Assembly: GCA_017403125.1 (NCBI GenBank)
Contig: JAFQOR010000020.1
Coordinates: 111,022-175,021 of the forward strand
Length of the DNA stretch: 64,000 bases
Origin: Alistipes sp.
GTDB taxonomy: Bacteria > Bacteroidota > Bacteroidia > Bacteroidales > Rikenellaceae
Direction of reading: 5' to 3'
This document shows, piece after piece, positions 1 to 64,000 of the stretch (position 1 is the first letter of the stretch; each line of letters opens with the position of its first letter). The notes beneath the pieces were generated by a model. That model was given only the letters and a program-made list of their open reading frames with translations. It was not told the origin of the DNA and did not search any database. The position numbers were made by a program, and so were the translations under genes.

Positions 1-952
1 GGTATCGACGATGAAGGAGATTATGGGCATCTTGGAGCCCGTAGCACAGAGCGGACGTTCGTTGCTTATCATCGCCGAGGATGTCGATGGTGAGGCTTTG
101 TCGGCATTGGTTGTCAATAAGTTGCGTGGCACGCTGAAGATTGCAGCTTGCAAAGCTCCCGGCTTTGGCGACCGTCGCAAGGAGATTTTGGAGGATATAG
201 CAACGCTCACGGGCGCTACCGTAATATCTACCGACAAGGGTATGAAGATTGAGGATGCCGGCTTGGAGGCTCTCGGTACTGCCGATAAGGTTACACTCAA
301 CAAGGAGAACACGACTATCGTCGATGGCGCCGGCAAGAAGGAGGCTATTGCAGCCCGCGTGCAGCAGATTCGTGCCTCAATCGAGAATGCTACATCGGAC
401 TACGACCGCGAGAAGTTGCAGGAGCGTCTTGCCAAGCTCGCAGGTGGCGTTGCGGTACTCTACGTAGGTGCTGCTACCGAGGTTGAGATGAAGGAGAAGA
501 AGGATAGAGTGGATGATGCTCTTGCGGCAACACGTGCTGCCGTAGAGGAGGGTATCGTGCCGGGTGGTGGCGTTGCCTACATCCGTGCCGTGGAGGCGCT
601 CGAAGGCATGAAGGGCGAAAATGACGACCAGACAACGGGTATCCAGATTGTTAAGCGCGCTATTGAGGAGCCTTTGCGCCAGATTGTGGCTAACGCCGGT
701 GGCGAGGGCTCGGTAGTGGTGAACAAGGTTAAGGAGGGCGAGGGTGCCTTTGGCTACAACGCTCGTGACGACCGCTACGAGGATATGCTTGCTGCGGGTA
801 TTATCGACCCGACGAAGGTGTCGCGCGTGGCTTTGGAGAATGCTGCTTCGATTGCCTCTATGTTCCTCACGACGGAGTGCGTATTGGCAGAGAAGAAGGA
901 GGATAATCCTCTGCCTCCTATGCCCGCAGGTGGCGGCATGGGCATGATGTAG
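1..952 (+). CDS. groL: Chaperonin GroEL (60 kDa), C-terminal part
   Basis: This is the C-terminal 316 or so residues of the ATP-driven cytosolic folding chaperonin GroEL. The reading frame is open at the left edge (codons V-S-T precede the first visible Met at 11), so the gene begins upstream. The part seen runs from the end of the apical domain ([18 protein letters not shown]) through the intermediate domain ([20 protein letters not shown]) to the equatorial ATPase part ([13 protein letters not shown]). It ends in the usual flexible Gly-Gly-Met tail (AGGGMGMM). Family length is about 545 residues. A strong hairpin follows the stop. groS is presumably upstream, outside the window. Confidence 0.97.
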
Positions 953-976
953 TGCCGACGTGCCGGAGATAGATAG

Positions 977-1013
977 AGGGACTGACCTATGCGTGGTCAG
1001 CCCCTCTTGTTGT
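977..1013. terminator. Terminator between groL and tRNA-Arg
   Basis: An 11-bp stem (AGGGACTGACC at 977-987, GGTCAGCCCCT at 995-1005, one A/C mismatch) with a 7-nt loop is followed on the plus strand by CTTGTTGT. It closes groL and may also end the minus-strand tRNA-Arg transcript. Confidence 0.7.
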
Positions 1014-1028
1014 AGCCCCTCTTGTTGT
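999..1028. repeat. Two 15-bp tandem copies abutting the tRNA-Arg 3' end
   Basis: AGCCCCTCTTGTTGT occurs twice in tandem (999-1013 and 1014-1028), and AGCCCCT begins again inside the tRNA at 1029. Read on the minus strand, each unit repeats the last residues of tRNA-Arg (AGGGGCTA) plus its immediate 3' flank. The array therefore looks like stuttered copies of the tRNA 3' end. Confidence 0.8.
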
Positions 1029-1099
1029 AGCCCCTCCGGGACTCGAACCCGGATTTAAGGTTTAGGAAACCTTCGTTCTATCCCTTGAACTAAAGAGCC
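1028..1099 (-). tRNA. tRNA-Arg (anticodon CCT)
   Basis: On the minus strand the 72-nt sequence folds as a cloverleaf. The acceptor is GGCTCTT with AGGGGCT (several G-T pairs), the D arm GTTC/GAAC, and the anticodon arm AAGGT-TTCCTAA-ACCTT. The T arm is CCGGG-TTCGAGT-CCCGG and the discriminator is A. Anticodon CCT reads AGG. CCA is not encoded directly (CAA follows). The 3' end is copied in the adjacent 15-bp tandem repeat. Confidence 0.93.
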
Positions 1100-1109
1100 C
1101 TGCGGAGGG

Positions 1110-1117
1110 CAAAGATA
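1110..1117 (-). promoter_or_regulatory. -7 box for tRNA-Arg
   Basis: CAAAGATA on the plus strand is TATCTTTG on the minus strand, the Bacteroides-type TAnnTTTG -7 element, about 11 nt before the tRNA 5' end. No perfect TTTG lies at the expected distance; the nearest partial is CTTG at 1136-1139. Confidence 0.6.
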
Positions 1118-1491
1118 GTGAAAAAATGGCAAACACAAGTGGTGAGGCTAAAAATTATATATTTGCACTATCTTTGTCCTTTTAGACGGCACTTCGCTTT
1201 GACGGCGTAGCTGGCGCTGCTTGGATGGCGGGACTATGCCCCTTCGATGGCGCTTCGCTTGGCTGGTGCTTTGCAATATGGGGTGGAGCAACCTCCCTCG
1301 GAGGTGTGATAAAATGCTGCAAATGCGCCATGTAGCATTGTCCTTGTGGAAAAATAAATGTATGAAAAATGGGACGATGACAAATGAGTAATAGGCTAAT
1401 ATACAGTAAATTGTATATTCCGTTGTGTGCCGTTATGAAATTAGTACATGAGAAAATCGGTTGAAAATTTCGGTTACTTACAAAAAAGTCT
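1118..1491. other. Gene-free stretch upstream of the acyl-CoA ligase
   Basis: No credible reading frame or RNA gene is visible. The stretch has two plus-strand matches to the -7 element (TATATTTG 1158-1165 and TATCTTTG 1169-1176) and a GC-rich patch at 1180-1290. A small hairpin, ACCTCC-CTC-GGAGGT, sits at 1291-1305, and AT-rich sequence leads to the next gene. A short non-coding transcript from about 1182 is possible but unsupported. Confidence 0.4.
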
Positions 1492-1499
1492 TATATTTG
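1492..1499 (+). promoter_or_regulatory. -7 box of the acyl-CoA ligase promoter
   Basis: TATATTTG matches TAnnTTTG, about 40 nt upstream of the start codon at 1539. The -33 side (GGTTAC near 1472-1477) is a weak match. Confidence 0.55.
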
Positions 1500-1538
1500 C
1501 GGAGTTAAATAGATCCGAGTATCAAAACAATATAGGTT

Positions 1539-3239
1539 ATGTTGGAACAGAATTTAATAAAGATGTATGAGCAGAGCTTTCGTGAAAACCGCGAGATGTC
1601 TGCTTTGACCGACTACTTCAAAAACGAGAGTTTCTCGTATTACGAGGTTGCCAAGGAGATAGCAAAGCTCCACCTGATGTTCAAGCAGGCTGGCATCAAT
1701 CGTGGCGATAAGATTGCCCTTATTGGTCGTAACAATACACGTTGGTGCATAAGCTACCTTGCTACAATCACCTATGGCGCTGTAATCGTGCCTATCTTGC
1801 AGGACTTCAATCCCAACGATGTTATCAATATCATCAACCACTCGGAGAGCCGTTTGCTCTTCCTTGGCGATAACTTCTGGGATGATATCGAGGGCGATCA
1901 GGTGCCCGCTATCGAGGCGGCGTTCTCATTGACCGACTTCCATGTTATCTACGAGAAGGAGGGCGACAAGCTCACAAACTACATGAAGAACATGTTGCAG
2001 AACTATCGTGAGGCATATCCTCGCGGATTCAGCGTCGATGATATCAAGTATCCCGATATTCCTAACGACCATGTCTGCCTTCTGAACTATACGTCGGGCA
2101 CGACAGGCTCGTCGAAGGGTGTTATGCTGACGGTGAACAACCTTACGGGTAATGTGAGCTTCGCTATGGGAATGATTAACCCCGAGACGGGTGAGCACTA
2201 CTTCCGCAGGGGTGGTCGTACGCTATCGTTCTTGCCCTTGGCTCACGCCTATGGTTGTACTTTCGACTTCCTCTCGACCATCGCATGTGGCGCTCACGTA
2301 ACGCTTCTTGGTCGTATTCCTTCGCCCAAGATTCTGGTTGAGGCAATGAAGGTTACGCGCCCTACGGTTGTATGTTCGGTGCCTCTGATTTTAGAGAAGG
2401 TATATCGCAAGAGCATACTTCCGATGCTCGAAAAGGGTCCTATGAGCATCGCCATGCGTATCCCGCTTATCAACACCGCCATCTATTCGACCATCCGCTC
2501 GCGCCTTATGGAGCAGTTCGGTGGTTGCATCGAGATTTTTATCGTGGGTGGTGCTGCGCTTAACCGCGAGACCGAGGACTTCCTGCGCAAGATTAAGTTC
2601 CCCATCACCGTGGGTTATGGCATGACCGAGTGTGCTCCGCTCATCAGTTTCGAGGTGCCTACGCTCTTTAAGTCGGGCTCGTGCGGTCGTGTGCTGCCCA
2701 AGTTGTTGGAGGCGCGCATCGACTCATCCGACCCGAAGAACATCCCCGGCGAGTTGTTGATACGTGGCGAGCATGTCATGAAGGGTTACTACAAAAACGA
2801 GAGCGCTACGAAGGCTGTGTTGCAGGACGATGGTTGGTTGCATACGGGCGATATGTGTACTATCGAGGATGATGGTACGCTCTATATCCGTGGTCGCTGC
2901 AAGACCATGATTCTCTCGGGGTCGGGTCAGAATATCTATCCCGAGGAGATTGAGGAGCGTTTGAACAACCTCTATATGGTTGCCGAGTCGCTTATTATCG
3001 AGAATAACGGTCGTCTTACAGCCCTTGTCGTACCCGACTACGAGTTGGCAAATGCCGAGGGTGTCGATATGGAGAAGCTCCCCGAGATTATGGAGAATAA
3101 CCTCAAAGAGCTCAACACATTGGTAGCATCCTACGAGAAGGTTGCCAACATCGTCATCCACCGCGAGGAGTTTGTAAAGACGCCGAAGCGCAGTATCAAG
3201 CGTTATTTGTATAGTGCTGAGCGTCTAAACCTCTCTTAA
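1539..3239 (+). CDS. Long-chain acyl-CoA synthetase (AMP-forming)
   Basis: A 566-residue member of the ANL adenylate-forming superfamily. It activates fatty acids with ATP and CoA through an acyl-adenylate. The phosphate-binding loop YTSGTTGSSKG lies at residues 184-194. The adenine-side motif GYGMTECAPLIS and the hinge/C-terminal motifs (GWLHTGD, RGRCKTMILSGSGQNIYP-EE) are intact, with the catalytic C-terminal lysine region ending in FVKTPKRSIKRYL. Length and motifs fit FadD-type ligases such as Bacteroidales 'long-chain-fatty-acid--CoA ligase'. Substrate chain length cannot be read from sequence. It stands alone, preceded by its own -7 box and followed directly by a palindromic element. Confidence 0.9.
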   Translation: MLEQNLIKMYEQSFRENREMSALTDYFKNESFSYYEVAKEIAKLHLMFKQAGINRGDKIALIGRNNTRWCISYLATITYGAVIVPILQDFNPNDVINIINHSESRLLFLGDNFWDDIEGDQVPAIEAAFSLTDFHVIYEKEGDKLTNYMKNMLQNYREAYPRGFSVDDIKYPDIPNDHVCLLNYTSGTTGSSKGVMLTVNNLTGNVSFAMGMINPETGEHYFRRGGRTLSFLPLAHAYGCTFDFLSTIACGAHVTLLGRIPSPKILVEAMKVTRPTVVCSVPLILEKVYRKSILPMLEKGPMSIAMRIPLINTAIYSTIRSRLMEQFGGCIEIFIVGGAALNRETEDFLRKIKFPITVGYGMTECAPLISFEVPTLFKSGSCGRVLPKLLEARIDSSDPKNIPGELLIRGEHVMKGYYKNESATKAVLQDDGWLHTGDMCTIEDDGTLYIRGRCKTMILSGSGQNIYPEEIEERLNNLYMVAESLIIENNGRLTALVVPDYELANAEGVDMEKLPEIMENNLKELNTLVASYEKVANIVIHREEFVKTPKRSIKRYLYSAERLNLS

Positions 3240-3366
3240 AATAGCGGCTATAAAGGCGAACTGCTGCGTTACGCTCGTTCTCGAAATCCTCATTTACGCC
3301 AAGTAAACTGCGGTTTCTCGAACTTCGCAAGCCTTGCATTTCATCCTTTATAGCCACTATTTTTTT
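3238..3366. repeat. Long palindromic intergenic element
   Basis: Outer arms of 19 nt (3238-3256 and 3345-3363, 18 of 19 complementary, around GGCTATAAAGG) enclose about 88 nt. An inner imperfect hairpin lies around CATTTACGCCAAGTAAACTG. The right arm runs into seven T residues. The left arm overlaps the stop codon of the acyl-CoA ligase, so it can act as its terminator, but the elaborate interior suggests a repeated element such as a REP/MITE-like unit. Confidence 0.65.
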
Positions 3367-3400
3367 AGCTTGAAGGCGAATGGTGGCGTCGCTAAATAGA

Positions 3401-3535
3401 GAATTTAGGGAGTATAGGGAGTTTAAGGAGATTAGGGAGAGTGAGAAAAGCTTTCTCTAACCTCTCTAAACTCCTTAAATTCATTAACTTCCCCAATCCT
3501 CCTCTAACCCCCTGCAACTCCCTAATTTCCCTCTC
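3401..3535. repeat. Purine/pyrimidine-asymmetric hairpin
   Basis: GAATTTAGGGAGT (3401-3413) pairs with ACTCCTTAAATTC (3470-3482) with one mismatch. Purine-rich AGGGAG-type units (3405-3450) lie left of the tip, and pyrimidine-rich CTCCT/CTAAC units (3451-3535) continue to the right. It looks like a degenerate short-unit repeat that folds back on itself. No coding capacity was recognised. Confidence 0.5.
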
Positions 3536-3672
3536 ATGTCATGCGCCGCGGTTGCCTCGTTATCTCGCGTAAATCTTCGTCGCAAGTTGGGGGCTTTGTG
3601 GGTCGGTGATAACTGCCGAAAGGCCTTGTGCGGTCGAAAACCGGCGAATACCGAAATAAATAGCAAATCTCT

Positions 3673-3703
3673 TTTGCCAATTCTGAATAGTTTTGTATCT
3701 TTG
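3673..3703 (+). promoter_or_regulatory. Promoter of the nadE-rseC-rnf operon
   Basis: TTTG at 3673-3676 is separated by 19 nt from TATCTTTG at 3696-3703, an ideal Bacteroides-type promoter. Transcription would start near 3710, leaving a leader of about 80 nt. Confidence 0.8.
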
Positions 3704-3715
3704 TCGCGTGGATTG

Positions 3716-3757
3716 CTATACCTATGGTATAGGCCTCTCCATCGACATGGGATGTCG
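3716..3757 (+). promoter_or_regulatory. Two hairpins in the nadE leader
   Basis: CTATACC-TAT-GGTATAG (3716-3732) and CGACAT-GGG-ATGTCG (3743-3757) are perfect short stem-loops between the promoter and the nadE start. They may regulate translation or stabilise the mRNA. No known riboswitch class was recognised. Confidence 0.45.
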
Positions 3758-3792
3758 GTAATCGAAAAACGCGATAAGTTTAGATACAAAAT

Positions 3793-5379
3793 ATGAAGAT
3801 AGCATTAGCCCAGCTCAACTACACTGTTGGCGATATTAAGACCAACGCTGCCAAGATTATGGCGGCAATCGAGCGAGCCAAGACCGAAGGTGCCGACCTT
3901 GTTGTATTTGCCGAGTTTGCCGTGAGTGGCACGCCGGCATATGGTCTTTTAACCAAAACCACATTCCTAACGCTCTGCGAGGAGGCTGTCGATGCCATTG
4001 CAAAGAGTTGCCGCGGTATAGCAGCCGTCGTTGGCACACCCTATCTTACGGCGGAGGGCCCGGTGAGTGCCGCAGCCTATATCGACGGTCGTGGCAACAT
4101 CGAGTACATCGGTAAGCGTTATGTTACGGCGCGTCGCGAGATGGGCTACATCGTAGGCTCTGCTACGGGCAGCCGTACGATAGAGGTTGCGGGCAAGAAT
4201 CTGCGCATCATCATTGGCGACGATTTGAGCCACATGGAGGATCTCGACGAGACGGTGGATGCCGTAATCTCGGTAAATGCACGCCGCTATGGCAAGGGTA
4301 TCCTCTCGCGTCGTTTCGATAAGATTAGTCGCTTGGCTTTTACCGAGGGTCGCGACATCATCCTCATAAATCAGGTGGGAGGTGCCGGCGATATTGTCTA
4401 TGATGGTACGTCGGGTGTAGTAAGCCGCGAGGGCAAGCTCACATTTGTTTTGAAGAGCTTCGAGGAGGATATGCTCATCTACGACACCGAGCAGGTGCAT
4501 GAGCCTATCGAGATTCCCTTCACGCCCTACAACGACCGTACGCGTCTTATCTATCAGGCGGCATGTCTGGGACTTCGCGACTACTTCATCAAGAATGGTT
4601 ACTCGAAGGCCTGTGTGGGCCTCTCGGGTGGTATCGACTCGGCCGTTGTGGCATGTTTGGCTGTTGGCGCTTTGGGCAAGGAGAATGTTCGAGTATTGCT
4701 CATGCCATCGCCCTTTACGCCCAACGAGAGTGTCGAGGATGCCAAGCAGCTCGCCGAAAACCTTGGCGTGGAGTATAGTGTGCTTCCCATTGTCGATGCT
4801 TACAATGCTATCGTAGGCACGTTGCAGCCCGTTATCGGTGGTACGGAGTTCGATGCTACCGAGGAGAATATCCAGACCCGCATACGTACCACGATGCTTA
4901 TGGCGTTGCAGAACAAGACGGGCTACATGCTTCTAAACTCGTCGAATAAGAGCGAGAACGCCTTGGGATGGTGTACGCTCTATGGCGATACGGCAGGCAC
5001 GTTCAGCCCAACGGGTGATCTCTACAAGAGCGAGATTTATGACCTTGCGCGATACATAAACGCAACGTTCAACGACGTTATTCCCGATGCCATCATCGAC
5101 AAGGAGCCGTCGTCGGAGTTGCGCCCCAATCAGAAGGATAGCGATTATCTGCCTCCCTACGAGGTTATCGACGCCATACTCTTCCGCATGATCGAGAAGA
5201 AGCAGCACCGCGAGGAGATTATCGATGCGGGCTTCGAGTCGGATGTCGTGGAGAAGATTCACTCGATGATTATGCGCAATGAGAAGAAGCGCTACCAATT
5301 TCCGCCGGTATTGCGTCTGTCGCCCTGTGCCTTTGGTCACGAGTGGCTCATGCCGCTGGTAAACCACTATGGTGATTAG
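3793..5379 (+). CDS. nadE: NAD+ synthetase with altered N-terminal nitrilase (glutaminase) domain
   Basis: This enzyme makes NAD+ from nicotinate adenine dinucleotide, ATP and an ammonia source. Residues 1-265 form a nitrilase-type amidase domain and residues about 266-528 the synthetase, with the PP-loop SGGIDS at 278-283. In the amidase domain the glutamate (E41, FAEF) and lysine (K108, YIGKRY) are in place. The nucleophile motif, normally ICED, reads IGDD, so Gly142 stands where Cys is expected. The domain may therefore not hydrolyse glutamine, leaving free ammonia as nitrogen donor; this is inference. It is first gene of an apparent operon with rseC and rnf, 17 nt before rseC. Confidence 0.9.
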   Translation: MKIALAQLNYTVGDIKTNAAKIMAAIERAKTEGADLVVFAEFAVSGTPAYGLLTKTTFLTLCEEAVDAIAKSCRGIAAVVGTPYLTAEGPVSAAAYIDGRGNIEYIGKRYVTARREMGYIVGSATGSRTIEVAGKNLRIIIGDDLSHMEDLDETVDAVISVNARRYGKGILSRRFDKISRLAFTEGRDIILINQVGGAGDIVYDGTSGVVSREGKLTFVLKSFEEDMLIYDTEQVHEPIEIPFTPYNDRTRLIYQAACLGLRDYFIKNGYSKACVGLSGGIDSAVVACLAVGALGKENVRVLLMPSPFTPNESVEDAKQLAENLGVEYSVLPIVDAYNAIVGTLQPVIGGTEFDATEENIQTRIRTTMLMALQNKTGYMLLNSSNKSENALGWCTLYGDTAGTFSPTGDLYKSEIYDLARYINATFNDVIPDAIIDKEPSSELRPNQKDSDYLPPYEVIDAILFRMIEKKQHREEIIDAGFESDVVEKIHSMIMRNEKKRYQFPPVLRLSPCAFGHEWLMPLVNHYGD

Positions 5380-5396
5380 CGAAAGGAGAGGGGAGT

Positions 5397-5813
5397 ATGG
5401 GTCACACCATTCAGCATAGAGGTCGTGTAGAGCGCGTGACCGGCGATAGGGTTACGGTTCGTGTTGAGCAGCAGTCGGCATGTGCCGGCTGTCATGCCAA
5501 AGGGGTGTGTGGTGGTGATGACCAGAGTCGCATCATCGAGGTTACCACGCCCTATGCTTCGAGCTACGAGGTTGGCGAGAGGGTTGTGGTTGCGTTGTTG
5601 CGCCCTGTGATGGCACTATCGTCTATTGTTTGGGGCTACCTTATGCCTCTGTTAGTTCTTTTGGTGGTGTTAGTCGCAGCCAAGCTCTTTGGAGTGTCGG
5701 ATGGCGTGGCGGCTGTCATAACACTCGCTTCGATGGCTATCTACTACGTGGCGTTGTATTTTATGCGTCGTCGTTTCGAGCGAAAAATTCAATTTACAAT
5801 TATAAAGGAGTAA
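5397..5813 (+). CDS. rseC: RseC/SoxR-reducing system family membrane protein
   Basis: A 138-residue inner-membrane protein of the RseC family. The cytoplasmic N-terminal part carries the cysteine cluster CAGCHAKGVC (about residues 24-33). Two adjacent transmembrane helices follow (about 75-95 and 100-120), then a short basic tail. In Proteobacteria RseC works with Rnf-type genes in reducing SoxR; in Bacteroidota it usually sits directly before rnfB, as here. Its stop overlaps the rnfB start (TAATG at 5811-5815), so the two are translationally coupled. Its role in this organism is inferred from context only. Confidence 0.85.
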   Translation: MGHTIQHRGRVERVTGDRVTVRVEQQSACAGCHAKGVCGGDDQSRIIEVTTPYASSYEVGERVVVALLRPVMALSSIVWGYLMPLLVLLVVLVAAKLFGVSDGVAAVITLASMAIYYVALYFMRRRFERKIQFTIIKE

Positions 5814-6715
5814 TGAACGAGTTGGTATTGACAATCCTAACGATGTGTGTGTTGGGTGTCGTGTTGGCAGTTATTCTGTACTTCGTAGCACAGAAGTTCA
5901 AGGTCGAGGAGGACCCTCGTATCGATGATGTTGAGGGTATGTTGCCCGGAGCAAACTGTGGCGGTTGTGGCTTTGCAGGATGTAGGGCTATGGCGGAGGC
6001 TATGGTGCATAGCGACGACCTTTCGACGCTCTACTGCCCTGTTGGTGGCGCCGAGACCATGCGTTCGGCAGCAGCCTATCTGGGTAAGTCGGCGCCGGAA
6101 AAGGGCCCGCAGGTGGCGACGCTGCTGTGTGGCGGGTCGTGTTCGAAGCGCCCGAAGATTAACCACTACGACGGTGCAAAGAGCTGTGCGGTGGTCAATA
6201 CTCTATATACGGGTGAGACAGCTTGTATCTTCGGATGCTTGGGCTATGGCGACTGTGTGCACAGTTGTCAGTTTGGCGCATTGACGATGAATCCCGAGAC
6301 GGGCTTGGTGGAGGTCGATGCCGATAAGTGTACGGCGTGTGGTGCGTGTGTCAAGGCCTGTCCCAAGCAGCTTATCGAGTTGCGCAAGAAGTGGCCCAAG
6401 AATCGTGCAGTATATGTCGCATGTCGCTCGAAGAGTCGTGGTGCTGTTGTCATCAAGGCTTGCAAGGCGGGGTGCATAGGCTGTGGTAAGTGTGTTAAGG
6501 TGTGCCCCTTTGGTGCCATCTCGCTCGAAAACAACCTCGCCTATATCGACTCGGAGAAGTGTAAGTTGTGCCGTAAGTGTGTGAATGAGTGCCCCACGGG
6601 TGCCATCCATCTGATAAACATGGAGCCTCTGCCCAAGGAGGCAAAGGAGGCGAAGCCGAGTGCGGCTGCTACCTCGAAGTCGGAAGTAAAAACAGAGAGC
6701 GCAAACAAAGAGTAA
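5813..6715 (+). CDS. rnfB: Ion-translocating oxidoreductase subunit RnfB
   Basis: A 300-residue ferredoxin-like electron-entry subunit of the membrane Rnf complex. One N-terminal helix (residues 3-23) anchors it. The next cluster domain contains GANCGGCGFAGC. It is followed by cysteine-rich segments and 4Fe-4S motifs CTACGACVKACP, CIGCGKCVKVCP and CKLCRKCVNECP. The start at 5813 is chosen because it begins the conserved hydrophobic anchor and overlaps the rseC stop. The tail (about residues 275-300) is rich in Lys, Glu and Ala. rnfC begins 3 nt downstream. Confidence 0.95.
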   Translation: MNELVLTILTMCVLGVVLAVILYFVAQKFKVEEDPRIDDVEGMLPGANCGGCGFAGCRAMAEAMVHSDDLSTLYCPVGGAETMRSAAAYLGKSAPEKGPQVATLLCGGSCSKRPKINHYDGAKSCAVVNTLYTGETACIFGCLGYGDCVHSCQFGALTMNPETGLVEVDADKCTACGACVKACPKQLIELRKKWPKNRAVYVACRSKSRGAVVIKACKAGCIGCGKCVKVCPFGAISLENNLAYIDSEKCKLCRKCVNECPTGAIHLINMEPLPKEAKEAKPSAAATSKSEVKTESANKE

Positions 6716-6718
6716 GCT

Positions 6719-8065
6719 ATGAGAACATTTCCAATAGGTGGTATCCACCCTTCGGACGAGAAGGCGTGGAGCAAGGATAAGGCTATCGAGGTCATGGAGC
6801 TCCCCGACGAGGTGGCTATTCAGATGACCCAACATATAGGTGCGCCGGCGACACCCATTGTCGCAAAGGGCGATAAGGTGCTTACGGGTCAGCTCATTGG
6901 TGAGGCTGCGGGCTTTGTTTCGGCAAACATTCACTCGCCCATATCGGGTACGGTGACCAATGTCGAGATTTTTCCCGACGGTCAGGGCATACGTCGCCAG
7001 ATGGTAATCATCAAGCGCGAGGGTGATGAGTGGGTCGAGAGCATCGACCGCTCGAAGGAGATTAAGAGGGAGTGTACGCTCTCGCCCTTCGAGATTATCA
7101 ATAAGATTAAGAGTGCCGGCGTTGTAGGCATGGGTGGTGCTACGTTCCCCACACATGTCAAGCTCTCGATTCCCGATGGGCAGAAGGCCGAGATACTCAT
7201 CATCAATGGTGTAGAGTGCGAGCCCTACCTCACGTCGGACTATCGCACAATGTTGGAGCGTGGCGAGGAGCTGCTGGTGGGTGTAGAGATTCTCATGCGT
7301 GCACTCTCGGTCGAGCGTGCCGTGATAGGCATCGAGAACAACAAGCCCGATGCTGTGGCACATCTCAACAAACTCATAGTCGGTGGTAACTATCGCGGTA
7401 TAAGTGTTATGCCCTTGAAGATGCGCTATCCGCAGGGAGGCGAGAAACAGCTTATAGCAGCAGTTACGGGGCGTCAGGTGCCACCCCCTCCTGCACTTCC
7501 CATCTCGGTGGGAGCGGTAGTGTGCAACGCCTCATCGGCGGTTGCAGTATATGAGGCGGTGCAGAAGAATAAGCCCCTCATCGAGCGCGTGGTAACAATC
7601 ACGGGTAAGAACTTGATGCATACACACAACTATTTGGTGCGTTTCGGCACGTCGTATAAGAACTTCATCGAGCATGCCGGAGGTCTTCCCGAGGGCGATG
7701 TTAAGATTCTGAACGGCGGTCCTATGATGGGACGTGCTGTGGTTGAGTTGTCGGCGCCGCTGTTGAAGGGGTGCTCGGGTATAACCATCGTCTCGGGCAG
7801 AGAGGCTGTGCGTCGCAAGGAGGGTACGTGCATCAAGTGTGCCAAGTGCGTTGCTGCATGCCCCATGGGTTTGGAGCCCTATTTGTTGGCAAAGCTCGCA
7901 CAGAACAAGATGTGGGATAGAGCCGAGGAGCACAATACGGTGGAGTGCATCGAGTGTGGATGCTGCTCCTATACCTGCCCATCGAATCTGCCACTGTTGG
8001 ACCACATCCGCATAGGCAAGCAGAATGTTATGGCAAACATACGCGCGCGCGCTATTAAGAAGTAG
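6719..8065 (+). CDS. rnfC: Ion-translocating oxidoreductase subunit RnfC
   Basis: A 448-residue peripheral subunit with the NADH/FMN-binding module of the Rnf complex, related to NuoF and NqrA. It starts with the typical FPIGGIHP segment. It has the nucleotide-binding GVVGMGGATFPTHVKL region (about 130-145) and INGVECEPYL. It ends with two 4Fe-4S motifs, CIKCAKCVAACP and CIECGCCSYTCP. It is at the shorter end for RnfC because the long repetitive C-terminal tail of gamma-proteobacterial RnfC is absent, which is normal in Bacteroidota. rnfD follows after 44 nt. Confidence 0.95.
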   Translation: MRTFPIGGIHPSDEKAWSKDKAIEVMELPDEVAIQMTQHIGAPATPIVAKGDKVLTGQLIGEAAGFVSANIHSPISGTVTNVEIFPDGQGIRRQMVIIKREGDEWVESIDRSKEIKRECTLSPFEIINKIKSAGVVGMGGATFPTHVKLSIPDGQKAEILIINGVECEPYLTSDYRTMLERGEELLVGVEILMRALSVERAVIGIENNKPDAVAHLNKLIVGGNYRGISVMPLKMRYPQGGEKQLIAAVTGRQVPPPPALPISVGAVVCNASSAVAVYEAVQKNKPLIERVVTITGKNLMHTHNYLVRFGTSYKNFIEHAGGLPEGDVKILNGGPMMGRAVVELSAPLLKGCSGITIVSGREAVRRKEGTCIKCAKCVAACPMGLEPYLLAKLAQNKMWDRAEEHNTVECIECGCCSYTCPSNLPLLDHIRIGKQNVMANIRARAIKK

Positions 8066-8109
8066 TAGGCGCCCAAGGTTAAGAAAACGAAAAAAAAAGA
8101 TATACAATT

Positions 8110-9066
8110 ATGGCTACTAAAATTTTTGCTGCACCATCACCACATGTGCACGGCGGGGAGTCCACTCGTCGCATCATGGGAGATGTGTTGCTTGCGCTGG
8201 TTCCGGCACTCGCCGTCTCGACCTACTACTTTGGTCTGCGCGTGCTGATGATTACGGCGGTATCGGTTGCAGCGTGTGTAATTTTCGAGTATCTTATCCA
8301 GCGTCTGCTGTTCAGGTCGCGTAGCACTATTGGCGACCTCTCGGCAGTGGTTACGGGTGTGCTCTTGGCGTTCAACGTCCCTGTGGGTATTCCGTGGTGG
8401 ATTGTGGTTGTTGGTGCGCTGGTTGCAATAGGTATCGGTAAGATGACCTTTGGCGGTCTTGGCTGCAACCCCTTCAACCCTGCACTCACGGGTCGTATAT
8501 TCCTGCTTATCGCCTATCCGGTGCAGATGACCGACTGGACTACGGGCGTGCCCGATGCGTTGTCGGGTTCGACTCTTTTGAACGATGTCAAGACGGGTGC
8601 AGTGTCGGTTAGCGACTGCGACTTCATGGATATGTTTGCCGGCAACATGAATGGCTCTATGGGAGAGGTTGGTGCTCTGGCACTTATCCTTGGAGGTATC
8701 TATCTGTTGTGGCGCAAGGTTATCACATGGCATATTCCGGTGTCGATACTTGGCACCATGGCAATCTTTGCGGCATGCACGGTTATGGGCGAGGGCGGCT
8801 CGTTGGTCTATGAGTTCCCGCTCTTCCACATCCTTGCCGGAGGCGCGTTGCTTGGCGCTATATTCATGGCTACGGACTACTCAACATCGCCCATGACACA
8901 CAAGGGAATGTTGATTTATGGTGTGTGCATCGGTCTTTTGACCATGATTATTCGTCTGTGGGGCGCTTATCCCGAGGGAATGTCGTTTGCGATATTTATC
9001 ATGAACGCTGCTACGCCGCTCATCAACAAGTATTGTCGTCCGAAGCGTTTCGGAACCAAAAAATAG
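8110..9066 (+). CDS. rnfD: Ion-translocating oxidoreductase subunit RnfD
   Basis: A 318-residue polytopic membrane subunit (RnfD/NqrB family) with eight to ten predicted helices. The flavin attachment motif, usually SGATPL, is SGSTLL here (about residues 155-160), keeping the threonine to which FMN is bound. GGLGCNPFNPALTGR and FMATDYSTSPMT are conserved family segments. It forms part of the ion path with RnfA and RnfE. The gap to rnfG is 12 nt. Confidence 0.95.
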   Translation: MATKIFAAPSPHVHGGESTRRIMGDVLLALVPALAVSTYYFGLRVLMITAVSVAACVIFEYLIQRLLFRSRSTIGDLSAVVTGVLLAFNVPVGIPWWIVVVGALVAIGIGKMTFGGLGCNPFNPALTGRIFLLIAYPVQMTDWTTGVPDALSGSTLLNDVKTGAVSVSDCDFMDMFAGNMNGSMGEVGALALILGGIYLLWRKVITWHIPVSILGTMAIFAACTVMGEGGSLVYEFPLFHILAGGALLGAIFMATDYSTSPMTHKGMLIYGVCIGLLTMIIRLWGAYPEGMSFAIFIMNAATPLINKYCRPKRFGTKK

Positions 9067-9078
9067 GGAGGATAGGGT

Positions 9079-9813
9079 ATGAAGAGTTCACTTAAAAACA
9101 TGGTCCTTGTGCTCTTTACGATTGGTGGCGTATCGGCACTTTTGGTAGGTCTTGTTCACAACATCACCAAGGATGCCATTGCCCAGGCCGAGGAGCAGAA
9201 GAAGAATAAGGCGAAGTTCGAGGTGCTATCTACAACCGAGAGCGAGGCTGTCATCTTGGAGGATGCGACGCGCAAGATTGGCGATTTCGAAGTTAAGGTA
9301 TCTACCGTTGCGTCGCGCGCTACGAACGAGATTATAGGTTATGCTGTTGAGGCTCCGAGCATCACGGCAAACGGTTATAGCGACCGCATATACCTTATGG
9401 TAGGTTTCGTGGAGACGGATGGCGAGGTAAGGATAAATAGCGTGGAGGTGCTCTCGCAGAAGGAGACTCCGGGTCTTGGTGCCAATATGACTAAACCCGG
9501 AAATAAACTCGAAAACAGTGTCTTGGGCAAGAACCCCGCTACAATGACGTTCAAGGTTAAGAAGGATGACCCACGTGGCTCGTTCGATGCACTGTCGGGC
9601 TCTACCATCTCGTCACGCGCCTATGCTAATGCTATGGAGACGGCCTATGCCGGATATCTATGGGCAAAGGGTGTGATTGTAGCAAAGGATAACGATGCTA
9701 CGGCAGAGGAGCTTGTCGAGGAGAGCGTTGTTGTCGAGGAGGAGTCAATGGGTGAGGAGATGGAGGATAATATGGGGTCTGCGACTCAGAAAGGAGAGGT
9801 AGGTCATGAGTAA
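9079..9813 (+). CDS. rnfG: Ion-translocating oxidoreductase subunit RnfG
   Basis: A 244-residue FMN-binding subunit facing the outside of the inner membrane. One N-terminal helix (about 6-25) is followed by the FMN-binding domain with the conserved TPGLGA segment. The covalent flavin site DALSGSTISS carries the acceptor threonine. After about residue 200 it has an acidic extension of some 40 residues, rich in Glu and poor in structure, beyond the usual family end. It overlaps rnfE by 8 nt, so coupling is tight. Confidence 0.94.
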   Translation: MKSSLKNMVLVLFTIGGVSALLVGLVHNITKDAIAQAEEQKKNKAKFEVLSTTESEAVILEDATRKIGDFEVKVSTVASRATNEIIGYAVEAPSITANGYSDRIYLMVGFVETDGEVRINSVEVLSQKETPGLGANMTKPGNKLENSVLGKNPATMTFKVKKDDPRGSFDALSGSTISSRAYANAMETAYAGYLWAKGVIVAKDNDATAEELVEESVVVEEESMGEEMEDNMGSATQKGEVGHE

Positions 9814-10387
9814 AATGCAACTTATCACGAAGGGCATATTGAAGGAGAATCCTACGTTTGTCCTTATCTTGGGAATGTGTCCCACCATCGGCGTTACGTC
9901 GTCGGCAATAAATGGTATGGGTATGGGCGTAGCCACTATGGCTGTGCTTATCATGTCGAATGTTGTCATCTCGCTTATCAAAAATCTCATTCCGTCGAAG
10001 GTGCGTATTCCGGCATATATTGTCGTTATTGCGTCATTCGTTACGATTATCGAGATGCTTATGAAGGCGTATGTTCCCTCGCTCTACGAGGCTCTCGGTG
10101 TCTTTATCCCGCTTATCGTTGTGAACTGTATCATCTTGGGTCGTGCCGAGGCCTTTGCTTCGAAGAATAATGCTCTGGATTCGGCTCTTGATGGCGTGGG
10201 CATAGGCTTGGGCTTTACGCTCTCGCTCACGGTTGTAGGTATGGTTCGTGAAGCTCTCGGTTCGGGTTCATTCTTTGGTATGCCCTTCGCCGAGGATGTC
10301 ATGCCCCTTGTCTTCATCTTGGCGCCGGGCGGCTTTATCGCCCTTGGCTACCTGATGGTGTTGTTTAATAAAATATCTAAACGATAG
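9806..10387 (+). CDS. rnfE: Ion-translocating oxidoreductase subunit RnfE
   Basis: A 193-residue membrane subunit (RnfE/NqrD family) with about six helices. It opens with the family signature [19 protein letters not shown] and has the half-helix cysteine segment [15 protein letters not shown], where one of the transmembrane iron ligands lies. It is a paralogue of RnfA in inverted membrane topology; together they hold the central 2Fe-2S cluster. rnfA starts 5 nt later. Confidence 0.95.
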
Positions 10388-10392
10388 GAGTT

Positions 10393-11037
10393 ATGGAGTT
10401 TGAGAATATTTCAAGAGAGATAGTTCAGGCGTTCGAGACGGGAACGATTAGCGCAGCTCCCGAGACGCTCTTTGCAATCATCATAGGCGCCATCTTCGTA
10501 AACAACGTGGTGCTCTCGCAGTTCTTGGGAATATGCCCCTTCCTTGGTGTGTCGTCAAAGGTCGAGACATCGTTGGGTATGGGTATGGCAGTGACCTTCG
10601 TCATGGCACTCTCCGGAGTTGTTACATGGTGCTTGCAAACCTACGTACTCCAACCCTTCGGCATAGAGTATATGCAGACCATAGCATTCATCTTGGTCAT
10701 TGCAGCTCTGGTGCAGATGGTCGAGATTGTGTTGAAGAAGGCTTCGCCGGCGCTCTATCAGGCATTGGGTATCTTCCTGCCGCTCATTACGACCAACTGT
10801 GCGGTGTTGGGTATCGCCATTATCGCTGTGCAGAAGTATCCGTTCGACCTGCTCACGGGCGTCATCTTCTCGGTGGCTACGGCTCTGGGCTTTGCTCTTG
10901 CGTTGGTACTCTTTGCCGGCATTCGCGAGCGATTGGATGTCGAGGATGTGCCCAAGGCATTCAAGGGTACGCCTATCGCCCTTATCGCGGCAGGTCTGCT
11001 TGCTATGGCATTTATGGGCTTTGCGGGCTTGGTTTAG
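10393..11037 (+). CDS. rnfA: Ion-translocating oxidoreductase subunit RnfA
   Basis: A 214-residue membrane subunit (RnfA/NqrE family) with six helices. The signature [16 protein letters not shown] and the later [10 protein letters not shown] segment each carry a cysteine expected to ligate the intramembrane cluster. An N-terminal extension of about 30 residues precedes the first helix. It is the last gene of the rnf operon and is followed by a very strong hairpin terminator. Confidence 0.95.
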
Positions 11038-11056
11038 CCAATACCTATAATATAGT

Positions 11057-11105
11057 AATAACATTAGGTCGTTCACAATTGAAGTGAACGACCTAATGTT
11101 ATTTT
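11057..11105. terminator. Bidirectional terminator between rnfA and the cold-shock gene
   Basis: A perfect 20-bp stem (11057-11076 with 11084-11103, arms starting AATAACATTAGG) and a 7-nt loop AATTGAA lie between convergent genes. The A/T-rich stem base supplies T-rich tails in both directions. Confidence 0.92.
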
Positions 11106-11154
11106 GTCGAGGTAGTGGGACGAAAGGGGGGCGTTGTTGTAGCTACGCCTCTGC

Positions 11155-11361
11155 CTACTTGGCGATGATATGCACCTCGCGTGCCTCGACCTTCCCTTCG
11201 GTGGTTGTCGTAATCTCATACTCCACGTGCTGGTTGTACTTCAACGTGCGGAAACCATCGATGCAAAGCGCGGTGTAGTGCACATATACATCCTCGCCAT
11301 TGTCGCCCGTAATAAAGCCATAGCCCTTGCGACTGTCGAACCACTTGACTCTGCCCTTCAT
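11155..11361 (-). CDS. Cold-shock domain protein
   Basis: A 68-residue single cold-shock (OB-fold) protein that binds single-stranded RNA or DNA. RNP1 is KGYGFITGD and RNP2 is VYVHYT; W8 and the surrounding VKWFDSRKGYGF are typical of CspA-like proteins. The C-terminal strand (EYEITTTTEGKVEAREVHIIAK) fits the family. It is monocistronic, with its own promoter and a shared terminator. Confidence 0.93.
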   Translation of the reverse strand: MKGRVKWFDSRKGYGFITGDNGEDVYVHYTALCIDGFRTLKYNQHVEYEITTTTEGKVEAREVHIIAK

Positions 11362-11398
11362 AGCTGAAACTACTCCTGTTTGAGGTTATTTGCCAAGT

Positions 11399-11429
11399 CA
11401 AAGTTACGATATTTTTATGTTGTATGCAA
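11399..11429 (-). promoter_or_regulatory. Promoter of the cold-shock gene
   Basis: On the minus strand, TTG (plus 11427-11429) is separated by 20 nt from TAACTTTG (plus 11399-11406). The leader would be about 30 nt. Confidence 0.65.
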
Positions 11430-11457
11430 CAATTTCTGCGCTGAAAGAGTTATTTAG

Positions 11458-11488
11458 TTGTGGGAATCGAAAAAAAATTGTATATTTG
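11458..11488 (+). promoter_or_regulatory. Promoter of the lipoprotein/radical SAM pair
   Basis: TTG at 11458-11460 lies 20 nt before TATATTTG at 11481-11488, about 40 nt ahead of the lipoprotein start. Confidence 0.7.
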
Positions 11489-11527
11489 TCGAAAGATAAC
11501 TCTTTGAAAAGCTAAAACATAAACGAT

Positions 11528-11908
11528 ATGAAAAGCAAATTGAAGATTGCACTGTTGGCTCTTTTGGGCTTCTCGACTGCAAGTTGCGCATCGAAGAAGG
11601 CTGCCAAGAAGTCTATGGATAGGGATTCGCAGAGTATCGAGACGGATAGCATCGATACGCGCATTATGCTTATGTATGGTGTTCCGGGTCCGGATGGCAA
11701 CCGTATTATGACCGAGGAGGAGGTGCGAGAGGGCGTTAGCGCAGCGCAGGACGCGGCTACGGTGAAGCCCGATAGTTTGGATTTGCGCCCCGCGTTGATG
11801 TATGGCGTGCGCTTCCCTGATGGCTCGACGGAGCGTCCGAAGAGTAGCGATGCTACCGATGAGAAGCTTGTTGAGGGTGAGGCAGAGAGGGCTGCATCGG
11901 AGGAATAA
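11528..11908 (+). CDS. Small lipoprotein with two L-M-Y-G-V repeats, partner of a radical SAM enzyme
   Basis: A 126-residue predicted lipoprotein with a basic start, a hydrophobic stretch and lipobox STASC, giving Cys20 as lipidation site. Two repeats 42 residues apart share the pattern D-S-[IL]-D-x-R-x-x-L-M-Y-G-V-x-x-P-D-G (residues 40-57 and 82-99). The rest is charged, low-complexity and probably unstructured. It ends 3 nt before a radical SAM/SPASM gene. From memory this matches the Bacteroidales pair of NCBIfam families named 'lipo_with_rSAM' (TIGR04134) and 'rSAM_w_lipo' (TIGR04133). The repeats are the likely sites of modification, which is inference. Confidence 0.8.
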   Translation: MKSKLKIALLALLGFSTASCASKKAAKKSMDRDSQSIETDSIDTRIMLMYGVPGPDGNRIMTEEEVREGVSAAQDAATVKPDSLDLRPALMYGVRFPDGSTERPKSSDATDEKLVEGEAERAASEE

Positions 11909-11911
11909 AAA

Positions 11912-13000
11912 TTGGCTCGACGAATGAAAGGTAAGCGTTTAGGTCTGCGCAAATATCTCGGACTCAAACTCTTCAAGGGGCTTTACGATGAGGCTATCGA
12001 GCATCATGAGTTGCGTACACTCTTTTGGGAGTGTACGCTTCGTTGTAATCTGTCGTGTCGTCATTGTGGTAGCGATTGCAGGGTAGATGTGGCGGAGCAG
12101 GATATGCCTCTTGCCGACTTCTTGAAGGTGCTCGACGAGGAGGTTACGCCGCATGTCGATCCGAGGCGTGTGCTCATCATCTTCTCGGGTGGCGAGGTCT
12201 TGGTGCGTCGCGACTTGGAGGAGGCGGGACGCGAGGTTATGCGACGTGGCTATATGTGGGGTATGGTGACCAACGGCATGGCGCTCACGCCTCAGCGTCT
12301 TGATGCGTTGGTAGATGCCGGTTTGAGGTCTGTTTCTATCAGTTTCGATGGCTTCGAGGATATACACAACCACATACGTCGCAACCCGTTGAGCTTCGAG
12401 CGTGCACGTCAGGCAGTGCAGAGCATACGTCGTGTCGATGGACTGCTCTACGACGTTATAACGTGTGTGACGCCCGCCCTTATGGAGCGTTTAGACGAGT
12501 GGAAGGAGTTTCTCATTAGCGAGGGCATAAGCCATTGGCGAATCTTCTCCATCTTCCCGGCAGGACGTGCCAAGAGGGATGACTCGCTGCATCTTAACGT
12601 GGAACAGTACCGCCAACTTATGGAGTTTATTCGCCTCACGCGAAAGGAGGGACGCATAAATTTGAGCTATGCATGTGAGGGCTTCCTCGGTGGCTACGAG
12701 ACCGAAGTTCGTGACCACTTCTACATGTGCACTGCCGGAGTTTCGGTGGCCTCTATTCGTGTTAATGGCGATATTTCGGGTTGTACGAGTGTGCGTGGCA
12801 ACTACACGCAGGGCAATATCTACAAGGATAGATTCTGGGATGTGTGGCAGAACCGTTTTCAGCCCTTCCGCAATCGCGAGTGGACCAAGATAGATGAGTG
12901 TAGGGATTGTAAGGTTTGGGACTTCTGTCGCGGTGGAGGTATGCACCTACGCGACGACGAGGGCAAACTGATGTATTGTCACTACCGAATGTTAAAGTAA
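11912..13000 (+). CDS. Radical SAM/SPASM protein (TIGR04133-like) paired with the lipoprotein
   Basis: A 358-362-residue radical SAM enzyme. The cluster motif CNLSCRHC (Cys45, Cys49, Cys52, counted from TTG 11912) is flanked by further cysteines. FSGGE follows, then a TIM-barrel region. The C-terminal SPASM-like domain has many cysteines (MCTAGVS, GDISGC, DECRDCKVWDFCRGG and a last Cys near the end) that should bind auxiliary Fe-S clusters, as in peptide-modifying enzymes. The start is TTG at 11912, preceded by GGAGG at a good distance, or ATG at 11924. No known substrate is established; the upstream lipoprotein is the obvious candidate. Confidence 0.88.
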   Translation: MARRMKGKRLGLRKYLGLKLFKGLYDEAIEHHELRTLFWECTLRCNLSCRHCGSDCRVDVAEQDMPLADFLKVLDEEVTPHVDPRRVLIIFSGGEVLVRRDLEEAGREVMRRGYMWGMVTNGMALTPQRLDALVDAGLRSVSISFDGFEDIHNHIRRNPLSFERARQAVQSIRRVDGLLYDVITCVTPALMERLDEWKEFLISEGISHWRIFSIFPAGRAKRDDSLHLNVEQYRQLMEFIRLTRKEGRINLSYACEGFLGGYETEVRDHFYMCTAGVSVASIRVNGDISGCTSVRGNYTQGNIYKDRFWDVWQNRFQPFRNREWTKIDECRDCKVWDFCRGGGMHLRDDEGKLMYCHYRMLK

Positions 13001-13028
13001 CGAAGATTGGGTATAGAGAGTTGCATCG

Positions 13029-13067
13029 TTGGTGGAGATTACTGTTAAATCTCCACCAATCTGTTTT
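13029..13067 (+). terminator. Terminator after the radical SAM gene
   Basis: TTGGTGGAGATT (13029-13040) and AATCTCCACCAA (13048-13059) form a perfect 12-bp stem with a 7-nt loop, followed by TCTGTTTTT. The right arm overlaps the last codons of the convergent response regulator gene. Confidence 0.85.
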
Positions 13068-13698
13068 TAATGGCATAGACCACAAGGTTTGCCGTATTCT
13101 TGCAGCCCGTCTTCTCCAAGATGTTGGCACGATGCTTATCAACCGTGCGTTTCGATATGAAGAGCTTGTCGGCAATCTCCTGATTCGATAGTCCGCGACA
13201 CACCTCCACCAAAATCTCTATCTCACGGTCCGACAAGGCGTCCTCGTCACTCGTGGCATCTATGGGTGTTACACTCATGTTGCGTGTCAGCGTGCGCATC
13301 AGCGCCTCACACACGTAGCTGTCGCCCTCCGAAACCGCATCGACCGAGGCATATACCTCCTCGATATCCGAATCTTTGAGCACAAAGCCCGAAGCACCAC
13401 TCTCCATCATCTGCGAGTAGTACTGCTCGTCGCCATACATCGATAGTGTTATGATGCGCAGTCTATCATTTAGGCGTAGCGCACGACGAGTAGTCTCGCA
13501 GCCGTCGATGCCGGGCATCGATATATCCATGAAGACAACATCTACGTCGAGCGCAGGCAACGCCGCAAGAAACTCCTCGCCACTGCCCATGTCGGCAACA
13601 ACGTCGAAGTCCTCGCGCATCGAGAGCAGTCCTCGAAGACCCGTACGAAAGAGCGTGTGGTCATCAACGAGAGCTATCTTTACTCTTCTTTGTGTCAT
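13045..13698 (-). CDS. NarL/FixJ-family response regulator
   Basis: A 217-residue two-domain regulator. The receiver domain (1-120) has the acidic pair DDH near the start, the phosphoacceptor Asp in VFMDISMPG and a conserved Lys in FVLKDSD. The LuxR-type helix-turn-helix (about 150-212) reads LSDREIEILVEVCRGLSNQEIADKL-FISKRTVDKH. It is encoded after the histidine kinase with a 35-nt overlap, so the two are certainly coexpressed partners. The controlled genes are unknown; the convergent lipoprotein/radical SAM pair is next door but not obviously linked. Confidence 0.93.
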   Translation of the reverse strand: MTQRRVKIALVDDHTLFRTGLRGLLSMREDFDVVADMGSGEEFLAALPALDVDVVFMDISMPGIDGCETTRRALRLNDRLRIITLSMYGDEQYYSQMMESGASGFVLKDSDIEEVYASVDAVSEGDSYVCEALMRTLTRNMSVTPIDATSDEDALSDREIEILVEVCRGLSNQEIADKLFISKRTVDKHRANILEKTGCKNTANLVVYAIKNRLVEI

Positions 13699-14686
13699 AA
13701 TCTTCTGTGTTTAGTAGTTCGTAGTCGCTTCCTGACAGGTGTGCTATTGAGCTGTCAATGCGCACAACGATATGTGCCGACATGCCCTTACCGGGGTTGC
13801 TCATGATGTCAAATATGCCGTTTAGGGAGGATACTCTCGACTTTATGTTCGATAATCCCATGCCGTAGTCCATTACTTCGGTGTAGAGGAATCCGCGTCC
13901 ATCATCTTCGTAGTCGAGCACCAGACAATCCTTGTGTAGCTCCAACGCAAGCGATATGTTCTTGCACTTTGCATGTTTCAGCGAGTTGTTTATCAGCTCG
14001 CATGCCACGCGATAGAGAATAACCTCGATGTTGGAGTCGAAGCGCTCCTGACGTAGCGACGTCGTGAAGTTAATCCTTATGTTGTGCATGTCGCCTATGC
14101 GGTCGATGAAGTTGCGTATGCCGCGTGCCAAGCCAAAGTTGTTGAGGATGTGGGGCGAGAGGTTGTTCGATATCTCGCGCAACGAGCGTATAGCCTCATC
14201 TATTACCGCCTGTGTATTTAGCAACATGTTGCGGTCTCTATCGCTCATCTCGGCGCGTTGCAGTGTCGATAGCGACATCTTTGCCGACGAGAGCAGCGGC
14301 CCAAGTCCGTCGTGTAGCTCACGCGAGAAGCTCGCTCGCGAGCGCTCCTCGGTGCGCAGCACCGTTGTCATAAGCCTATTCTCCAACAGACGACGCTGCA
14401 TAGCCATGCGATCGACATGATATACGAGCAGTCGCGCGCAGACCACACATACCGAAAAACTCACCGATACCACGATGCCGACCCACGCCATGGTGAGGTC
14501 CGAGACGGCAATGCCATCGAAGATAAGCAGTTGCAGCACGCGCTCTACGGTGAGCATCGCAAGACCTATGATGCAACATATCCACAGCGCGCGGTACTTC
14601 GTGCGATTTACCAGAAGCATCGCAATAGCCGAGGCTATGAGCTGCATAACTATGGCAACGACCATCAATATCTCAACTCCCGACAT
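13664..14686 (-). CDS. Membrane sensor histidine kinase (HisKA_3, NarX/DegS type)
   Basis: A 340-residue kinase. The N-terminal 100 residues form about four membrane helices with little outside the membrane, so the signal is probably sensed in or near the membrane. The dimerisation box FSRELHDGLGPLLSSAK holds the phosphorylated His (about residue 122). The ATPase domain has the N box ELINNSLKHAKC and glycine boxes DDGRGF and GMGLSNIKSR. It overlaps the downstream response regulator gene by 35 nt. Confidence 0.92.
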   Translation of the reverse strand: MSGVEILMVVAIVMQLIASAIAMLLVNRTKYRALWICCIIGLAMLTVERVLQLLIFDGIAVSDLTMAWVGIVVSVSFSVCVVCARLLVYHVDRMAMQRRLLENRLMTTVLRTEERSRASFSRELHDGLGPLLSSAKMSLSTLQRAEMSDRDRNMLLNTQAVIDEAIRSLREISNNLSPHILNNFGLARGIRNFIDRIGDMHNIRINFTTSLRQERFDSNIEVILYRVACELINNSLKHAKCKNISLALELHKDCLVLDYEDDGRGFLYTEVMDYGMGLSNIKSRVSSLNGIFDIMSNPGKGMSAHIVVRIDSSIAHLSGSDYELLNTEDYDTKKSKDSSR

Positions 14687-14735
14687 AACTACCCAAAACT
14701 TGTCTATTATCCGAAACTTAACTGCGTGCCACCGA

Positions 14736-15515
14736 CTACTTTATTACACCATCCAAGCTACGCAACATGCCATAGTCGGTCATATCCACCTGCACCGGTA
14801 CCACAGCCACATAGCGGTGTGCCAATGCCCACTCGTCGGTATCCTCGGCTTCGGGCTCGGCATTTTGGAATGCTCCTGTAAGCCAAAAGTAGTCTCTGCC
14901 GTGTGGGTCTTGGCGGGCGTGGAAGTCCTCGCGCCAGAAGCCGCGTGTCTGGCGACATAGGCGTATGCCCTGAATATCTGCTGCTGCGCAGCGCGGTACA
15001 TTGACATTCAGGCACAACGGACGTGGCAGCGACGCCTCATTTTCGAGTACCGAGGCTATAATTTTGCGACCATACTCCACAGCGCCTTCGAAGCAGGCGT
15101 CGCTATCGTGGTCATCGAGCGATAGGCCTATCGATGGCACACCATAGAAGCTACCCTCGATGGCGGCGCCCATCGTGCCCGAGTACATGACATTTACGGC
15201 GGCGTTCGAGCCATGATTTATGCCCGAAACAACCAAATCGACCTTGCGCTCCTTGAAGAAGTGGTCGAAGGCGAGCTTGGCGCAATCCACAGGCGTACCC
15301 GAGAAGGCGTATATCTCGACACCCTCGCGAACCTCGACCTGGCGCAGGAAGAGCGGTGTATGGATGGTTATGGCTTGGCTCATGCCACTCTGCACCCTGT
15401 CGGGAGCTATGGCGATAACGTGTCCGAACTCGCTTGCAAGCTCTACGGCATGACGAAAGCCCTTCGAAAGGTAGCTATCGTCGTTCGTGAGAAATATAAG
15501 TCGTTGGCTCTGCAT
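14736..15515 (-). CDS. surE: 5'/3'-nucleotidase SurE
   Basis: A 259-residue metal-dependent phosphatase acting on nucleoside monophosphates. The N-terminal metal site FLTNDD, the SGTPVDCAK segment and VSGINHGSNAAVNVMYSGTM are the family hallmarks, and the length is typical. It sits between rodA upstream and the histidine kinase downstream on the same strand, 63 nt after rodA, so it may be the last gene of the cell-shape operon. That association is positional only. Confidence 0.93.
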   Translation of the reverse strand: MQSQRLIFLTNDDSYLSKGFRHAVELASEFGHVIAIAPDRVQSGMSQAITIHTPLFLRQVEVREGVEIYAFSGTPVDCAKLAFDHFFKERKVDLVVSGINHGSNAAVNVMYSGTMGAAIEGSFYGVPSIGLSLDDHDSDACFEGAVEYGRKIIASVLENEASLPRPLCLNVNVPRCAAADIQGIRLCRQTRGFWREDFHARQDPHGRDYFWLTGAFQNAEPEAEDTDEWALAHRYVAVVPVQVDMTDYGMLRSLDGVIK

Positions 15516-15578
15516 ATATCTATATCTATACGGTTTGAATTACAATTGGTTGTGTCGGCTTCGTGTTGTTTGTTGTTG

Positions 15579-17012
15579 CTACACACTCTCCTCGTTTGCC
15601 GAGGCATCGAGGCTTATGGCTATCATGATGAGTATGGTGAAGGCGAGTAGCGACGAACCACCGTAGCTCATTAGCGGCAGCGGGATGCCCATGACAGGCA
15701 TTAGACCTATGGTCATGCCCACGTTTACCCATACGTGGAAGAGCAGTATGGCAGCCACGCAGTAGCAATATACCCTGCCGAAGGTCTCCCTTATGCGTTC
15801 GCCCATCTTCATAAGGCGCAGTATGAGGGCGATGTAGAGCAGAATGATGAACGTCGTGCCCATGAAGCCCCACTCCTCGCCTACGGTACAGAAGATAAAG
15901 TCGGTATGCTTCTCGGGAACGTAGTCATACTTAATCTGCGTACCCTCCATAAAGCCCTTGCCCGTGGCTCCTCCCGAGCCTATGGCTATGAGCGACTGCT
16001 CGACGTTATAGTCGATACCCTTCGGGTCGCTCTTCATGCCCACGAATGTGAGTATTCGATTCTGCTGGTGAGGCTCCAACTTCGAGAACAGCACGTCGCA
16101 TGTAGGCACAAATGCCATGGCATAGACAAACATCAACAGTGGCCACAACAGCTGTCGCAGTTGCAGGCGTATTGCCATGAAGCCCAGAATGGCGGCGGCT
16201 ATGCCACATACGATCATCAGCGCAGTGTAGCCACTCAACGGCGTAAGTAGGGCAATGAGCAGCGATGCCAGCAGTAGCAGCGCCAAAAGGCGTAGGTGTC
16301 CCGCGATGGCACCATTCTTCAATGCACTATATGCCATGAAGGCTATGAGCAGCACCGTGAATATAAGTTCCGGCGTGAAGATGAACGATACGATGAAGAG
16401 GAATACGGTGAATACCACCGGAAAGTAGATATACTTCGTTATGCCCTCGCGGTATAGCACAAATAGGAACGAGCATAGCACCAATCCCGAACCCGTGTCG
16501 TTCTGCAAGATGATGATGCCCAGCGGTAGGGCAATTACGCCGGCGACCTTGAAGAGGCTGTTCAGGCGATTTATGTCAAACGAGTAGTCGCTGACAATGC
16601 GGGCAAGCATAAGTGCCGTGGCAATCTTGGCAAACTCCACAGGCTGCACTCGAACACCGCCGAACTCAAACCACGCCTTGGCGCCATTGACCTCGCGGCC
16701 GAATATCAGTACGGCAACGAGCAGACCTATGCCGACGATGTATGCCGGAAACGAGAACATGTGGAATAAACGCCTGTCAAGGAGTAGTATGACCAAACCC
16801 ACGACCATCGAGAATCCCGCCCACACGAGCTGCTTCATGTGGTTGTGCGACATGGAGAAGCCACTTGCTGCCTCGGTGTCATACGATGCCGAGGTGATGC
16901 TCAAAATGCCAACGCCGACCAGAGCGATGTAGAGCATCAGCGCCACCTTATCGACATTGCCGAAGAAGGAGTTGCTGCGTCTGGATGATATGTTGTTATA
17001 CTTCGACATCAT
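15579..17012 (-). CDS. rodA: Rod-shape peptidoglycan glycosyltransferase RodA
   Basis: A 477-residue SEDS-family membrane glycosyltransferase that polymerises lipid II with PBP2 during elongation. More than ten membrane helices are predicted. Conserved SEDS segments include GVRVQPVEFAKIATALMLAR near residue 120, QNDTGSGLV, and EKHTDFIFCTVGEEWGF followed by MPVMGIPLPLMSYGGSSL. It is about 100 residues longer than E. coli RodA because of extra hydrophobic sequence in the middle, as is common in Bacteroidota. It lies 10 nt after mrdA. Confidence 0.94.
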   Translation of the reverse strand: MMSKYNNISSRRSNSFFGNVDKVALMLYIALVGVGILSITSASYDTEAASGFSMSHNHMKQLVWAGFSMVVGLVILLLDRRLFHMFSFPAYIVGIGLLVAVLIFGREVNGAKAWFEFGGVRVQPVEFAKIATALMLARIVSDYSFDINRLNSLFKVAGVIALPLGIIILQNDTGSGLVLCSFLFVLYREGITKYIYFPVVFTVFLFIVSFIFTPELIFTVLLIAFMAYSALKNGAIAGHLRLLALLLLASLLIALLTPLSGYTALMIVCGIAAAILGFMAIRLQLRQLLWPLLMFVYAMAFVPTCDVLFSKLEPHQQNRILTFVGMKSDPKGIDYNVEQSLIAIGSGGATGKGFMEGTQIKYDYVPEKHTDFIFCTVGEEWGFMGTTFIILLYIALILRLMKMGERIRETFGRVYCYCVAAILLFHVWVNVGMTIGLMPVMGIPLPLMSYGGSSLLAFTILIMIAISLDASANEESV

Positions 17013-17022
17013 AGCTCTCTAT

Positions 17023-18927
17023 CTACTCTTGTTCACGGCTTGCATCGTACTTCTGCTGTTGGTAGTCGTAGTAGCCATAGTTCAACTTCGTGTTCTTAAT
17101 CTCCTCGACAAGCTGTGGGCGCTTGATGGTGTCGGTTAGGTACATCTCCTCGATGAGGCTGGCGATAGGCACTGCGATTGCCGAGCCAAAGCCACCATGC
17201 TCGACATATACCATGATTGCGATACGCGGGTTGTTGCGTGGCGCAAACGATAGGAATGCCGAGTGGTCGGGAGCCGACTTCGATACGCCATTGAGCTTGT
17301 ATTGTCGTCTATTCTCTGCCGTACCTGTCTTGCCGCATACATCCCAACCCTCAAGATAGGCCTTGCGCGATGTTCCTGCCACATTCACACTGCGCCACAT
17401 ACCATCGATTATGGTCTCGAAGTGTACAGAATCGACGAGTGTGTAGTTGCGCTTGTAGAAGCGCTCGTCGAGACGCTCCTCACCCTCGACATGCTTTACG
17501 ATGTGGGGCATGTAGTAGTAGCCGCGATTTGCAATTATGGCGGCGAGATTCGCCAACTGCATTGGCGTACACTCCATCTCACCCTGACCAATGGCGCACG
17601 AGATTACCGTACCCCAATTCCAGCGGCCGTTGTTTCTATCGTCATAGAACTCGGGCGTGGGAACAAATCCCGTAAGCTCGTCGGTAAAGTCGCTGCCGAG
17701 CTTCTTGCCAAAGCCAAAGCTCGACACATACTCGTTCCATTTGCGCAGGCCCTCCTTGGTGCTGCCATACTTCGGGTTGGTGATTATATCCTTGAATACG
17801 TAGCAGAAGTAGGCGTTGCACGACTCGGCAACCGCCTGACGGAGGTTGAGTGGCGAACGGTGGGAGTGGCACTTCAATTTGCGGTTGTGCCTGCCCACGC
17901 CATACGTATAACCCATGCTGCACGGATGCGTATCGGAGGGGCGCAACACACCCTCCTGCAAACCGATAAGACCCTGCACGAGCTTGAAGGTCGAGCCCGG
18001 AGGGAACTTCGCCATCACGGCGCGGTTGTAGAGTGGCGTACGCTGGTTGTGTAGCAGCTCCATGTAGGAGTTGCCACGCTGACGTCCTACCAAAAGGTCG
18101 GGGTTGTAGGTCGGCGACGATACCATGACCAATATCTCACCTGTCGAGGGTTCGATGGCGACCACCGCACCCACCTTATCCTGCATAAGCTCCTCGGCAA
18201 ACTCCTGCAATCTGCCATCGATGGTCGATACTATCTGCTTTCCCTTTACGGGGAGAATATCCAGAGCTCCATCGTCGTATTCGCCCATTACGGCGCCATG
18301 CGTATCGTAGATGCGATAGCTCACACCCTTCTCGCCACGCAGCTCCGTTTCGTATGCCGACTCTATACCTCCGACGCCGATGTAGTCGCCGGCATCGTAG
18401 TGCGACCAGCGTTTAAGCTGATTTTGGTTTACCTCGCCCACGTAGCCCAGAAGGTTGCCTCCAATCTTTCTGGGGTATTCGCGTGCCGTGCGGAAGCGTG
18501 TGTAGAAGCCGTCGAAGCTCTCCTCGTCGAGTAGTAGCTTGGCATCCTGCGACAAGTAGCCCACAACCAAGAATGGAGCGTGAGGGCTATTGTCCGCCTT
18601 GTCGAGTTGTTTGGCGAGCTTCTCGGGAGTTATCTCCAAGATGGAGGCAAGGCGCACTGTATCGAAGCCCGTCTTTGGGATGTTGTCAGTGACAACCATC
18701 ACGTCGTAGCATACGCGACTCTTAACCAAGAACTCGCCACGACGGTCCAGAACCTCACCACGCATGGGGTACTCCACCTCGGAACGCATGATGTTCGACT
18801 TGGCAAGGGCATCGTATTTGTCGTCGATAAGTTGCACGTAGCATAGTCTGCCGAGCAGCACGGCACAGACGATACCTACGATGACGCGCAGATACAGATA
18901 TCGAGTATTTCTCTCTCTATGCTCCAT
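17023..18927 (-). CDS. mrdA: Penicillin-binding protein 2 (peptidoglycan transpeptidase)
   Basis: A 634-residue class B penicillin-binding protein. One N-terminal helix (about 11-30) anchors it in the inner membrane. A pedestal domain follows with the region LLGYVGEVNQNQL. The transpeptidase domain has the catalytic SxxK in FPPGSTFKLVQG, the SCN triad element in VAESCNAYF, and KTGTAE. It crosslinks peptidoglycan during side-wall growth with RodA. Its start overlaps the mreD stop by one base, so the mre genes and mrdA-rodA form one operon. Confidence 0.95.
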   Translation of the reverse strand: MEHRERNTRYLYLRVIVGIVCAVLLGRLCYVQLIDDKYDALAKSNIMRSEVEYPMRGEVLDRRGEFLVKSRVCYDVMVVTDNIPKTGFDTVRLASILEITPEKLAKQLDKADNSPHAPFLVVGYLSQDAKLLLDEESFDGFYTRFRTAREYPRKIGGNLLGYVGEVNQNQLKRWSHYDAGDYIGVGGIESAYETELRGEKGVSYRIYDTHGAVMGEYDDGALDILPVKGKQIVSTIDGRLQEFAEELMQDKVGAVVAIEPSTGEILVMVSSPTYNPDLLVGRQRGNSYMELLHNQRTPLYNRAVMAKFPPGSTFKLVQGLIGLQEGVLRPSDTHPCSMGYTYGVGRHNRKLKCHSHRSPLNLRQAVAESCNAYFCYVFKDIITNPKYGSTKEGLRKWNEYVSSFGFGKKLGSDFTDELTGFVPTPEFYDDRNNGRWNWGTVISCAIGQGEMECTPMQLANLAAIIANRGYYYMPHIVKHVEGEERLDERFYKRNYTLVDSVHFETIIDGMWRSVNVAGTSRKAYLEGWDVCGKTGTAENRRQYKLNGVSKSAPDHSAFLSFAPRNNPRIAIMVYVEHGGFGSAIAVPIASLIEEMYLTDTIKRPQLVEEIKNTKLNYGYYDYQQQKYDASREQE

Positions 18928-19442
18928 TATCGTGTGGTGAGTTGTTTAGCGAATATGCGGACTATCGGCATGGCTACTATCGTCGAGAGCAATGTGCTGC
19001 ATACGATTGTTGCAAGGAACTGCATGGGGGCTGCCAACGACAACGCCTCCAATCCGAAGAACAGTGTGTGGTGAAGCAGCAATGCAAGGGCTATGTAACC
19101 TATCATCTGTCGCTGTGTCATGCGCGAAAGGAGTCCGGTCTGATCGCCACTCTCGACGGCAAGGTGCGAGATGATGTAGATGAGTGTGCGTCGCAGAGGC
19201 ACAATGGGTAGCAACGACGCTATGTAGAGTCCGGCACCGCCGAGCGATAGATCCATAATCCATCCCACCACAAAGGCGGCAAGAATAACCCATACCGCAC
19301 GCCACTCGATAGGCAGCAACAGGATGATGATAGGGAATATCATCGGTCGCAAGAACAGGGCTATCGAGATGTTGTCGAGCAGAAATATCTGCAAGAACAG
19401 CACTCCCAATGCCAACCAAATATATTTCGTGTACTTATACAT
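18927..19442 (-). CDS. mreD: Rod shape-determining protein MreD
   Basis: A 171-residue hydrophobic protein with five or six predicted helices. It matches MreD in size and in position between mreC and mrdA. MreD sequences are weakly conserved, so context carries much of the call. It is part of the elongasome linking MreB filaments to the cell-wall enzymes. mreC ends 25 nt upstream and mrdA follows with a 1-nt overlap. Confidence 0.87.
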   Translation of the reverse strand: MYKYTKYIWLALGVLFLQIFLLDNISIALFLRPMIFPIIILLLPIEWRAVWVILAAFVVGWIMDLSLGGAGLYIASLLPIVPLRRTLIYIISHLAVESGDQTGLLSRMTQRQMIGYIALALLLHHTLFFGLEALSLAAPMQFLATIVCSTLLSTIVAMPIVRIFAKQLTTR

Positions 19443-19467
19443 CCCTAAAAATCAGTTCTTTGTTCCA

Positions 19468-20316
19468 TTACTCATTACTCTTGGCTGTCGCCTCGTCCGT
19501 GAGCCGCTCGATTTCGTCGTAGTGCGTGTTTTCGACGATAAGCACATTGTCCAGCACCGAGAATCGTGTCGCAAGACTTATGCGGGCGGAGTATGCGCTC
19601 TTTTGGGCGTTGCTCTCGAAACTCTCAATATAACCTATAAGCACATCGTCCGGAAGGCGTGGCGAGCTGACGTTCACCGCCATGCCGCGCTCGGGGTCGG
19701 CATACGACGATAGGTCGATAACCTGTGCCTCGTGCGTTGAGCTACCATCCCACTGGACCTTGCACAGCTCGTTGTTATGCACCAATCGTCCGCCGATATG
19801 GAACTCGGTGTTGAGTATCGGAAGCACTACGGCATAGCGCTCCGAACACGATACGATGTAGCCCACAAGCTGGCGCGAGGGAGTTATGACACCCATGTTG
19901 GGGGCTATGCCATCCTCGCTACCCTTGTCCAAGACTATGTAGTTGCGCTGGCGCGATGTCGTTATCGAACTTACGCGCGCCGCATGGTAGCGATAGTGAA
20001 GTGTGGTATCGACGATGCCTGCAAGAAGCGTTGTATCTTGTGTGCGCTCACCATAGAGCTCCTCGATAGCGCTCAACTGCTGCTCCAACTCGGCGATGCG
20101 TGCTGTGAGCATGCGATTCTCGTCGGGCATCGAGAAGAAGTGACCTATGTTGGTTACTGTCTGACTTATGGCACCGCCAATCTTGGTTGTTCGTGCCAAC
20201 ATCGTAGCCTCGGTATAGGGTGACGATGAGGCGTAGTGCCACAGCGCTCCGCACTCCAAAAGCACGAAGAGCAGAACAACGTATATCTGTTTTATGAAGC
20301 CTATTAACCTGTGCAT
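19468..20316 (-). CDS. mreC: Rod shape-determining protein MreC
   Basis: A 282-residue bitopic protein. A single helix (about 9-27) is followed by a coiled coil (about 60-95, DENRMLTARIAELEQQLSAIEEL) and the beta-rich periplasmic domain, with the typical GSEDGIAPNMGVITPSRQLVGYIV segment. It ends with a short charged tail. It scaffolds PBP2 activation. A hairpin lies in the 168-nt gap after mreB, so expression may be lower than that of mreB. Confidence 0.93.
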   Translation of the reverse strand: MHRLIGFIKQIYVVLLFVLLECGALWHYASSSPYTEATMLARTTKIGGAISQTVTNIGHFFSMPDENRMLTARIAELEQQLSAIEELYGERTQDTTLLAGIVDTTLHYRYHAARVSSITTSRQRNYIVLDKGSEDGIAPNMGVITPSRQLVGYIVSCSERYAVVLPILNTEFHIGGRLVHNNELCKVQWDGSSTHEAQVIDLSSYADPERGMAVNVSSPRLPDDVLIGYIESFESNAQKSAYSARISLATRFSVLDNVLIVENTHYDEIERLTDEATAKSNE

Positions 20317-20359
20317 AGCTTGGTTGTGCTTTCTGGGTTAGGGTGCATCTTTTTTGTGG

Positions 20360-20397
20360 CAAAAGGCTGTCGCACTCATTTCGAAAGCCGACAGCCT
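20360..20397 (-). terminator. Hairpin between mreB and mreC (possible partial terminator)
   Basis: Minus-strand reading gives AGGCTGTCG, a 16-nt loop, then CGACAGCCT (plus positions 20389-20397 and 20364-20372), followed by TTTTGCC. It is placed to end or attenuate transcription after mreB. Confidence 0.55.
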
Positions 20398-20484
20398 GAA
20401 CCTTTGCATTAGTCTTAAACTCGACACACGAAGCGGTGTGCAACGTAGTTTACGCCCCTTCCCTCTCGCGTGTTATCGACGTGA

Positions 20485-21516
20485 CTACTGTTTGCTACCC
20501 ATCAGGAACGAGAAGTTGTTGATATTCTTCAAGGCGATGCTCGTGCCACGTGCCACGGCGCGCAACGGATCCTCGGCGATATGCACCTGAATACCCGACT
20601 TGCGGCTCAAACGCAGGTCGAGACCCTTAATCAGCGCACCACCACCGGCGATGTAGATACCGTTCTTATAGACATCCGAATAGAGCTCGGGGGGCATCTC
20701 CTCCAATACCTTCATCAAGGCGTTATCGAGCTTTACGAGCGACTTGTCCAAGGCGTATGCAATCTCGCTGTAATTCAGCGTCACGGTCTGGGGTTGCGAG
20801 GTTATCATGTTCGAGCCGGTGAAGCGATAATCCTCTGGCTCATCCTCTAATTCGGGTACCGCAGCACCTATGGCGCACTTAATCTCCTCGGCTGTGCGTT
20901 CACCTATCTTGATGCCGTGTTGCTGGCGTATGTAGTTCTGAATATCGGCAGTAAAGACGTCGCCGGCAACGTTTATAGACTCGGAACATACGATGCCTCC
21001 CAACGAGATACATGCAATCTCGGACGTGCCACCACCGATGTCGATTATGAGGTTACCCTCCGGAGCCTCGACATCGAGACCCGCACCCAAGGCTGCTGCC
21101 ATAGGCTCATGTATGAGGTATATCTCGCGACCTCCGGCATGCTGCGCCGAGTCACGCACGGCGCGCTCCTCGACACCTGTCGAACCCGAAGGTATGCAGA
21201 TGAGCATCTTCAACGACGGTGCGAACAATCCTCGTGTGGCACTTACCTTGCGGATGAAGCCGCGAAGCATGAGCTCGGTAGCCTCGAAGTCGGCAATAAC
21301 ACCATCCTTCAACGGACGTATGGTGCGGATATCGGGGCTTGTCTTTTCGTGCATAAGACGCGCCTTGTGTCCGATAGCCATGACCTGACCATTCTTCTTC
21401 ATGCTGAGAGCCACAATCGAGGGCTCATCGACAACGACCTTGCCGTTGTGAATGATTAGCGTATTGGCCGTGCCGAGGTCAATAGCTAACTCCTGTGTTA
21501 ATGAAAAAAGTCCCAT
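20485..21516 (-). CDS. mreB: Rod shape-determining protein MreB (bacterial actin)
   Basis: A 343-residue actin-fold ATPase forming membrane-bound filaments that guide side-wall synthesis. The phosphate-1 segment DLGTANTLIIHNG, the phosphate-2 region IDIGGGTSEIACIS and the adenosine loop YIAGGGALIKGLD are all present, and the length matches the family. It starts the mreBCD-mrdA-rodA operon. Its minus-strand promoter lies about 180 nt upstream and overlaps the divergent gpsA promoter. Confidence 0.96.
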   Translation of the reverse strand: MGLFSLTQELAIDLGTANTLIIHNGKVVVDEPSIVALSMKKNGQVMAIGHKARLMHEKTSPDIRTIRPLKDGVIADFEATELMLRGFIRKVSATRGLFAPSLKMLICIPSGSTGVEERAVRDSAQHAGGREIYLIHEPMAAALGAGLDVEAPEGNLIIDIGGGTSEIACISLGGIVCSESINVAGDVFTADIQNYIRQQHGIKIGERTAEEIKCAIGAAVPELEDEPEDYRFTGSNMITSQPQTVTLNYSEIAYALDKSLVKLDNALMKVLEEMPPELYSDVYKNGIYIAGGGALIKGLDLRLSRKSGIQVHIAEDPLRAVARGTSIALKNINNFSFLMGSKQ

Positions 21517-21692
21517 ATATTGTTTTGTTTTTTATTATTCCATCGTTGTTGCTATGCGCCACCTCTTCGCCTGTCGCTATCATGCACGCATAAAAAAATG
21601 TGCGCAGCACGCCTCGTTTTGCTATTCGCGTTAAATTGCTGGTAATCAGCGTGAAGAGATAATCATCATTCCCTCGCGCGCATATACAACGG

Positions 21693-21700
21693 CAAAGATA
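21693..21700 (-). promoter_or_regulatory. -7 box of the mreB promoter
   Basis: CAAAGATA on the plus strand is TATCTTTG on the minus strand; TTG (plus 21723-21725) lies 22 nt upstream. The implied leader of about 170 nt (to 21516) has no reading frame. This -33 side lies next to that of gpsA. Confidence 0.6.
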
Positions 21701-21718
21701 GGAAAAAGATATGGAGAT

Positions 21719-21753
21719 TTTGCAAGAGTTTTAAGTTTTTTTGTGTAATTTTG
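21719..21753 (+). promoter_or_regulatory. Promoter of gpsA
   Basis: TTTG at 21719-21722 and TAATTTTG at 21746-21753 have a longer than usual spacer of 23 nt. The region is back-to-back with the mreB promoter. Confidence 0.5.
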
Positions 21754-21844
21754 TGAATAATTTATGAGGGCGGGGTTTTATGCGTTCTGCGCCATGTGTT
21801 GTTTTACAGCAGATGCAATCTCGCCGAAGCAAAGAAAAGTTATC

Positions 21845-22849
21845 ATGAGTGAAGAACATAGACCTAAATGTGCCGTATTGGGTTACGGTAGTTGGGCTAC
21901 GGCGATAGTTAAGACGCTGACGGTGAATGGTCATCATGTCGATTGGTTGGTGCTTAACGAGGATATTCGCAACTCGTTGTTGAGTCGTGGTCGTAATGTT
22001 AAGTATCTGCCATGGTGCGACATAGAGCGTAGCCTTATTACGCCGTCGGACGACATCAATGCCGTTGTGCGCGATGCCGACGTTGTATTTCTGGCTATGC
22101 CCTCGGCCTTCTTCCTGAAATTTATGGAGCCTCTGACCGAGGATTTGAGTCAAAAGATTATCATCTCCGCAGTCAAGGGCATCATCCCCGGCGACTATCT
22201 TACAATCGTCGAGCATATCAACCGCTACTACAACGTGCCTATGAGTCGTCTTTCGGTGGTCACAGGCCCGTCGCATGCCGAGGAGGTGGGGCAGTGTCGC
22301 CTGTCGTATCTTACTGTGGCTTCGGAGGATAGTGCTACGGCAGAGGTTGTCAAGGGGTTGCTTCACAACGACTACTTCCGATGCTCGCTATCACACGACG
22401 TTCTTGGTGTCGAGGGCGCTGCAATCATGAAAAATGTATATGCCTTGGCTGTCGGCATGGCTGTTGGTCTGAACTACGGCGATAACTTCCTTGCGGTGCT
22501 TATTGCGGGTTGTGCTGCCGAGATGAGCCGCTTTCTCGACGAGGCTATACCCATCGAGGAGCGCGACATCAACGCCGCGGCATATCTGGGTGACCTGCTC
22601 GTTACGTGCTACTCGCCGTTGAGTCGCAACCGCCGACTGGGAACGTTGTTGGGCAAGGGGTGTTCGGTGAAGAGTGCGCTGAACGAGATGACGATGGTGG
22701 CAGAGGGTTACTACGCTGCCGAGTGTATCCGTCGTAGCTCGATGCGTCGCAACATCGACATGCCCATAGCCGACATGGTGTGGGAGGTGCTCTACAATCG
22801 TGCCTCGGCGCGTGATGCAATGCTCTCGCTTACAAAGATTTTGCGTTAA
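21845..22849 (+). CDS. gpsA: Glycerol-3-phosphate dehydrogenase [NAD(P)+]
   Basis: A 334-residue cytosolic enzyme that reduces dihydroxyacetone phosphate to sn-glycerol 3-phosphate for phospholipid synthesis. The Rossmann motif reads VLGYGSWATAIVKTL. IISAVKGI, TGPSHAEEV and the catalytic-lysine segment GAAIMKNVYALAVGMAVGL are in order. The ATG at 21845 is preferred over an in-frame ATG at 21764 because the family begins just before the nucleotide-binding loop and the longer version adds an unrelated 27 residues. pgi follows after 32 nt, probably in the same transcript. Confidence 0.94.
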   Translation: MSEEHRPKCAVLGYGSWATAIVKTLTVNGHHVDWLVLNEDIRNSLLSRGRNVKYLPWCDIERSLITPSDDINAVVRDADVVFLAMPSAFFLKFMEPLTEDLSQKIIISAVKGIIPGDYLTIVEHINRYYNVPMSRLSVVTGPSHAEEVGQCRLSYLTVASEDSATAEVVKGLLHNDYFRCSLSHDVLGVEGAAIMKNVYALAVGMAVGLNYGDNFLAVLIAGCAAEMSRFLDEAIPIEERDINAAAYLGDLLVTCYSPLSRNRRLGTLLGKGCSVKSALNEMTMVAEGYYAAECIRRSSMRRNIDMPIADMVWEVLYNRASARDAMLSLTKILR

Positions 22850-22881
22850 TATAAAGTTAGTACAATATAAATTTTACAGCT

Positions 22882-24213
22882 ATGAGACTTATTAAGATTA
22901 ACACCGCGCACACGGGTGTGAATATAACAAAGGAGATGCAGGCAGATGCGGCTCGCGCCAATGCCTTGCTTCACTCTGGCGAGGGCGCCGGCAACGACTT
23001 CCTTGGTTGGGTAAACCTTCCCTCGTCAATAAGTGATGAGCACATGACCGAGATTAAGAGTGTTGCAGAGCGTCTGCGCTCGAAGGCCGAGGTTGTTATC
23101 TGCATCGGCATCGGTGGCTCATATCTTGGCGCCAAGGCGGTGTTGGAGGCCATGAGCAACTCTTTTGAGGCGTTGCGTCGCAAGCACGACAATCCGACTA
23201 TCGTCTTTGCCGGCGAGAATATCTCGGAGGACTACACCTATGAGCTTATGGATGCTGTCAAGGATTACTCTATCGCTGCTATCGTGATCTCGAAGTCGGG
23301 CACTACGACCGAGCCCGCTATTGCCTTCCGTCTTATAAAGGCAGAAATCGAGAAGCGTTATGGTAAGAGTGAGGCTGCGGAGCGTATTGTGGCTATTACG
23401 GACAAGGCGCGTGGTGCGTTGAAGACGTTGGCTACACAGGAGGGTTACTCTACGTTTGTTATCGAGGATAATGTTGGTGGTCGCTACTCGGTACTGTCGC
23501 CCGTAGGTCTATTGCCCTTGGCTGTTGCAGGTGTCGATGTCGATGCCTTTGTTGAGGGAGCGCGTGATATGGAGCGCATCACAGGCGAGGCTACGCCTAT
23601 CGAGGAGAACCCCGCAGCACAGTATGCTATCGTGCGCAACGAGCTCTACAAGGCGGGCAAGAAGATTGAGATTCTTGGTTCGTATGAGCCCAAGTTGCAG
23701 TATATCGCCGAGTGGTGGAAGCAGCTCTATGGCGAGTCGGAGGGAAAGGAGGGTAAGGGTATCTTCCCCGCAAGCGTGACACTCACTGCCGACCTCCACT
23801 CTATGGGTCAGTATATTCAGGAGGGTGAGCGCACGCTGTTCGAGACTATTATCTCGGTGCGTAACTCGAAGTATGAGGTTAAGGTCGAGGCTGACGAGGC
23901 AAACCTCGATGGTCTTAACTTCCTAACGGGCAAGCGTTTGTCGGAGATTAACAAGATGGCGGAGTTGGGTGTTCGCCTCGCCCATGTCGATGGTGGTGTT
24001 CCCAACCTTGCTATCGAGATTGAGCGCATCGACGAGCGTACCATAGGTCAGCTTCTCTACTTCTTCGAGAAGGGTTGCGGTATTAGTGGTTATATGTTGG
24101 GTGTCAATCCCTTCAACCAGCCCGGTGTCGAGGCGTACAAGAAGAATATGTTTGCGCTTCTCGATAAGCCCGGCTACGAGGAGGAGTCGAAGGCAATCAA
24201 GGCGCGCTTGTAG
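22882..24213 (+). CDS. pgi: Glucose-6-phosphate isomerase
   Basis: A 443-residue glycolytic enzyme interconverting glucose 6-phosphate and fructose 6-phosphate, of the short form typical of Bacteroidota and Firmicutes. Sugar-isomerase segments are [32 protein letters not shown] and the loop [17 protein letters not shown]. The active-site glutamate region is [16 protein letters not shown] and the C-terminal part [13 protein letters not shown] strong terminator follows. Confidence 0.96.
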
Positions 24214-24273
24214 TTGATGGTGTAGCACCATGTTTCAAGCCATGGCAAGCGAAAGATAGCTTGTAGAATCGTA

Positions 24274-24310
24274 AAAGATAGCCACGTGTGAGTGTGGCTA
24301 TCTTTTTTTT
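24274..24310 (+). terminator. Terminator after pgi
   Basis: AAAGATAGCCAC (24274-24285), an 8-nt loop, then GTGGCTATCTTT (24294-24305) and five more T residues. This is a textbook intrinsic terminator. Confidence 0.92.
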
Positions 24311-24422
24311 GACCATTAAGCCCTTTTTTTATTGGCTACTTTGCCTGTGGAGGTGCAGCGGAGCTCACTCGAAAAGGTGCTTTGCCCTTGTAAAGTTGCT
24401 CTTTCGCTCCCGTTTGGTTCAA

Positions 24423-24456
24423 ATAAATAAGGGACTTGACAATATGCCAAGTCCCT
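24423..24456 (-). terminator. Terminator after rplS
   Basis: AGGGACTTG and CAAGTCCCT (plus 24430-24438 and 24448-24456) form a 9-bp stem; on the minus strand it is followed by TTATTTATTT. Confidence 0.8.
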
Positions 24457-24488
24457 CACTTTGCGGTGATGCTCCGCCAAGGAAGATG

Positions 24489-24866
24489 CTACTCCTCCTT
24501 CTTTGCAATACGACGCTCCTTGATACGAGCCTTCTTACCTGTGAGGTCACGCAAGTAGTAGATACGTGCACGACGTACAACACCATACTTGTTTACCTCG
24601 ATCTTGTCGATGTGGGGTGAGTAGAGCGGGAAGATACGCTCAACACCTACGCCATTAGATACCTTGCGGATGGTAAACATCTTTGTTCTACCCGAACCCT
24701 TAATCTGGATTACTACACCGCGGAAGCTCTGCAAGCGCTCCTTGTTACCCTCTACAATACGGTAGGTTACGGTAATGGTGTCACCGGCACCAAACTTGGG
24801 CACGTCGGCCTCGCTCTTGGTCCACATCTGCTCGTTCACGAGTCTGATCAATGCATCTTTGTTCAT
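24489..24866 (-). CDS. rplS: 50S ribosomal protein L19
   Basis: A 125-residue ribosomal protein at the interface of the two subunits. [28 protein letters not shown] and [16 protein letters not shown] are diagnostic. The ATG at 24864-24866 gives the family N terminus; the frame stays open upstream but that sequence is the leader, not protein. It is monocistronic, with an ideal promoter about 170 nt upstream. The C-terminal basic extension is slightly longer than in E. coli. Confidence 0.96.
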
Positions 24867-25038
24867 TGTTGCAACAATTGTTAAATGGTTATCGCTCAAC
24901 ATTATCGCTGTGCCTGCTCTACCATACCGACACCTTTGTCGATAATCCCTTTCTATCCTCCGCCGACGTGCTATTTTCGTAGCGTTGTGGCGGTCGAAAA
25001 CCGAGCCTGCACCCATTATAAGTGGTTGATACGGACTG

Positions 25039-25069
25039 CAAAGGTAGTAAAAAAAATCTGTGTAACAAA
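25039..25069 (-). promoter_or_regulatory. Promoter of rplS
   Basis: On the minus strand, TTTG (plus 25066-25069) is followed after 19 nt by TACCTTTG (plus 25039-25046). The transcript would have a leader of about 165 nt, long enough for regulation. A hairpin in the gap, GTCGGTG/CACCGAC around 25095-25123, lies upstream of the promoter. Confidence 0.8.
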
Positions 25070-25128
25070 TTTCTGTGAATAAAAATAGTCGTTGTCGGTG
25101 TATGGCGACGTGCGCCACCGACATAAAA

Positions 25129-25162
25129 CAAAAAAGATGCTACCGCCCGAGGCGGTAGTATC
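25129..25162 (-). terminator. Terminator after nfnB
   Basis: Minus-strand GATACTACCGCC, loop TCG, GGCGGTAGCATC (plus 25136-25162, one mismatch) followed by TTTTTTGTTTT. Confidence 0.88.
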
Positions 25163-25185
25163 TTCAATCAGCCCGTCAGCTTGCG

Positions 25186-26580
25186 CTACCTCTTCGACTT
25201 GATATACTCGTCGATAGCCTTGGCGGCCTTACGTCCGGCACCCATGGCAAGGATGACGGTTGCGGCGCCCGTTACTGCATCGCCACCGGCAAAGACCCCC
25301 TCGCGCGATGTTGAGCCTACCTCGTTTGCCTCGATACAGCCGCGACGGTTGATGTTCAAACCATCTGTGGTTGAGGCGATAAGCGGGTTGGGAGATGTGC
25401 CGAGCGCCATGATTACAACGTCACAGTCGATGGTGAAGTCCGAACCCTTCTTCTCCTGTGGTGAGCGACGACCACTTGCATCGGGCTCGCCAAGCTCCAT
25501 CTCTACGCAGTTGATGCCCTTGACCCAGCCATCCTCCGTGCCGAGGATACGTGTGGGGTTGCTAAGCATGCGGAACTCGATGCCCTCCTCCTTGGCGTGG
25601 TGCACCTCCTCCTTACGGGCGGGTAGCTCTGCCTCGCCACGGCGATAGACAATGACGGCCTCGGCGCCAAGACGCTTTGCGGTGCGTACTGCATCCATTG
25701 CCACGTTGCCACCTCCTACGACAACGACCTTACGACCAACATATACGGGGGTATCCGAGTGCTCGGGGTCCCATGCGCCCATGAGGTTTACGCGCGTAAG
25801 GAACTCGTTGGCAGAGAGTACGCCGTTGAGGTTCTCGCCCTCGATGCCCATGAAGCGGGGCAGACCGGCGCCCGAGCCAACGAATACGGCGTCGTAGCCG
25901 TCGTTGTCGAGCATCGAATCGATAGTCATTGTTCGGCCGATGATAACGTCGGTCTCGAACTTCACACCGAGCTTCTTGACCTCTTGAATCTCGCGAGCAA
26001 CGACACGCTCCTTGGGCAGACGGAACTCCGGAATACCATACGAGAGTACGCCTCCAAGGCGGTGAAGGGCCTCGAATACATCGACCTCGTAACCCATCTT
26101 CGCAAGGTCGCTGGCACATGCCAACCCGGCAGGACCACTACCTACGATGGCTACGCGGTGGCCATTCTTCTCGATACGTGGTGGCTCCACCTCGTTGCTG
26201 TGCTCCAATGCCCAGTCGCCAACAAAACGCTCCAACTTGCCGATGGCCACAGGTTCGCCCTTGATGCCGAGAACACACGAGCCCTCGCACTGCGACTCTT
26301 GGGGACATACACGACCACAAATCGATGGCAACGAGCTATCCAGATGTATGGTGTCGGCAGCAGCACGAAGGTCTCCCTCGACTATATGCTTGATAAAGTC
26401 CGGAATATGGATATTCACAGGACATGCTGCTACGCAACGCGGATTCTTGCAGTTCAAGCAGCGTGTAGCCTCCAACGAGGCCTCTTCGAGGTTGTAGCCG
26501 TAGCACACCTCGTCGAAGTTGGTGGCACGCACCACCGGGTTTTGTTCGCGTACGGCGACGCGCGGTATCTTATTTGCCAT
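25186..26580 (-). CDS. nfnB: NADH-dependent ferredoxin:NADP+ oxidoreductase large subunit (NfnB/GltD-like)
   Basis: A 464-residue flavoprotein of the glutamate synthase small-subunit superfamily. The N-terminal Fe-S domain has CLNCKNPRCVAACP and CGRVCPQESQCEGSC. It is followed by the FAD loop VAIVGSGPAGLACA and the NADP loop VVVVGGGNVAMDAVRTA. The ATG at 26578-26580 is chosen since the family starts just before the cysteine domain. It overlaps the FAD/2Fe-2S subunit gene by 11 nt and no GltB large subunit is adjacent. This favours NfnB of the electron-bifurcating Nfn complex over glutamate synthase. Often annotated 'gltA' or 'NADPH-dependent glutamate synthase'. Confidence 0.85.
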   Translation of the reverse strand: MANKIPRVAVREQNPVVRATNFDEVCYGYNLEEASLEATRCLNCKNPRCVAACPVNIHIPDFIKHIVEGDLRAAADTIHLDSSLPSICGRVCPQESQCEGSCVLGIKGEPVAIGKLERFVGDWALEHSNEVEPPRIEKNGHRVAIVGSGPAGLACASDLAKMGYEVDVFEALHRLGGVLSYGIPEFRLPKERVVAREIQEVKKLGVKFETDVIIGRTMTIDSMLDNDGYDAVFVGSGAGLPRFMGIEGENLNGVLSANEFLTRVNLMGAWDPEHSDTPVYVGRKVVVVGGGNVAMDAVRTAKRLGAEAVIVYRRGEAELPARKEEVHHAKEEGIEFRMLSNPTRILGTEDGWVKGINCVEMELGEPDASGRRSPQEKKGSDFTIDCDVVIMALGTSPNPLIASTTDGLNINRRGCIEANEVGSTSREGVFAGGDAVTGAATVILAMGAGRKAAKAIDEYIKSKR

Positions 26581-27433
26581 AGCAGTTACATTTATGTTCG
26601 TGGTTATCCTTTGCTGTTCTCTCCTGTGAGCGATACATCGCTTGACGGCGCATAGCCTCATCGAAGTCCACCTGGTGGCCATCGAACTCCGGACCATCGA
26701 CACACGTGAAGAGTGTCTTGCCTCCGACAGATACACGACATGCACCACACATGCCCGTGCCATCGACCATTAGTGCATTGAGCGACACGGTGGTCTTCAA
26801 TGCCCAAGGCTTGGTCGTAAGACACACGAACTTCATCATGATCATGGGGCCGATACATACGCACTCGTCGTACTCTCGTCCCTCGACCTCGATAAGCTCC
26901 TTCATAAGAGCCGTGACCATGCCCTTGAAGCCCTCCGAGCCATCGTCGGTGGCAATGTGAATCTTACCTACCTTCGACATCTCGTCGGTGTAAATAAGAA
27001 GATCCTTGCTCTTCGAGCCTATGATAACGTCGCACTCTACGCCATGTTCGTGTAGCCACTTAACCTGTGGATATACGGGTGCTGTGCCCACACCTCCTGC
27101 CACGAAGAGGTACTTGCGCCTGCGAAGCTCCTCCAATGGTATATCTACAAACTCCGAGGGGCGTCCGAGAGGGCCTGCAAAGTCGGCAAGTGACTCGCCA
27201 ACCTCCAAGGCACAAATCTTCTGTGTGGACATACCTATGGTCTGTATAACGATGGTCACCGTGCCTGCCTCTACGTCGTAGTCGGCAATGGTGAGGGGTA
27301 TGCGTTCGCTACTCTCGTCCGAGCGAACGATAACAAACTGTCCGGGGAGGGCAGCACGCGCTACGCGCTCGGCTGCAACCTTCATCTCGTAGATGTTACC
27401 CGCCAGCTTGCGCTTTTCAACAATCTTAAACAT
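26570..27433 (-). CDS. nfnA: NADH-dependent ferredoxin:NADP+ oxidoreductase small subunit (NfnA)
   Basis: A 287-residue subunit related to dihydroorotate dehydrogenase electron-transfer protein PyrK. The FAD-binding barrel occupies about 1-95. The NAD domain has the loop FVAGGVGTAPVYPQVKWL near 105-120. Near residue 215-235, GTGMCGACRVSV plus a later Cys (TCVDGPEF) bind a 2Fe-2S cluster. With NfnB it can couple ferredoxin and NADH oxidation to NADP+ reduction. Older annotation would be sulfide dehydrogenase SudB. The two genes overlap. Confidence 0.86.
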   Translation of the reverse strand: MFKIVEKRKLAGNIYEMKVAAERVARAALPGQFVIVRSDESSERIPLTIADYDVEAGTVTIVIQTIGMSTQKICALEVGESLADFAGPLGRPSEFVDIPLEELRRRKYLFVAGGVGTAPVYPQVKWLHEHGVECDVIIGSKSKDLLIYTDEMSKVGKIHIATDDGSEGFKGMVTALMKELIEVEGREYDECVCIGPMIMMKFVCLTTKPWALKTTVSLNALMVDGTGMCGACRVSVGGKTLFTCVDGPEFDGHQVDFDEAMRRQAMYRSQERTAKDNHEHKCNCYGK

Positions 27434-27525
27434 CTTCTCTTGTTAATTGGGTGTTATTAAATATTTGTTTTGTACTATCTCTCGACCATGTGTCGTCCTG
27501 CACTTTGCCCTACATTCTCCTCCGC

Positions 27526-27600
27526 GTCGCTTCTATCTACGTCGCTTCCTTCCACGTAGCTTCCCTCCACGTCGCTTCCTTCCACGTAGCTTCCCTCCAC
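27526..27600. repeat. Five 15-bp tandem repeats
   Basis: The unit is GT[CA]GCTTCCYTCCAC. Units 27541-27555 and 27556-27570 form a 30-bp pair repeated exactly at 27571-27600; a diverged unit (GTCGCTTCTATCTAC) precedes at 27526-27540. It lies between the 5' end of nfnA and the 3' end of the DUF1573 gene, both on the minus strand. No protein role is evident. Confidence 0.85.
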
Positions 27601-27611
27601 ACTCGGCGATG

Positions 27612-28709
27612 CTACATGGGCAGTGCCGTCACCCTGACCATCTGTAAGGGGCGTATGGGGTCGTTGCTCACTATTTGCAGGCGCGAAGCAAACGGCATGT
27701 CGGGTTCAATATTTTGGCAGTCTATTCGCACAACGACCTCTCGCCTCTCGCCCGGCGCAAGCTCCATATCGGGCTCTGCAATGCACTCCACAGCCGCATG
27801 TGACGACTCTATGCGACGCACAACAAGCGTTGTATTGCCCACATTATCTATGCTGAATCTGCGCTCCACAACGCCATAATCGGGTTTTACATCCCCAAAT
27901 TTAATATTTTTTTCTGGTATTTCAAGCCTCGGAGCCGAAATATCGTCAATAAGGTCGAAATTATCTACTACAACAGCGTATGTCGTGAGTAGATATTGCG
28001 ACGCCTTGCCATCGATATTGAACCTTATGTGGTCACTTATGCTCCCATACGTGGGCGATGTCTGATCTACTGCATAGCGCAGTACGATGTCGCCACTCTC
28101 GCCCGGTGCCATGCTATGCGGAATAGCGATGTCGAGTAGTCCCGAGGAGCGCTCGATGACAAATGTCGGGTATATGCGCTCCGTAGAGCTATTTACATAT
28201 CCTATGCGTACCTCCGCCGCCTTGCCATGCTCGATGCAGGCAAAGGAGTGAAAGTTGCTCTCCAAGCGTAGCCCGCCACCCATGTCGAAGGGGTATATTT
28301 CGTATATGGAGCGCTGGCGTGGCGTGACATTGCCTACGAGGTGTATCTTTATCGCCGCCTCGCTATCGGATGTGATGACCGATATGCGCCTGTCGATACG
28401 CCCCGGACGGTCCATGGGATTATAGCTTATGTCGAGCGTGAAGCTCTCTCCGGGAGCAATGGGCCTGCGGCTATACGATGCCGTGGTGCAACCACATGCC
28501 GTGACAACATCGACAACGACAATGGGCCTATCTCCCCTGTTCTCGGCGACAGCGCGCCTTGCGACAACACCTCCATCCTCGGCGATGTGGCCAAAGTCGA
28601 GCGTCGTGCTCTCGAACACAAGGTTGCTCTGCGCCTCGGCAATGCCGGTGCCAGCAAGAAGCAGGCAGCAGATACCCAATACATATTTATATATGTGTCG
28701 ATGATTCAT
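27612..28709 (-). CDS. Secreted DUF1573-domain protein
   Basis: A 365-residue exported protein with a signal peptide (basic start HRHIYK, then VLGICCLLLAGTGIAEA, cleavage after about residue 27). Three or four immunoglobulin-like beta domains follow. The first carries the DUF1573 signature ACGCTTASY with preceding 'FGHIAEDG', and another domain near residue 240 has 'IKFGDVKPDYG'. Such proteins are abundant in Bacteroidota and resemble ASH/MSP-type domains; the function is unknown. An ATG 90 nt further upstream is in frame but would bury the signal peptide. The promoter lies so close that the mRNA may be leaderless. Confidence 0.82.
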   Translation of the reverse strand: MNHRHIYKYVLGICCLLLAGTGIAEAQSNLVFESTTLDFGHIAEDGGVVARRAVAENRGDRPIVVVDVVTACGCTTASYSRRPIAPGESFTLDISYNPMDRPGRIDRRISVITSDSEAAIKIHLVGNVTPRQRSIYEIYPFDMGGGLRLESNFHSFACIEHGKAAEVRIGYVNSSTERIYPTFVIERSSGLLDIAIPHSMAPGESGDIVLRYAVDQTSPTYGSISDHIRFNIDGKASQYLLTTYAVVVDNFDLIDDISAPRLEIPEKNIKFGDVKPDYGVVERRFSIDNVGNTTLVVRRIESSHAAVECIAEPDMELAPGERREVVVRIDCQNIEPDMPFASRLQIVSNDPIRPLQMVRVTALPM

Positions 28710-28713
28710 GCTA

Positions 28714-28745
28714 CAAATATACGAAAAACTAATTGCGGATGCAAA
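28714..28745 (-). promoter_or_regulatory. Promoter immediately upstream of the DUF1573 start
   Basis: On the minus strand, TTTG (plus 28742-28745), 20 nt spacer (28722-28741), TATATTTG (plus 28714-28721). The predicted transcription start coincides with or lies within a few bases of the ATG at 28709. Confidence 0.7.
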
Positions 28746-28911
28746 AATGTGGGATATATACGTTAAGAATCTTAAAAGTGGGTGTAATTTGTTGAACAAT
28801 AAGCGCCGTGAGCTAATTTCTTAACTTGCAAACTATCAGCATATTGATGGTTGGAGCGGCAGGCAAACATAATTTTGAGGTGCTTTTTTTGAAAAAAAAG
28901 TCTTAAAAAAG

Positions 28912-28942
28912 TTTGCAGAATAAAAAAAATGGCTTACCTTTG
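28912..28942 (+). promoter_or_regulatory. Promoter of tRNA-Asn
   Basis: TTTG at 28912-28915, 19-nt spacer, TACCTTTG at 28935-28942; start expected near 28949. Confidence 0.85.
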
Positions 28943-28977
28943 CACCGCAATCGAAAAGATTAACGTTCTTTTACAAT

Positions 28978-29051
28978 GCCTGAATAGCTCAGTTGGTTAG
29001 AGCACATGACTGTTAATCATGGGGTCCTAGGTTCAAGTCCTTGTTCAGGCG
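28978..29051 (+). tRNA. tRNA-Asn (anticodon GTT)
   Basis: A 74-nt cloverleaf: acceptor GCCTGAA/TTCAGGC, D arm GCTC/GAGC, anticodon arm CATGA-CTGTTAA-TCATG, T arm CTAGG-TTCAAGT-CCTTG, discriminator G. CCA is not encoded (CAC follows). Unlike the other three tRNA genes here, no copy of its 3' end was found nearby. Confidence 0.95.
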
Positions 29052-29206
29052 CACAAGTGCGAGGGACGCACAAAGAGGGTAGCGAAGTAGAGATAAGGCT
29101 GCAAGCGTAATGGAGTAGGCAACTACGAAATGCGATTGATAAGCGGACGACGCGGTCGAGCTTCTTAAAAAAAGATGTCAAGACTCTTAAAAAACTTATC
29201 TAAAAA
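29052..29206 (+). other. Spacer between tRNA-Asn and tRNA-Val
   Basis: A GC-containing stretch (29052-29165) followed by an A/T-rich run. No reading frame, hairpin terminator or known element was recognised. tRNA-Val has its own promoter, so the two tRNAs are likely separate transcripts. Confidence 0.4.
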
Positions 29207-29237
29207 TTTGCAGTTATAAAAAAAATAGTTACCTTTG
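29207..29237 (+). promoter_or_regulatory. Promoter of tRNA-Val
   Basis: TTTG at 29207-29210, 19-nt spacer, TACCTTTG at 29230-29237. It shows the same strong form as the tRNA-Asn, tRNA-Asp and rpmI promoters. Confidence 0.85.
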
Positions 29238-29259
29238 CAGTCCCGAGCCTTAATAAATT

Positions 29260-29334
29260 GGGAGCATAGCTCAGCTGGTTCAGAGCATCTGCCTTACAAG
29301 CAGAGGGTCAGGGGTTCGAATCCCTTTGCTCCCA
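29260..29334 (+). tRNA. tRNA-Val (anticodon TAC)
   Basis: A 75-nt cloverleaf: acceptor GGGAGCA/TGCTCCC, D arm GCTC/GAGC, anticodon arm TCTGC-CTTACAA-GCAGA, T arm AGGGG-TTCGAAT-CCCTT, discriminator A. The sequence from its T loop through the following terminator is repeated 336 bp downstream. Confidence 0.96.
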
Positions 29335-29724
29335 CAACGTCAAAACGACTTACAGCAATGTAGGTCGTTTTTTTGTTTATGTGGTTGTGTTGTAAGGTGT
29401 GTATGAGTGATGAGCCGGCAACGATGTTGCCGATGTATGCGTGATGCGCCAATGATGAGCGAGCTCCTCATGTCTCATCCCGCCTCCCATGGCTGCGCCA
29501 CTCATCACACACTCTTCACGACTACGCAGTGTTGAGGTATCAAAGGCATTACTCACGTAATATGGGGTTGAGCCGATAGGGTAATAGTTTATAGCTCGGC
29601 TATTCAGCCTACGCCTATTTTTGCAAGGTATCGGCTCTTCGACTTCGTCGTTCGAATCCCTTTGCTCCCACAACGTCAAAACGACTTACAGCAATGTAGG
29701 TCGTTTTTTTTTGTTTATGTGGTG
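29335..29724 (+). repeat. tRNA-Val-linked element ending in a copy of the tRNA 3' end
   Basis: The segment 29314-29386 (T loop, acceptor 3' strand, terminator, first downstream bases) recurs almost exactly at 29650-29724. The sequence between holds the inverted repeat GAGCCGATA (29570-29578) and TATCGGCTC (29629-29637). Its last 90 bp resemble the element after tRNA-Asp: CTCACGTA, GGGGTTGAGCCGATA, CTCGG, TACGCC, a T run, then GGTATCGGCTC directly before the TTCGA of the tRNA copy. No open frame that looks real. It behaves like a small unit that carries its own copy of the tRNA end. Confidence 0.75.
29344..29378 (+). terminator. Terminator after tRNA-Val
   Basis: AACGACTTACA and TGTAGGTCGTT pair around a GCAA-type loop and run into seven T residues. 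A second copy with nine T residues lies at about 29680-29710. Confidence 0.88.
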
Positions 29725-29725
29725 T

Positions 29726-29834
29726 TTTGAGGCAGAGCGTCGATTTCATCGCCCTCGCCAATTGAGGATGTTGCATGTGTGCAAGCACCCCGCACTACCC
29801 TCAATTGACGTTGTTGCACAAGCTCTGCCTCAAA
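29726..29834. repeat. Nested inverted repeats, MITE-like or structured RNA
   Basis: TTTGAGGCAGAGC (29726-29738) is perfectly complementary to 29822-29834. Inside, CAATTGAGG (29759-29767) pairs with CCTCAATTG (29799-29807), and a small TTGCA/TGCAA hairpin is at the centre. The 109-bp unit could be a terminal-inverted-repeat element or fold as an RNA. No clear target duplication flanks it. Confidence 0.65.
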
Positions 29835-29851
29835 GCCAAGTATCAATTTGA

Positions 29852-29961
29852 TGGGGTGAAAAGGGTAGTAAAATGGTGGTAAAAGGGTGGCGGAAGGGTA
29901 GCAAGCGGGCGATAAACGGGCGGCAAGCGGGCGATAAGCGGGTAGTGAAAGGGTGGCGACA
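29852..29961. repeat. Ten 11-bp tandem repeats downstream of lptD
   Basis: Units of the form GGG[CT]RRYRAAM (for example GGGCGATAAAC, GGGCGGCAAGC, GGGCGATAAGC, GGGTAGTGAAA) follow each other without gaps at 11-bp spacing. They lie 59 bp beyond the lptD stop. One strand is purine-rich with regularly spaced G triplets. Confidence 0.8.
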
Positions 29962-30020
29962 AGACGTATGTCCGCCACCGAGTGCAGAGCGCGCCATTTA
30001 AGTGACGGATATAGCTCCAT

Positions 30021-32828
30021 TTAGTACATATAGTCGTACTGTGAGTAGCTCTTGTCGTACTTCAAGTCGGCAAGAGATGCTGCCTTGACACCAATGTTGA
30101 ATGCCCAGCTACGGTGGTTGCCAAACGGAATCCATGTGAACGACATCTGCCAACAGTGCAGGTCGCGTGTGATGGCTATCGAGGTCATCGACATCTTGCG
30201 GGTCGTAAAGTCGTAACCCGAGGTGACGGTAATCATCATCTTGGGCGTAATCTTAACGCTACCATTCACGCCAAGTGTTTGACGTATAACACGTTTGAAT
30301 CCCGTAGTGCCGTTGTTGGTGTACTGCACGTTATAGTTGAAGCTGTAATTGAATCCGAAGTTCCACGGCATGGAGAAGTCGTAGTACGAGCCTGCCATAA
30401 ATTGGCGACGCAGAGCGGGGTTGAGCTCGCCATAGGGGTCGGACCATGAGTTGAAATACTCTGGCGGCAGCGACGTAATATCGTTGGCCGCGGGCTGCGA
30501 CTTATCCTCTCGCGACTTGAACGTGTAGCCAAAACTCCAACCTATGTTTGTGATGCGTCCGGGAGAGCCACGACGCCACATAAGTTTGTTGTAGCGCACG
30601 CCCTCGGGCGACACCTCATAGGGGTCGAGCGTCATCGATACCTGCAACGCAATGTTGTTGTAGAGTGTCGTACGCAACGAGATGGGCAGTGTCGATAGAC
30701 GCATAGAGTCGGCAAGGAAGTTATACGAGCCGTTAATCGATATCTGGTCGATAATCTTAATCTTCTTGATGGTATCCTTGGTGCGAATCTTCGCCTCCAA
30801 CGACTGCGACAGACCAAAGGTCAAAGCAAACTGCTGTCCGCTGCCCGGTACGCCATAGGCATTGTCCGTGAAGGGCGAATAGACCTTGAAGCGACCCGTA
30901 GTGTCGGTCTGCACGGTCTCGTAGAAACCATACTTCTGACGGCTGAAATCGGGAGCATATGCCAAGCCGATGTTGGGCGTGATGGTGTGGCGCACAGCCT
31001 GCAACTTGCGCTCCTTCTTCTTGGCTACGTAGGTACCATAGATGGTGGTGTTCGCTGCCACCGAGGCGTTGTAGTTGTATAGGCGCCAGAAGCCATACTC
31101 CGGGTCGAGAGTTTCGAGCGTGCGCGTCTCGTTATTCCACTGCTGGCTAACCTTCTTGAAATACCAACGTTCGGTATAGTTGAACGAGGGGCTGATATTG
31201 ATATAGTTGAAGAGCGTGAGCGACGTCGATACGGGGATGGTATGTTGGATGCCATTCTTCATCTTCTGCAACGTCTCCTTCGTGAAAATTTCGGACTCGG
31301 TAGTGTTCACCGAGTTGGTCATCTTCATCGAGTAACTCATCTTAATCTTTTCGTACCAGCGTGTTTTGCCCACAGCCTCCTTGCGCTTGAAGGGGTTGAA
31401 GCTCGATACGTTGAACGTTATGGTAGGCAGTGTCACGGCGATGGTTTTGTCGCGCGAGTTCTGTGATACCGACATGTTGAATGCCAACGAGAAGGGGGTG
31501 CCCTCCCAATTCTTCGAGTACGAAATCGATGAGTTGGTCTGTGTCGCGAGGATGTCGTTTACGTTGGTTGCAGAGTAGCGGCTATAACCACTCGACGTTA
31601 GGTTCACCGATGCCGAGAACGTTGAGCCGGGGTTTGCCTTCGGGTCCTGTGAGTGTGTCCACTGAATTTTGTAGTTGTTCTGCTGCACGAAGTCCGATTC
31701 GCCCTTCTCGCCCGAACGTATGGCAGAGTATTGCAGGTTGAAGTTACCTTTGAATTTGTAGCGTTTGACATATTGCGATACGGCAGATACCTCCCACGAG
31801 CCGAGGGTATAGATGCCACCGCGCAGTGCGAGGTCCATGTGCTCGCCAAATGTGAAGTAGTAACCCAAGTCGCGGATAAAGAAACCCTTGGCGTCTTCAC
31901 CATAGGTGGGCATCAGAAGACCCGACTTGGGGCCTGTGCTGATGGGGAAGAAGAACTCCGGGATGCCGATGTAGGTGGGCACATCCTCGATGACGAGGTA
32001 GGAGTAGCCGGCGATAATCTTCTTGCCGGGCAGAACCTTGGCCTTGGTCATTTTCAGGTAGAAGTGTGGGCAGTCGGTCTCGTCACATGTGGTGTACATA
32101 CCGTCATGGATGTGAATCGACTCGTCGGGGTGCATCTTTACGCTACCGCCTACCAGCCAGCCGTCACCCTCCTGTGTGGCGATACCCTTAATCTTCGCCT
32201 TACGCGAGTCGAGGTTGTAGGTTATGGTATCCATGGTGTAGGGCGAGCCTCCGTCGGCAAACTCCGGCAGGGTCTTCGTTGCCTCGCCATTTACGGTGTC
32301 GGTATAGCCATGCGCATAGATGTCCTTGGTGTTCATGTTTACGCGCATGAAGTCGGCTTTGAGGTTCATGCCCTGATATGTGACATCGCCCTGACGATAG
32401 CTGTATATGAGGTTGTTGCGCGCGTCGAAGACTACCGAATCAACCGCCTTACCCTGAATGATGTCGTCGAATGTTGCGCCACCCTTCTTGCGCTTGGGCG
32501 TTGCCGTAGTTGTGTCCGATGTCGTAGCCTCCACATCGCCCTCGTCGCGCATGATACTGTCGGTTGCGGGGACTGTGGGGCGCTGACGTGTAGCTCGCTC
32601 GCCGGCAATCGAGAGTTCGCCATTTTGCGAGGAGGCGTTACGCATGCGTCGCATATTGGTCGATTTTTCGCCAAATGTGTCTTGTATCGTCGAACGCATA
32701 ACTACGGAGTCGCGGTCCGAAGGGGCGAATATACCACCTATGGCTGTGTTTGATAACCCCGAACACAGACATACTATTGCTACGAAGAGCAAAAGCGATG
32801 TAATATATTTTGCCAAAAAGTGTCTCAA
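30021..32828 (-). CDS. lptD: LPS-assembly outer-membrane protein LptD, Bacteroidota type
   Basis: A 935-residue exported protein. An N-terminal hydrophobic signal (about 8-28) precedes a low-complexity linker. The OstA/LptA-like beta-jellyroll follows (about 130-240: VDSVVFDARNNLIYSYRQGD, VRVNMNTKDIYA-type repeats). The cysteine pair TTCDETDCPHFYLKM comes next. A large C-terminal beta-barrel of alternating aromatic strands ends in -YDYMY. It should insert lipopolysaccharide into the outer leaflet with an LptE-like partner. Members in Bacteroidota are usually annotated 'putative LPS assembly protein LptD'. The gene is divergent from the amidase. Confidence 0.85.
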   Translation of the reverse strand: MRHFLAKYITSLLLFVAIVCLCSGLSNTAIGGIFAPSDRDSVVMRSTIQDTFGEKSTNMRRMRNASSQNGELSIAGERATRQRPTVPATDSIMRDEGDVEATTSDTTTATPKRKKGGATFDDIIQGKAVDSVVFDARNNLIYSYRQGDVTYQGMNLKADFMRVNMNTKDIYAHGYTDTVNGEATKTLPEFADGGSPYTMDTITYNLDSRKAKIKGIATQEGDGWLVGGSVKMHPDESIHIHDGMYTTCDETDCPHFYLKMTKAKVLPGKKIIAGYSYLVIEDVPTYIGIPEFFFPISTGPKSGLLMPTYGEDAKGFFIRDLGYYFTFGEHMDLALRGGIYTLGSWEVSAVSQYVKRYKFKGNFNLQYSAIRSGEKGESDFVQQNNYKIQWTHSQDPKANPGSTFSASVNLTSSGYSRYSATNVNDILATQTNSSISYSKNWEGTPFSLAFNMSVSQNSRDKTIAVTLPTITFNVSSFNPFKRKEAVGKTRWYEKIKMSYSMKMTNSVNTTESEIFTKETLQKMKNGIQHTIPVSTSLTLFNYINISPSFNYTERWYFKKVSQQWNNETRTLETLDPEYGFWRLYNYNASVAANTTIYGTYVAKKKERKLQAVRHTITPNIGLAYAPDFSRQKYGFYETVQTDTTGRFKVYSPFTDNAYGVPGSGQQFALTFGLSQSLEAKIRTKDTIKKIKIIDQISINGSYNFLADSMRLSTLPISLRTTLYNNIALQVSMTLDPYEVSPEGVRYNKLMWRRGSPGRITNIGWSFGYTFKSREDKSQPAANDITSLPPEYFNSWSDPYGELNPALRRQFMAGSYYDFSMPWNFGFNYSFNYNVQYTNNGTTGFKRVIRQTLGVNGSVKITPKMMITVTSGYDFTTRKMSMTSIAITRDLHCWQMSFTWIPFGNHRSWAFNIGVKAASLADLKYDKSYSQYDYMY

Positions 32829-32845
32829 AATTCAATAATTTTTTG

Positions 32846-32869
32846 TATCTTTGCCGACGAGTCGGCAAA
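32846..32869 (+). promoter_or_regulatory. Amidase promoter -7 box overlapped by a perfect dyad
   Basis: TATCTTTG (32846-32853) is a -7 element. Overlapping it, TTTGCCGAC (32850-32858) and GTCGGCAAA (32861-32869) form a perfect 9-bp inverted repeat separated by GA, centred on the expected transcription start. No TTTG lies at -33. The dyad is either an operator or a hairpin at the extreme 5' end of the mRNA. Confidence 0.6.
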
Positions 32870-32918
32870 ACACCCGGTAACCGTGGTCTTGCCCTCGCGC
32901 GGGTGCGATTACAACCCA

Positions 32919-32926
32919 CAAAGATA
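32919..32926 (-). promoter_or_regulatory. -7 box of the lptD promoter
   Basis: CAAAGATA on plus is TATCTTTG on minus, giving a leader of about 85 nt that crosses the divergent amidase promoter. Confidence 0.55.
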
Positions 32927-32966
32927 GTAATTTTTTGCGAAACTAAAAAACTCAACAACCGAAATT

Positions 32967-34085
32967 ATGAGGAATATTGTAGGCTCTATGCTTCTTGCGT
33001 TAGCTTTGCTATGTGGTACTAACGTTCATGCGGCGCAGAATGTTGCATCGCCCAAAAAGGTTGTCTATATCGATCCGGGACATGGCGGTCGTCGTCCGGG
33101 TGCTGTGGCGGGTAAGATTTTGGAGAAGGATATAAATCTCAAAATATCGTTGCTCGTCAAGGAGTTGTTGGGTGATAAGATGCCCGAGCTTGCTGTCTAT
33201 TTGGCGCGTGAGGCCGACATCGACCTGCATGCTGATGGTGGTGTAGATAATTACAGCCGTGCAAAACAGGCAAACGAGCTCAAAGCCGACCTCTATGTGT
33301 CGATACATGCCAACGCTCTGGCGAATAAGTCGATGCGTGGTGCCGAGGTTGTGGTGTTGCAACTTGGTGGCGAGAAGCTCGAAGAGGAGAATCGCGAGAA
33401 GGCGTTGCGCTTTGTCGATGAGGATGAGTATGTGCATATCAGCAAGATTGATAAAAACTCGTTGGGCTACATCAATGCCTTGGCTCGTCAGGCTTATAAC
33501 GACCCTATAAACCGCATGTTTGGCGGCATCTTGGGTCGCGAGTTCGAGGAGCGAGGGCATAAGTTTTTGGGTGTTAAGACCAATCAGGAGAGGGTGCTTA
33601 CCGTGCTCTTCAATATAGAGTGTCCGGGTGTGGTTGTCGAGGTTGGTTATATGTCTAATGAGCAGGATTTGAAGTATATAACCTCGGAGAAGGGGCAGCA
33701 GGAGTTGGCAGATGCCATCGCCGATGCCATTGTGGAGTATATGTCGATGCTGGATCGCATGCGTGGTAGCGTTGCGGAGGATAGCGGGGATGTAGTGACG
33801 GAGGAGAGTGCGCCACAGGCGAACGAGGATGCGATGCTTGCGTCGGGCTACACCATACAGCTTCTGTCGAGCACGCGCGAGTTGGATATCAACGACAGCC
33901 AGTTTAAGCAGTATCGCGGGCGCGTTATGTTGAAGATGGGTGGTAGTGGCAACTATCGATATAAGTATTGCTATGGCAGCTATCCGTCATCGAGCGCTGC
34001 ATCGGCAGATTTGCAGGAGGTGCGCAAGAGTTTCAAGGATGCCTACGTGGTGCGCTACGAGGGTGGCAACATAAAGAGTAAGTAG
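32967..34085 (+). CDS. N-acetylmuramoyl-L-alanine amidase with C-terminal SPOR-like domain
   Basis: A 372-residue exported peptidoglycan hydrolase that cuts between MurNAc and L-Ala. A signal peptide (1-23, cut after VHA) precedes an Amidase_3 domain. Zinc ligands are His in IDPGHGGRRPG, Glu in ILEKDINL and His in VSIHANAL; the catalytic Glu is in GVVVEVGYMSN. After about residue 290 comes a SPOR-like module (YTIQLLSSTRELDIND... KYCYGSYPSSSAA), which binds septal glycan in known cases. AmiC-like role in cell separation is inferred. Confidence 0.92.
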   Translation: MRNIVGSMLLALALLCGTNVHAAQNVASPKKVVYIDPGHGGRRPGAVAGKILEKDINLKISLLVKELLGDKMPELAVYLAREADIDLHADGGVDNYSRAKQANELKADLYVSIHANALANKSMRGAEVVVLQLGGEKLEEENREKALRFVDEDEYVHISKIDKNSLGYINALARQAYNDPINRMFGGILGREFEERGHKFLGVKTNQERVLTVLFNIECPGVVVEVGYMSNEQDLKYITSEKGQQELADAIADAIVEYMSMLDRMRGSVAEDSGDVVTEESAPQANEDAMLASGYTIQLLSSTRELDINDSQFKQYRGRVMLKMGGSGNYRYKYCYGSYPSSSAASADLQEVRKSFKDAYVVRYEGGNIKSK

Positions 34086-34117
34086 CGGTAGAGAGAAAGA
34101 TAAAACAATATAAGGAT

Positions 34118-35104
34118 ATGAAGATTAAAAAGGAGTTCAAGATTGGTGTTTTTGCCGTCATTGTAATATTGGTGGCATGGTGGGGCATCAAGTGGTTGCA
34201 GGGTCAGGACCTATTTAAGTCCTACAACAACTACTACATCCTCTATGAGGAGGTGTCACGCGACTTGAAGGTGTCGTCGCGTGTCTATATCAGTGGCGTG
34301 AATGTGGGTACGGTGAGCGATATTGAGTTGCAGCCCGACCGCAAAGTCAGAGTCGAGATTTCGGTCGAGGATAAGTATGCCGCAGCTATCGCCGATAACT
34401 CGTTGGCGCTTATTACCGAGGGACTTATGGGCGGTGCCCAGATTGAGATTCAGGCAGGCGACGGCGCATGCGCTGTGGATGGTGCTATGCTGCCCGGCGA
34501 GCTGGATAAGGGTCTGATGGGCTTGATTGCCGACAAGGCTACGCAGCTCATCGACGGCATCGATGCCACGATCGAGAATCTCAACGAGATATTGGAGGGT
34601 AACAAGGATGCTCTGGGTAACATGATTGCCAATATAGAGTCTATGACGGCATCGTTGGATGTTATCCTTGCGGATGTTGGTGGCGACGTCGATGGCATGA
34701 TTTCGGATTTGCGCACCTTCACTTCGGCACTCTCGTCGAACACGGAGCGTTTGGACTCGATGCTTGCTAACCTCGATAGCTTCACGGGTGACTTGGCCGA
34801 GAGCGACATTATCAATCAGGTGGATGCAACGCTCGACTCGTTGAACGACGTTGTAGGCTTGTTGAAGGATAGCGAGGGCTCTATTGGTAAGTTGCTCAAC
34901 GACAACGAGCTTTATGATCAGCTTACGCTCGCGGGTAACAACCTCGCGGTGCTTCTCGACGACTTGAAGCAGAATCCTATGCGCTATGTTCACTTCTCGC
35001 TGTTTGGAAAGAGCGAGGAGCAGATTGCCCAGAAGGCAGCCAAGAAGGCGGCGCGTGAGGCTCGTCGTAACGAGAGGGCAGGCATAGCTGTTGAGGCAGA
35101 GTAG
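34118..35104 (+). CDS. mlaD: MlaD/MCE-family lipid transport protein
   Basis: A 328-residue membrane-anchored periplasmic protein. One N-terminal helix (about 7-27) is followed by a single MCE domain (about 38-115, LYEEVSRDLKVSSRVYISGVNVGTVSDI). A long helical region (about 130-280) has the repeated hydrophobic/acidic pattern of MlaD-type proteins, and a basic Ala/Lys/Arg tail closes it. It probably moves phospholipids between membranes with an ABC transporter; the permease and ATPase (mlaE, mlaF) are not in this window. The amidase ends 32 nt upstream, and a hairpin AGGGTATCG/CGATACCCT lies just after the stop. Confidence 0.86.
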   Translation: MKIKKEFKIGVFAVIVILVAWWGIKWLQGQDLFKSYNNYYILYEEVSRDLKVSSRVYISGVNVGTVSDIELQPDRKVRVEISVEDKYAAAIADNSLALITEGLMGGAQIEIQAGDGACAVDGAMLPGELDKGLMGLIADKATQLIDGIDATIENLNEILEGNKDALGNMIANIESMTASLDVILADVGGDVDGMISDLRTFTSALSSNTERLDSMLANLDSFTGDLAESDIINQVDATLDSLNDVVGLLKDSEGSIGKLLNDNELYDQLTLAGNNLAVLLDDLKQNPMRYVHFSLFGKSEEQIAQKAAKKAAREARRNERAGIAVEAE

Positions 35105-35162
35105 TAGGGTATCGACCACGATACCCTTCGTATAGATCACATATTTAGGATAGTGGGTTGAT

Positions 35163-37658
35163 ATGATATATCCGTCGAATTTCGAGCAGAAGGTTGGATT
35201 CGACCGAATACGCGAGCAGGTGGCAAACGCCTGCTCGATGTCGTCGTCGAGGGAGTTGATTCTTGCCGAAAACTTCTCTACATCGCGTCGCGAGGTTGAA
35301 CATCGTCTGCTTCTTGCCGATGAGATGCGCCTTATGCTCACGATGGAGTCGGGGGTGCAGATTGGCGAGCAGCAGGACCTGCGTGCTATTGTCGAAAAGA
35401 TTGCCGTCGAGGGTAGCTATCTCTCGACCGAGGAGTGTGTTGCGCTACTTGGCGCATTACGCTCGGCAGCCACTATCATAGGTTTCATCCTATCGCGTAA
35501 GGAGGGTAGCTACCCTTCGTTGCGTCGTTTGTCCGAGCGTGTCGAGGTCTTTCCGTCGTTGGTGGCCGCTATCGAGCGTGTTGTTGATGATAAGGGTGAG
35601 GTTCGTTCGTCGGCATCGCCGGAACTTGCGGAGTTGCGCCGTGCTATACGTGAGCACGAGGGACAGGTGGCAAAGCGTCTGCAACAGGTGTTGCAGCGTG
35701 CCAAGGCGTCGGGCATTGTAGAGACAGATGCACAGATATCTATCCGTGACGGCCATGCCGTGATACCCGTTGCTGCTGCCAACAAGCGTAAAATTGCGGG
35801 CTTCATACAGGATGAGTCGGCTACGGGACGCACGTTCTATATCGAGCCGGTGGAGGTCGTGGAGCTCAATAACGAGTTGCGCGAGTTGGAGTATGCCGAG
35901 CGACGTGAGGTTGTGCGCATACTTACCGAACTTACGGCAACGTTGCGCCTCGATGTAGATGGCATATCGCGTATCGAGGAGTATCTGACACGCATCGACG
36001 CGTTGCGTGCCAAGGCGCGTTGGGCTATGGATAATGGTGCTGTGCGCCCGATAATATCTACCGAGGGTCATCTGCTGTTGCGCAAGGCGCGACACCCACT
36101 CTTGCAGCAGAGCCTGCGTGGTCAGGGGCGAGAGATTGTCCCTCTGGATATGGAGCTTGATACGGAGCGTCGCATACTCGTTATATCGGGACCCAATGCC
36201 GGTGGTAAGTCTGTATGTTTGAAGACCACGGGCATATTGCAATACATGGTGCAGTGTGGATTTCTGGTTCCGGCATTGGAAAATTCGGAGTTCCCGCTCT
36301 TCGACTCGTTGTTAATAGATATTGGCGACCAGCAGTCGTTGGAGAACGACCTCTCGACCTACTCATCGCACCTGCTCAACATGAAGAGTATGGTGCAGGT
36401 GGCATCCGAGAAGACGTTGATACTCATCGATGAGTTTGGTTCGGGTACCGAACCCACCATCGGAGGTGCCATCTCGGAGGCTATCTTGGAGCGTTTGGTC
36501 GAGCGCAAGGCCTATGGTGTAATTACTACGCACTATGCCAATATCAAGTACTTTGCCTCGCGTCACGAAGGCGTGGCAAACGGAGCTATGGCGTTCGATG
36601 TCAAAAACATTAAGCCCTTGTTCAGCTTGGAGTTGGGTAAGCCCGGAAGCTCGTTTGCCATAGAGATAGCACGCAAGATTGGACTGCCGGAGGAGCTTAT
36701 ACGCAAGGCTACGGATATAGCCGGTGAGGACCATATAAACTTGGAGAAACAGTTGCGCGAGATTGCGCGCGACAAGCGATATTGGGCGGAGAAGCGCGAC
36801 CGCATACGCCTCACCGACCGCAAGGTCGAGCAGTTGGAGCAGACCTATACCGACCGTCTGCAAAATATCAAAGATGAGCGCCGCGAGATTATCGAGCGTG
36901 CACGCAAGGAGGCGGCAGAGCTTGTGGCAGAGGCCAACCGTACTATCGAGAACACTATTCGCACCATACGCGAGTCGCAGGCCGATAAGGAGCTCACGCG
37001 CCTTGCCCGCAAGGAGCTGTCGTCGTTTGGTGAGGGTGTTGAGGGTGGCGCAAGCCATGCTGCCGATGACCGTATCGAGCGAGAGATGGAGCGCTTGGCA
37101 CGCCGTAGAGAGCGTCGTGAGCAACGTGCTGCGGAGCGTGAGCAGGGTGTCGATAGCCCCAAGAGGGTGGAGCCGGCGGTTGCAGCTCCCATCGAGGTTG
37201 GCTCGAAGGTGAAGATTGCGGGACAGGATGTGCCGGGTGTGGTGCAGGTAATCAAGGGTCGCAAGGCGCAAGTGGCTTTTGGTCAGATGATTATCATGGT
37301 GGATATGGAGCGCCTGTGCCCGGTATCTACGGCAGAGTATAAGCGAGCTACACGTCCCGAGACGGCGCGTACGGTGCTCTCGGTAGATATTCGCGAGCGC
37401 AAGTTGAACTTTAAGGACCATATTGACGTACGCGGCATGCGTGTATCGGAGGCGTTGGAGGCAGTTGAAGACCTGGTGGATGATGCTCTGATGGTGGGTG
37501 TGTCGGGTGTTACGATACTTCATGGCAAGGGCACGGGGGCGTTGAAGGAGGAGATACGTCGCTATCTGCGCTCGTTGAGTAGCGTTGCGTCAATCAGGGA
37601 TGACCATGCCGACCGCGGTGGAGCGGGTATCACCATCGTGGAATTTAGGCAGGATTAG
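35163..37658 (+). CDS. mutS2: Endonuclease MutS2
   Basis: An 831-residue MutS-family protein lacking the mismatch-recognition domain. A lever/clamp region (about 10-290) precedes the ATPase with Walker A GPNAGGKSVCLKT (about 343-355), LIDEFGSGTEPT and a conserved THYANIKY histidine. A coiled, charged linker (about 520-680) follows, and the C-terminal Smr nuclease domain has HIDVRGMRVSEA and LHGKGTGAL. In other bacteria MutS2 suppresses homologous recombination or splits collided ribosomes. Full length for the family. Confidence 0.95.
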   Translation: MIYPSNFEQKVGFDRIREQVANACSMSSSRELILAENFSTSRREVEHRLLLADEMRLMLTMESGVQIGEQQDLRAIVEKIAVEGSYLSTEECVALLGALRSAATIIGFILSRKEGSYPSLRRLSERVEVFPSLVAAIERVVDDKGEVRSSASPELAELRRAIREHEGQVAKRLQQVLQRAKASGIVETDAQISIRDGHAVIPVAAANKRKIAGFIQDESATGRTFYIEPVEVVELNNELRELEYAERREVVRILTELTATLRLDVDGISRIEEYLTRIDALRAKARWAMDNGAVRPIISTEGHLLLRKARHPLLQQSLRGQGREIVPLDMELDTERRILVISGPNAGGKSVCLKTTGILQYMVQCGFLVPALENSEFPLFDSLLIDIGDQQSLENDLSTYSSHLLNMKSMVQVASEKTLILIDEFGSGTEPTIGGAISEAILERLVERKAYGVITTHYANIKYFASRHEGVANGAMAFDVKNIKPLFSLELGKPGSSFAIEIARKIGLPEELIRKATDIAGEDHINLEKQLREIARDKRYWAEKRDRIRLTDRKVEQLEQTYTDRLQNIKDERREIIERARKEAAELVAEANRTIENTIRTIRESQADKELTRLARKELSSFGEGVEGGASHAADDRIEREMERLARRRERREQRAAEREQGVDSPKRVEPAVAAPIEVGSKVKIAGQDVPGVVQVIKGRKAQVAFGQMIIMVDMERLCPVSTAEYKRATRPETARTVLSVDIRERKLNFKDHIDVRGMRVSEALEAVEDLVDDALMVGVSGVTILHGKGTGALKEEIRRYLRSLSSVASIRDDHADRGGAGITIVEFRQD

Positions 37659-37687
37659 TAGGTAAGTAGCATTATACAATATAATAT

Positions 37688-40051
37688 ATGAACTATTTGT
37701 TGTCGGAAATAGCCCACATCGTGGGTGGTGAACTCATAGGATGCGACCTGCGCGTTAGGGAGTTAGCTACCGATTCGCGTAGCATGACGACCTCGTCCGA
37801 TGTGGCTTTTGCAGCCATCAATGGCAAGAATCACGATGGTCACAACTACGTCGGACGCATGGCCGAGCGTGGTGTAAGAGCATTTATTGTCGAGCGCGAC
37901 GTGGAACTTGCTGTCGAGGGGTGTGGTATGGTGCGTGTGGACTCGACCATCGATGCGTTGCAGCATCTGGCAAAGTATCACCGTGAGCACTGTTGCTGCA
38001 AGGTTGTAGCCATCACGGGCTCCAACGGCAAGACTATCGTCAAGGAGTGGGCAGCGCGCTCTATGCCCGATAACGTACGTTCGTTTGCCTCGCCCAAGAG
38101 CTACAACTCGCAACTTGGTGTGGCGCTGTCGCTGCTGATGATGAGTGGCGAGGAGCAGGTGGCATTTATCGAGGCGGGCATATCCAAGCGTGGCGAGATG
38201 GAGCGTTTGGAGCGCATGATAAAGCCCGATGTGGTGCTCTTCACGTCGATTGGCGATGCGCACTCGGCAAACTTCGACTCTATGGAGCAGAAGATTGATG
38301 AGAAGTTGCTGCTCGCAGCGTCGGCAAAGACGATTATATATAGTAGCGAATATCCCGAACTTGCGCGTCGCATCAAGCAATGCTATGGCGACAAGCATTT
38401 GGTCGATAGCAGCATGGAGGATGTCGATGATGTGTTGGAGTTGAGCGATGCTCTGACCGTGGATGCGTGTCATGTGTCGGCACTTATGCGCGAGCTCGGA
38501 TACTCGGTCGATGGAGCTGTATTTCAGGCAAATGTGGCTATGCGTCTGGAACTTAAAGAGGGCATCGACGACTCGATGCTTATCGACGATAGCTACAACT
38601 CCGACATCAACTCGTTGGTCGTAGCTCTCGATGCCCTGCATGTGCAGGCGATGGGGCGCCGCAAGGTGGCCGTAATCTCGGATATTATGCAGAGTGGCAT
38701 GGACTCCAACGAACTCTATGGTCGCGTTGCCGAGGCGGTGCGCAAGAGCGGTGTTGATCACCTTATTGGCGTAGGTCACGCCATGTTGGAACATGCCCGA
38801 AAGTTTGAGTGTAGCGCCTCGTTCTACCGCACTACCGAAGAGCTGGTCGATAACTTCCAGAGGGAGCAGTGGGCGAAGTCCGTAATCTTGGTTAAGGGTA
38901 GCCGCGACAGCCGCTTCGAGCGTGTCACACGTCTGTTGGAGCGCCGCACGCACACCACAACGTTGGAGGTTGATTTGGCGGCTATGAAGAAGAACCTTAA
39001 CTACTTCCGTTCGCATCTGCCGGCACACCATCCCATGGTTGCTATGGTCAAGGCGGGAAGCTATGGCACGGGAGATGTCGATGTAGCCCGCATGTTGCAG
39101 CACGAGGGCATAAGGTATCTTGCTGTGGCGTTTGCCGATGAGGGTGTCACGCTGCGCTCGAAGGGTATCACCATGCCTATCGTGGTGCTCAATGCCGACC
39201 ACGACAGCTTCGATGTGATGATTGCTCACGATTTGGAGCCCGAGATATATAGCTTCCGTTCGCTCGATGCCTTCCGTCATGCGGTACATCGCGCCGATAG
39301 GCACAACTATCCGATACACATCAAACTCGATACGGGCATGCATCGCCTCGGCTTTGTCGATGACGAGGTGGATATTCTGGGACGTGCGCTACATAATGAC
39401 GAATCGTTGCATGTGGCGTCGATATTCTCGCATTTGAGTTGTTCCGATATGCCCTCCGAGGATGAGTTTACACGCAACCAGATAGCGTCGTTCGACTATA
39501 TGAGCGCGCAGCTTATCGAGTGGCTCGACTACCGTCCGTTGCGACATATTGCCAACTCGGCTGCTATCGTACGCTTCCCCGAGGCGTCGTTCGACATGTG
39601 TCGCTTGGGTCTTGGACTCTATGGCTATGGCTACGAGCCTACCGACGAGCTTATCCCCGTAGCAACGCTCTCGACACGCATTGTGCAGATAAAGAGCCTT
39701 GGCAAGGGCGAGTCGGTGGGTTATGGCAGAGCCTGCCGCTTGGAGCGCGATACGCTTACAGCAACAATTCCCGTAGGTTATGCCGATGGTCTAAACCGTA
39801 GGCTCGGCTGTGGCAGATGGTCGGTGATGGTCGGTGGCAGGCGTGCTCCGATAATTGGTCGCGTGTGCATGGATAGCGCTATGATTGATATTACGGATAT
39901 CGAGGGTGTGGGCGTAGGCGATAAGGTTACGATATTCTCGGCAGACAAGGGTCTTACGCTCGACGATATGGCGCGTGTGCTGGATACCATTTCCTATGAG
40001 ATTATGACCTCGATATCGGCGCGCGTGAAACGTATTTATACCGAGAGATAA
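37688..40051 (+). CDS. Fused MurF ligase / alanine racemase
   Basis: A 787-residue bifunctional enzyme. Residues 1-415 are a Mur ligase that adds D-Ala-D-Ala to UDP-MurNAc-tripeptide, with ATP loop ITGSNGKTIVKEW (Lys115). Residues from about 423 are alanine racemase making D-Ala, with PLP-binding Lys455 in MVAMVKAGSYGTG and the tyrosine segment GYGRACRLERDT. The usual racemase motif VKADAYGHG is changed to VKAGSYGTG but keeps Lys and Tyr. The fusion is typical of Bacteroidota and puts D-Ala production and use in one chain. In the MurF loop Ile replaces the usual Thr after GKT. It overlaps the next gene by one base. Confidence 0.93.
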   Translation: MNYLLSEIAHIVGGELIGCDLRVRELATDSRSMTTSSDVAFAAINGKNHDGHNYVGRMAERGVRAFIVERDVELAVEGCGMVRVDSTIDALQHLAKYHREHCCCKVVAITGSNGKTIVKEWAARSMPDNVRSFASPKSYNSQLGVALSLLMMSGEEQVAFIEAGISKRGEMERLERMIKPDVVLFTSIGDAHSANFDSMEQKIDEKLLLAASAKTIIYSSEYPELARRIKQCYGDKHLVDSSMEDVDDVLELSDALTVDACHVSALMRELGYSVDGAVFQANVAMRLELKEGIDDSMLIDDSYNSDINSLVVALDALHVQAMGRRKVAVISDIMQSGMDSNELYGRVAEAVRKSGVDHLIGVGHAMLEHARKFECSASFYRTTEELVDNFQREQWAKSVILVKGSRDSRFERVTRLLERRTHTTTLEVDLAAMKKNLNYFRSHLPAHHPMVAMVKAGSYGTGDVDVARMLQHEGIRYLAVAFADEGVTLRSKGITMPIVVLNADHDSFDVMIAHDLEPEIYSFRSLDAFRHAVHRADRHNYPIHIKLDTGMHRLGFVDDEVDILGRALHNDESLHVASIFSHLSCSDMPSEDEFTRNQIASFDYMSAQLIEWLDYRPLRHIANSAAIVRFPEASFDMCRLGLGLYGYGYEPTDELIPVATLSTRIVQIKSLGKGESVGYGRACRLERDTLTATIPVGYADGLNRRLGCGRWSVMVGGRRAPIIGRVCMDSAMIDITDIEGVGVGDKVTIFSADKGLTLDDMARVLDTISYEIMTSISARVKRIYTER

Positions 40052-40764
40052 TGGCAGGAGTACTATATATGATACCGTGCCCGATTTGGGAACAGGGCTC
40101 TGTGGCGGATGTTACGCCTGTGGCAAACATGCAGGTTATCAACTCGTTGGACTACTTCATTGTCGAGAACGTTCGCTCGGCGCGACGCTTCCTTTCGAAG
40201 GCGGGCGTGGAGCGTGCTATCGATGAGTTGGAGTTCGTCGAACTAAACGAACATACGGTGCATCAGGCAGATGTGGAGCGCATGTTGAAGCCCATAATCG
40301 CAGGTCGCTCGGCGGGCGTAATCTCCGAGGCGGGTGTCCCGGGTGTTGCCGACCCCGGTGCTGCCATCGTGTCGCTTGCGCACAAGCATGGCATACGTGT
40401 GGTACCTCTTGTGGGGCCATCGTCGATACTCTTGGCTATGATGGCATCGGGTCAGAATGGGCAGTCGTTTGCGTTTGTGGGGTATCTGCCCGTCAAAGAG
40501 CCCGACCGCACGCGTTCTATTCGCAACCTCGAACGTCGTGCTATGCAAGAGCATCAGGCACAGCTATTTATCGAGGCCCCCTATCGCAATCGCAAGCTCT
40601 TCGAGACGCTGTTGCACACGCTGTCGCCAAAGACAAAACTTACGGTAGCAACCGACATAACCTCGCCCGAGGAGTCTATTCTCACGCTCGCTGTCGAGGA
40701 GTGGCAGCGTCGCGAGGTGCCGAGTTTCGATAAGCGACCGACAATATTTATATTAGGCATATAA
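40051..40764 (+). CDS. SAM-dependent methyltransferase, RsmI/tetrapyrrole-methylase family
   Basis: A 237-residue member of the tetrapyrrole methylase fold family. Family segments are VISEAGVPGVADPGAAIVSLAHKHG (about 90-114), VPLVGPSSILLAMMASG and FIEAPYRNRKLFETLL. RsmI methylates the ribose of C1402 of 16S rRNA. The Bacteroidota homologues are shorter and begin with a longer MIPCPIWE-type segment, so the exact target is uncertain. Its ATG shares a base with the murF-alr stop (TAATG), indicating coupling. Confidence 0.82.
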   Translation: MAGVLYMIPCPIWEQGSVADVTPVANMQVINSLDYFIVENVRSARRFLSKAGVERAIDELEFVELNEHTVHQADVERMLKPIIAGRSAGVISEAGVPGVADPGAAIVSLAHKHGIRVVPLVGPSSILLAMMASGQNGQSFAFVGYLPVKEPDRTRSIRNLERRAMQEHQAQLFIEAPYRNRKLFETLLHTLSPKTKLTVATDITSPEESILTLAVEEWQRREVPSFDKRPTIFILGI

Positions 40765-40807
40765 TTTGACGAAAGGGTATATAGTTGAAATCAAATAAAT
40801 ATCAGAT

Positions 40808-41389
40808 ATGAAGAAGCAACGAATTGACAAAGAGGATGATAAGGTGCAGAAGGAGCAGGCGACAGTAGCCGAAGACACACAGTCGGCAGCGTGCTCCGAC
40901 GACAATATGGCAGATGGTGCCACATCCGAATCGGACAATATGTCAGTCGAGCCGACATTGGAGGAGCAGATTGCCGTGTGGCGCGAAAAGTATATGCGTT
41001 TGCAGGCGGAGTTCGATAATTTTCGCAAGCGCACGTTGAAGGAGAAGATGGAGCTTGTGGAGCGAGGCGGTGAGTCTGCTTGGAAGAGCATACTCCCCAT
41101 TGTGGACGACATGGAGCGTGCCGTGGCGGCATCGCACAAGAGCGAAGATATCGAGGCTTTGCGTCAGGGCGAGGAGCTTGTGATGAAGAAGATCGAGAGT
41201 GTATTTCAGGCTGCGGGTATCACGCCGATAGAGTGTGTGGGTAAGCCCTTCAACGAGGAGGAGCAGGAGGCTGTGGCTCGTTTTGCTGCGGGTGAGGATA
41301 AGCGTGGCGAGGTTATCGACTGTGTGCAGCGCGGCTACAAAATGGGCGAGCACGTGTTGCGTTATGCAAAGGTTGTTGTTGGCGAGTAG
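40808..41389 (+). CDS. grpE: Nucleotide exchange factor GrpE
   Basis: A 193-residue DnaK cochaperone releasing ADP. The first 55 residues are acidic and disordered. The long helix (about 55-100) has the family segment REKYMRLQAEFDNFRKRTLKEK, and the C-terminal beta domain ends in QRGYKMGEHVLRYAKVVVGE. dnaJ follows after 33 nt; dnaK is elsewhere. Confidence 0.95.
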   Translation: MKKQRIDKEDDKVQKEQATVAEDTQSAACSDDNMADGATSESDNMSVEPTLEEQIAVWREKYMRLQAEFDNFRKRTLKEKMELVERGGESAWKSILPIVDDMERAVAASHKSEDIEALRQGEELVMKKIESVFQAAGITPIECVGKPFNEEEQEAVARFAAGEDKRGEVIDCVQRGYKMGEHVLRYAKVVVGE

Positions 41390-41422
41390 GTTGCCCAAAA
41401 GTGAATAATAGAGAAGGAAGCT

Positions 41423-42583
41423 ATGGCTGAAAAGAGAGATTACTATGAGGTGTTGGGCGTCGAGCGCAATGCCGATGCAGATACCATTAAGAAGGCGTAT
41501 CGTAAGGCTGCCATCAAGTATCACCCCGACAAGAATCCGGGCGATAAGGAGGCGGAGGAGAAGTTCAAGGAGGCTGCCGAGGCCTACGATGTGCTCTCGA
41601 ACGAGGATAAGCGTGCTCGCTATGACCGCTTTGGACATGCCGGCGTAGGGGGTGCCGCAGGTGGTGGTGCCGGAGGCTTCGGAGGCTTTGGTGGCGGGGG
41701 CTTCACCATGGACGACATCTTCGAGCAGTTTGGCGACATCTTCGGAGGTGCTTTTGGCGGTGGACGTTCGCGTGGACGCTCGCAGCGCGTGAATCGTGGT
41801 AGCGACATCCGCGTTACGGTTAAGCTCACGTTGCAGGAGATTGCCGAGGGTGTCACCAAGAAGTTGAAGGTTAATAAGACCGTAGTCTGCGACCAGTGTG
41901 GAGGCTCGGGTGCGAAGGATAAAAATGCCTTTCAGACTTGCTCTACGTGTCAAGGTTCGGGATATGTCATCACCGTGCAGAACTCTATGTTCGGTCGTAT
42001 GCAGACCCAGAGCGTCTGCCCCACATGTGGTGGCGCAGGACGTATCATTACCGAGAAGTGTAGCAAGTGTGGTGGCGAAGGTACGGAGAGAGGTCAGGAG
42101 ATTATCGAGGTTAAGATTCCTGCCGGCGTAGGAGAGGGCATGGCTCTCACGGTGTCGGGTAAGGGGAATGCAGCGCGTCGTGGTGGTCAGAATGGCGACC
42201 TGTTGGTTGTTATCGAAGAGGAGTACAACCCGCAACTTGTGCGCGACGGCAACGACCTTATCCACAACATGAACATCACGGTCACTACGGCTCTGTTGGG
42301 TGGCGAGGTCGAGGTTCCAACCATCGACGGCAAGGCACGCATAAAGATTGCTCCGGGCACACATTCGGGCAAGGTGTTGCGTCTGCGTGGCAAGGGTCTG
42401 CCCGACGTAAATGGCTATGGACGAGGCGATATTATGGTTGTTGTGGATATAACAATCCCCGACGAATTGAACCGCGAGGAGCGCGAGCTTATCGAGAAGC
42501 TATCCGAGCAGCCCCACTTCAAGGTGGCGTCGAAGGTCGAGAACCAGAATATCTTCGAGCGTATGAAGAACTTTTTTAGATAG
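41423..42583 (+). CDS. dnaJ: Chaperone protein DnaJ
   Basis: A 386-residue type I Hsp40. The J domain (1-70) has HPD in [11 protein letters not shown]. The Gly/Phe-rich linker (about 75-120) is very glycine-rich. Four CxxCxGxG zinc motifs follow: [32 protein letters not shown]. The C-terminal substrate-binding domains are complete. It works with DnaK and GrpE, and is in a two-gene unit with grpE. Confidence 0.97.
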
Positions 42584-42617
42584 CTCGACTTAAAACCCGA
42601 TAATCGAGTAACAAAAT

Positions 42618-43133
42618 ATGTCAATATTCAGACCACACCAAACCAAACCCCGACAATTCAACTACATACCGCGTCACTACGACCCGGTAAAGGAGGAGCG
42701 TGACCGTCGTCGTCGCGAGTTGCATGGTACCTCGACAGATGACGATAACGAGGAGTACACCCCGGGACGCTATATCCGTACGCAGCGCGAAGCACGCGAT
42801 GCAGCGAAGGAGGAGTCGTCGCGTTCGGGCTTTGTGAAGGTGCGCAACTATATGCTCCTTATGGTTGTGGTCGTCATTGCAATATTACTCTTCTATCCGC
42901 GCTTGATGAGCTTCATCGAGCGTGCCGATAAAGAGAAGCGTACCCAGGAGGAGACGGTGGTCATAATGCCCGGCGACTCGGTGAATTGGGAGAGGATGCT
43001 CATCAACGAGACAATACTCTCTACGGAGGGTATCGAGAGCATAAATGCCGAGGTGCTGAACGAGATACAGGAGTTCAACAACTCGACCAATATCATCATT
43101 GTCGATGATGATGGCAATCCCGTAGCGAGGTAA
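42618..43133 (+). CDS. Hypothetical single-pass membrane protein
   Basis: A 171-residue protein not recognised by family. The first 75 residues are polar and basic, with an Arg-rich stretch and acidic patch (likely cytoplasmic). One helix, about 78-96 (MLLMVVVVIAILLFYPRLM), follows. The remaining 70 residues are acidic with a possible amphipathic helix (TEGIESINAEVLNEIQEF). It sits between dnaJ (34 nt upstream) and mutL (26 nt downstream), so it is probably cotranscribed. No enzymatic motif is visible. Confidence 0.7.
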   Translation: MSIFRPHQTKPRQFNYIPRHYDPVKEERDRRRRELHGTSTDDDNEEYTPGRYIRTQREARDAAKEESSRSGFVKVRNYMLLMVVVVIAILLFYPRLMSFIERADKEKRTQEETVVIMPGDSVNWERMLINETILSTEGIESINAEVLNEIQEFNNSTNIIIVDDDGNPVAR

Positions 43134-43159
43134 CCGAGCCCGAAAATAGCCAAGAGAGT

Positions 43160-45079
43160 ATGGATCGTATAAGACTGCTACCCGAGATTGTTGCAAACCA
43201 GATTGCTGCCGGAGAGGTTGTAAACTCGCCGTCGAACGTCGTCAAGGAGATGATGGAGAACTCCATCGATGCCGGCGCGCGCTCGGTGTGTGTCAATTTC
43301 AGGGATGGCGGCAAGGAGCTTATACAGATTATAGACGATGGCGTAGGCATGTCGGCAATAGATGCACGTCTTGCCTTCGACCGCCACGCCACGAGCAAGA
43401 TACGCTCCATCGAGGATGTCTATGCGTTACGCACGTTCGGATTCCGCGGTGAGGCTCTCGCCTCTATTGCCGCTGTGGCAGAGGTCGAGTTGCGCACACG
43501 TCAAGAGGAGGATGAGGTGGGTACGTGCACTATGATTAGTGGCGGTGAGTTTCGCTCGCAGACGCCGATATCGTGTCCTAAGGGTTCGCAGTTTATGGTG
43601 CGCAATCTCTTCTACAACGTGCCGTCGCGCCGAAAGTTTATCGATGGTGACAATGCACGTCTTACGACACATATCAAGCAGGAGTTTCAGCGTGTGGCAC
43701 TCTGCAACCCCGAGGTGGAGTTTCAATTGCGCCAGAACGATGGTCTGCTCTATGCCCTCGCTCCTACGAATCGCGTGAACCGCATTGTGGATGTCGTGGG
43801 TAAGCATATACGTTGCAACCTCCTCGACGTTGAGGTCGATACGTCGGTAGTGCGCATCGAGGGTTTTGTAGGTCGTCCTGCCGCTGCCAAGCGACGCAAC
43901 AACGAGCAGTATCTCTTTGTCAATGGGCGTTACTTCCAGTCGCCGGCGATGCAGCGTACCATATTTCGTGCCTACGAGAAGCTGATACCCGAGGGGTGTC
44001 AGCCCTCATACTTCATATATATCACCGTCGATCCGGACCGTGTCGATGTAAACGTGCACCCGCAGAAGACTACGGTAAAGTTTGCCGATAACGATGTCAT
44101 AATTCAGATATTGCAGGCGGCTGTACGCGAGACACTCGCCAAGACGGGAGCTGTGCCTATGATGGACTTCTCGGACGAGGGCCGTGTCGAGATTCCCGTT
44201 ATGCGTCAATCACAGAGCATATATCGCGAGCCGCGTGCGGTGAACAACGTAGCCTACAACCCCTTTGCCACGGAGTATATCGACCCCACGGCGCCAACGC
44301 CCGACGTGCCGTTCACGGGCTTCGATGTCCCCTACGATGGAGCCATGCCTACGCCAAAAGGTGGCGCGGCTATGGTCTCGGACGACTTTGCTATACAGGA
44401 CTATGGCTTGTCGGATATGGTGAGTAGCCGCGTGGAGTATATCGACGAGGAGGAGCAGACGGCCTTCGACTACGTGGAGTCAAAGATGATGGGTGGCGGC
44501 GAGAAGCATAGTTTCAAGGAGGTTATGTCGCTTGGCAATGGTTATGCCGTAGCCCTCTATGGTGGCAGATGCGTCTTCGTAAGCCTGCGTCGCGTCAAGG
44601 AGCGCATACTTTACGAGAGTATTCTGCGTTCGATGACAATGGGCAGCAGCCCCTCACAGCGCATGTTCTTTGCCGAGGAGCTTGTGCTCTCCGACGACGA
44701 ATATACGCTCATGGAGCAGCACGCGACCGAGTTTGCGGCTCTGGGTTTCGAGGTGGAGTATCGCGGTGGAGGTGCTATATCGGTTGTGGGCAGGCCCGCA
44801 ATTATCGATATGGCGATGCCGCTCGACGAACTTATCTATGAGTTGCTGCACGGCATAGACAACGGAGCGATGCCTGTGGAGCAGGAGCGTGAGCGTTTAG
44901 CGATGCTTATGGCGCGCCGAGGAAGTGCAGCCTATGGCAAGGGCATATCTTCGGCAGATGCAGAGGCGTTGCTGCAACAGCTCGGCGAGTGCGAAAATAT
45001 CAGCTTCACGGCGTCGGGAGCACCGCTCATGGCGGAGATGACGGCGCAGGAGATTGAGGCAAAATTGAGTAAGAACTAA
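43160..45079 (+). CDS. mutL: DNA mismatch repair protein MutL with a degenerate endonuclease motif
   Basis: A 639-residue GHKL ATPase that links MutS to strand removal. N-terminal motifs are complete: NQIAAGEV, VVKEMMENSIDAGA, DDGVGM, TFGFRGEALASIA. The C-terminal domain begins near residue 440. The endonuclease motif DQHA-xx-E-xxxx-E of MutL from bacteria lacking MutH reads SLRRVKERILYE (from residue 475), losing D, Q and H but keeping the glutamates. Nicking activity is therefore doubtful, or supplied by other residues. The ATPase and dimerisation roles look intact. MutS is encoded 12 kb away. Confidence 0.93.
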   Translation: MDRIRLLPEIVANQIAAGEVVNSPSNVVKEMMENSIDAGARSVCVNFRDGGKELIQIIDDGVGMSAIDARLAFDRHATSKIRSIEDVYALRTFGFRGEALASIAAVAEVELRTRQEEDEVGTCTMISGGEFRSQTPISCPKGSQFMVRNLFYNVPSRRKFIDGDNARLTTHIKQEFQRVALCNPEVEFQLRQNDGLLYALAPTNRVNRIVDVVGKHIRCNLLDVEVDTSVVRIEGFVGRPAAAKRRNNEQYLFVNGRYFQSPAMQRTIFRAYEKLIPEGCQPSYFIYITVDPDRVDVNVHPQKTTVKFADNDVIIQILQAAVRETLAKTGAVPMMDFSDEGRVEIPVMRQSQSIYREPRAVNNVAYNPFATEYIDPTAPTPDVPFTGFDVPYDGAMPTPKGGAAMVSDDFAIQDYGLSDMVSSRVEYIDEEEQTAFDYVESKMMGGGEKHSFKEVMSLGNGYAVALYGGRCVFVSLRRVKERILYESILRSMTMGSSPSQRMFFAEELVLSDDEYTLMEQHATEFAALGFEVEYRGGGAISVVGRPAIIDMAMPLDELIYELLHGIDNGAMPVEQERERLAMLMARRGSAAYGKGISSADAEALLQQLGECENISFTASGAPLMAEMTAQEIEAKLSKN

Positions 45080-45106
45080 ACAAACAACAAATAAAAGAGA
45101 GTTATT

Positions 45107-45775
45107 ATGGCGTCTTATCGTAATCAGTCATCAACGCCCCCTGTTGTGCTTAACCTGCTTATTGCCAATATCGTGGCTTTCGTTGCTGTGCTTCTGCTCT
45201 TCGACAACGATGTGGAGCGTTTCGAGAGGGTCTATGATGTCTATGCATTGCATCCCTTCGAGAGCCCATGTTTCGAGTGGTGGCAGCCGCTGACATATAT
45301 GTTTCTGCATGGTGATATCAGCCACCTCTTCTTCAACATGTTTGCGCTGTGGATGTTTGGTCGCGGTTTGGAGCAGGCTATGGGTTCCAAACGCTTCTTC
45401 ATCTACTACTTCGTGTGTGGCATAGGTGCTGCTCTGGTGCAGATGGGAATGTTTCAGGTCGATCTCTCGCATATCGAGCCCAACTCGATTGAGTATATGC
45501 GCTATATGTTAGTCCCGACGTTGGGTGCTTCGGGTGCGGTGTTTGGTCTGTTGTTGGCGTTCGGCATGATGTATCCCAATGCTACAATCATGTTGCTTAT
45601 TCCGCCAATCCCGATGAAGGCGAAGTGGTTTGTTATAATCTATGGCGCCATAGAGCTGCTGCTGGGCGTATATGGCAGTGGTGGTGTGGCTCACTTTGCT
45701 CACCTTGGTGGTATGTTCTGGGGTTGGTTACTTATGATGTGGTGGCGTAGGCGCGATGCTCGACGATACTTCTAA
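45107..45775 (+). CDS. Rhomboid-family intramembrane serine protease
   Basis: A 222-residue membrane protein with six helices. The catalytic serine lies in GASGAVFGLLLAFG (about 142-155) and the paired histidine in VAHFAHLGGMFWG (about 197-209). The L1/ELFGW-like region is HGDISHLFFNMFALWMFG. The motifs for an active rhomboid are all present. Substrate unknown. It follows mutL by 27 nt and precedes the EEP protein by 29 nt, a common Bacteroidota order. Confidence 0.92.
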   Translation: MASYRNQSSTPPVVLNLLIANIVAFVAVLLLFDNDVERFERVYDVYALHPFESPCFEWWQPLTYMFLHGDISHLFFNMFALWMFGRGLEQAMGSKRFFIYYFVCGIGAALVQMGMFQVDLSHIEPNSIEYMRYMLVPTLGASGAVFGLLLAFGMMYPNATIMLLIPPIPMKAKWFVIIYGAIELLLGVYGSGGVAHFAHLGGMFWGWLLMMWWRRRDARRYF

Positions 45776-45804
45776 AACAAACATAATTGGAGTGATGTAG
45801 CGCT

Positions 45805-46941
45805 ATGCGTGATGAAAGAAAATCATATTATGGCGAGTGGTATGCCGGACGCAGCCCAAGGCGTCGCAGCCTTGTGGCAATGCTCTCGGTGGCGGTGTTG
45901 TTTCTTATCACCATTGCCCTTGGTGTGGCACTTGTCATTGCCTATGTTACACCCCATGTCGAGCCCTCGTCGTATGGCTCACTGACCATTGCGGGCATCT
46001 TCACGCCGCTGCTCTTTACCGCCGTGCTCGTACTTATGCTTCTGTGGCTCGTGCTGCGGCGCTGGATAATAAGTGGGGTGTTGCTATTGCTTCTTGTGCC
46101 GGGACTATTTCATATCGATGAGTTCTACTCGCTGCCAATCTTCCGCGAGGTTGAGAAGCCGGTGGATAAGCGTGCATTCGATGTTATGAGCTACAACCTG
46201 CGTGGCTTCTTCGATGATAATGGAGTGCGTTGTGTAGATCGTGTGGTAGAGTATTTCGAGGGGCGAGAACTCCCCGATGTGGCATGCTTTCAGGAGTTTT
46301 CGTGCGATGCGCAGGGCATCGAGCAGATAGACTCGCTATTCAAGGATTACGACATGCGCGAGACCATCGAGTCGGGATTTGTGAAGTTGCGTACGTATAG
46401 CCGCTATCCGATTGTAGCCAACGATTCGATATCGGGTGCGGGACGAGGTACTTCGCAGTGGGTAGATGTGGTCATCGAGCGTAACCGTACCAACGACACG
46501 TTGCGCATATTCAATAACCACCTCTACACGATGAATATCTCGGCTGCCGATAGCGAGGATATTGCTCGTGGCAAAATTTTGCAGGATGGCGAGCGCGTGA
46601 AGAGCATCGTCGATCGCATCGCCAACAACTCGGCGATACGTGCCGCCCATGCCGATACGTTGAAGATGGTGATGAATGCTACGACATACCCCTATGTGGT
46701 GTGTGGCGACTTCAACGATACACCTATGTCGTTTGTCTATAACCTCCTCGCCGACGGCATGAAGGATGCCTTCAAGGAGCATGGCACGGGCTATGGCTAC
46801 ACATTCCGTCCGATGCACGGCATGTTGCGTATCGACTATGTGCTCTACTCCATGGGTATCGAGGCGTTTAGTTATGCTGCCGACGAAGGGGCAACGCTCT
46901 CGGACCATCTGCCCATAACCGTGTCAGTAAAGGTTAAGTAA
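45805..46941 (+). CDS. Membrane-anchored endonuclease/exonuclease/phosphatase family protein
   Basis: A 378-residue protein. The N-terminal third holds three membrane helices (about 22-48, 58-82 and 87-103). From about 123 the EEP fold begins with MSYNLRGFFDD. It continues with the metal-binding Glu in ACFQEFS, the catalytic region FNNHLYTMN, CGDFNDTP, and the final SDHLPITVSV with the catalytic His. Metal-dependent phosphoesterase chemistry is expected; the substrate (nucleic acid, phospholipid or inositol phosphate) is unknown. Confidence 0.87.
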   Translation: MRDERKSYYGEWYAGRSPRRRSLVAMLSVAVLFLITIALGVALVIAYVTPHVEPSSYGSLTIAGIFTPLLFTAVLVLMLLWLVLRRWIISGVLLLLLVPGLFHIDEFYSLPIFREVEKPVDKRAFDVMSYNLRGFFDDNGVRCVDRVVEYFEGRELPDVACFQEFSCDAQGIEQIDSLFKDYDMRETIESGFVKLRTYSRYPIVANDSISGAGRGTSQWVDVVIERNRTNDTLRIFNNHLYTMNISAADSEDIARGKILQDGERVKSIVDRIANNSAIRAAHADTLKMVMNATTYPYVVCGDFNDTPMSFVYNLLADGMKDAFKEHGTGYGYTFRPMHGMLRIDYVLYSMGIEAFSYAADEGATLSDHLPITVSVKVK

Positions 46942-46964
46942 CCCCATATCAATATTTTAGTATC

Positions 46965-47417
46965 ATGATTTTGGACTCAACGAAAAATGCGGAGCGTTAC
47001 TACGCTCTTCTACCTCGCCTGCGCCGTGTCTTTGACTATATCGCTACTACCGACCTCGCGCAGTTGGAGGTGGGACGCCACGATATCGATGGCGACAACC
47101 TCTTTGTCAATGTTTCGGAGTTGGAGCTGCGCCCATTGGAGGCAGCACACCTCGAAGTGCATAATCGCTATGTCGATGTGCAGGTTGTGGTTGGTGGCGA
47201 GGAGACCTTCGGATGGAGCGAACGCTGCAACTGCCATAGGGCCGAGGGCGAGTTTGATGCAGAGCGCGACATACTCTTCTATGAGGACCGTCCCCAGACC
47301 TTCTATACGTTGCGTGCGGGGCAGTTTACCATTCTCTTTCCCGAGGATGCCCATGCTCCGATGCTTGGCGAGGGCTGCGTGCGTAAACTTATCTTTAAGG
47401 TGGCGCTCGATAGGTAG
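46965..47417 (+). CDS. YhcH/YjgK/YiaL-family protein
   Basis: A 150-residue beta-rich (double-stranded beta-helix) protein of DUF386. Conserved features include EVGRHDIDGDNLFVNV, HNRYVDVQVVVGGEE and the metal-binding end FPEDAHAPMLG followed by a basic KLIFKV strand. Members occur in sugar and sialic acid operons, and some bind metal or act as anomerases. Here it follows the EEP gene by 23 nt with no sugar pathway beside it. Exact role unknown. Confidence 0.87.
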   Translation: MILDSTKNAERYYALLPRLRRVFDYIATTDLAQLEVGRHDIDGDNLFVNVSELELRPLEAAHLEVHNRYVDVQVVVGGEETFGWSERCNCHRAEGEFDAERDILFYEDRPQTFYTLRAGQFTILFPEDAHAPMLGEGCVRKLIFKVALDR

Positions 47418-47504
47418 TCGTGTTGCATTGGCGTATTGCCAAGGCTATGGCTACGTTAAAATGTGGCGATGCAGATTAAAATAGGGATAATTTTTATTCG
47501 GTAT

Positions 47505-47535
47505 TTTGAAATCTGATTTTTTCTTCTTACCTTTG
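47505..47535 (+). promoter_or_regulatory. Promoter of rpmI-rplT
   Basis: TTTG at 47505-47508, 19-nt spacer, TACCTTTG at 47528-47535. This ribosomal protein pair has its own strong promoter since infC is not upstream. Confidence 0.85.
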
Positions 47536-47570
47536 CGCGCTATTATTAACTAATTTAACTTTTTGTAACA

Positions 47571-47765
47571 ATGCCAAAAATGAAAACAAATGCCGCTGCG
47601 AAGAAGCGTTTTTCTTTCACCGGCACAGGTAAGATTAAGCGTAAGCATGCTTATCACAGTCACATCCTGACCAAAAAGACTAAGAAGCAGAAGCGTAACC
47701 TTTGCTACTCGGGTATCGTATCTGCTGCCGACGAGGCAAAGATCAAGCAGTTGCTCGTTAAGTAA
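47571..47765 (+). CDS. rpmI: 50S ribosomal protein L35
   Basis: A 64-residue, highly basic large-subunit protein. It has the L35 signature [20 protein letters not shown] and the C-terminal [14 protein letters not shown]. It is followed 114 nt later by rplT, as in most bacteria. The usual upstream neighbour infC is missing and a YhcH-family gene lies there instead. Confidence 0.97.
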
Positions 47766-47817
47766 TTAGCGGCAAAAGCAAAGTAGCACAAAACAATTAT
47801 TTTTAACAACGGAGTGA

Positions 47818-47855
47818 AATAGCCCCAAAGAGTGTGAGAGAAACACACCGCTATT
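47818..47855 (+). promoter_or_regulatory. Structured leader ahead of rplT
   Basis: AATAGC (47818-47823) pairs with GCTATT (47850-47855) and GTGTG (47832-47836) with CACAC (47844-47848), making a nested hairpin in the 114-nt gap. L20 represses its own operon by binding mRNA in other bacteria, so an autoregulatory site is plausible. Confidence 0.45.
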
Positions 47856-47879
47856 AGCTCTCTCAAAAACTTTTAATTT

Positions 47880-48224
47880 ATGCCACGTTCAGTAAATGCT
47901 GTTGCGTCACGCGCAAGAAGAAAGAAGGTTTTGAAACTTGCCAAGGGTAACTTTGGTTCAAGGGGAAACGTATGGACAGTTGCGAAAAACACTGTCGAGA
48001 AGGGTTTGCAGTTTGCTTATGCACACCGTCGTGAGAAGAAGAGAAATTATCGTTCGTTGTGGATCGTTCGTATCAACGCTGCGGTTCGTATGTACGGTAT
48101 GACTTATTCGGAGTTTATTGGTAAGATGAACGTTAAGGGTATCGCTCTCAACCGTAAGGTTTTGGCTGACCTCGCGCTCAACGAGCCTAAGGCATTCGAG
48201 GCAATTGTTAATGCAGTTAAATAG
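47880..48224 (+). CDS. rplT: 50S ribosomal protein L20
   Basis: A 114-residue basic protein needed early in 50S assembly. Family segments [21 protein letters not shown], the [16 protein letters not shown]-like region and [24 protein letters not shown] are intact, and length is normal. It is the last gene of the rpmI-rplT transcript and is followed by a G/C-rich hairpin and T run. Confidence 0.97.
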
Positions 48225-48240
48225 TATCATCCGTTAGGGT

Positions 48241-48285
48241 GAGGGGGAGGACGAAAGGATATTTTGTTCTCCCCTCTTTTTTTAG
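48241..48285 (+). terminator. Terminator after rplT
   Basis: GAGGGGGAGGAC near 48241-48252 pairs imperfectly with GTTCTCCCCTC (48266-48276), followed by seven T residues. Confidence 0.75.
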
Positions 48286-48304
48286 CTTGATGAGATAAGG
48301 GGCA

Positions 48305-48393
48305 ATCTGCGGCACATCCCAAAAAGTAAAGCACCACGGGCTGTACGTTTTAGTACTATCCCGTGGTGCTTTCTTTTGCGATGCACCACATCT
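48305..48393. repeat. 89-bp hairpin element, copy 1
   Basis: This sequence recurs with a single mismatch at 55845-55933. Its core is a 13-bp stem, AAAGCACCACGGG (48328-48340) with CCCGTGGTGCTTT (48360-48372), topped by GTAC/GTAC. Flanks read CTGCGGCACATCCC and TTTTGCGATGCACCACATCT. A second hairpin, GCGGCGC-ATCA-GCGCCGC, lies just after it near 48429-48446. It can act as a terminator, but its exact duplication shows it is a repeated unit. Confidence 0.85.
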
Positions 48394-48540
48394 TACCCCT
48401 TCTCCCACCAAGCTGCTTGTCGTGATAGCGGCGCATCAGCGCCGCCTCAATCATTGGGCTGAATGGAATGTACGCTCAGTACTATCCATCCAGCCCAATC
48501 TCTTTATCGGCGACACTGCTGCACCACTCTGACGCCAAGC

Positions 48541-48611
48541 GCCTCGCACAGCCTCGCACAGCCCCGCACTGCCTCGCACAGCTGGGAACGCCTGAGAACG
48601 CCTGAGAACGC
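48541..48611. repeat. 10-bp tandem repeats (GCCTCGCACA then CTGAGAACGC)
   Basis: Four units of GCCTCGCACA type fill 48541-48580. They are followed by three units CTGGGAACGC/CTGAGAACGC at 48582-48611 and then CTGTG plus six T residues. The second unit type recurs at the other repeat locus (55975-56024). Confidence 0.8.
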
Positions 48612-48627
48612 CTGTGTTTTTTAGGTG

Positions 48628-48819
48628 TCCCGTAGTCTCGCCGTCTCGCAGTCCCGTCGTCCCGTCGTCTCGTCGTCTCGCAGTCCCGTCGTCTCGCCGT
48701 CTCGTCATCCCGCAGTCCCGCAGTCCCGCAGTCCCGCAGTCTCGTTGTCTCGTTGTCCCGTTGTCTCGTCGTCCCGTGGTCCCGTGGTCCCGTGGTCCCG
48801 TGGTCCCGTCGTCCCGCCG
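48628..48819. repeat. 24 copies of an 8-bp tandem repeat (TCYCGYNG)
   Basis: Uninterrupted 8-bp units such as TCCCGTCG, TCTCGTCG, TCCCGCAG and TCCCGTGG run for 192 bp just upstream of the GH84 promoter. The same unit in opposite orientation occurs at 56043-56106. Frames through it are open only because the unit lacks stop codons; no gene is implied. Confidence 0.9.
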
Positions 48820-48866
48820 CCCTGTCAAAAAAGTTGGCTATTGGCGCGGATATTCACTTTTTTTCG

Positions 48867-48874
48867 TATCTTTG
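48867..48874 (+). promoter_or_regulatory. -7 box of the GH84 gene
   Basis: TATCTTTG, 30 nt ahead of the ATG at 48904, with TTG at 48841-48843 (23 nt upstream) as a weak -33. Confidence 0.6.
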
Positions 48875-48903
48875 TCCAGAATGAGATTATTAAACCTAAA
48901 ACT

Positions 48904-51390
48904 ATGACTAAAACACTTCAATCACTTCAACTAACACTATTGGCTCTCTTTGCCATTGCGACACTCTCGGCACAGGACCTGTCGTCGCAGCGTGGCGAGT
49001 CGCAGAGCCTCGGAACACTCCTCGGCGAGAAGCTCGACCACCAGGGTCTTGTTATCAACCCTACGCCACAGAGCCTTGAACGTCTCGATGGCGAACTCGA
49101 CCTATCTGCTGGCGTCGCACTGTCTGCCAAGGCTTCGCTCTTTGCCGATGACATCGACTTTCTGCCTATCGCCAAGCGTGGCGTAAAGCTCGATATACGT
49201 CTTACGCCCAAGGCTTTCGATGCTGCGCTGCTGCCAGGAGCATACAGGTTGAATATCAACGCTAAGGGTATTGCCATAGTCGCTGCCGACGAGTTAGGAG
49301 CGTTCTACGCCTTGCAGACGTTGCGTCAGGTGGTTGAAAGTCCTATTTCGGCAGATGGTAAGTTGCCATATATCGCTATCGACGACTTTGCCGACCTACC
49401 CTGTCGTGGTGTAGTGGAGGGCTTCTATGGCGCTCCGTGGTCGCACGAGGTACGTCTGTCGCTTATCGAGATTTATGGACGTTACAAGCTCAACTACTAC
49501 ATCTACGGTCCTAAGGATGACCCCTACCACAGCTCTCCCAACTGGCGACAGCCATATCCCGAAGCGGAGGCGAACAACATTAAGGAGCTTACCGAGGCGT
49601 GTCGTCGCAACCGCGTACACTTCGTTTGGGCGATACACCCTGGACAGGATATCAAGTGGAACGAGGAGGACTACCAGAACTTGGTCAATAAGTTCGAGGC
49701 GATGTACTCGCTTGGTGTACGCGCCTTTGCCATACACTTCGACGACATTTCGGGCGAGGGTACAAACCCTCTCAAACAGACCGAGCTGCTAAACCGTCTT
49801 AACGAGGAGTTTGTGGCTCGTAAGGGCGATGTAGAGCCTCTTATCGTATGTCCTACGGACTATACGCGCCTCTGGGCGAACCCCACCGAACGAGGCAGCT
49901 TGGTGGTATATGGTAAGACGTTGCACCCATCGGTAGATGTCTTCTGGACGGGCGATGCCGTATGTAGCGACCTTACGGCGCAGACTATGGAGTGGGTAGG
50001 CTCACGTATTCAGCGCCCAGCACTCTACTGGTGGAACTATCCCGTTACGGACTACGCTCGCCATATCATTATGCAGGGTCCCGTGTATGGTCTAGACGCG
50101 ACGATGACGCGCGAGAAGACACGAGGCATCGTCAGCAACCCTATGGAGCACGGCGAGGCGTCGAAGCTCGCGCTATATAGCGTAGCGGACTACGCTTGGA
50201 ACACCGAGGCGTACAACCCCATAGATAGCTGGGAGCGCGCTATTGAGGCTGTTGCCCCCGAGGTAAAGGATGCCTACCGCACCTTCGCTATCCACTCGTG
50301 TGACACCGAGACGGGCTATCGTCGATTGGAGTCGTGGGAGACAGAGACATTTGCCATAGATGAGTATTCGCCCGAGAAGTCGGCGGCGCTTATGGCTCAG
50401 TTGCGAAGCATTGAGGCTCTGCCCGAGCAGATGGAGGCGATGCAGAACAAGGCGCTACTCGAAGAGCTGCGTCCGTGGATTGTGGAGCTTTCGAAGCTCG
50501 GCAGACGCTGCCGTAAGGCGTTGGAGATGCTCGATAGGTATCACGATGGCAAGTCGTGGGAGGGCTTCTGGGATGCCTATGTCGATAACCTTATGAGCGA
50601 CGAGGAGGTGGCGATGTACGACGCACACCGTGCAGGCACGATGAAGCTAAAACCCTTCTACGAGCGTACGATGGATGGCTTGGTTATGCGCTACTACGAG
50701 AGCTGCACGGGCAATAAGGCATCTACGCTTGCCCCCTGTGGCAGCTATGTGTCGTTACGTGCGCCGCAGTCGAAGTATATGTTCGACAACGACCCCGAGA
50801 CCTATTACCACTCTGGTCAGGGACAGCGTACCGATGACTTTGTGGGTGTTGATATGGGCATAGTACGCCCCGTGCGCGAGGTTCTTATCGTGCAGGGACG
50901 TAACTCTACGGATGATGTCGATTACTTCGACCACGCCATCGTGGAGTACTCCTTGGATGGCGAGACGTGGCACGCGCTGACCGACGAGTTCGAGGGCGTT
51001 TACGACATAAGGTGGAAGGGTGAGCCTATCGAGGCGCGCTACGTGGGTCTTAGAAAGCTCCCCTCGTCGAAGAGAAACTGGTTGGCTATCCGTGCGTTCG
51101 AGATTAACCCCGTTACGCCCGACCGCTTTGCCGAGGATGGCAACCCCTTCACGAAGATTGATGTTGAGGGCGATGTGCGCTTCGACATTGCGGCAGGGAC
51201 AACGCTCTGTCAGCTACTTATCGGCGACTATACGGCGGATGCCCGCTACCGTGTGCTAAATGCTGAGGGTGAGGCTATTGCCGAGCAGGTGATTACATCG
51301 GCATATCAGCACATCGCGCTTGATGCTCAGGCAGCAGCCATTGAGCTAAGCGGTGTCGAGAGCCTCTACGAGATTGCGTTTAGCAAGTAA
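48904..51390 (+). CDS. Secreted beta-N-acetylglucosaminidase, glycoside hydrolase family 84
   Basis: An 828-residue exported glycosidase resembling the Bacteroides O-GlcNAcase-like enzyme BtGH84. A signal peptide (1-24) is followed by the N-terminal GH20b-like domain (about 45-165). The catalytic barrel contains VVEGFYGAPWSHEVR, YYIYGPKDDPYHS, AIHPGQDI and the paired catalytic Asp280-Asp281 in IHFDDISGEG. A helical domain follows, then a C-terminal F5/8-type carbohydrate-binding region (about 620-740). It cleaves terminal GlcNAc with substrate assistance. The ATG at 48904 is taken because it starts the signal peptide; earlier in-frame sequence is the 8-bp array. Confidence 0.93.
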   Translation: MTKTLQSLQLTLLALFAIATLSAQDLSSQRGESQSLGTLLGEKLDHQGLVINPTPQSLERLDGELDLSAGVALSAKASLFADDIDFLPIAKRGVKLDIRLTPKAFDAALLPGAYRLNINAKGIAIVAADELGAFYALQTLRQVVESPISADGKLPYIAIDDFADLPCRGVVEGFYGAPWSHEVRLSLIEIYGRYKLNYYIYGPKDDPYHSSPNWRQPYPEAEANNIKELTEACRRNRVHFVWAIHPGQDIKWNEEDYQNLVNKFEAMYSLGVRAFAIHFDDISGEGTNPLKQTELLNRLNEEFVARKGDVEPLIVCPTDYTRLWANPTERGSLVVYGKTLHPSVDVFWTGDAVCSDLTAQTMEWVGSRIQRPALYWWNYPVTDYARHIIMQGPVYGLDATMTREKTRGIVSNPMEHGEASKLALYSVADYAWNTEAYNPIDSWERAIEAVAPEVKDAYRTFAIHSCDTETGYRRLESWETETFAIDEYSPEKSAALMAQLRSIEALPEQMEAMQNKALLEELRPWIVELSKLGRRCRKALEMLDRYHDGKSWEGFWDAYVDNLMSDEEVAMYDAHRAGTMKLKPFYERTMDGLVMRYYESCTGNKASTLAPCGSYVSLRAPQSKYMFDNDPETYYHSGQGQRTDDFVGVDMGIVRPVREVLIVQGRNSTDDVDYFDHAIVEYSLDGETWHALTDEFEGVYDIRWKGEPIEARYVGLRKLPSSKRNWLAIRAFEINPVTPDRFAEDGNPFTKIDVEGDVRFDIAAGTTLCQLLIGDYTADARYRVLNAEGEAIAEQVITSAYQHIALDAQAAAIELSGVESLYEIAFSK

Positions 51391-51406
51391 TATTTGCGGT
51401 AAATAA

Positions 51407-51450
51407 AAAGATAATGGACCACGCTATGTGAAGCGTGGTCCATTATCTTT
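51407..51450. terminator. Bidirectional terminator between GH84 and phoR-like genes
   Basis: A perfect 19-bp stem (AAAGATAATGGACCACGCT at 51407-51425 with 51432-51450), loop ATGTGA, between convergent genes. Confidence 0.92.
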
Positions 51451-51464
51451 GACGTGTCAATATC

Positions 51465-52565
51465 TTACGCCTTGGGTAGCGTAAACTTAAACTCCAAGCC
51501 GCCCGTCTTGCGGTTATATACCTCGATGTCGCCGCCGTGGAAGAGTACGGCATTCTTGACTATCGAGAGACCTAAGCCTGTACCGCCCAACTTGCGAGAG
51601 CGACCCTTGTCTATGCGGTAGAAGCGCTCGAAGATGTGTCCTATATGGTCCTCATCAACGCCGATGCCGTTATCGCCAACTGTGATAGTGTAGGCGTCGC
51701 TATTGTTGAGTGTCGCGTTGATGTATATGTCGCGACCACCCGAATAGGCGATGGCATTGTCTGTGAGGTTCTTAAATATAGAGGTCAGCAGCGTCGGGTT
51801 GCCCTTAACCATCATATTCTCGGGCAGCGACACATTTACTCGCATACGCCTATCGTCCGAAAGCAGGGCGATGTCCGAGCGAATCTCCTCTATTATGCTA
51901 CCCAAATCGACACTCTCGCACTCTATGCGGCTGCTGCCATCTTCAAGACGTGTGATTGTCGATACGTCGTGCAGTAGCTGGCTGAGGCGCTGGCTGTGGG
52001 CGTAGCTCTTCTCGATAAACGAGGTGCGCTCCTCGTCGCTTATGTCGCGGTTGTTGATGAGGGTCTCCAAGTAGCCCTGAATAGCCGCTACGGGGGTTTT
52101 TAGCTCGTGGTTGATGTTGTTGGTCAGCTGTCGCTTGATGCGCAACTTCTCCTGATGCTCGTGCAGCGCCACGCCGTGTTCGCGCTCCAAGTCGCTCGAA
52201 GCCTGTCGCAGACGCTTGTAAAGGTCTATTATATGGCGCGACATATCGCCTAACTCGTCGTTGGCAAAGTTGGGCGCTGACTCGATGTCTGCGCCATTCT
52301 CCATCGCCTCGCTCACGCGTTTAAGGCTTTTGAGGTTGCGGTTGAGGCGTATGGCGAGCATTATGGCGAGTGCCGTAGCGACGCTTGCCAAGCCGATAAT
52401 CGAATAGAAGATAATCTCGTCGGTAAGCTCCGAGTGCAGCTTGTGGCTGAGCAGCGAGAAGCGGTAGGTGATGACTCCGCCGACAAGGGTTAAGATAAGC
52501 AGGGCGAGGAGTATATACATCCCGCCCTTGTACGTAAGGGTCTTATTCTTCGAATCCGTAACCAT
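51465..52565 (-). CDS. Sensor histidine kinase, PhoR-like
   Basis: A 366-residue kinase with two N-terminal helices (about 12-32 and 47-68) and a short loop between them. A HAMP-like segment follows, then the phosphorylation box NHELKTPVAAIQGYLETL (His about 154) and the ATPase domain with N box IFKNLTDNAIAYSG, GDNGIGV, FYRIDKGRSRKLGGTGLGLSIVK. No large periplasmic sensor exists, as in PhoR, which reads phosphate through the transporter and PhoU. It overlaps the response regulator gene by 23 nt; the divergent phosphate transporter supports a phosphate role (inference). Confidence 0.88.
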   Translation of the reverse strand: MVTDSKNKTLTYKGGMYILLALLILTLVGGVITYRFSLLSHKLHSELTDEIIFYSIIGLASVATALAIMLAIRLNRNLKSLKRVSEAMENGADIESAPNFANDELGDMSRHIIDLYKRLRQASSDLEREHGVALHEHQEKLRIKRQLTNNINHELKTPVAAIQGYLETLINNRDISDEERTSFIEKSYAHSQRLSQLLHDVSTITRLEDGSSRIECESVDLGSIIEEIRSDIALLSDDRRMRVNVSLPENMMVKGNPTLLTSIFKNLTDNAIAYSGGRDIYINATLNNSDAYTITVGDNGIGVDEDHIGHIFERFYRIDKGRSRKLGGTGLGLSIVKNAVLFHGGDIEVYNRKTGGLEFKFTLPKA

Positions 52566-53247
52566 AGCCTGTACGAGTTATAATGTGATTTCCGTAGTTT
52601 CCAAGTTTCTTGCGCATACGTGTAATATTTACGTCGATGGTGCGGTCCAAGACCACCACCTCGTCGCTCCATACGCTCTTCATTATCTGTTCGCGCGAGA
52701 GTATCGTACCCTTGTGCGAGAGCAGCAGTACGAGGATGTCGAACTCTTTTCGTGTTAGCGACACCTCCTCGGTGCCTATGCGGCAGCTCTTGTTGCGGGT
52801 GTTTACCACCAAGTCGCCAAAGCTCAGTATGTCGTTGCTCTCGACGGCGCCCTCTATCGTTGGCTCACTATGGCGGGCTGTGCGACGTAGTACGCTGCGT
52901 ACACGCGCCATAACCTCCGCCACGGAGAAGGGCTTGGCGATATAGTCGTCGGCACCGATGTCTAAACCGCGTATCTTATCCTCCTCGGTGTCGCGCGCCG
53001 TGCAGAATATTATGGGTAGCCTCTCTGTCTCGGGGCGTTTGCGCAAAATCTTGGCAAACGAAAAGCCGCTCAGCTCGCCCATCATAACATCCAAAATCAG
53101 CAGATCGAAACCCGCAAGGTCGAGAGCCAAAGCCTCCTCGGCGCTCAGTGCCGTCTCTACGTCATAACCCTCGCGCAGAAGGTTGAACTTCAATATCTCA
53201 CACAACGACTCCTCGTCATCGACAACAAGTATTCTGTACTTTCTCAT
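52543..53247 (-). CDS. OmpR/PhoB-family response regulator
   Basis: A 234-residue regulator. The receiver domain has DDEE near the start, phosphoacceptor Asp in LLILDVMMG and Lys in YIAKPFSV. The winged-helix DNA-binding domain (about 130-232) reads SLTRKEFDILVLLLSHKGTI and VLDRTIDVNITRMRKKLG. It is first gene of the pair, reading away from the pit transporter. The shared intergenic region holds 11-bp-phased repeats that this class of regulator recognises as tandem sites. Confidence 0.92.
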   Translation of the reverse strand: MRKYRILVVDDEESLCEILKFNLLREGYDVETALSAEEALALDLAGFDLLILDVMMGELSGFSFAKILRKRPETERLPIIFCTARDTEEDKIRGLDIGADDYIAKPFSVAEVMARVRSVLRRTARHSEPTIEGAVESNDILSFGDLVVNTRNKSCRIGTEEVSLTRKEFDILVLLLSHKGTILSREQIMKSVWSDEVVVLDRTIDVNITRMRKKLGNYGNHIITRTGYGYGFEE

Positions 53248-53287
53248 CTTTTAGGTTTTGTTACATCTACTTCACTTAGTTTGCTTG

Positions 53288-53295
53288 CAAATGTA
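53288..53295 (-). promoter_or_regulatory. -7 box of the phoB-like gene
   Basis: CAAATGTA on plus is TACATTTG on minus, 40 nt ahead of the start; there is no TTTG at -33. Upstream (minus sense) GTTACA (53353-53358) and TTTACA (53364-53369) are spaced 11 bp apart, possibly regulator half-sites. Confidence 0.5.
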
Positions 53296-53420
53296 TCTAA
53301 AATGGTGTAAATACCACCATAGCAACTACAAATTTAATAAAAAGTTATCAATGTTACAATTTTTTTACAACAAAACTGTCGCTTAAAGCACCGTTCTTCG
53401 GTGGGTGAATTGTTACGATT

Positions 53421-53459
53421 GTTACAACGCCTTAACAAAAATGTAACAAAAATGTAATA
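53421..53459. promoter_or_regulatory. Pho-box-like array of four 11-bp-phased hexamers
   Basis: GTTACA (53421), TTAACA (53432), GTAACA (53443) and GTAATA (53454) are spaced exactly 11 bp apart, separated by 5-nt A/T or ACGCC spacers. This is the geometry of Pho boxes (TTAACA-N5 repeats in Bacillus, 11-bp repeats in E. coli). The array ends 9 bp before the pit -7 box. Confidence 0.6.
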
Positions 53460-53468
53460 TAAAAGTTG

Positions 53469-53476
53469 TAACTTTG
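53469..53476 (+). promoter_or_regulatory. -7 box of the pit promoter
   Basis: TAACTTTG with no -33 TTTG at the proper distance; the position is occupied by the 11-bp-phased array, as expected for an activator-dependent promoter. Confidence 0.6.
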
Positions 53477-53529
53477 CAAACGTAGAAACTGATGAAGTGA
53501 TGCCGAGAGATTGTGCATAATATGGTGAT

Positions 53530-53576
53530 GACCTACGTCGGGGTGATGCTCCGAGGTGGGTCGTTTTCTTTTGTTT
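53530..53576 (+). terminator. Terminator-like hairpin in the pit leader
   Basis: GACCTACGTCGG (53530-53541) pairs with CCGAGGTGGGTC (53551-53562) with one wobble and one mismatch, followed by GTTTTCTTTTGTTT. It lies between the promoter and the start codon, so it may be an attenuator. Confidence 0.6.
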
Positions 53577-53608
53577 AGCACCCTTGTCATCGCTCTAAAA
53601 TATTGATT

Positions 53609-55822
53609 ATGGATCTATTTATTGTTATTACTCTTGCCCTGTTGGCAGTTATTGGTATTGTGGTCGGCGTGTCGAACGATGCTGTGAATTTCCTTAATTC
53701 GGCGTTCGGCTCTAAGGCATCGTCAAAGCGTGTGATACTCACCATTGCAAGTTTGGGCGTTATGGTGGGCGTTATGACATCGAGCGGTATGATGGATGTG
53801 GCACGTAGTGGCGTCTTCTATCCCGATATGTTCTCGTACAACGAGATTATGATACTCTTCCTCGGTATGATGCTCTCGAATATCATTCTGCTCGACATCT
53901 ACAACTCGCTGGGTCTGCCCACATCTACCACCGTCTCATTGGTCTTCGGCTTGCTTGGCTCGGCGATGGCTTTGGCGCTCTACAACATCTGGGGAGGCAC
54001 TACCGATGCGTCGCTTGGCGACTTTATCAACTCGGGCAACGCCCTGGCTATCGTGTCGGGTATCTTGGTGTCGGTGGCACTCGCCTTCTTCACAGGACAC
54101 CTTCTGATGTACCTCTCGCGACTGATATTCTCGTTCCGCTATCAAAAGCTATTCAACCGCTTTGGAGCGTTGTGGTGCGGCGTTACCTTGGCGGGCATCA
54201 TCTACTTCACGGTGTTTAAGGGCTTGAAGAGTACGACGCTTATTCCCGACGTAGTCAAGGAGTATGTGAACGACAATACGGGCATTGCCCTGTTGGCATT
54301 GTGGGCATTCAGCTCGCTGCTGTTGTGGGTGTTGCAGCGTTGCAAGGTGAATATCTTGCGAGTATCTATCCTCGCTGGAACATTCTCGTTGGCGTTGGCA
54401 TTTGCGGGTAACGACCTTGTGAACTTTATCGGTGTGCCTTATGCTGGTTACGACTCGTATATGTATGCGCATAGTGCCGATGCCGACCTTACATCTATGT
54501 CGGCGCTTTCGAATCCGACGCAGGCAAACTTCTGGATTATGTGTGCTGCGGGCTTGATAATGGTCTTCACGCTCTTCTCCTCGAAGAAGGCGATGCGCGT
54601 TATCGAGACCGAGCGTAAGCTCTCGTCGCAGTCGGAGACAACGGATACCAATGCCGATGCAACGAACGTATCACGTGGCATCGTGCGTGGCGTACGTCGC
54701 TTCAATGATGGCTTGGCAGCTATCACCCCCGAGTCGGTAAAGCGCTTTATCAGCCGCCGCTTCGAGCCTCTGCCCGAGGAGGAGCGTGGCGACGTAAACT
54801 ACGACCTTATACGTGCTACGGTAAACCTTACCGCCGCAGCCATACTTATCTCTATCGGTACGCAGCTCAAACTGCCCCTCTCGACAACCTACGTCGTGTT
54901 TATGGTGTCGATGGGTTCGTCGCTTGCCGACCGTGCGTGGGGTAGAGAGAGCGCTGTGTATCGTATCACGGGCGTTATGACCGTCATCACGGGGTGGTTT
55001 GTTACGGCGTTGGGTGGCTTTATCATCGCCCTTGGTGTAACCCTTGCGTTGGTATATGGTGGCAAGGTAGTTATTGTGGGTATAACGCTTCTCTGCGGTT
55101 ATCTCATCATCAAGAGTAATCTCAAAAAGGATAAGGGCGAAGATGCGGAGGAGGACTCTGCAACTGCCGACCTCGGCAAAAACTTGAAGATGAGCCCCGA
55201 AACAGCGCTTATGGACTATACCGAGCATGTATGCTCGTCGATGGAGAAGGTAACGATGATTTACGACCGCACCATTGTCGCAGTATTCAAAGAGAATCGT
55301 AAGGTACTCAAAGATATGGTCCGTGAGGCGGAGGAGTTCTTCCAATCGACACGTCAGCAGAAGTATGAGCTGATACCCTTGTTGCGCACCTTGGAGGAGA
55401 GCGACATCAATACGGGACACTACTACGTGCAGGTGGTCGATTATATCTCGGAGACGAGCAAGGCGCTCTTGCATATCACGCGCCCCTGCTTCAAGCATAT
55501 CGACAATAACCACACGGGTCTGTCGAAGGAGCAGGTTTACGACTTGAAGCGCATCAATGACCACGTAGAGGAGATATTCTCGGATATTAACAATATGCTC
55601 CGCACCCGCTCGTTCGAGCAGATGGAGAGTGTACTCAACAAGCGCGACGAGATGTTCGACCTTATCGACGAGGTGATGCAAAATCAGCTACGTCGTCTGC
55701 GCGATACGGGAGGCTCATCGTCGGCGAATATGCTATTCTTCAACATATTGACCGAGACGAAGACAATGGTGCTTCATTCGCGAAATATTATGAAGTCGCT
55801 TGAACACTTTGTTGATAGATAG
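53609..55822 (+). CDS. Pit-type inorganic phosphate transporter with C-terminal PhoU-like domain
   Basis: A 737-residue ion-coupled phosphate permease. The two inverted Pit signatures are GVSNDAVNFLNSAFGSKA (about 21-38) and FAGNDLVNFIGVPYAG (near 266). About ten membrane helices span residues 1-510 with a cytosolic loop near 330-400. After about 525 a helical soluble domain resembles PhoU. The start is the ATG at 53609; a TTG two codons earlier is less likely. Divergence from a PhoRB-like pair and the repeat array upstream suggest phosphate control. The stop is followed by the second 89-bp hairpin element. Confidence 0.92.
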   Translation: MDLFIVITLALLAVIGIVVGVSNDAVNFLNSAFGSKASSKRVILTIASLGVMVGVMTSSGMMDVARSGVFYPDMFSYNEIMILFLGMMLSNIILLDIYNSLGLPTSTTVSLVFGLLGSAMALALYNIWGGTTDASLGDFINSGNALAIVSGILVSVALAFFTGHLLMYLSRLIFSFRYQKLFNRFGALWCGVTLAGIIYFTVFKGLKSTTLIPDVVKEYVNDNTGIALLALWAFSSLLLWVLQRCKVNILRVSILAGTFSLALAFAGNDLVNFIGVPYAGYDSYMYAHSADADLTSMSALSNPTQANFWIMCAAGLIMVFTLFSSKKAMRVIETERKLSSQSETTDTNADATNVSRGIVRGVRRFNDGLAAITPESVKRFISRRFEPLPEEERGDVNYDLIRATVNLTAAAILISIGTQLKLPLSTTYVVFMVSMGSSLADRAWGRESAVYRITGVMTVITGWFVTALGGFIIALGVTLALVYGGKVVIVGITLLCGYLIIKSNLKKDKGEDAEEDSATADLGKNLKMSPETALMDYTEHVCSSMEKVTMIYDRTIVAVFKENRKVLKDMVREAEEFFQSTRQQKYELIPLLRTLEESDINTGHYYVQVVDYISETSKALLHITRPCFKHIDNNHTGLSKEQVYDLKRINDHVEEIFSDINNMLRTRSFEQMESVLNKRDEMFDLIDEVMQNQLRRLRDTGGSSSANMLFFNILTETKTMVLHSRNIMKSLEHFVDR

Positions 55823-55844
55823 CCGCTTGTCGTGATAGTGGCGC

Positions 55845-55933
55845 ATCTGCGGCACATCCCCAAAAGTAAAGCACCACGGGCTGTACGTTTTAGTACTATC
55901 CCGTGGTGCTTTCTTTTGCGATGCACCACATCT
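55845..55933. repeat. 89-bp hairpin element, copy 2
   Basis: Direct-orientation copy of 48305-48393 with one difference (C at 55861 for A at 48321). It has the same AAAGCACCACGGG/CCCGTGGTGCTTT stem. GCTTGTCGTGATAG-type sequence, which follows the first copy at about 48413, here precedes the hairpin at about 55824. It also provides a terminator for pit. Confidence 0.85.
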
Positions 55934-55974
55934 GCACCACTCTGACGACAAGCTGCCACGCGCAGCCTCGCACG

Positions 55975-56296
55975 ACTGAGAACGACTGAGAATGACTGAG
56001 AACGCCTGGGAATGGCTGAGAACGCCTGTGTTTTTCAGGGATTACGAGACTTTAAGACCACGGGACTACGAGACCACGGGACTTCGGGACTACGAGACTA
56101 CGGGATATTGCGGGCGATGCCTGCGTTTTTTTTGAAGTTTTGTGGTTTTGTGGTCTTGTGGCGCGCTACCCAGTCATTCTCAGGTATTCCCAGGCGTTCT
56201 CAGGTATTCCCAGCTAATTGCGCGCCTTCTCAGGTATTCCCAGTCAATCGCGCGCCTCTCGGACCCCTCGGACCCCTCGGACCTCTCAGACCCCTC
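55975..56296. repeat. Composite short-unit repeat block
   Basis: In order: five 10-bp units ACTGAGAACG type (55975-56024); eight 8-bp units NNCGRGAC (56043-56106), the inverse complement of the array at 48628-48819; three exact copies of TTCTCAGGTATTCCCAG (56177, 56197, 56227), which are the 10-bp unit inverted; and four 9-bp units CTCGGACCC type (56258-56293). The inverted 10-bp arrays flank the 8-bp array, so the block can fold on itself. No gene is present. Confidence 0.85.
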
Positions 56297-57010
56297 TTAC
56301 TCGTTCTCCAAGCAGGCGCAGATGTTACGACACTGCGCAGATATTTGCTCTGCCGTGCGTGAAAGGGTGGCATCATCCACCGTGATATTGTGTGCCGCAG
56401 CATAGCGTATCAGGTCGCGGCGTATGCCCTCGTCCATAAGTGCGATATACTCGGCATTTACCTTCTCGACGTGTGCCGCATAGCTCACGGCATCCAACTG
56501 CTCATACTCTCTTACCGTGAGGCAATGCTCCGTGGTGCTTGCAAACCACTCCTCGGCAACAGCCACAAAGCGAGAGTCTATCTTCTCGACGGTGGGCTGT
56601 ATTGCGCCCTCCTCCTTCGTGTCGTTATCGCCGCGTAGGAGTACTACGGCGGTGATGACGACCACGACAACAGCGATGCACGTAAGTATTATGACGCCCC
56701 AATGGCGCGGACGTGCTATGATGTCGCTATCGTCGGCAGGGGTGATGTCGTCGGCGGTGCAGAAGTCGCTCCAACTGCCGTAGCCCACATACTTGGCGAG
56801 GGCAGAGAGGGTGGTGGGGCGTGGCGCATCCTTGCCGAGGCGGGGCAGGTACAGCAGCTCCAAGGCGGCAGCGCTAATCTTGGGGCGCTCCACCGCTTCG
56901 TTGATAGCCTCCATAAGTGCGCGGCAGCCCTCGACATCCGTTATCGGCTGTCCGAACTTCGCTGCGACCATCTCTTTAAGGCGCTCTATGTACTGCTCCT
57001 GTGTTGTCAT
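56297..57010 (-). CDS. Hypothetical membrane protein with cytoplasmic N-terminal module
   Basis: A 237-residue protein, not assigned to a named family. Residues 1-95 are soluble and include PRPTTLSALAKYVGYGSWSDFC, a segment shared by many Bacteroidota proteins with HTH-like or membrane-linked modules (recalled, not searched). One strong helix lies at about 103-125. The C-terminal 110 residues are helical, probably periplasmic, with two cysteines near the end (CRNICACLENE). Its stop lies directly at the edge of the composite repeat block. It may be a sensor-type or stress-related protein, but nothing proves it. Confidence 0.65.
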   Translation of the reverse strand: MTTQEQYIERLKEMVAAKFGQPITDVEGCRALMEAINEAVERPKISAAALELLYLPRLGKDAPRPTTLSALAKYVGYGSWSDFCTADDITPADDSDIIARPRHWGVIILTCIAVVVVVITAVVLLRGDNDTKEEGAIQPTVEKIDSRFVAVAEEWFASTTEHCLTVREYEQLDAVSYAAHVEKVNAEYIALMDEGIRRDLIRYAAAHNITVDDATLSRTAEQISAQCRNICACLENE

Positions 57011-57087
57011 CGGGGCAAAGATAAGTAAAAATAGTGCAATTTCCTAAAATATACGCTATTATGAGCAATTTTAGTCTGTTATAGCGA

Positions 57088-59793
57088 TTATAGCCCTGCG
57101 ATACGCTTTATCTCGTTGAGCTTGTTGAGTGCTTCGAGCGGCGTGAGTGTGTCAATATCTAAACCCTTTATCTGGTCGCGTATTGCCACAAGCACGGGGT
57201 CGTCGAGCTGGAACATTGATAGTTGTATGCTCTGTGCTGCCGTGGCGACGGCCTCAGCCGTGGCGCGCTGCTTGCTACGCTGCTTGGCGGTTGTGCTTGG
57301 GACAATCTCGCCCGAGCCATACACCTTTTCGAGGTTTGAGAGTATTGCCTCGGCACGCGATACGACCGCCTGTGGCATACCCGCCATACGTGCCACGTGG
57401 ATACCGAACGAGTGTTCGGTGCTACCGCGCACTAACTTGCGCAGAAAGACGATGCTCTTATCCACCTCCTTGACCGTAACGTGGTAGTTCTTCACGCGTT
57501 GCAACATATTCTCCAACTCGTTAAGCTCGTAGTAGTGGGTGGCAAAGAGCGTCTTCGCCTTACCCTGCGTATTGTTGTGCAGATACTCCACCATCGCCCA
57601 CGCTATCGAGATGCCGTCGTAGGTGCTTGTGCCTCGGCCAATCTCGTCGAGCAGTACGAGGCTGCGGTCCGATATGTTGTTGAGGATGCTTGCCGACTCC
57701 AACATCTCAACCATAAAGGTAGATTCGCCCTCTGAAAGGTTGTCCGAAGCGCCGACACGCGTAAATATCTTATCCACAACGCCTATATGTGCCGACTCGG
57801 CGGGTACGAACGAACCCATTTGTGCCATAAGCACGATAAGTGCGGTCTGGCGTAGCAGTGCCGACTTACCCGACATATTGGGACCTGTGATGACGATAAT
57901 CTGCTGTTCGTCGGTATTGAGTAGCACGTCGTTGGGAATATACTTCTCGCCAATGGGCATAAGCGTCTCGATGACGGGGTGGCGACCCTGCTTAATCTCT
58001 ATCTCTGACGACTCATCTACTATGGGGCGCACATAGCGGCGCTCGACGGCAATCTGTGCCATAGACTGCAAGCAGTCGATGCGGGCCACCACCTGAGCGT
58101 CGCGCTGCAAGGTGGCGATATGCTGAGTGAGGTATGCTACAATCTCGGCATATATCTGTGCCTCGATTTGGAGTATGCGCTCCTCGGCACCCATAATCTT
58201 CTGCTCGTACTCTTTAAGCTCCTGGGTGATGTAGCGCTCGGCACCCGTTAGCGTCTGCTTGCGAATCCAACTCTCGGGGACCTTGTCGCGGTGGGTGTTA
58301 CGCACCTCGATATAGTAGCCGAAGACGTTGTTGTATGCCACTTTGAGGGATGGTATCCCCGTAATCTCGCTTTCGCGCTGCTGCAACTGCTGCAAGTAGT
58401 CCTTGCCGTGCAACGCTATACGACGCAGGTCGTCAAGCTCTGCCGAGACACCATCGGCGATGATGCCACCTCGCTGTATCTGGTTGGTCTCGGGGTCGGG
58501 GTATATCTCACGTTCGAGGCGTTGGCGCACCTCCACGAGGGGGGCTATCGTTGCTGCAATGCGGTGCATAGGCTCCGAGTCGGTAGATTCCATCAGCGCA
58601 CGGATAATCTCCACCGCGGCAAGCGAGTGTTTGAGCTGCACAAGCTCGCGCGGAAGTACACGCTGTGTTGCGATGCGAGCCGCTATGCGCTCGATGTCGG
58701 CAACCAAGGCTACCTGCTCGCGCAGTGCCTCGCCAAACTCCAAGTCCGTGGTTAGCAGTTCGACAATATCTTGTCTTAGGCGTATCTTCTCGCAGTCCAT
58801 CAACGGCATTGCTACCCAGCGTTTTAGCTGACGTCCACCCATTGATGTTAGGGTGCGGTCGATGGTGTCGGCGAAGCTACATTTTGCCGTGCCACTATTC
58901 GTGCTGAACAGTTCGAGGTTGCGTATAGTGAAGCGGTCAATCCACACGGCATCGTCGCGGTCGATACGCGAGATAGAGCCTATGTGTGCCGTCTGCTTAT
59001 GTTCGGTAAATTCGAGGTAGTAGAGTATGGCGCCTGCCGCCGAGATACCCGCCGTCATAGAGTCGATGCCGAAGCCCTTTAACGACGGCACTCCAAATTG
59101 CTGGCATAGCTTGTCGCGGTTTACATTCTCGGCGAACACCCACTCGTCGAGGCGGTAGGTGTAGTGCTTCGAGCCGAAGGTATCGTTGAAAAGCTCCTCT
59201 TTGCCGCGCTGAAAGACAATCTCCTTGGGTTGTAGGTTAGAGATGAGCTTGTCGATATATGTGGCATTGCCCTCGGCAACGTAGAACTCGCCCGTCGAGA
59301 CATCTAAGAAGGCGATACCTATCGTACTCTTGCCGAAGCATACCGACGCAAGAAAGGTGTTCTCCTTGCCTGCAACGATATTTTCGCCGAGGACGATGCC
59401 TGGGGTAACCATCTCGATAACGCCACGCTTAACCAACTTTTTGGTCATCTTGGGGTCTTCGAGCTGTTCGCAGATGGCCACACGCTCGCCAGCGCGCACC
59501 AGCTTGGGCATATATGTATCCAGGGCGTGGTAGGGGAAGCCCGCCAACTCGACATACGATGCTGCGCCGTTGGCACGACGTGTAAGGGTGATGCCGAGGA
59601 TGCCACTCGCCTTGATAGCGTCCTCGCCAAATGTCTCATAGAAGTCGCCCACGCGGAAGAGAAGTATTGCGTCGGGGTGTACCGCCTTGATTTCGTAGTA
59701 TTGGTTCATCAGCGGCGTCTCGGCATACTTCTTACCCTTGCCATTATCGGCAAGCGGCTCCTGGGTTGTATCTTTTTTTGCTCGTGCGCACAT
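57088..59793 (-). CDS. mutS: DNA mismatch repair protein MutS
   Basis: A 901-residue mismatch recognition ATPase. The N-terminal mismatch-binding domain has FRVGDFYETFGEDA, where Phe-x-Glu contacts the mismatch (here F-Y-E). Connector, core and clamp domains follow. The ATPase has Walker A TGPNMSGKSALLRQ, LLDEIGRGTSTYDG and FATHYYELNEL. The short Lys/Glu-rich start (about 25 residues) precedes the conserved TPLMNQYYEIK. It is transcribed alone, between a hypothetical gene and the RecD-like helicase on the same strand. Confidence 0.96.
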   Translation of the reverse strand: MCARAKKDTTQEPLADNGKGKKYAETPLMNQYYEIKAVHPDAILLFRVGDFYETFGEDAIKASGILGITLTRRANGAASYVELAGFPYHALDTYMPKLVRAGERVAICEQLEDPKMTKKLVKRGVIEMVTPGIVLGENIVAGKENTFLASVCFGKSTIGIAFLDVSTGEFYVAEGNATYIDKLISNLQPKEIVFQRGKEELFNDTFGSKHYTYRLDEWVFAENVNRDKLCQQFGVPSLKGFGIDSMTAGISAAGAILYYLEFTEHKQTAHIGSISRIDRDDAVWIDRFTIRNLELFSTNSGTAKCSFADTIDRTLTSMGGRQLKRWVAMPLMDCEKIRLRQDIVELLTTDLEFGEALREQVALVADIERIAARIATQRVLPRELVQLKHSLAAVEIIRALMESTDSEPMHRIAATIAPLVEVRQRLEREIYPDPETNQIQRGGIIADGVSAELDDLRRIALHGKDYLQQLQQRESEITGIPSLKVAYNNVFGYYIEVRNTHRDKVPESWIRKQTLTGAERYITQELKEYEQKIMGAEERILQIEAQIYAEIVAYLTQHIATLQRDAQVVARIDCLQSMAQIAVERRYVRPIVDESSEIEIKQGRHPVIETLMPIGEKYIPNDVLLNTDEQQIIVITGPNMSGKSALLRQTALIVLMAQMGSFVPAESAHIGVVDKIFTRVGASDNLSEGESTFMVEMLESASILNNISDRSLVLLDEIGRGTSTYDGISIAWAMVEYLHNNTQGKAKTLFATHYYELNELENMLQRVKNYHVTVKEVDKSIVFLRKLVRGSTEHSFGIHVARMAGMPQAVVSRAEAILSNLEKVYGSGEIVPSTTAKQRSKQRATAEAVATAAQSIQLSMFQLDDPVLVAIRDQIKGLDIDTLTPLEALNKLNEIKRIAGL

Positions 59794-59835
59794 AATTCTT
59801 TACTCTAATCTCGCAAATGTACGAAAATTCTTTGA

Positions 59836-61248
59836 TTATTCAAAAAAGTCATCGCCGAAGTTTACGACATACACCCGCTCGGTAGCACGTGTTATGGCTG
59901 TGTAGAGCCAGCGTAATAGGTCTTTGGACATCTGCTCGTCGCCAAACAGACACCTATCGACAAATACCGCCTTCCACTGACCACCCTGTGCCTTGTGGCA
60001 CGTTACGGCGTATGCAAACTTTATCTGCATAGCGTTGAAGTGTTCGTTCTCGCGTATGGCGCGATAGCGTTTTGTCTTTGCCTTGATGTCGTCGTAGTCC
60101 TTCTCTACCTCGTAGAATAGCGTGCGGCTCTGGTCGCGGGTGAGCGATGGCGACTCAGACGATAGGGTGTCGAGTAGCAATTTGCACTCCATCTCGTAGT
60201 CGTCGTAGTCGGGGAAGCTGACCACGGCATCGACAAAGCGGAAGCCGTAGAACTCCTCGAAGCGTCGTATGCGTTTTAGACGCGCCACATCGCCATTTGC
60301 AACAAACGACATCGGCGACTGCTCATCGCGCTCGGCGTAGAAGTAGTTGTTCTTGACAATCATCAACATATCGCCACTCTCAATCTCCTCCTCGGCAGAT
60401 AGCGTGTAGCGACGTATGCCCTCGTTGTAGCGGTTGGCGCGCTTGTTTGAGCGGGTGATAACTATCGTCTCGTCGCGCCCGTACCTGTCGTAACAATCTT
60501 GCAGTGCCTCCATAAGTTCGCCTCCTTCGATGCGCGTGAAGTCGCTGTGGCTGAGGTCGAAACGTGGCGTCTCGTAGATGTGGTTTTCGAGCATACACCT
60601 CAGCATCGTGGCGTTGAACAGTATGCCCGAGTCGTGCGACTGTCGCACCACCTCGTCCATCGAGGCGTACTCCACATCGCCATACTGCGACACCTCAGCT
60701 ATGTCGAGAGCGGGGCTGTAATCGTCGCCCACAGGGGGCAGCTGCGCATCGTCGCCTACGAGCATAAGCCGACACTGCTTGCCGCTGCGTACATACTGCA
60801 CTAAGTCGTCAAGCAGGTTGCCCGAGCCGAAGCTGCTGTCCGATGACGCTGCCGAGAGCATCGACGCCTCATCGACGATGAATATGGCGTTGCGCTCACG
60901 GTTGTAATCCAGCGCGAATTTTGCCTCATAGTCGGCGATGCTACGCTCACGATATATCTTTTTGTGGATGGTGTAGGCGCTTTCATTCGAGTAGCGCGCA
61001 AGCACTTTTGCAGCACGTCCCGTGGGTGCAAGCAGTATCGGTTTGATACCTAACTCTTTAAGCGCCGCTACGAAGGCTGCGATGATTGTCGTTTTGCCTG
61101 TGCCTGCGTATCCGTTAAGCAGAAAAATACGCGAAAAATCGTCGTCGGCAGCCCACGCCGATAGCTGTTCGATAATTTTTTTTTGGTTAAAAGTTGCTTC
61201 GAACGATAATTTTGCGTAAATTTGATGCGAAATATGTGTGCTAAGCAT
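59836..61248 (-). CDS. RecD-like ATP-dependent DNA helicase (SF1)
   Basis: A 470-residue superfamily 1 helicase with Walker A GYAGTGKT at residues 46-53 and Walker B FIVDEASML. QCRLMLVGDDAQLPPVGDD comes next, then VITRSNKRANRYNEGIR. The C-terminal UvrD-like segment is AYAVTCHKAQGGQWKAVFVD with LYTAITRATERVYVVN. It is much shorter than RecD2 and fits the stand-alone 'AAA family ATPase/RecD-like' proteins of Bacteroidota. Role in replication or repair is presumed. Its ATP loop is complete, so it should be active. The start is 59 nt from a divergent hypothetical gene. Confidence 0.88.
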   Translation of the reverse strand: MLSTHISHQIYAKLSFEATFNQKKIIEQLSAWAADDDFSRIFLLNGYAGTGKTTIIAAFVAALKELGIKPILLAPTGRAAKVLARYSNESAYTIHKKIYRERSIADYEAKFALDYNRERNAIFIVDEASMLSAASSDSSFGSGNLLDDLVQYVRSGKQCRLMLVGDDAQLPPVGDDYSPALDIAEVSQYGDVEYASMDEVVRQSHDSGILFNATMLRCMLENHIYETPRFDLSHSDFTRIEGGELMEALQDCYDRYGRDETIVITRSNKRANRYNEGIRRYTLSAEEEIESGDMLMIVKNNYFYAERDEQSPMSFVANGDVARLKRIRRFEEFYGFRFVDAVVSFPDYDDYEMECKLLLDTLSSESPSLTRDQSRTLFYEVEKDYDDIKAKTKRYRAIRENEHFNAMQIKFAYAVTCHKAQGGQWKAVFVDRCLFGDEQMSKDLLRWLYTAITRATERVYVVNFGDDFFE

Positions 61249-61307
61249 AACGTAGCCTAATATTATAACTGTTTTTGACGATACAAACTTAATAACAAAT
61301 AATCAAA

Positions 61308-62090
61308 ATGAAAAGAGTATTACAGATTTTATTGCTCGTAGCTGTTGCAGCTTTGGTCTATTGGAACTTCAAGCTCATTGAGAAGCCTGTGAAGTTTGAG
61401 ACCCATTTCGAGCAGCGCGAGGCGGCCGTTATCGAGGCTGAGAAGCACATCGTAGCATTGGAGCAGGCATTCCGCGATGCTAATCCCAAGAAGGAGTTTA
61501 CTACCAACTGGGACGAGCTTACCGACTTTGCGCTTAATGGCGTTATCGAGTATCGTAGCCAGATTTACGATGAGAACAACCTCGAAAATGCCGCTATATT
61601 GGCTGAGTTGCGCAAGGACCCCAACTGGAAGAATGAGCGTGTTAAGACTATCGCAGCTCGTGATACCATCTTTGACGACGCCCTTGGTCAGCCCCGCTTG
61701 AATGAGGAGCAGATTAAGAACTTGCGCTATATCCCCTTCACCGACAAAGTAGAGTTCCAGCTCGATACTGCAACCTACGAGAGCGGTACCTACAAGGCTC
61801 ACCTTGTACGTTGCCACGCTCCCTATCGTGCGTTCATCGACGTAGAGACCTACAACCAGGAGTTCTGGAACAAGATGGATGAGAAGTTCCAGACATTTAT
61901 CAACCACTCGGAGGCAAGCGAGGAGATGAAGAAGATGAAGGCTGACGGCTTGAAGAAGGCTATCAGCAAGGGTTACAAGATTGGTGAGGCTCACCCCATC
62001 ACCCTTGATATTAACTTCTTCGGTGTAACATTTGGTAGCCTTGAAGAGCCTACTAACGAGGCTGGTAACTGGGGTGGCAGCGCAGAGTAA
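61308..62090 (+). CDS. Conserved hypothetical membrane-anchored protein
   Basis: A 260-residue protein with one N-terminal helix (about 4-20, VLQILLLVAVAALVYWNF). The extracytoplasmic part starts with charged helical sequence (FETHFEQREAAVIEAEKHIVALEQAFRD) like a pilin-type or coiled stem. It then has alpha/beta sequence ending in a low-complexity tail. Similar proteins commonly sit before the DUF3822 and rsmD genes in Bacteroidota (recalled). Its stop overlaps the next ATG (TAATG at 62088-62092), so it is coupled to it. Function unknown. Confidence 0.78.
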   Translation: MKRVLQILLLVAVAALVYWNFKLIEKPVKFETHFEQREAAVIEAEKHIVALEQAFRDANPKKEFTTNWDELTDFALNGVIEYRSQIYDENNLENAAILAELRKDPNWKNERVKTIAARDTIFDDALGQPRLNEEQIKNLRYIPFTDKVEFQLDTATYESGTYKAHLVRCHAPYRAFIDVETYNQEFWNKMDEKFQTFINHSEASEEMKKMKADGLKKAISKGYKIGEAHPITLDINFFGVTFGSLEEPTNEAGNWGGSAE

Positions 62091-62668
62091 TGGGCCACAA
62101 ACCTACACTACAAGAGGTGTCCATCCGACGAGTGTTGGATGGACACTCTTTTTCAGAGGCCGAGCGTGAGCATCTTGTGCAGGACGCACCCGCCGAGGTC
62201 TATATCGCCTCGCCGAAGAGTACGTTGCTGCCTGTCGAGATTGTTGGCAACGCTACGCCTGATGAGTGGCTCCGTGCTGCGGGGTATGCCCTCGGCGATG
62301 ACGAGGTGGCGATATGCTCCGCGCCAAACGATGGATGTGTGGCTGTCGTGGCGGTAAGCAGGCTGCTTGCCCAGACGCTTGCCCAGATGCCAAAGGTTGT
62401 AGTTAGGTCGTTGCTGCTGCTCGACACTGTTGCTGAACGTGGCACGGTGCTGACGCTATATGGCGGTTGCCTCTATGTGCGCTACTACGACGGCGGTCTT
62501 CGCTTTGCCGATGTGGTGGAGGTGGCGTCGGATGCCGATATATGCTACTACCTTCAACGTATCGACGAGGTGTATAATATATATAATATAGGTGTGCGCA
62601 TAACGCCCGAAAATAGAGGTCTTGCAGCGTTGTGTCGTCGCCACTTTAAGCGAGTGATATGCGAATAA
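62090..62668 (+). CDS. DUF3822-like protein
   Basis: A 192-residue protein, shorter than most DUF3822 members (about 250). LQEVSIRRVLDGHSFSE at the start matches the usual opening of that family (a Leu-Ser-Ile-Arg phrase followed by GFSF in others). The rest is alpha/beta with several short hydrophobic strands, suggesting an actin-like ATPase fold. No catalytic motif is clear. It lies between the membrane-anchored hypothetical gene (1-nt overlap) and rsmD (10-nt overlap), the standard Bacteroidota order, which supports the assignment more than the sequence does. Confidence 0.6.
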   Translation: MGHKPTLQEVSIRRVLDGHSFSEAEREHLVQDAPAEVYIASPKSTLLPVEIVGNATPDEWLRAAGYALGDDEVAICSAPNDGCVAVVAVSRLLAQTLAQMPKVVVRSLLLLDTVAERGTVLTLYGGCLYVRYYDGGLRFADVVEVASDADICYYLQRIDEVYNIYNIGVRITPENRGLAALCRRHFKRVICE

Positions 62669-63192
62669 TAAGCGGAAAATATAGAGGTCGTACCATCGTG
62701 CCTCCCCGTAACCTTAGGGCGCGTCCTACGACCGACTTCGCCAAGGAGAACCTCTTCAACGTGCTTGTCAATCTCGTCGATTTCGAGGAGCTTGACGTAC
62801 TCGACCTCTTCTCTGGCACGGGTTCTATAAGCTATGAGTTTGCATCGCGTGGTGCGCGTAGTGTTACCTCGGTGGAGCTTAATGCTGTGCATCACAACTT
62901 TATCCGCCAGACGGCACGTGAGCTGGCGTTCGATAACTTCTACGCAGTAAAGGCAAACGTATTCCTCTATTTGAAGAGTTGCGCCAAGCAGTTCGACCTT
63001 ATCTTCTCGGATGCGCCGTACGACCTTGACGGTAGCGAGGAGGTTGTGAAGCTCGTATTTGAGCGCGACCTGCTCAAAGAGGACGGCATATTCATCTTTG
63101 AACACTCTAAGGATAAAGATTTTTCGCAGCACGAAAATTTTTGGCAATTAAGGAGTTACGGTAGTGTGCAATTTTCGTTCTTCAAAAAATGA
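62659..63192 (+). CDS. rsmD: 16S rRNA (guanine(966)-N2)-methyltransferase RsmD
   Basis: A 177-residue SAM-dependent methyltransferase modifying 16S rRNA in small-subunit assembly. It begins with MRIISGKYRGRTIVPP and has RPTTDFAKENLFNVL, SAM loop VLDLFSGTGSISYEFASRGA and SVELN. The catalytic motif usually DPPY reads DAPY (IFSDAPYDL). That substitution is within what related N-methyltransferases tolerate. Length is typical. Its start overlaps the preceding gene by 10 nt, and a T-rich stretch follows the stop. Confidence 0.92.
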   Translation: MRIISGKYRGRTIVPPRNLRARPTTDFAKENLFNVLVNLVDFEELDVLDLFSGTGSISYEFASRGARSVTSVELNAVHHNFIRQTARELAFDNFYAVKANVFLYLKSCAKQFDLIFSDAPYDLDGSEEVVKLVFERDLLKEDGIFIFEHSKDKDFSQHENFWQLRSYGSVQFSFFKK

Positions 63193-63222
63193 CATTTTTT
63201 TTCAAAAAAAATGGTAAAAATA

Positions 63223-63253
63223 TTTGCAGGATAAAAAATTTGTACTACCTTTG
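63223..63253 (+). promoter_or_regulatory. Promoter of tRNA-Asp
   Basis: TTTG at 63223-63226, 19-nt spacer, TACCTTTG at 63246-63253; transcription should start near 63260. Confidence 0.85.
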
Positions 63254-63294
63254 CATCGCAATCAGAAACAAACGGGTTGCAGAGTTCTTGAAAT

Positions 63295-63371
63295 GGTGCG
63301 TTAGTTCAGCTGGTTAGAATACGTGCCTGTCACGCACGGGGTCAGGGGTTCGAGTCCCCTACGCACCGCCA
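63295..63371 (+). tRNA. tRNA-Asp (anticodon GTC), CCA encoded
   Basis: A 77-nt cloverleaf: acceptor GGTGCGT/ACGCACC, D arm GTTC/GAAT, anticodon arm CGTGC-CTGTCAC-GCACG, T arm AGGGG-TTCGAGT-CCCCT, discriminator G followed by CCA. The last 21 nt before CA recur exactly 300 bp downstream. Confidence 0.96.
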
Positions 63372-63374
63372 GAG

Positions 63375-63405
63375 AGGATGACTTGAAAGGGTCATCCTTT
63401 TTTTG
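63375..63405 (+). terminator. Terminator after tRNA-Asp
   Basis: AGGATGAC (63375-63382), loop, GTCATCCT (63391-63398) and a run of T residues. Confidence 0.88.
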
Positions 63406-63669
63406 TGTTGTGCGGTACGTTGATAAATCAACTAAGCATTGCGCGTTATCGGCATTGTGAGCAAGCTCCCAATAGTCGATACCACGCACTGCTTCGCTAT
63501 GCGACTGCACCGCCCAACACGATGCCTATCTACTGACGTTTGGTAGGGCACTCTCACGTAGGAGGGGTTGAGCCGATATGATAGAGATTTATTGCTCGGG
63601 CTACGCCCTGCGCTTTTTTTTAGTGGTATCGGCTCTATGGCTTCGCCATTCGAGTCCCCTACGCACCGC
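63405..63669 (+). repeat. tRNA-Asp-linked element ending in a copy of the tRNA 3' end
   Basis: TTCGAGTCCCCTACGCACCG and the next C (63349-63369) recur at 63649-63669. Between lie CTCACGTA, GGGGTTGAGCCGATA (GAGCCGATA 63570-63578), CTCGGGCTACGCC, a T run and TATCGGCTC (63627-63635). The last 90 bp have the same layout and much the same sequence as the tRNA-Val-linked element at 29335-29724. The first part (63405-63540) shares only short patches such as GAGC-AGCTCC. No credible gene lies within. Confidence 0.75.
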
Positions 63670-63893
63670 AACATTACAAGACGACAAAAGCCACTCTCTT
63701 GGGGTATGACTTTTAATTTTTAACTGATTGATTTTCAGTGTTAGTTTTTACGAAAATTGCGAAATCCTACATAGAAGGCTACTTGGAGGTCGTAATTAAG
63801 CTTAAAAACTACGAGTGCAAAGGTATATAAATCTTGCCAAAGTAAAGCACTGAAATCAAGCATCTTCCGAAGATACAATGTGTATAAACAACG
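63670..63893. other. Gene-free stretch after the tRNA-Asp element
   Basis: AT-rich, no credible reading frame. A minus-strand -7 match (CAAAGGTA on plus at 63818-63825, TACCTTTG on minus) has no evident gene downstream of it, so a short RNA reading toward 63700 is possible. Confidence 0.35.
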
Positions 63894-63934
63894 GTGGCGT
63901 ATGAGCGAACTACAAGGTTCACTACATACGCCAC
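63894..63934. terminator. Hairpin near the right edge
   Basis: GTGGCGTATG (63894-63903) is perfectly complementary to CATACGCCAC (63925-63934), with an inner GAAC/GTTC stem. It lies just past the stop of the minus-strand partial gene, so it is probably its terminator, although the minus-strand tail is only moderately T-rich. Confidence 0.55.
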
Positions 63935-63965
63935 TCTTATTAATCATTTTTATAATATAAATCGT

Positions 63966-64000
63966 TTAGAAACTAAATCCAACGCTACATTTTACCTGAT
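63966..64000 (-). CDS. C-terminal end of an outer-membrane-type protein (partial)
   Basis: Read on the minus strand, the last codons before TAA at 63966-63968 give Q-V-K-C-S-V-G-F-S-F. The alternating hydrophobic pattern with a terminal Phe is the usual last strand of Bacteroidota outer-membrane beta-barrels. Only about eleven codons are inside the window, so the family cannot be told. The hairpin at 63894-63934 follows. Confidence 0.5.
   Translation of the reverse strand, partial: QVKCSVGFSF

Follow-up and report, generated by a model that had tools for sequence, protein, structure and literature searches.

What does it mean when a bacterial tRNA gene is followed, after a short stretch of DNA, by a second copy of its own 3' end? 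The window, i.e. the whole stretch of 64,000 nucleotides of an Alistipes sp. genome that was analysed here, holds such an arrangement behind tRNA-Val and a related one behind tRNA-Asp. The parts of both are listed in Table 1.

Table 1. Parts of the tRNA-Val array and of the tRNA-Asp unit, in window coordinates.
Feature	Position	Strand	Basis
tRNA-Val (tac), host gene heading the array	29260..29335	+	ARAGORN; Rfam tRNA 74 bits
Terminator-like hairpin of tRNA-Val, first copy, T run next	29342..29371	+	inverted repeat
Domain A, long stem enclosing a multi-hairpin junction, apical GAGCGAGCTC; identified by its structure in related units	29394..29516	+	DNA fold z -2.6
GGGGTT, repeating the 5' strand of the tRNA T stem and the start of the T loop	29564..29569	+	sequence
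Domain B main hairpin, stem GAGCCGATA/TATCGGCTC	29570..29637	+	covariance model, covariation
Small hairpin CGAC-TTC-GTCG	29640..29650	+	sequence; covarying helix 4
tRNA-Val 3' end, second copy, from T-loop C56	29653..29671	+	sequence repeat
Terminator-like hairpin, second copy	29678..29707	+	sequence repeat
Second domain A, array tail, without recognised domain B	29726..29834	+	DNA fold z -5.8
tRNA-Asp (gtc), host gene	63295..63371	+	ARAGORN
Domain A of the tRNA-Asp unit	63413..63545	+	DNA fold z -1.8, weak by itself
T-stem 5' copy GGGGTT and domain B hairpin GAGCCGATA/TATCGGCTC	63564..63635	+	covariance model
Small hairpin ATGGC-TTC-GCCAT	63637..63649	+	sequence
tRNA-Asp 3' end copy from T-loop C56	63651..63669	+	sequence

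Anatomy of the units in the window

An earlier note on this DNA had described the tail and terminator of tRNA-Val as duplicated, which was confirmed: positions 29314-29385 recur at 29650-29723 with 72 of 74 positions identical, at a spacing of 336 and with a 2-nt difference within the T run. The duplicated stretch comprises the T loop, the 3' strand of the T stem, the 3' strand of the acceptor stem and the terminator-like hairpin. The two copies are separated by 264 bp in which no integrase gene is found; in a mechanical list of open reading frames (at least 80 aa) the sole frame in the Val unit is one of 100 aa with a TTG start on the minus strand (29377-29679). The inverted repeat that had been reported between the copies is present as well (GAGCCGATA/TATCGGCTC, 29570-29578/29629-29637). 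Beyond what had been noted, a copy of the 5' strand of the T stem precedes this inverted repeat, a second, small hairpin follows it, and the linker is structured.

The related element that was said to lie behind tRNA-Asp, 34 kb away, is likewise there, and is identical to the Val unit at 82 of 110 positions (E 4e-11 within the window). It ends in CGAGTCCCCTACGCACCGC, i.e. the 3' end of tRNA-Asp itself, and both units end in at least 19 nt of the 3' end of their own tRNA. The covariance model matches the Val unit at 29563-29661 with 93.8 bits and the Asp unit at 63563-63659 with 106 bits, both units belonging to its training set. The order of parts is the 5' strand of the T stem, GTT, two hairpins, and the tRNA from C56 on. 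With the T-stem strand before the core and the tRNA resuming at C56 after the small hairpin, the unit thus resembles a T arm that has been split in its loop.

Behind the second Val copy the covariance model finds no further match (29726-29834), and the arms of the second domain A (29726-29738/29822-29834) are complementary at 13 of 13 positions. Further on, positions 29864-29958 hold degenerate short direct repeats such as GGTAGTAAAATGGTGGTA; GGGTAGC-type runs of this kind also stand behind tRNA-Asp (L240) and tRNA-Gln (L006) of the same genome.

A family of units behind tRNA genes

The genome from which the window comes (1.84 Mb in 31 contigs, 88% complete) carries seven units, and all seven are located behind tRNA genes. 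The BLASTN search of this genome that had been proposed as a check gave two further copies, one behind tRNA-Leu(tag) and one behind tRNA-Lys (E 2.4e-15 and 3.4e-10, respectively); the matches stand directly behind different tRNA genes and most of them finish with the 3' end of the tRNA in question. With the core as an exact pattern this genome gave four matches, and with the reversed pattern, used as a control, none. The recurrence of the unit is not a chance event.

The exact pattern was also found in 108 stretches (L038-L145) of the GTDB genome collection, all of them from MAGs named Alistipes sp. or Rikenellaceae bacterium, the Alistipes ones bearing ruminant gut sample names. From loci L016-L145 we drew 123 elements differing in core and flanks, some of which may be one locus split across two contigs of a MAG. 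A tRNA gene lies on the same strand within 1.5 kb upstream in 108 of the 123: Ser 24, Asp 23, Gln 11, His 10, Lys 9, Val 9, Thr 7, Pro 5, Leu 3, Glu 3, Met 3 and Arg 1. The remaining 15 comprise 12 elements less than 400 nt from the edge of the available stretch and three without a tRNA that close, namely one with tRNA-Leu 1.8 kb upstream and genes between, and two behind a prophage-like element in tRNA-Met.

Two covariance models were used to follow the family. R1, built from an alignment of 48 cores, gave 94 matches, spread over 25 of the 37 genomes of the same genus (own included), while 24 other genomes of the order had none; in 20 of 20 regions chosen from the 94 matches a tRNA lies 130-203 nt upstream. 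R2, built from 63 cores, was positive in 115 of the family's 268 genomes, which belong to 3 of its 22 genera, with 484 units in all, and across 393 genomes of the order only the window's own genome was positive; these absences are soft, since above 40 genomes a model search scores the best candidates only and filters more strictly. An exact-pattern scan of viral contigs gave no matches, nor did the window unit match any phage or plasmid in a distant blastn search. The literature searched gave no account of such units in Bacteroidota, which does not prove their absence from print.

A family of tRNA-linked, structured units is thus well supported. A unit is DNA without an apparent gene that follows a tRNA gene directly and has a copy of the 3' part of that tRNA at its end. 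We regard it as the probable explanation, held with some reserve, that these are tRNA-linked repeats that insert at the end of the tRNA gene and duplicate their target there, the work being done in trans by an enzyme that would recognise a T-arm-like fold.

Conserved structure and strand preference

The structure of the cores was assessed by covariation, using shuffles that ignore relatedness. In an unfitted MAFFT alignment of 48 cores the main stem is invariant; both partners are changed in 10 of 25 pairs, with 121 such cells against 38 after shuffling, and 96.7% of the cells are paired. In an alignment of 63 cores that was fitted to the model, and so leans to the model's structure, such two-sided changes are seen at 19 of 24 pairs (244 cells, compared to 78 when shuffled) and 96.2% are paired, compared with 35-48% when slid. 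R1 also picks up diverged main stems, i.e. GCGAGGATA/TATCCTCGC, GCGCGGATA/TATCCGCGC, GCGGGGATA/TATCCCCGC, GCGCGAATA/TATTCGCGC and GCGCAAACA/TGTTTGCGC.

A structure kept in this way might serve in RNA or in DNA, and the first alternative to insertion is a family of structured small RNAs that would be made by read-through of the terminator and cut like a tRNA 3' end. There is a precedent in E. coli, where the sections of the 2021 study cited here report three tRNA-linked repeats as small RNAs that are transcribed and processed; these three, rrA, rrB and rrF, are reported there to be transcribed by read-through of the first terminator and to bind Hfq and CsrA (PMC8144298). In the present family, 108 of the 111 units with enough sequence have a tRNA upstream on the same strand. 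Folding was tested on the 97 first units, the later units (11 of 108) being left out. Domain B folds with a mean z of -2.5, and the tRNA strand folds better in 92 of 97; its predicted folds contain 148 G-T pairs in 1273 on the tRNA strand and 3 in 1004 on the opposite one. According to these predictions, the strand preference of domain B would lean towards RNA or towards a single DNA strand.

Other observations speak against RNA. Only 9 G-T and 9 A-C cells are found among 1119 in the covarying helices 2-4; the acceptor and T stems of tRNAs (67 of 78 collected) have 65 G-U in 793 pairs (8.2%). Domain A folds strongly (mean z -7.5, 10 shuffles for each of the 97 units) and without preference for the tRNA strand, the lower fold being on plus in 34 units and on minus in 62 of the 97. 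The scarcity of G-T pairs in the covarying helices, together with the strand symmetry of domain A, leans towards DNA. Moreover, a terminator-like hairpin stands between tRNA and unit in the window, though read-through is possible, and an Rfam search of four loci returned tRNA only at gathering scores. A small RNA family is an alternative to be taken seriously, albeit an unlikely one.

Copied tRNA parts and unit boundaries

The exact match to the 3' end of the own tRNA has a mean length of 16.3 nt in the 108 units, compared to 6.3 nt for other tRNAs, and lies above the mean of the other tRNAs in 100 of them. The match is at least 18 nt long in 67 of the 108 units and shorter in 41, 13 of which match over less than 9 nt.

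The copy of the T-stem 5' strand before the core likewise agrees with the own tRNA. In the 108 units compared (15 of the 123, without a tRNA in view, being left out), 455 of 540 letters match the own tRNA; shuffling gave a mean of 363 and a maximum of 385. The last three letters match in 108 of 108 units and all five in 41. Under shuffling the last three letters match in a mean of 68 units and at most in 80; since nearly all tRNAs have GG here, part of the complete agreement is trivial. Position 50 of the copy differs from the tRNA in 21 units. A mismatch at 50-64 results in 13 of these, ten of them at tRNA-His; the other eight turn a G-U pair into a Watson-Crick pair (6) or the reverse (2). 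In other words, re-pairing of the T stem is not kept in every unit.

The gap between tRNA and core is 135-274 nt in the 97 first units. The end of the duplication could be placed in 85 of them, the sequence behind the core being too short in 5 and the copy not anchored in 7: it falls within 4 nt of the last base of the tRNA in 27, earlier in 11 and beyond it in 47.

Turnover of units and bodies common to several tRNAs

Two loci of related genomes, with 89% identity across 6.3 kb that run to the end of tRNA-Asp, differ by a whole unit: L096 has one extra unit compared with L069, of another subtype and flanked by tRNA tail, between tRNA-Asp and the old terminator. This difference may stem from a gain in L096 or from a loss in L069.

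Near-identical bodies are also found at different tRNAs. The units of tRNA-Leu(tag) (L054) and tRNA-Thr(cgt) (L084) have 89% identity over 214 nt. Behind this body the Thr unit runs into the complete tail of tRNA-Thr, and the Leu unit into a tail of only 11 nt that agrees with tRNA-Leu and differs from the Thr tail at its last letter, so that the complete Thr tail is the main evidence in this case. The units of Ser-gga and Ser-cga (L081, L111) are 96% identical over 230 nt, each with the tail of its own tRNA (one letter changed in L111), and one core is found with 85 of 86 positions identical at tRNA-Asp and tRNA-Val of MAG RGIG4198. Where whole bodies are shared, the T-stem 5' strand is the same (GGGGG in Leu/Thr as well as in Ser-gga/Ser-cga). 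Cores alone are 97-99% alike at tRNAs with unlike T stems (Asp/Gln, Met/His), and the core may thus move independently. Turnover at the level of units, and bodies common to several tRNAs, are fairly well supported; tandem duplication and gene conversion could be the source of part of the pattern.

We also observed cores nested inside the small hairpin of another core (L113, L125, L140), as if hairpin loops were targets, and head-to-tail repeats of the core (L024, L094, L122).

These data bear on a second alternative, namely that the units do not move and are tRNA tails duplicated in tandem, which homologous recombination keeps alike, the hairpins acting as spare terminators or as breaks on recombination. 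Duplications that run beyond the tRNA end in 47 of 85 units would suit this, as would the fact that the distance from tRNA to unit goes with the type of tRNA. The Leu and Thr bodies and the additional unit of another subtype in L096 argue against it, as do the 27 boundaries close to the tRNA end, and we consider it quite improbable. Insertion with target duplication would fit these three observations.

Further repeat kinds behind tRNA genes

A second family of units has a different core, GGCGAGC..GGGAAAGGCGTTAAGCG..GTAGCC, and copies the tRNA from A58 on. There are 19 distinct copies, sought in loci already collected, which had mostly been fetched for the first family; 16 have their tRNA in view, in all cases Ser or His, and 3 are too near an edge. 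In 15 of the 16 the tail starts with AATCCC and is that of the own tRNA; in L111 it is degenerate. In a consensus fold of 22 copies the 3' letters of the T stem are predicted to pair with an upstream GGGA. Units of this family occur in the window's genome at tRNA-His (L251), Ser-tga (L253) and Ser-cga (L258). A third kind of direct repeat was seen behind tRNA-Ala(ggc) (L242), with a copy of T arm, tail and terminator and the palindrome CTCCTTTATCAAAGGAG between.

Candidate enzymes and integrated elements

A search for tyrosine recombinases (PF00589) gave three matches in the window's genome, read as XerD-like, XerC-like and a CTn-like protein of 425 aa at a contig end, and two in G437 (98% complete, 11 units), whose size and score are those of XerC- and XerD-like proteins. 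A dedicated tyrosine recombinase is thus not evident. Counts in the genus range from 1 to 19 per genome and point to no one enzyme, and the PF00589 and Y1_Tnp searches together yielded no dedicated recombinase for the units. A XerC-like gene of 356 aa, with TQGAKVEQ-like repeats at its C terminus, was seen about 0.7 kb upstream of a unit-bearing tRNA-Leu(cag) (L197 1288-2358, minus strand; G000:C30 ~55570-56640).

No full element with domain A and domain B ends and an integrase between them was found in the loci examined. Behind tRNA-Leu in L113 (2404-4318, reverse complement) the DNA between units holds a GIY-YIG gene (PF01541, E 1.2e-5) and a frame of 81 aa; we do not claim them as cargo because the case is single and the borders look rearranged. 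In genome G061 a prophage-like element of about 44 kb is located in tRNA-Met (G061:C5 ~4.9-49.2 kb; ends in L299 and L300) before two units, and carries a 393-aa tyrosine recombinase as well as amidase-like and reverse-transcriptase-like proteins (named by eye, the two ends being read). Its attR is a plain T arm without hairpins, and a prophage origin of the units is accordingly disfavoured.

A third alternative, that the units are scars or minimal integrative elements, i.e. attR sites of tyrosine recombinase origin that outlasted the cargo, we hold to be most improbable: a tRNA 3' part at the end is the classic mark of an attR in the portion of the literature cited here (PMC9897764) and the G061 element with its recombinase does precede two units, but the attR of that very element lacks hairpins, the units have covarying structure and stand in tandem at many tRNAs, and the only PF00589 matches of G437 are Xer-like. 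The attR sites of prophages and ICEs integrated in tRNA genes do share with the units the second copy of the tRNA 3' part and the T arm as a target; unlike them, the units have no integrase between the copies, are cargo-free in nearly all loci seen, contain hairpins inside the T arm and form tandem arrays.

The earlier note had left the choice between a non-autonomous tRNA-targeting element and the scar of one. The first half of this reading is now the better supported, and a scar has become less likely because the covarying structure is kept across many loci, units occur in tandem, and they differ from the hairpin-free attR of G061. The note had also taken the tRNA 3' end as a signature of site-specific integration; the ending in a tRNA 3' part and the lack of an integrase stand, and recombination is retained as a candidate process only, no enzyme having been found.

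Comparison with known systems

The closest known kind, which the earlier note did not mention, is the tRNA-linked repeats of E. coli, such as rtT behind tyrV (RF00391). In the sections of the source cited here, they number 22 in ten loci, lie directly behind the tRNA with one to five per locus, and each end in 18-19 bp of the preceding tRNA or rRNA (PMC8144298). They were first described in 1978 and, by the same sections, had no known function before three rRNA-linked ones were studied in 2021 (PMC8144298). Neither those sections (PMC8144298) nor the other literature searched gave an account of how they spread. The units described here share these features, i.e. they stand behind a tRNA, end in its own 3' tail and occur singly as well as in tandem, with one to five per locus.

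At the one E. coli locus examined, K-12 tyrV, the period is 178 and the copied tail consists of 19 nt from A58 in the T loop, which is also where the copies of the second Alistipes-like family start. Its predicted fold shows a T stem restored by pairing of GGGGAAGGAT with ATCCTTCCCC, with an insert of several hairpins inside; the 200-nt stretch overall folds no better than shuffles (z -0.7). RF00391 has four matches in the E. coli locus and none in four Alistipes-like loci, the second-family model (R3) does not match the tyrV locus, and a distant blastn of the window unit found nothing in 20,395 E. coli records. Judged from these comparisons, the Alistipes-like units and the tyrV repeats appear to share the same design without detectable homology. 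Compared to the E. coli repeats, the Alistipes-like family occupies many more loci and species, has a covarying core and shares bodies across tRNA types.

Less close parallels exist in other systems. Integron cassettes end in attC sites with the core pair RYYYAAC/GTTRRRY, and resemble the units in being small, arranged in arrays and structured at the end; the additional unit adjoining a fixed site in L096 is a further integron-like feature, seen in one case. Unlike cassettes, nearly all units are without apparent genes and their target is a tRNA. GTTGAGC of the window fits GTTRRRY, while GTTGCGA, GTTGCGC and GTTGCGG of its relatives do not. In the integration of casposons and of CRISPR spacers a fixed target is duplicated and growth takes place next to it, which is like the behaviour proposed here; unlike casposons, the units have no terminal repeats that we could recognise. 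REP elements are palindromic and non-autonomous, as the units are, and the cited part of the literature describes them as thought to be moved in trans by TnpA-REP (PMC8266576). A REP/RAYT identity was rejected: the search for a Y1 transposase of the TnpA-REP type (Y1_Tnp) gave no match in any of the 37 same-genus genomes, own included.

A possible mode of spread

We propose that a unit inserts at the 3' end of a tRNA gene and duplicates 19-21 nt, which begin at position 56 in the T loop and end at or near the last base of the tRNA, so that the host tRNA would stay intact. Units would then multiply in tandem, which would account for longer duplications such as the 72-74 nt at tRNA-Val. Folded as a single strand, the unit could re-form a T stem from its own 5' half and the copied 3' half around the two hairpins, and an enzyme acting in trans may recognise this T-arm-like fold more than a fixed sequence.

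The proposal could be taken a step further, to a mobile DNA that targets by structure and base pairing: the unit would be a mock T arm, its 5' T-stem strand would help to choose fitting tRNAs, the enzyme would duplicate the target from position 56 to the end, and the E. coli repeats would be another branch. In this full form we find it improbable.

With hundreds of diverged copies, a covarying structure, a difference at the level of a whole unit and bodies shared between tRNAs, the mechanism of spreading is open to testing. For annotators there is a caution, in that a copy of a tRNA tail need not signal a lost prophage. The Alistipes-like family is a variant of the tRNA-linked repeats, one with a covarying core and with bodies that occur across tRNA types, and its units may move between tRNA genes.
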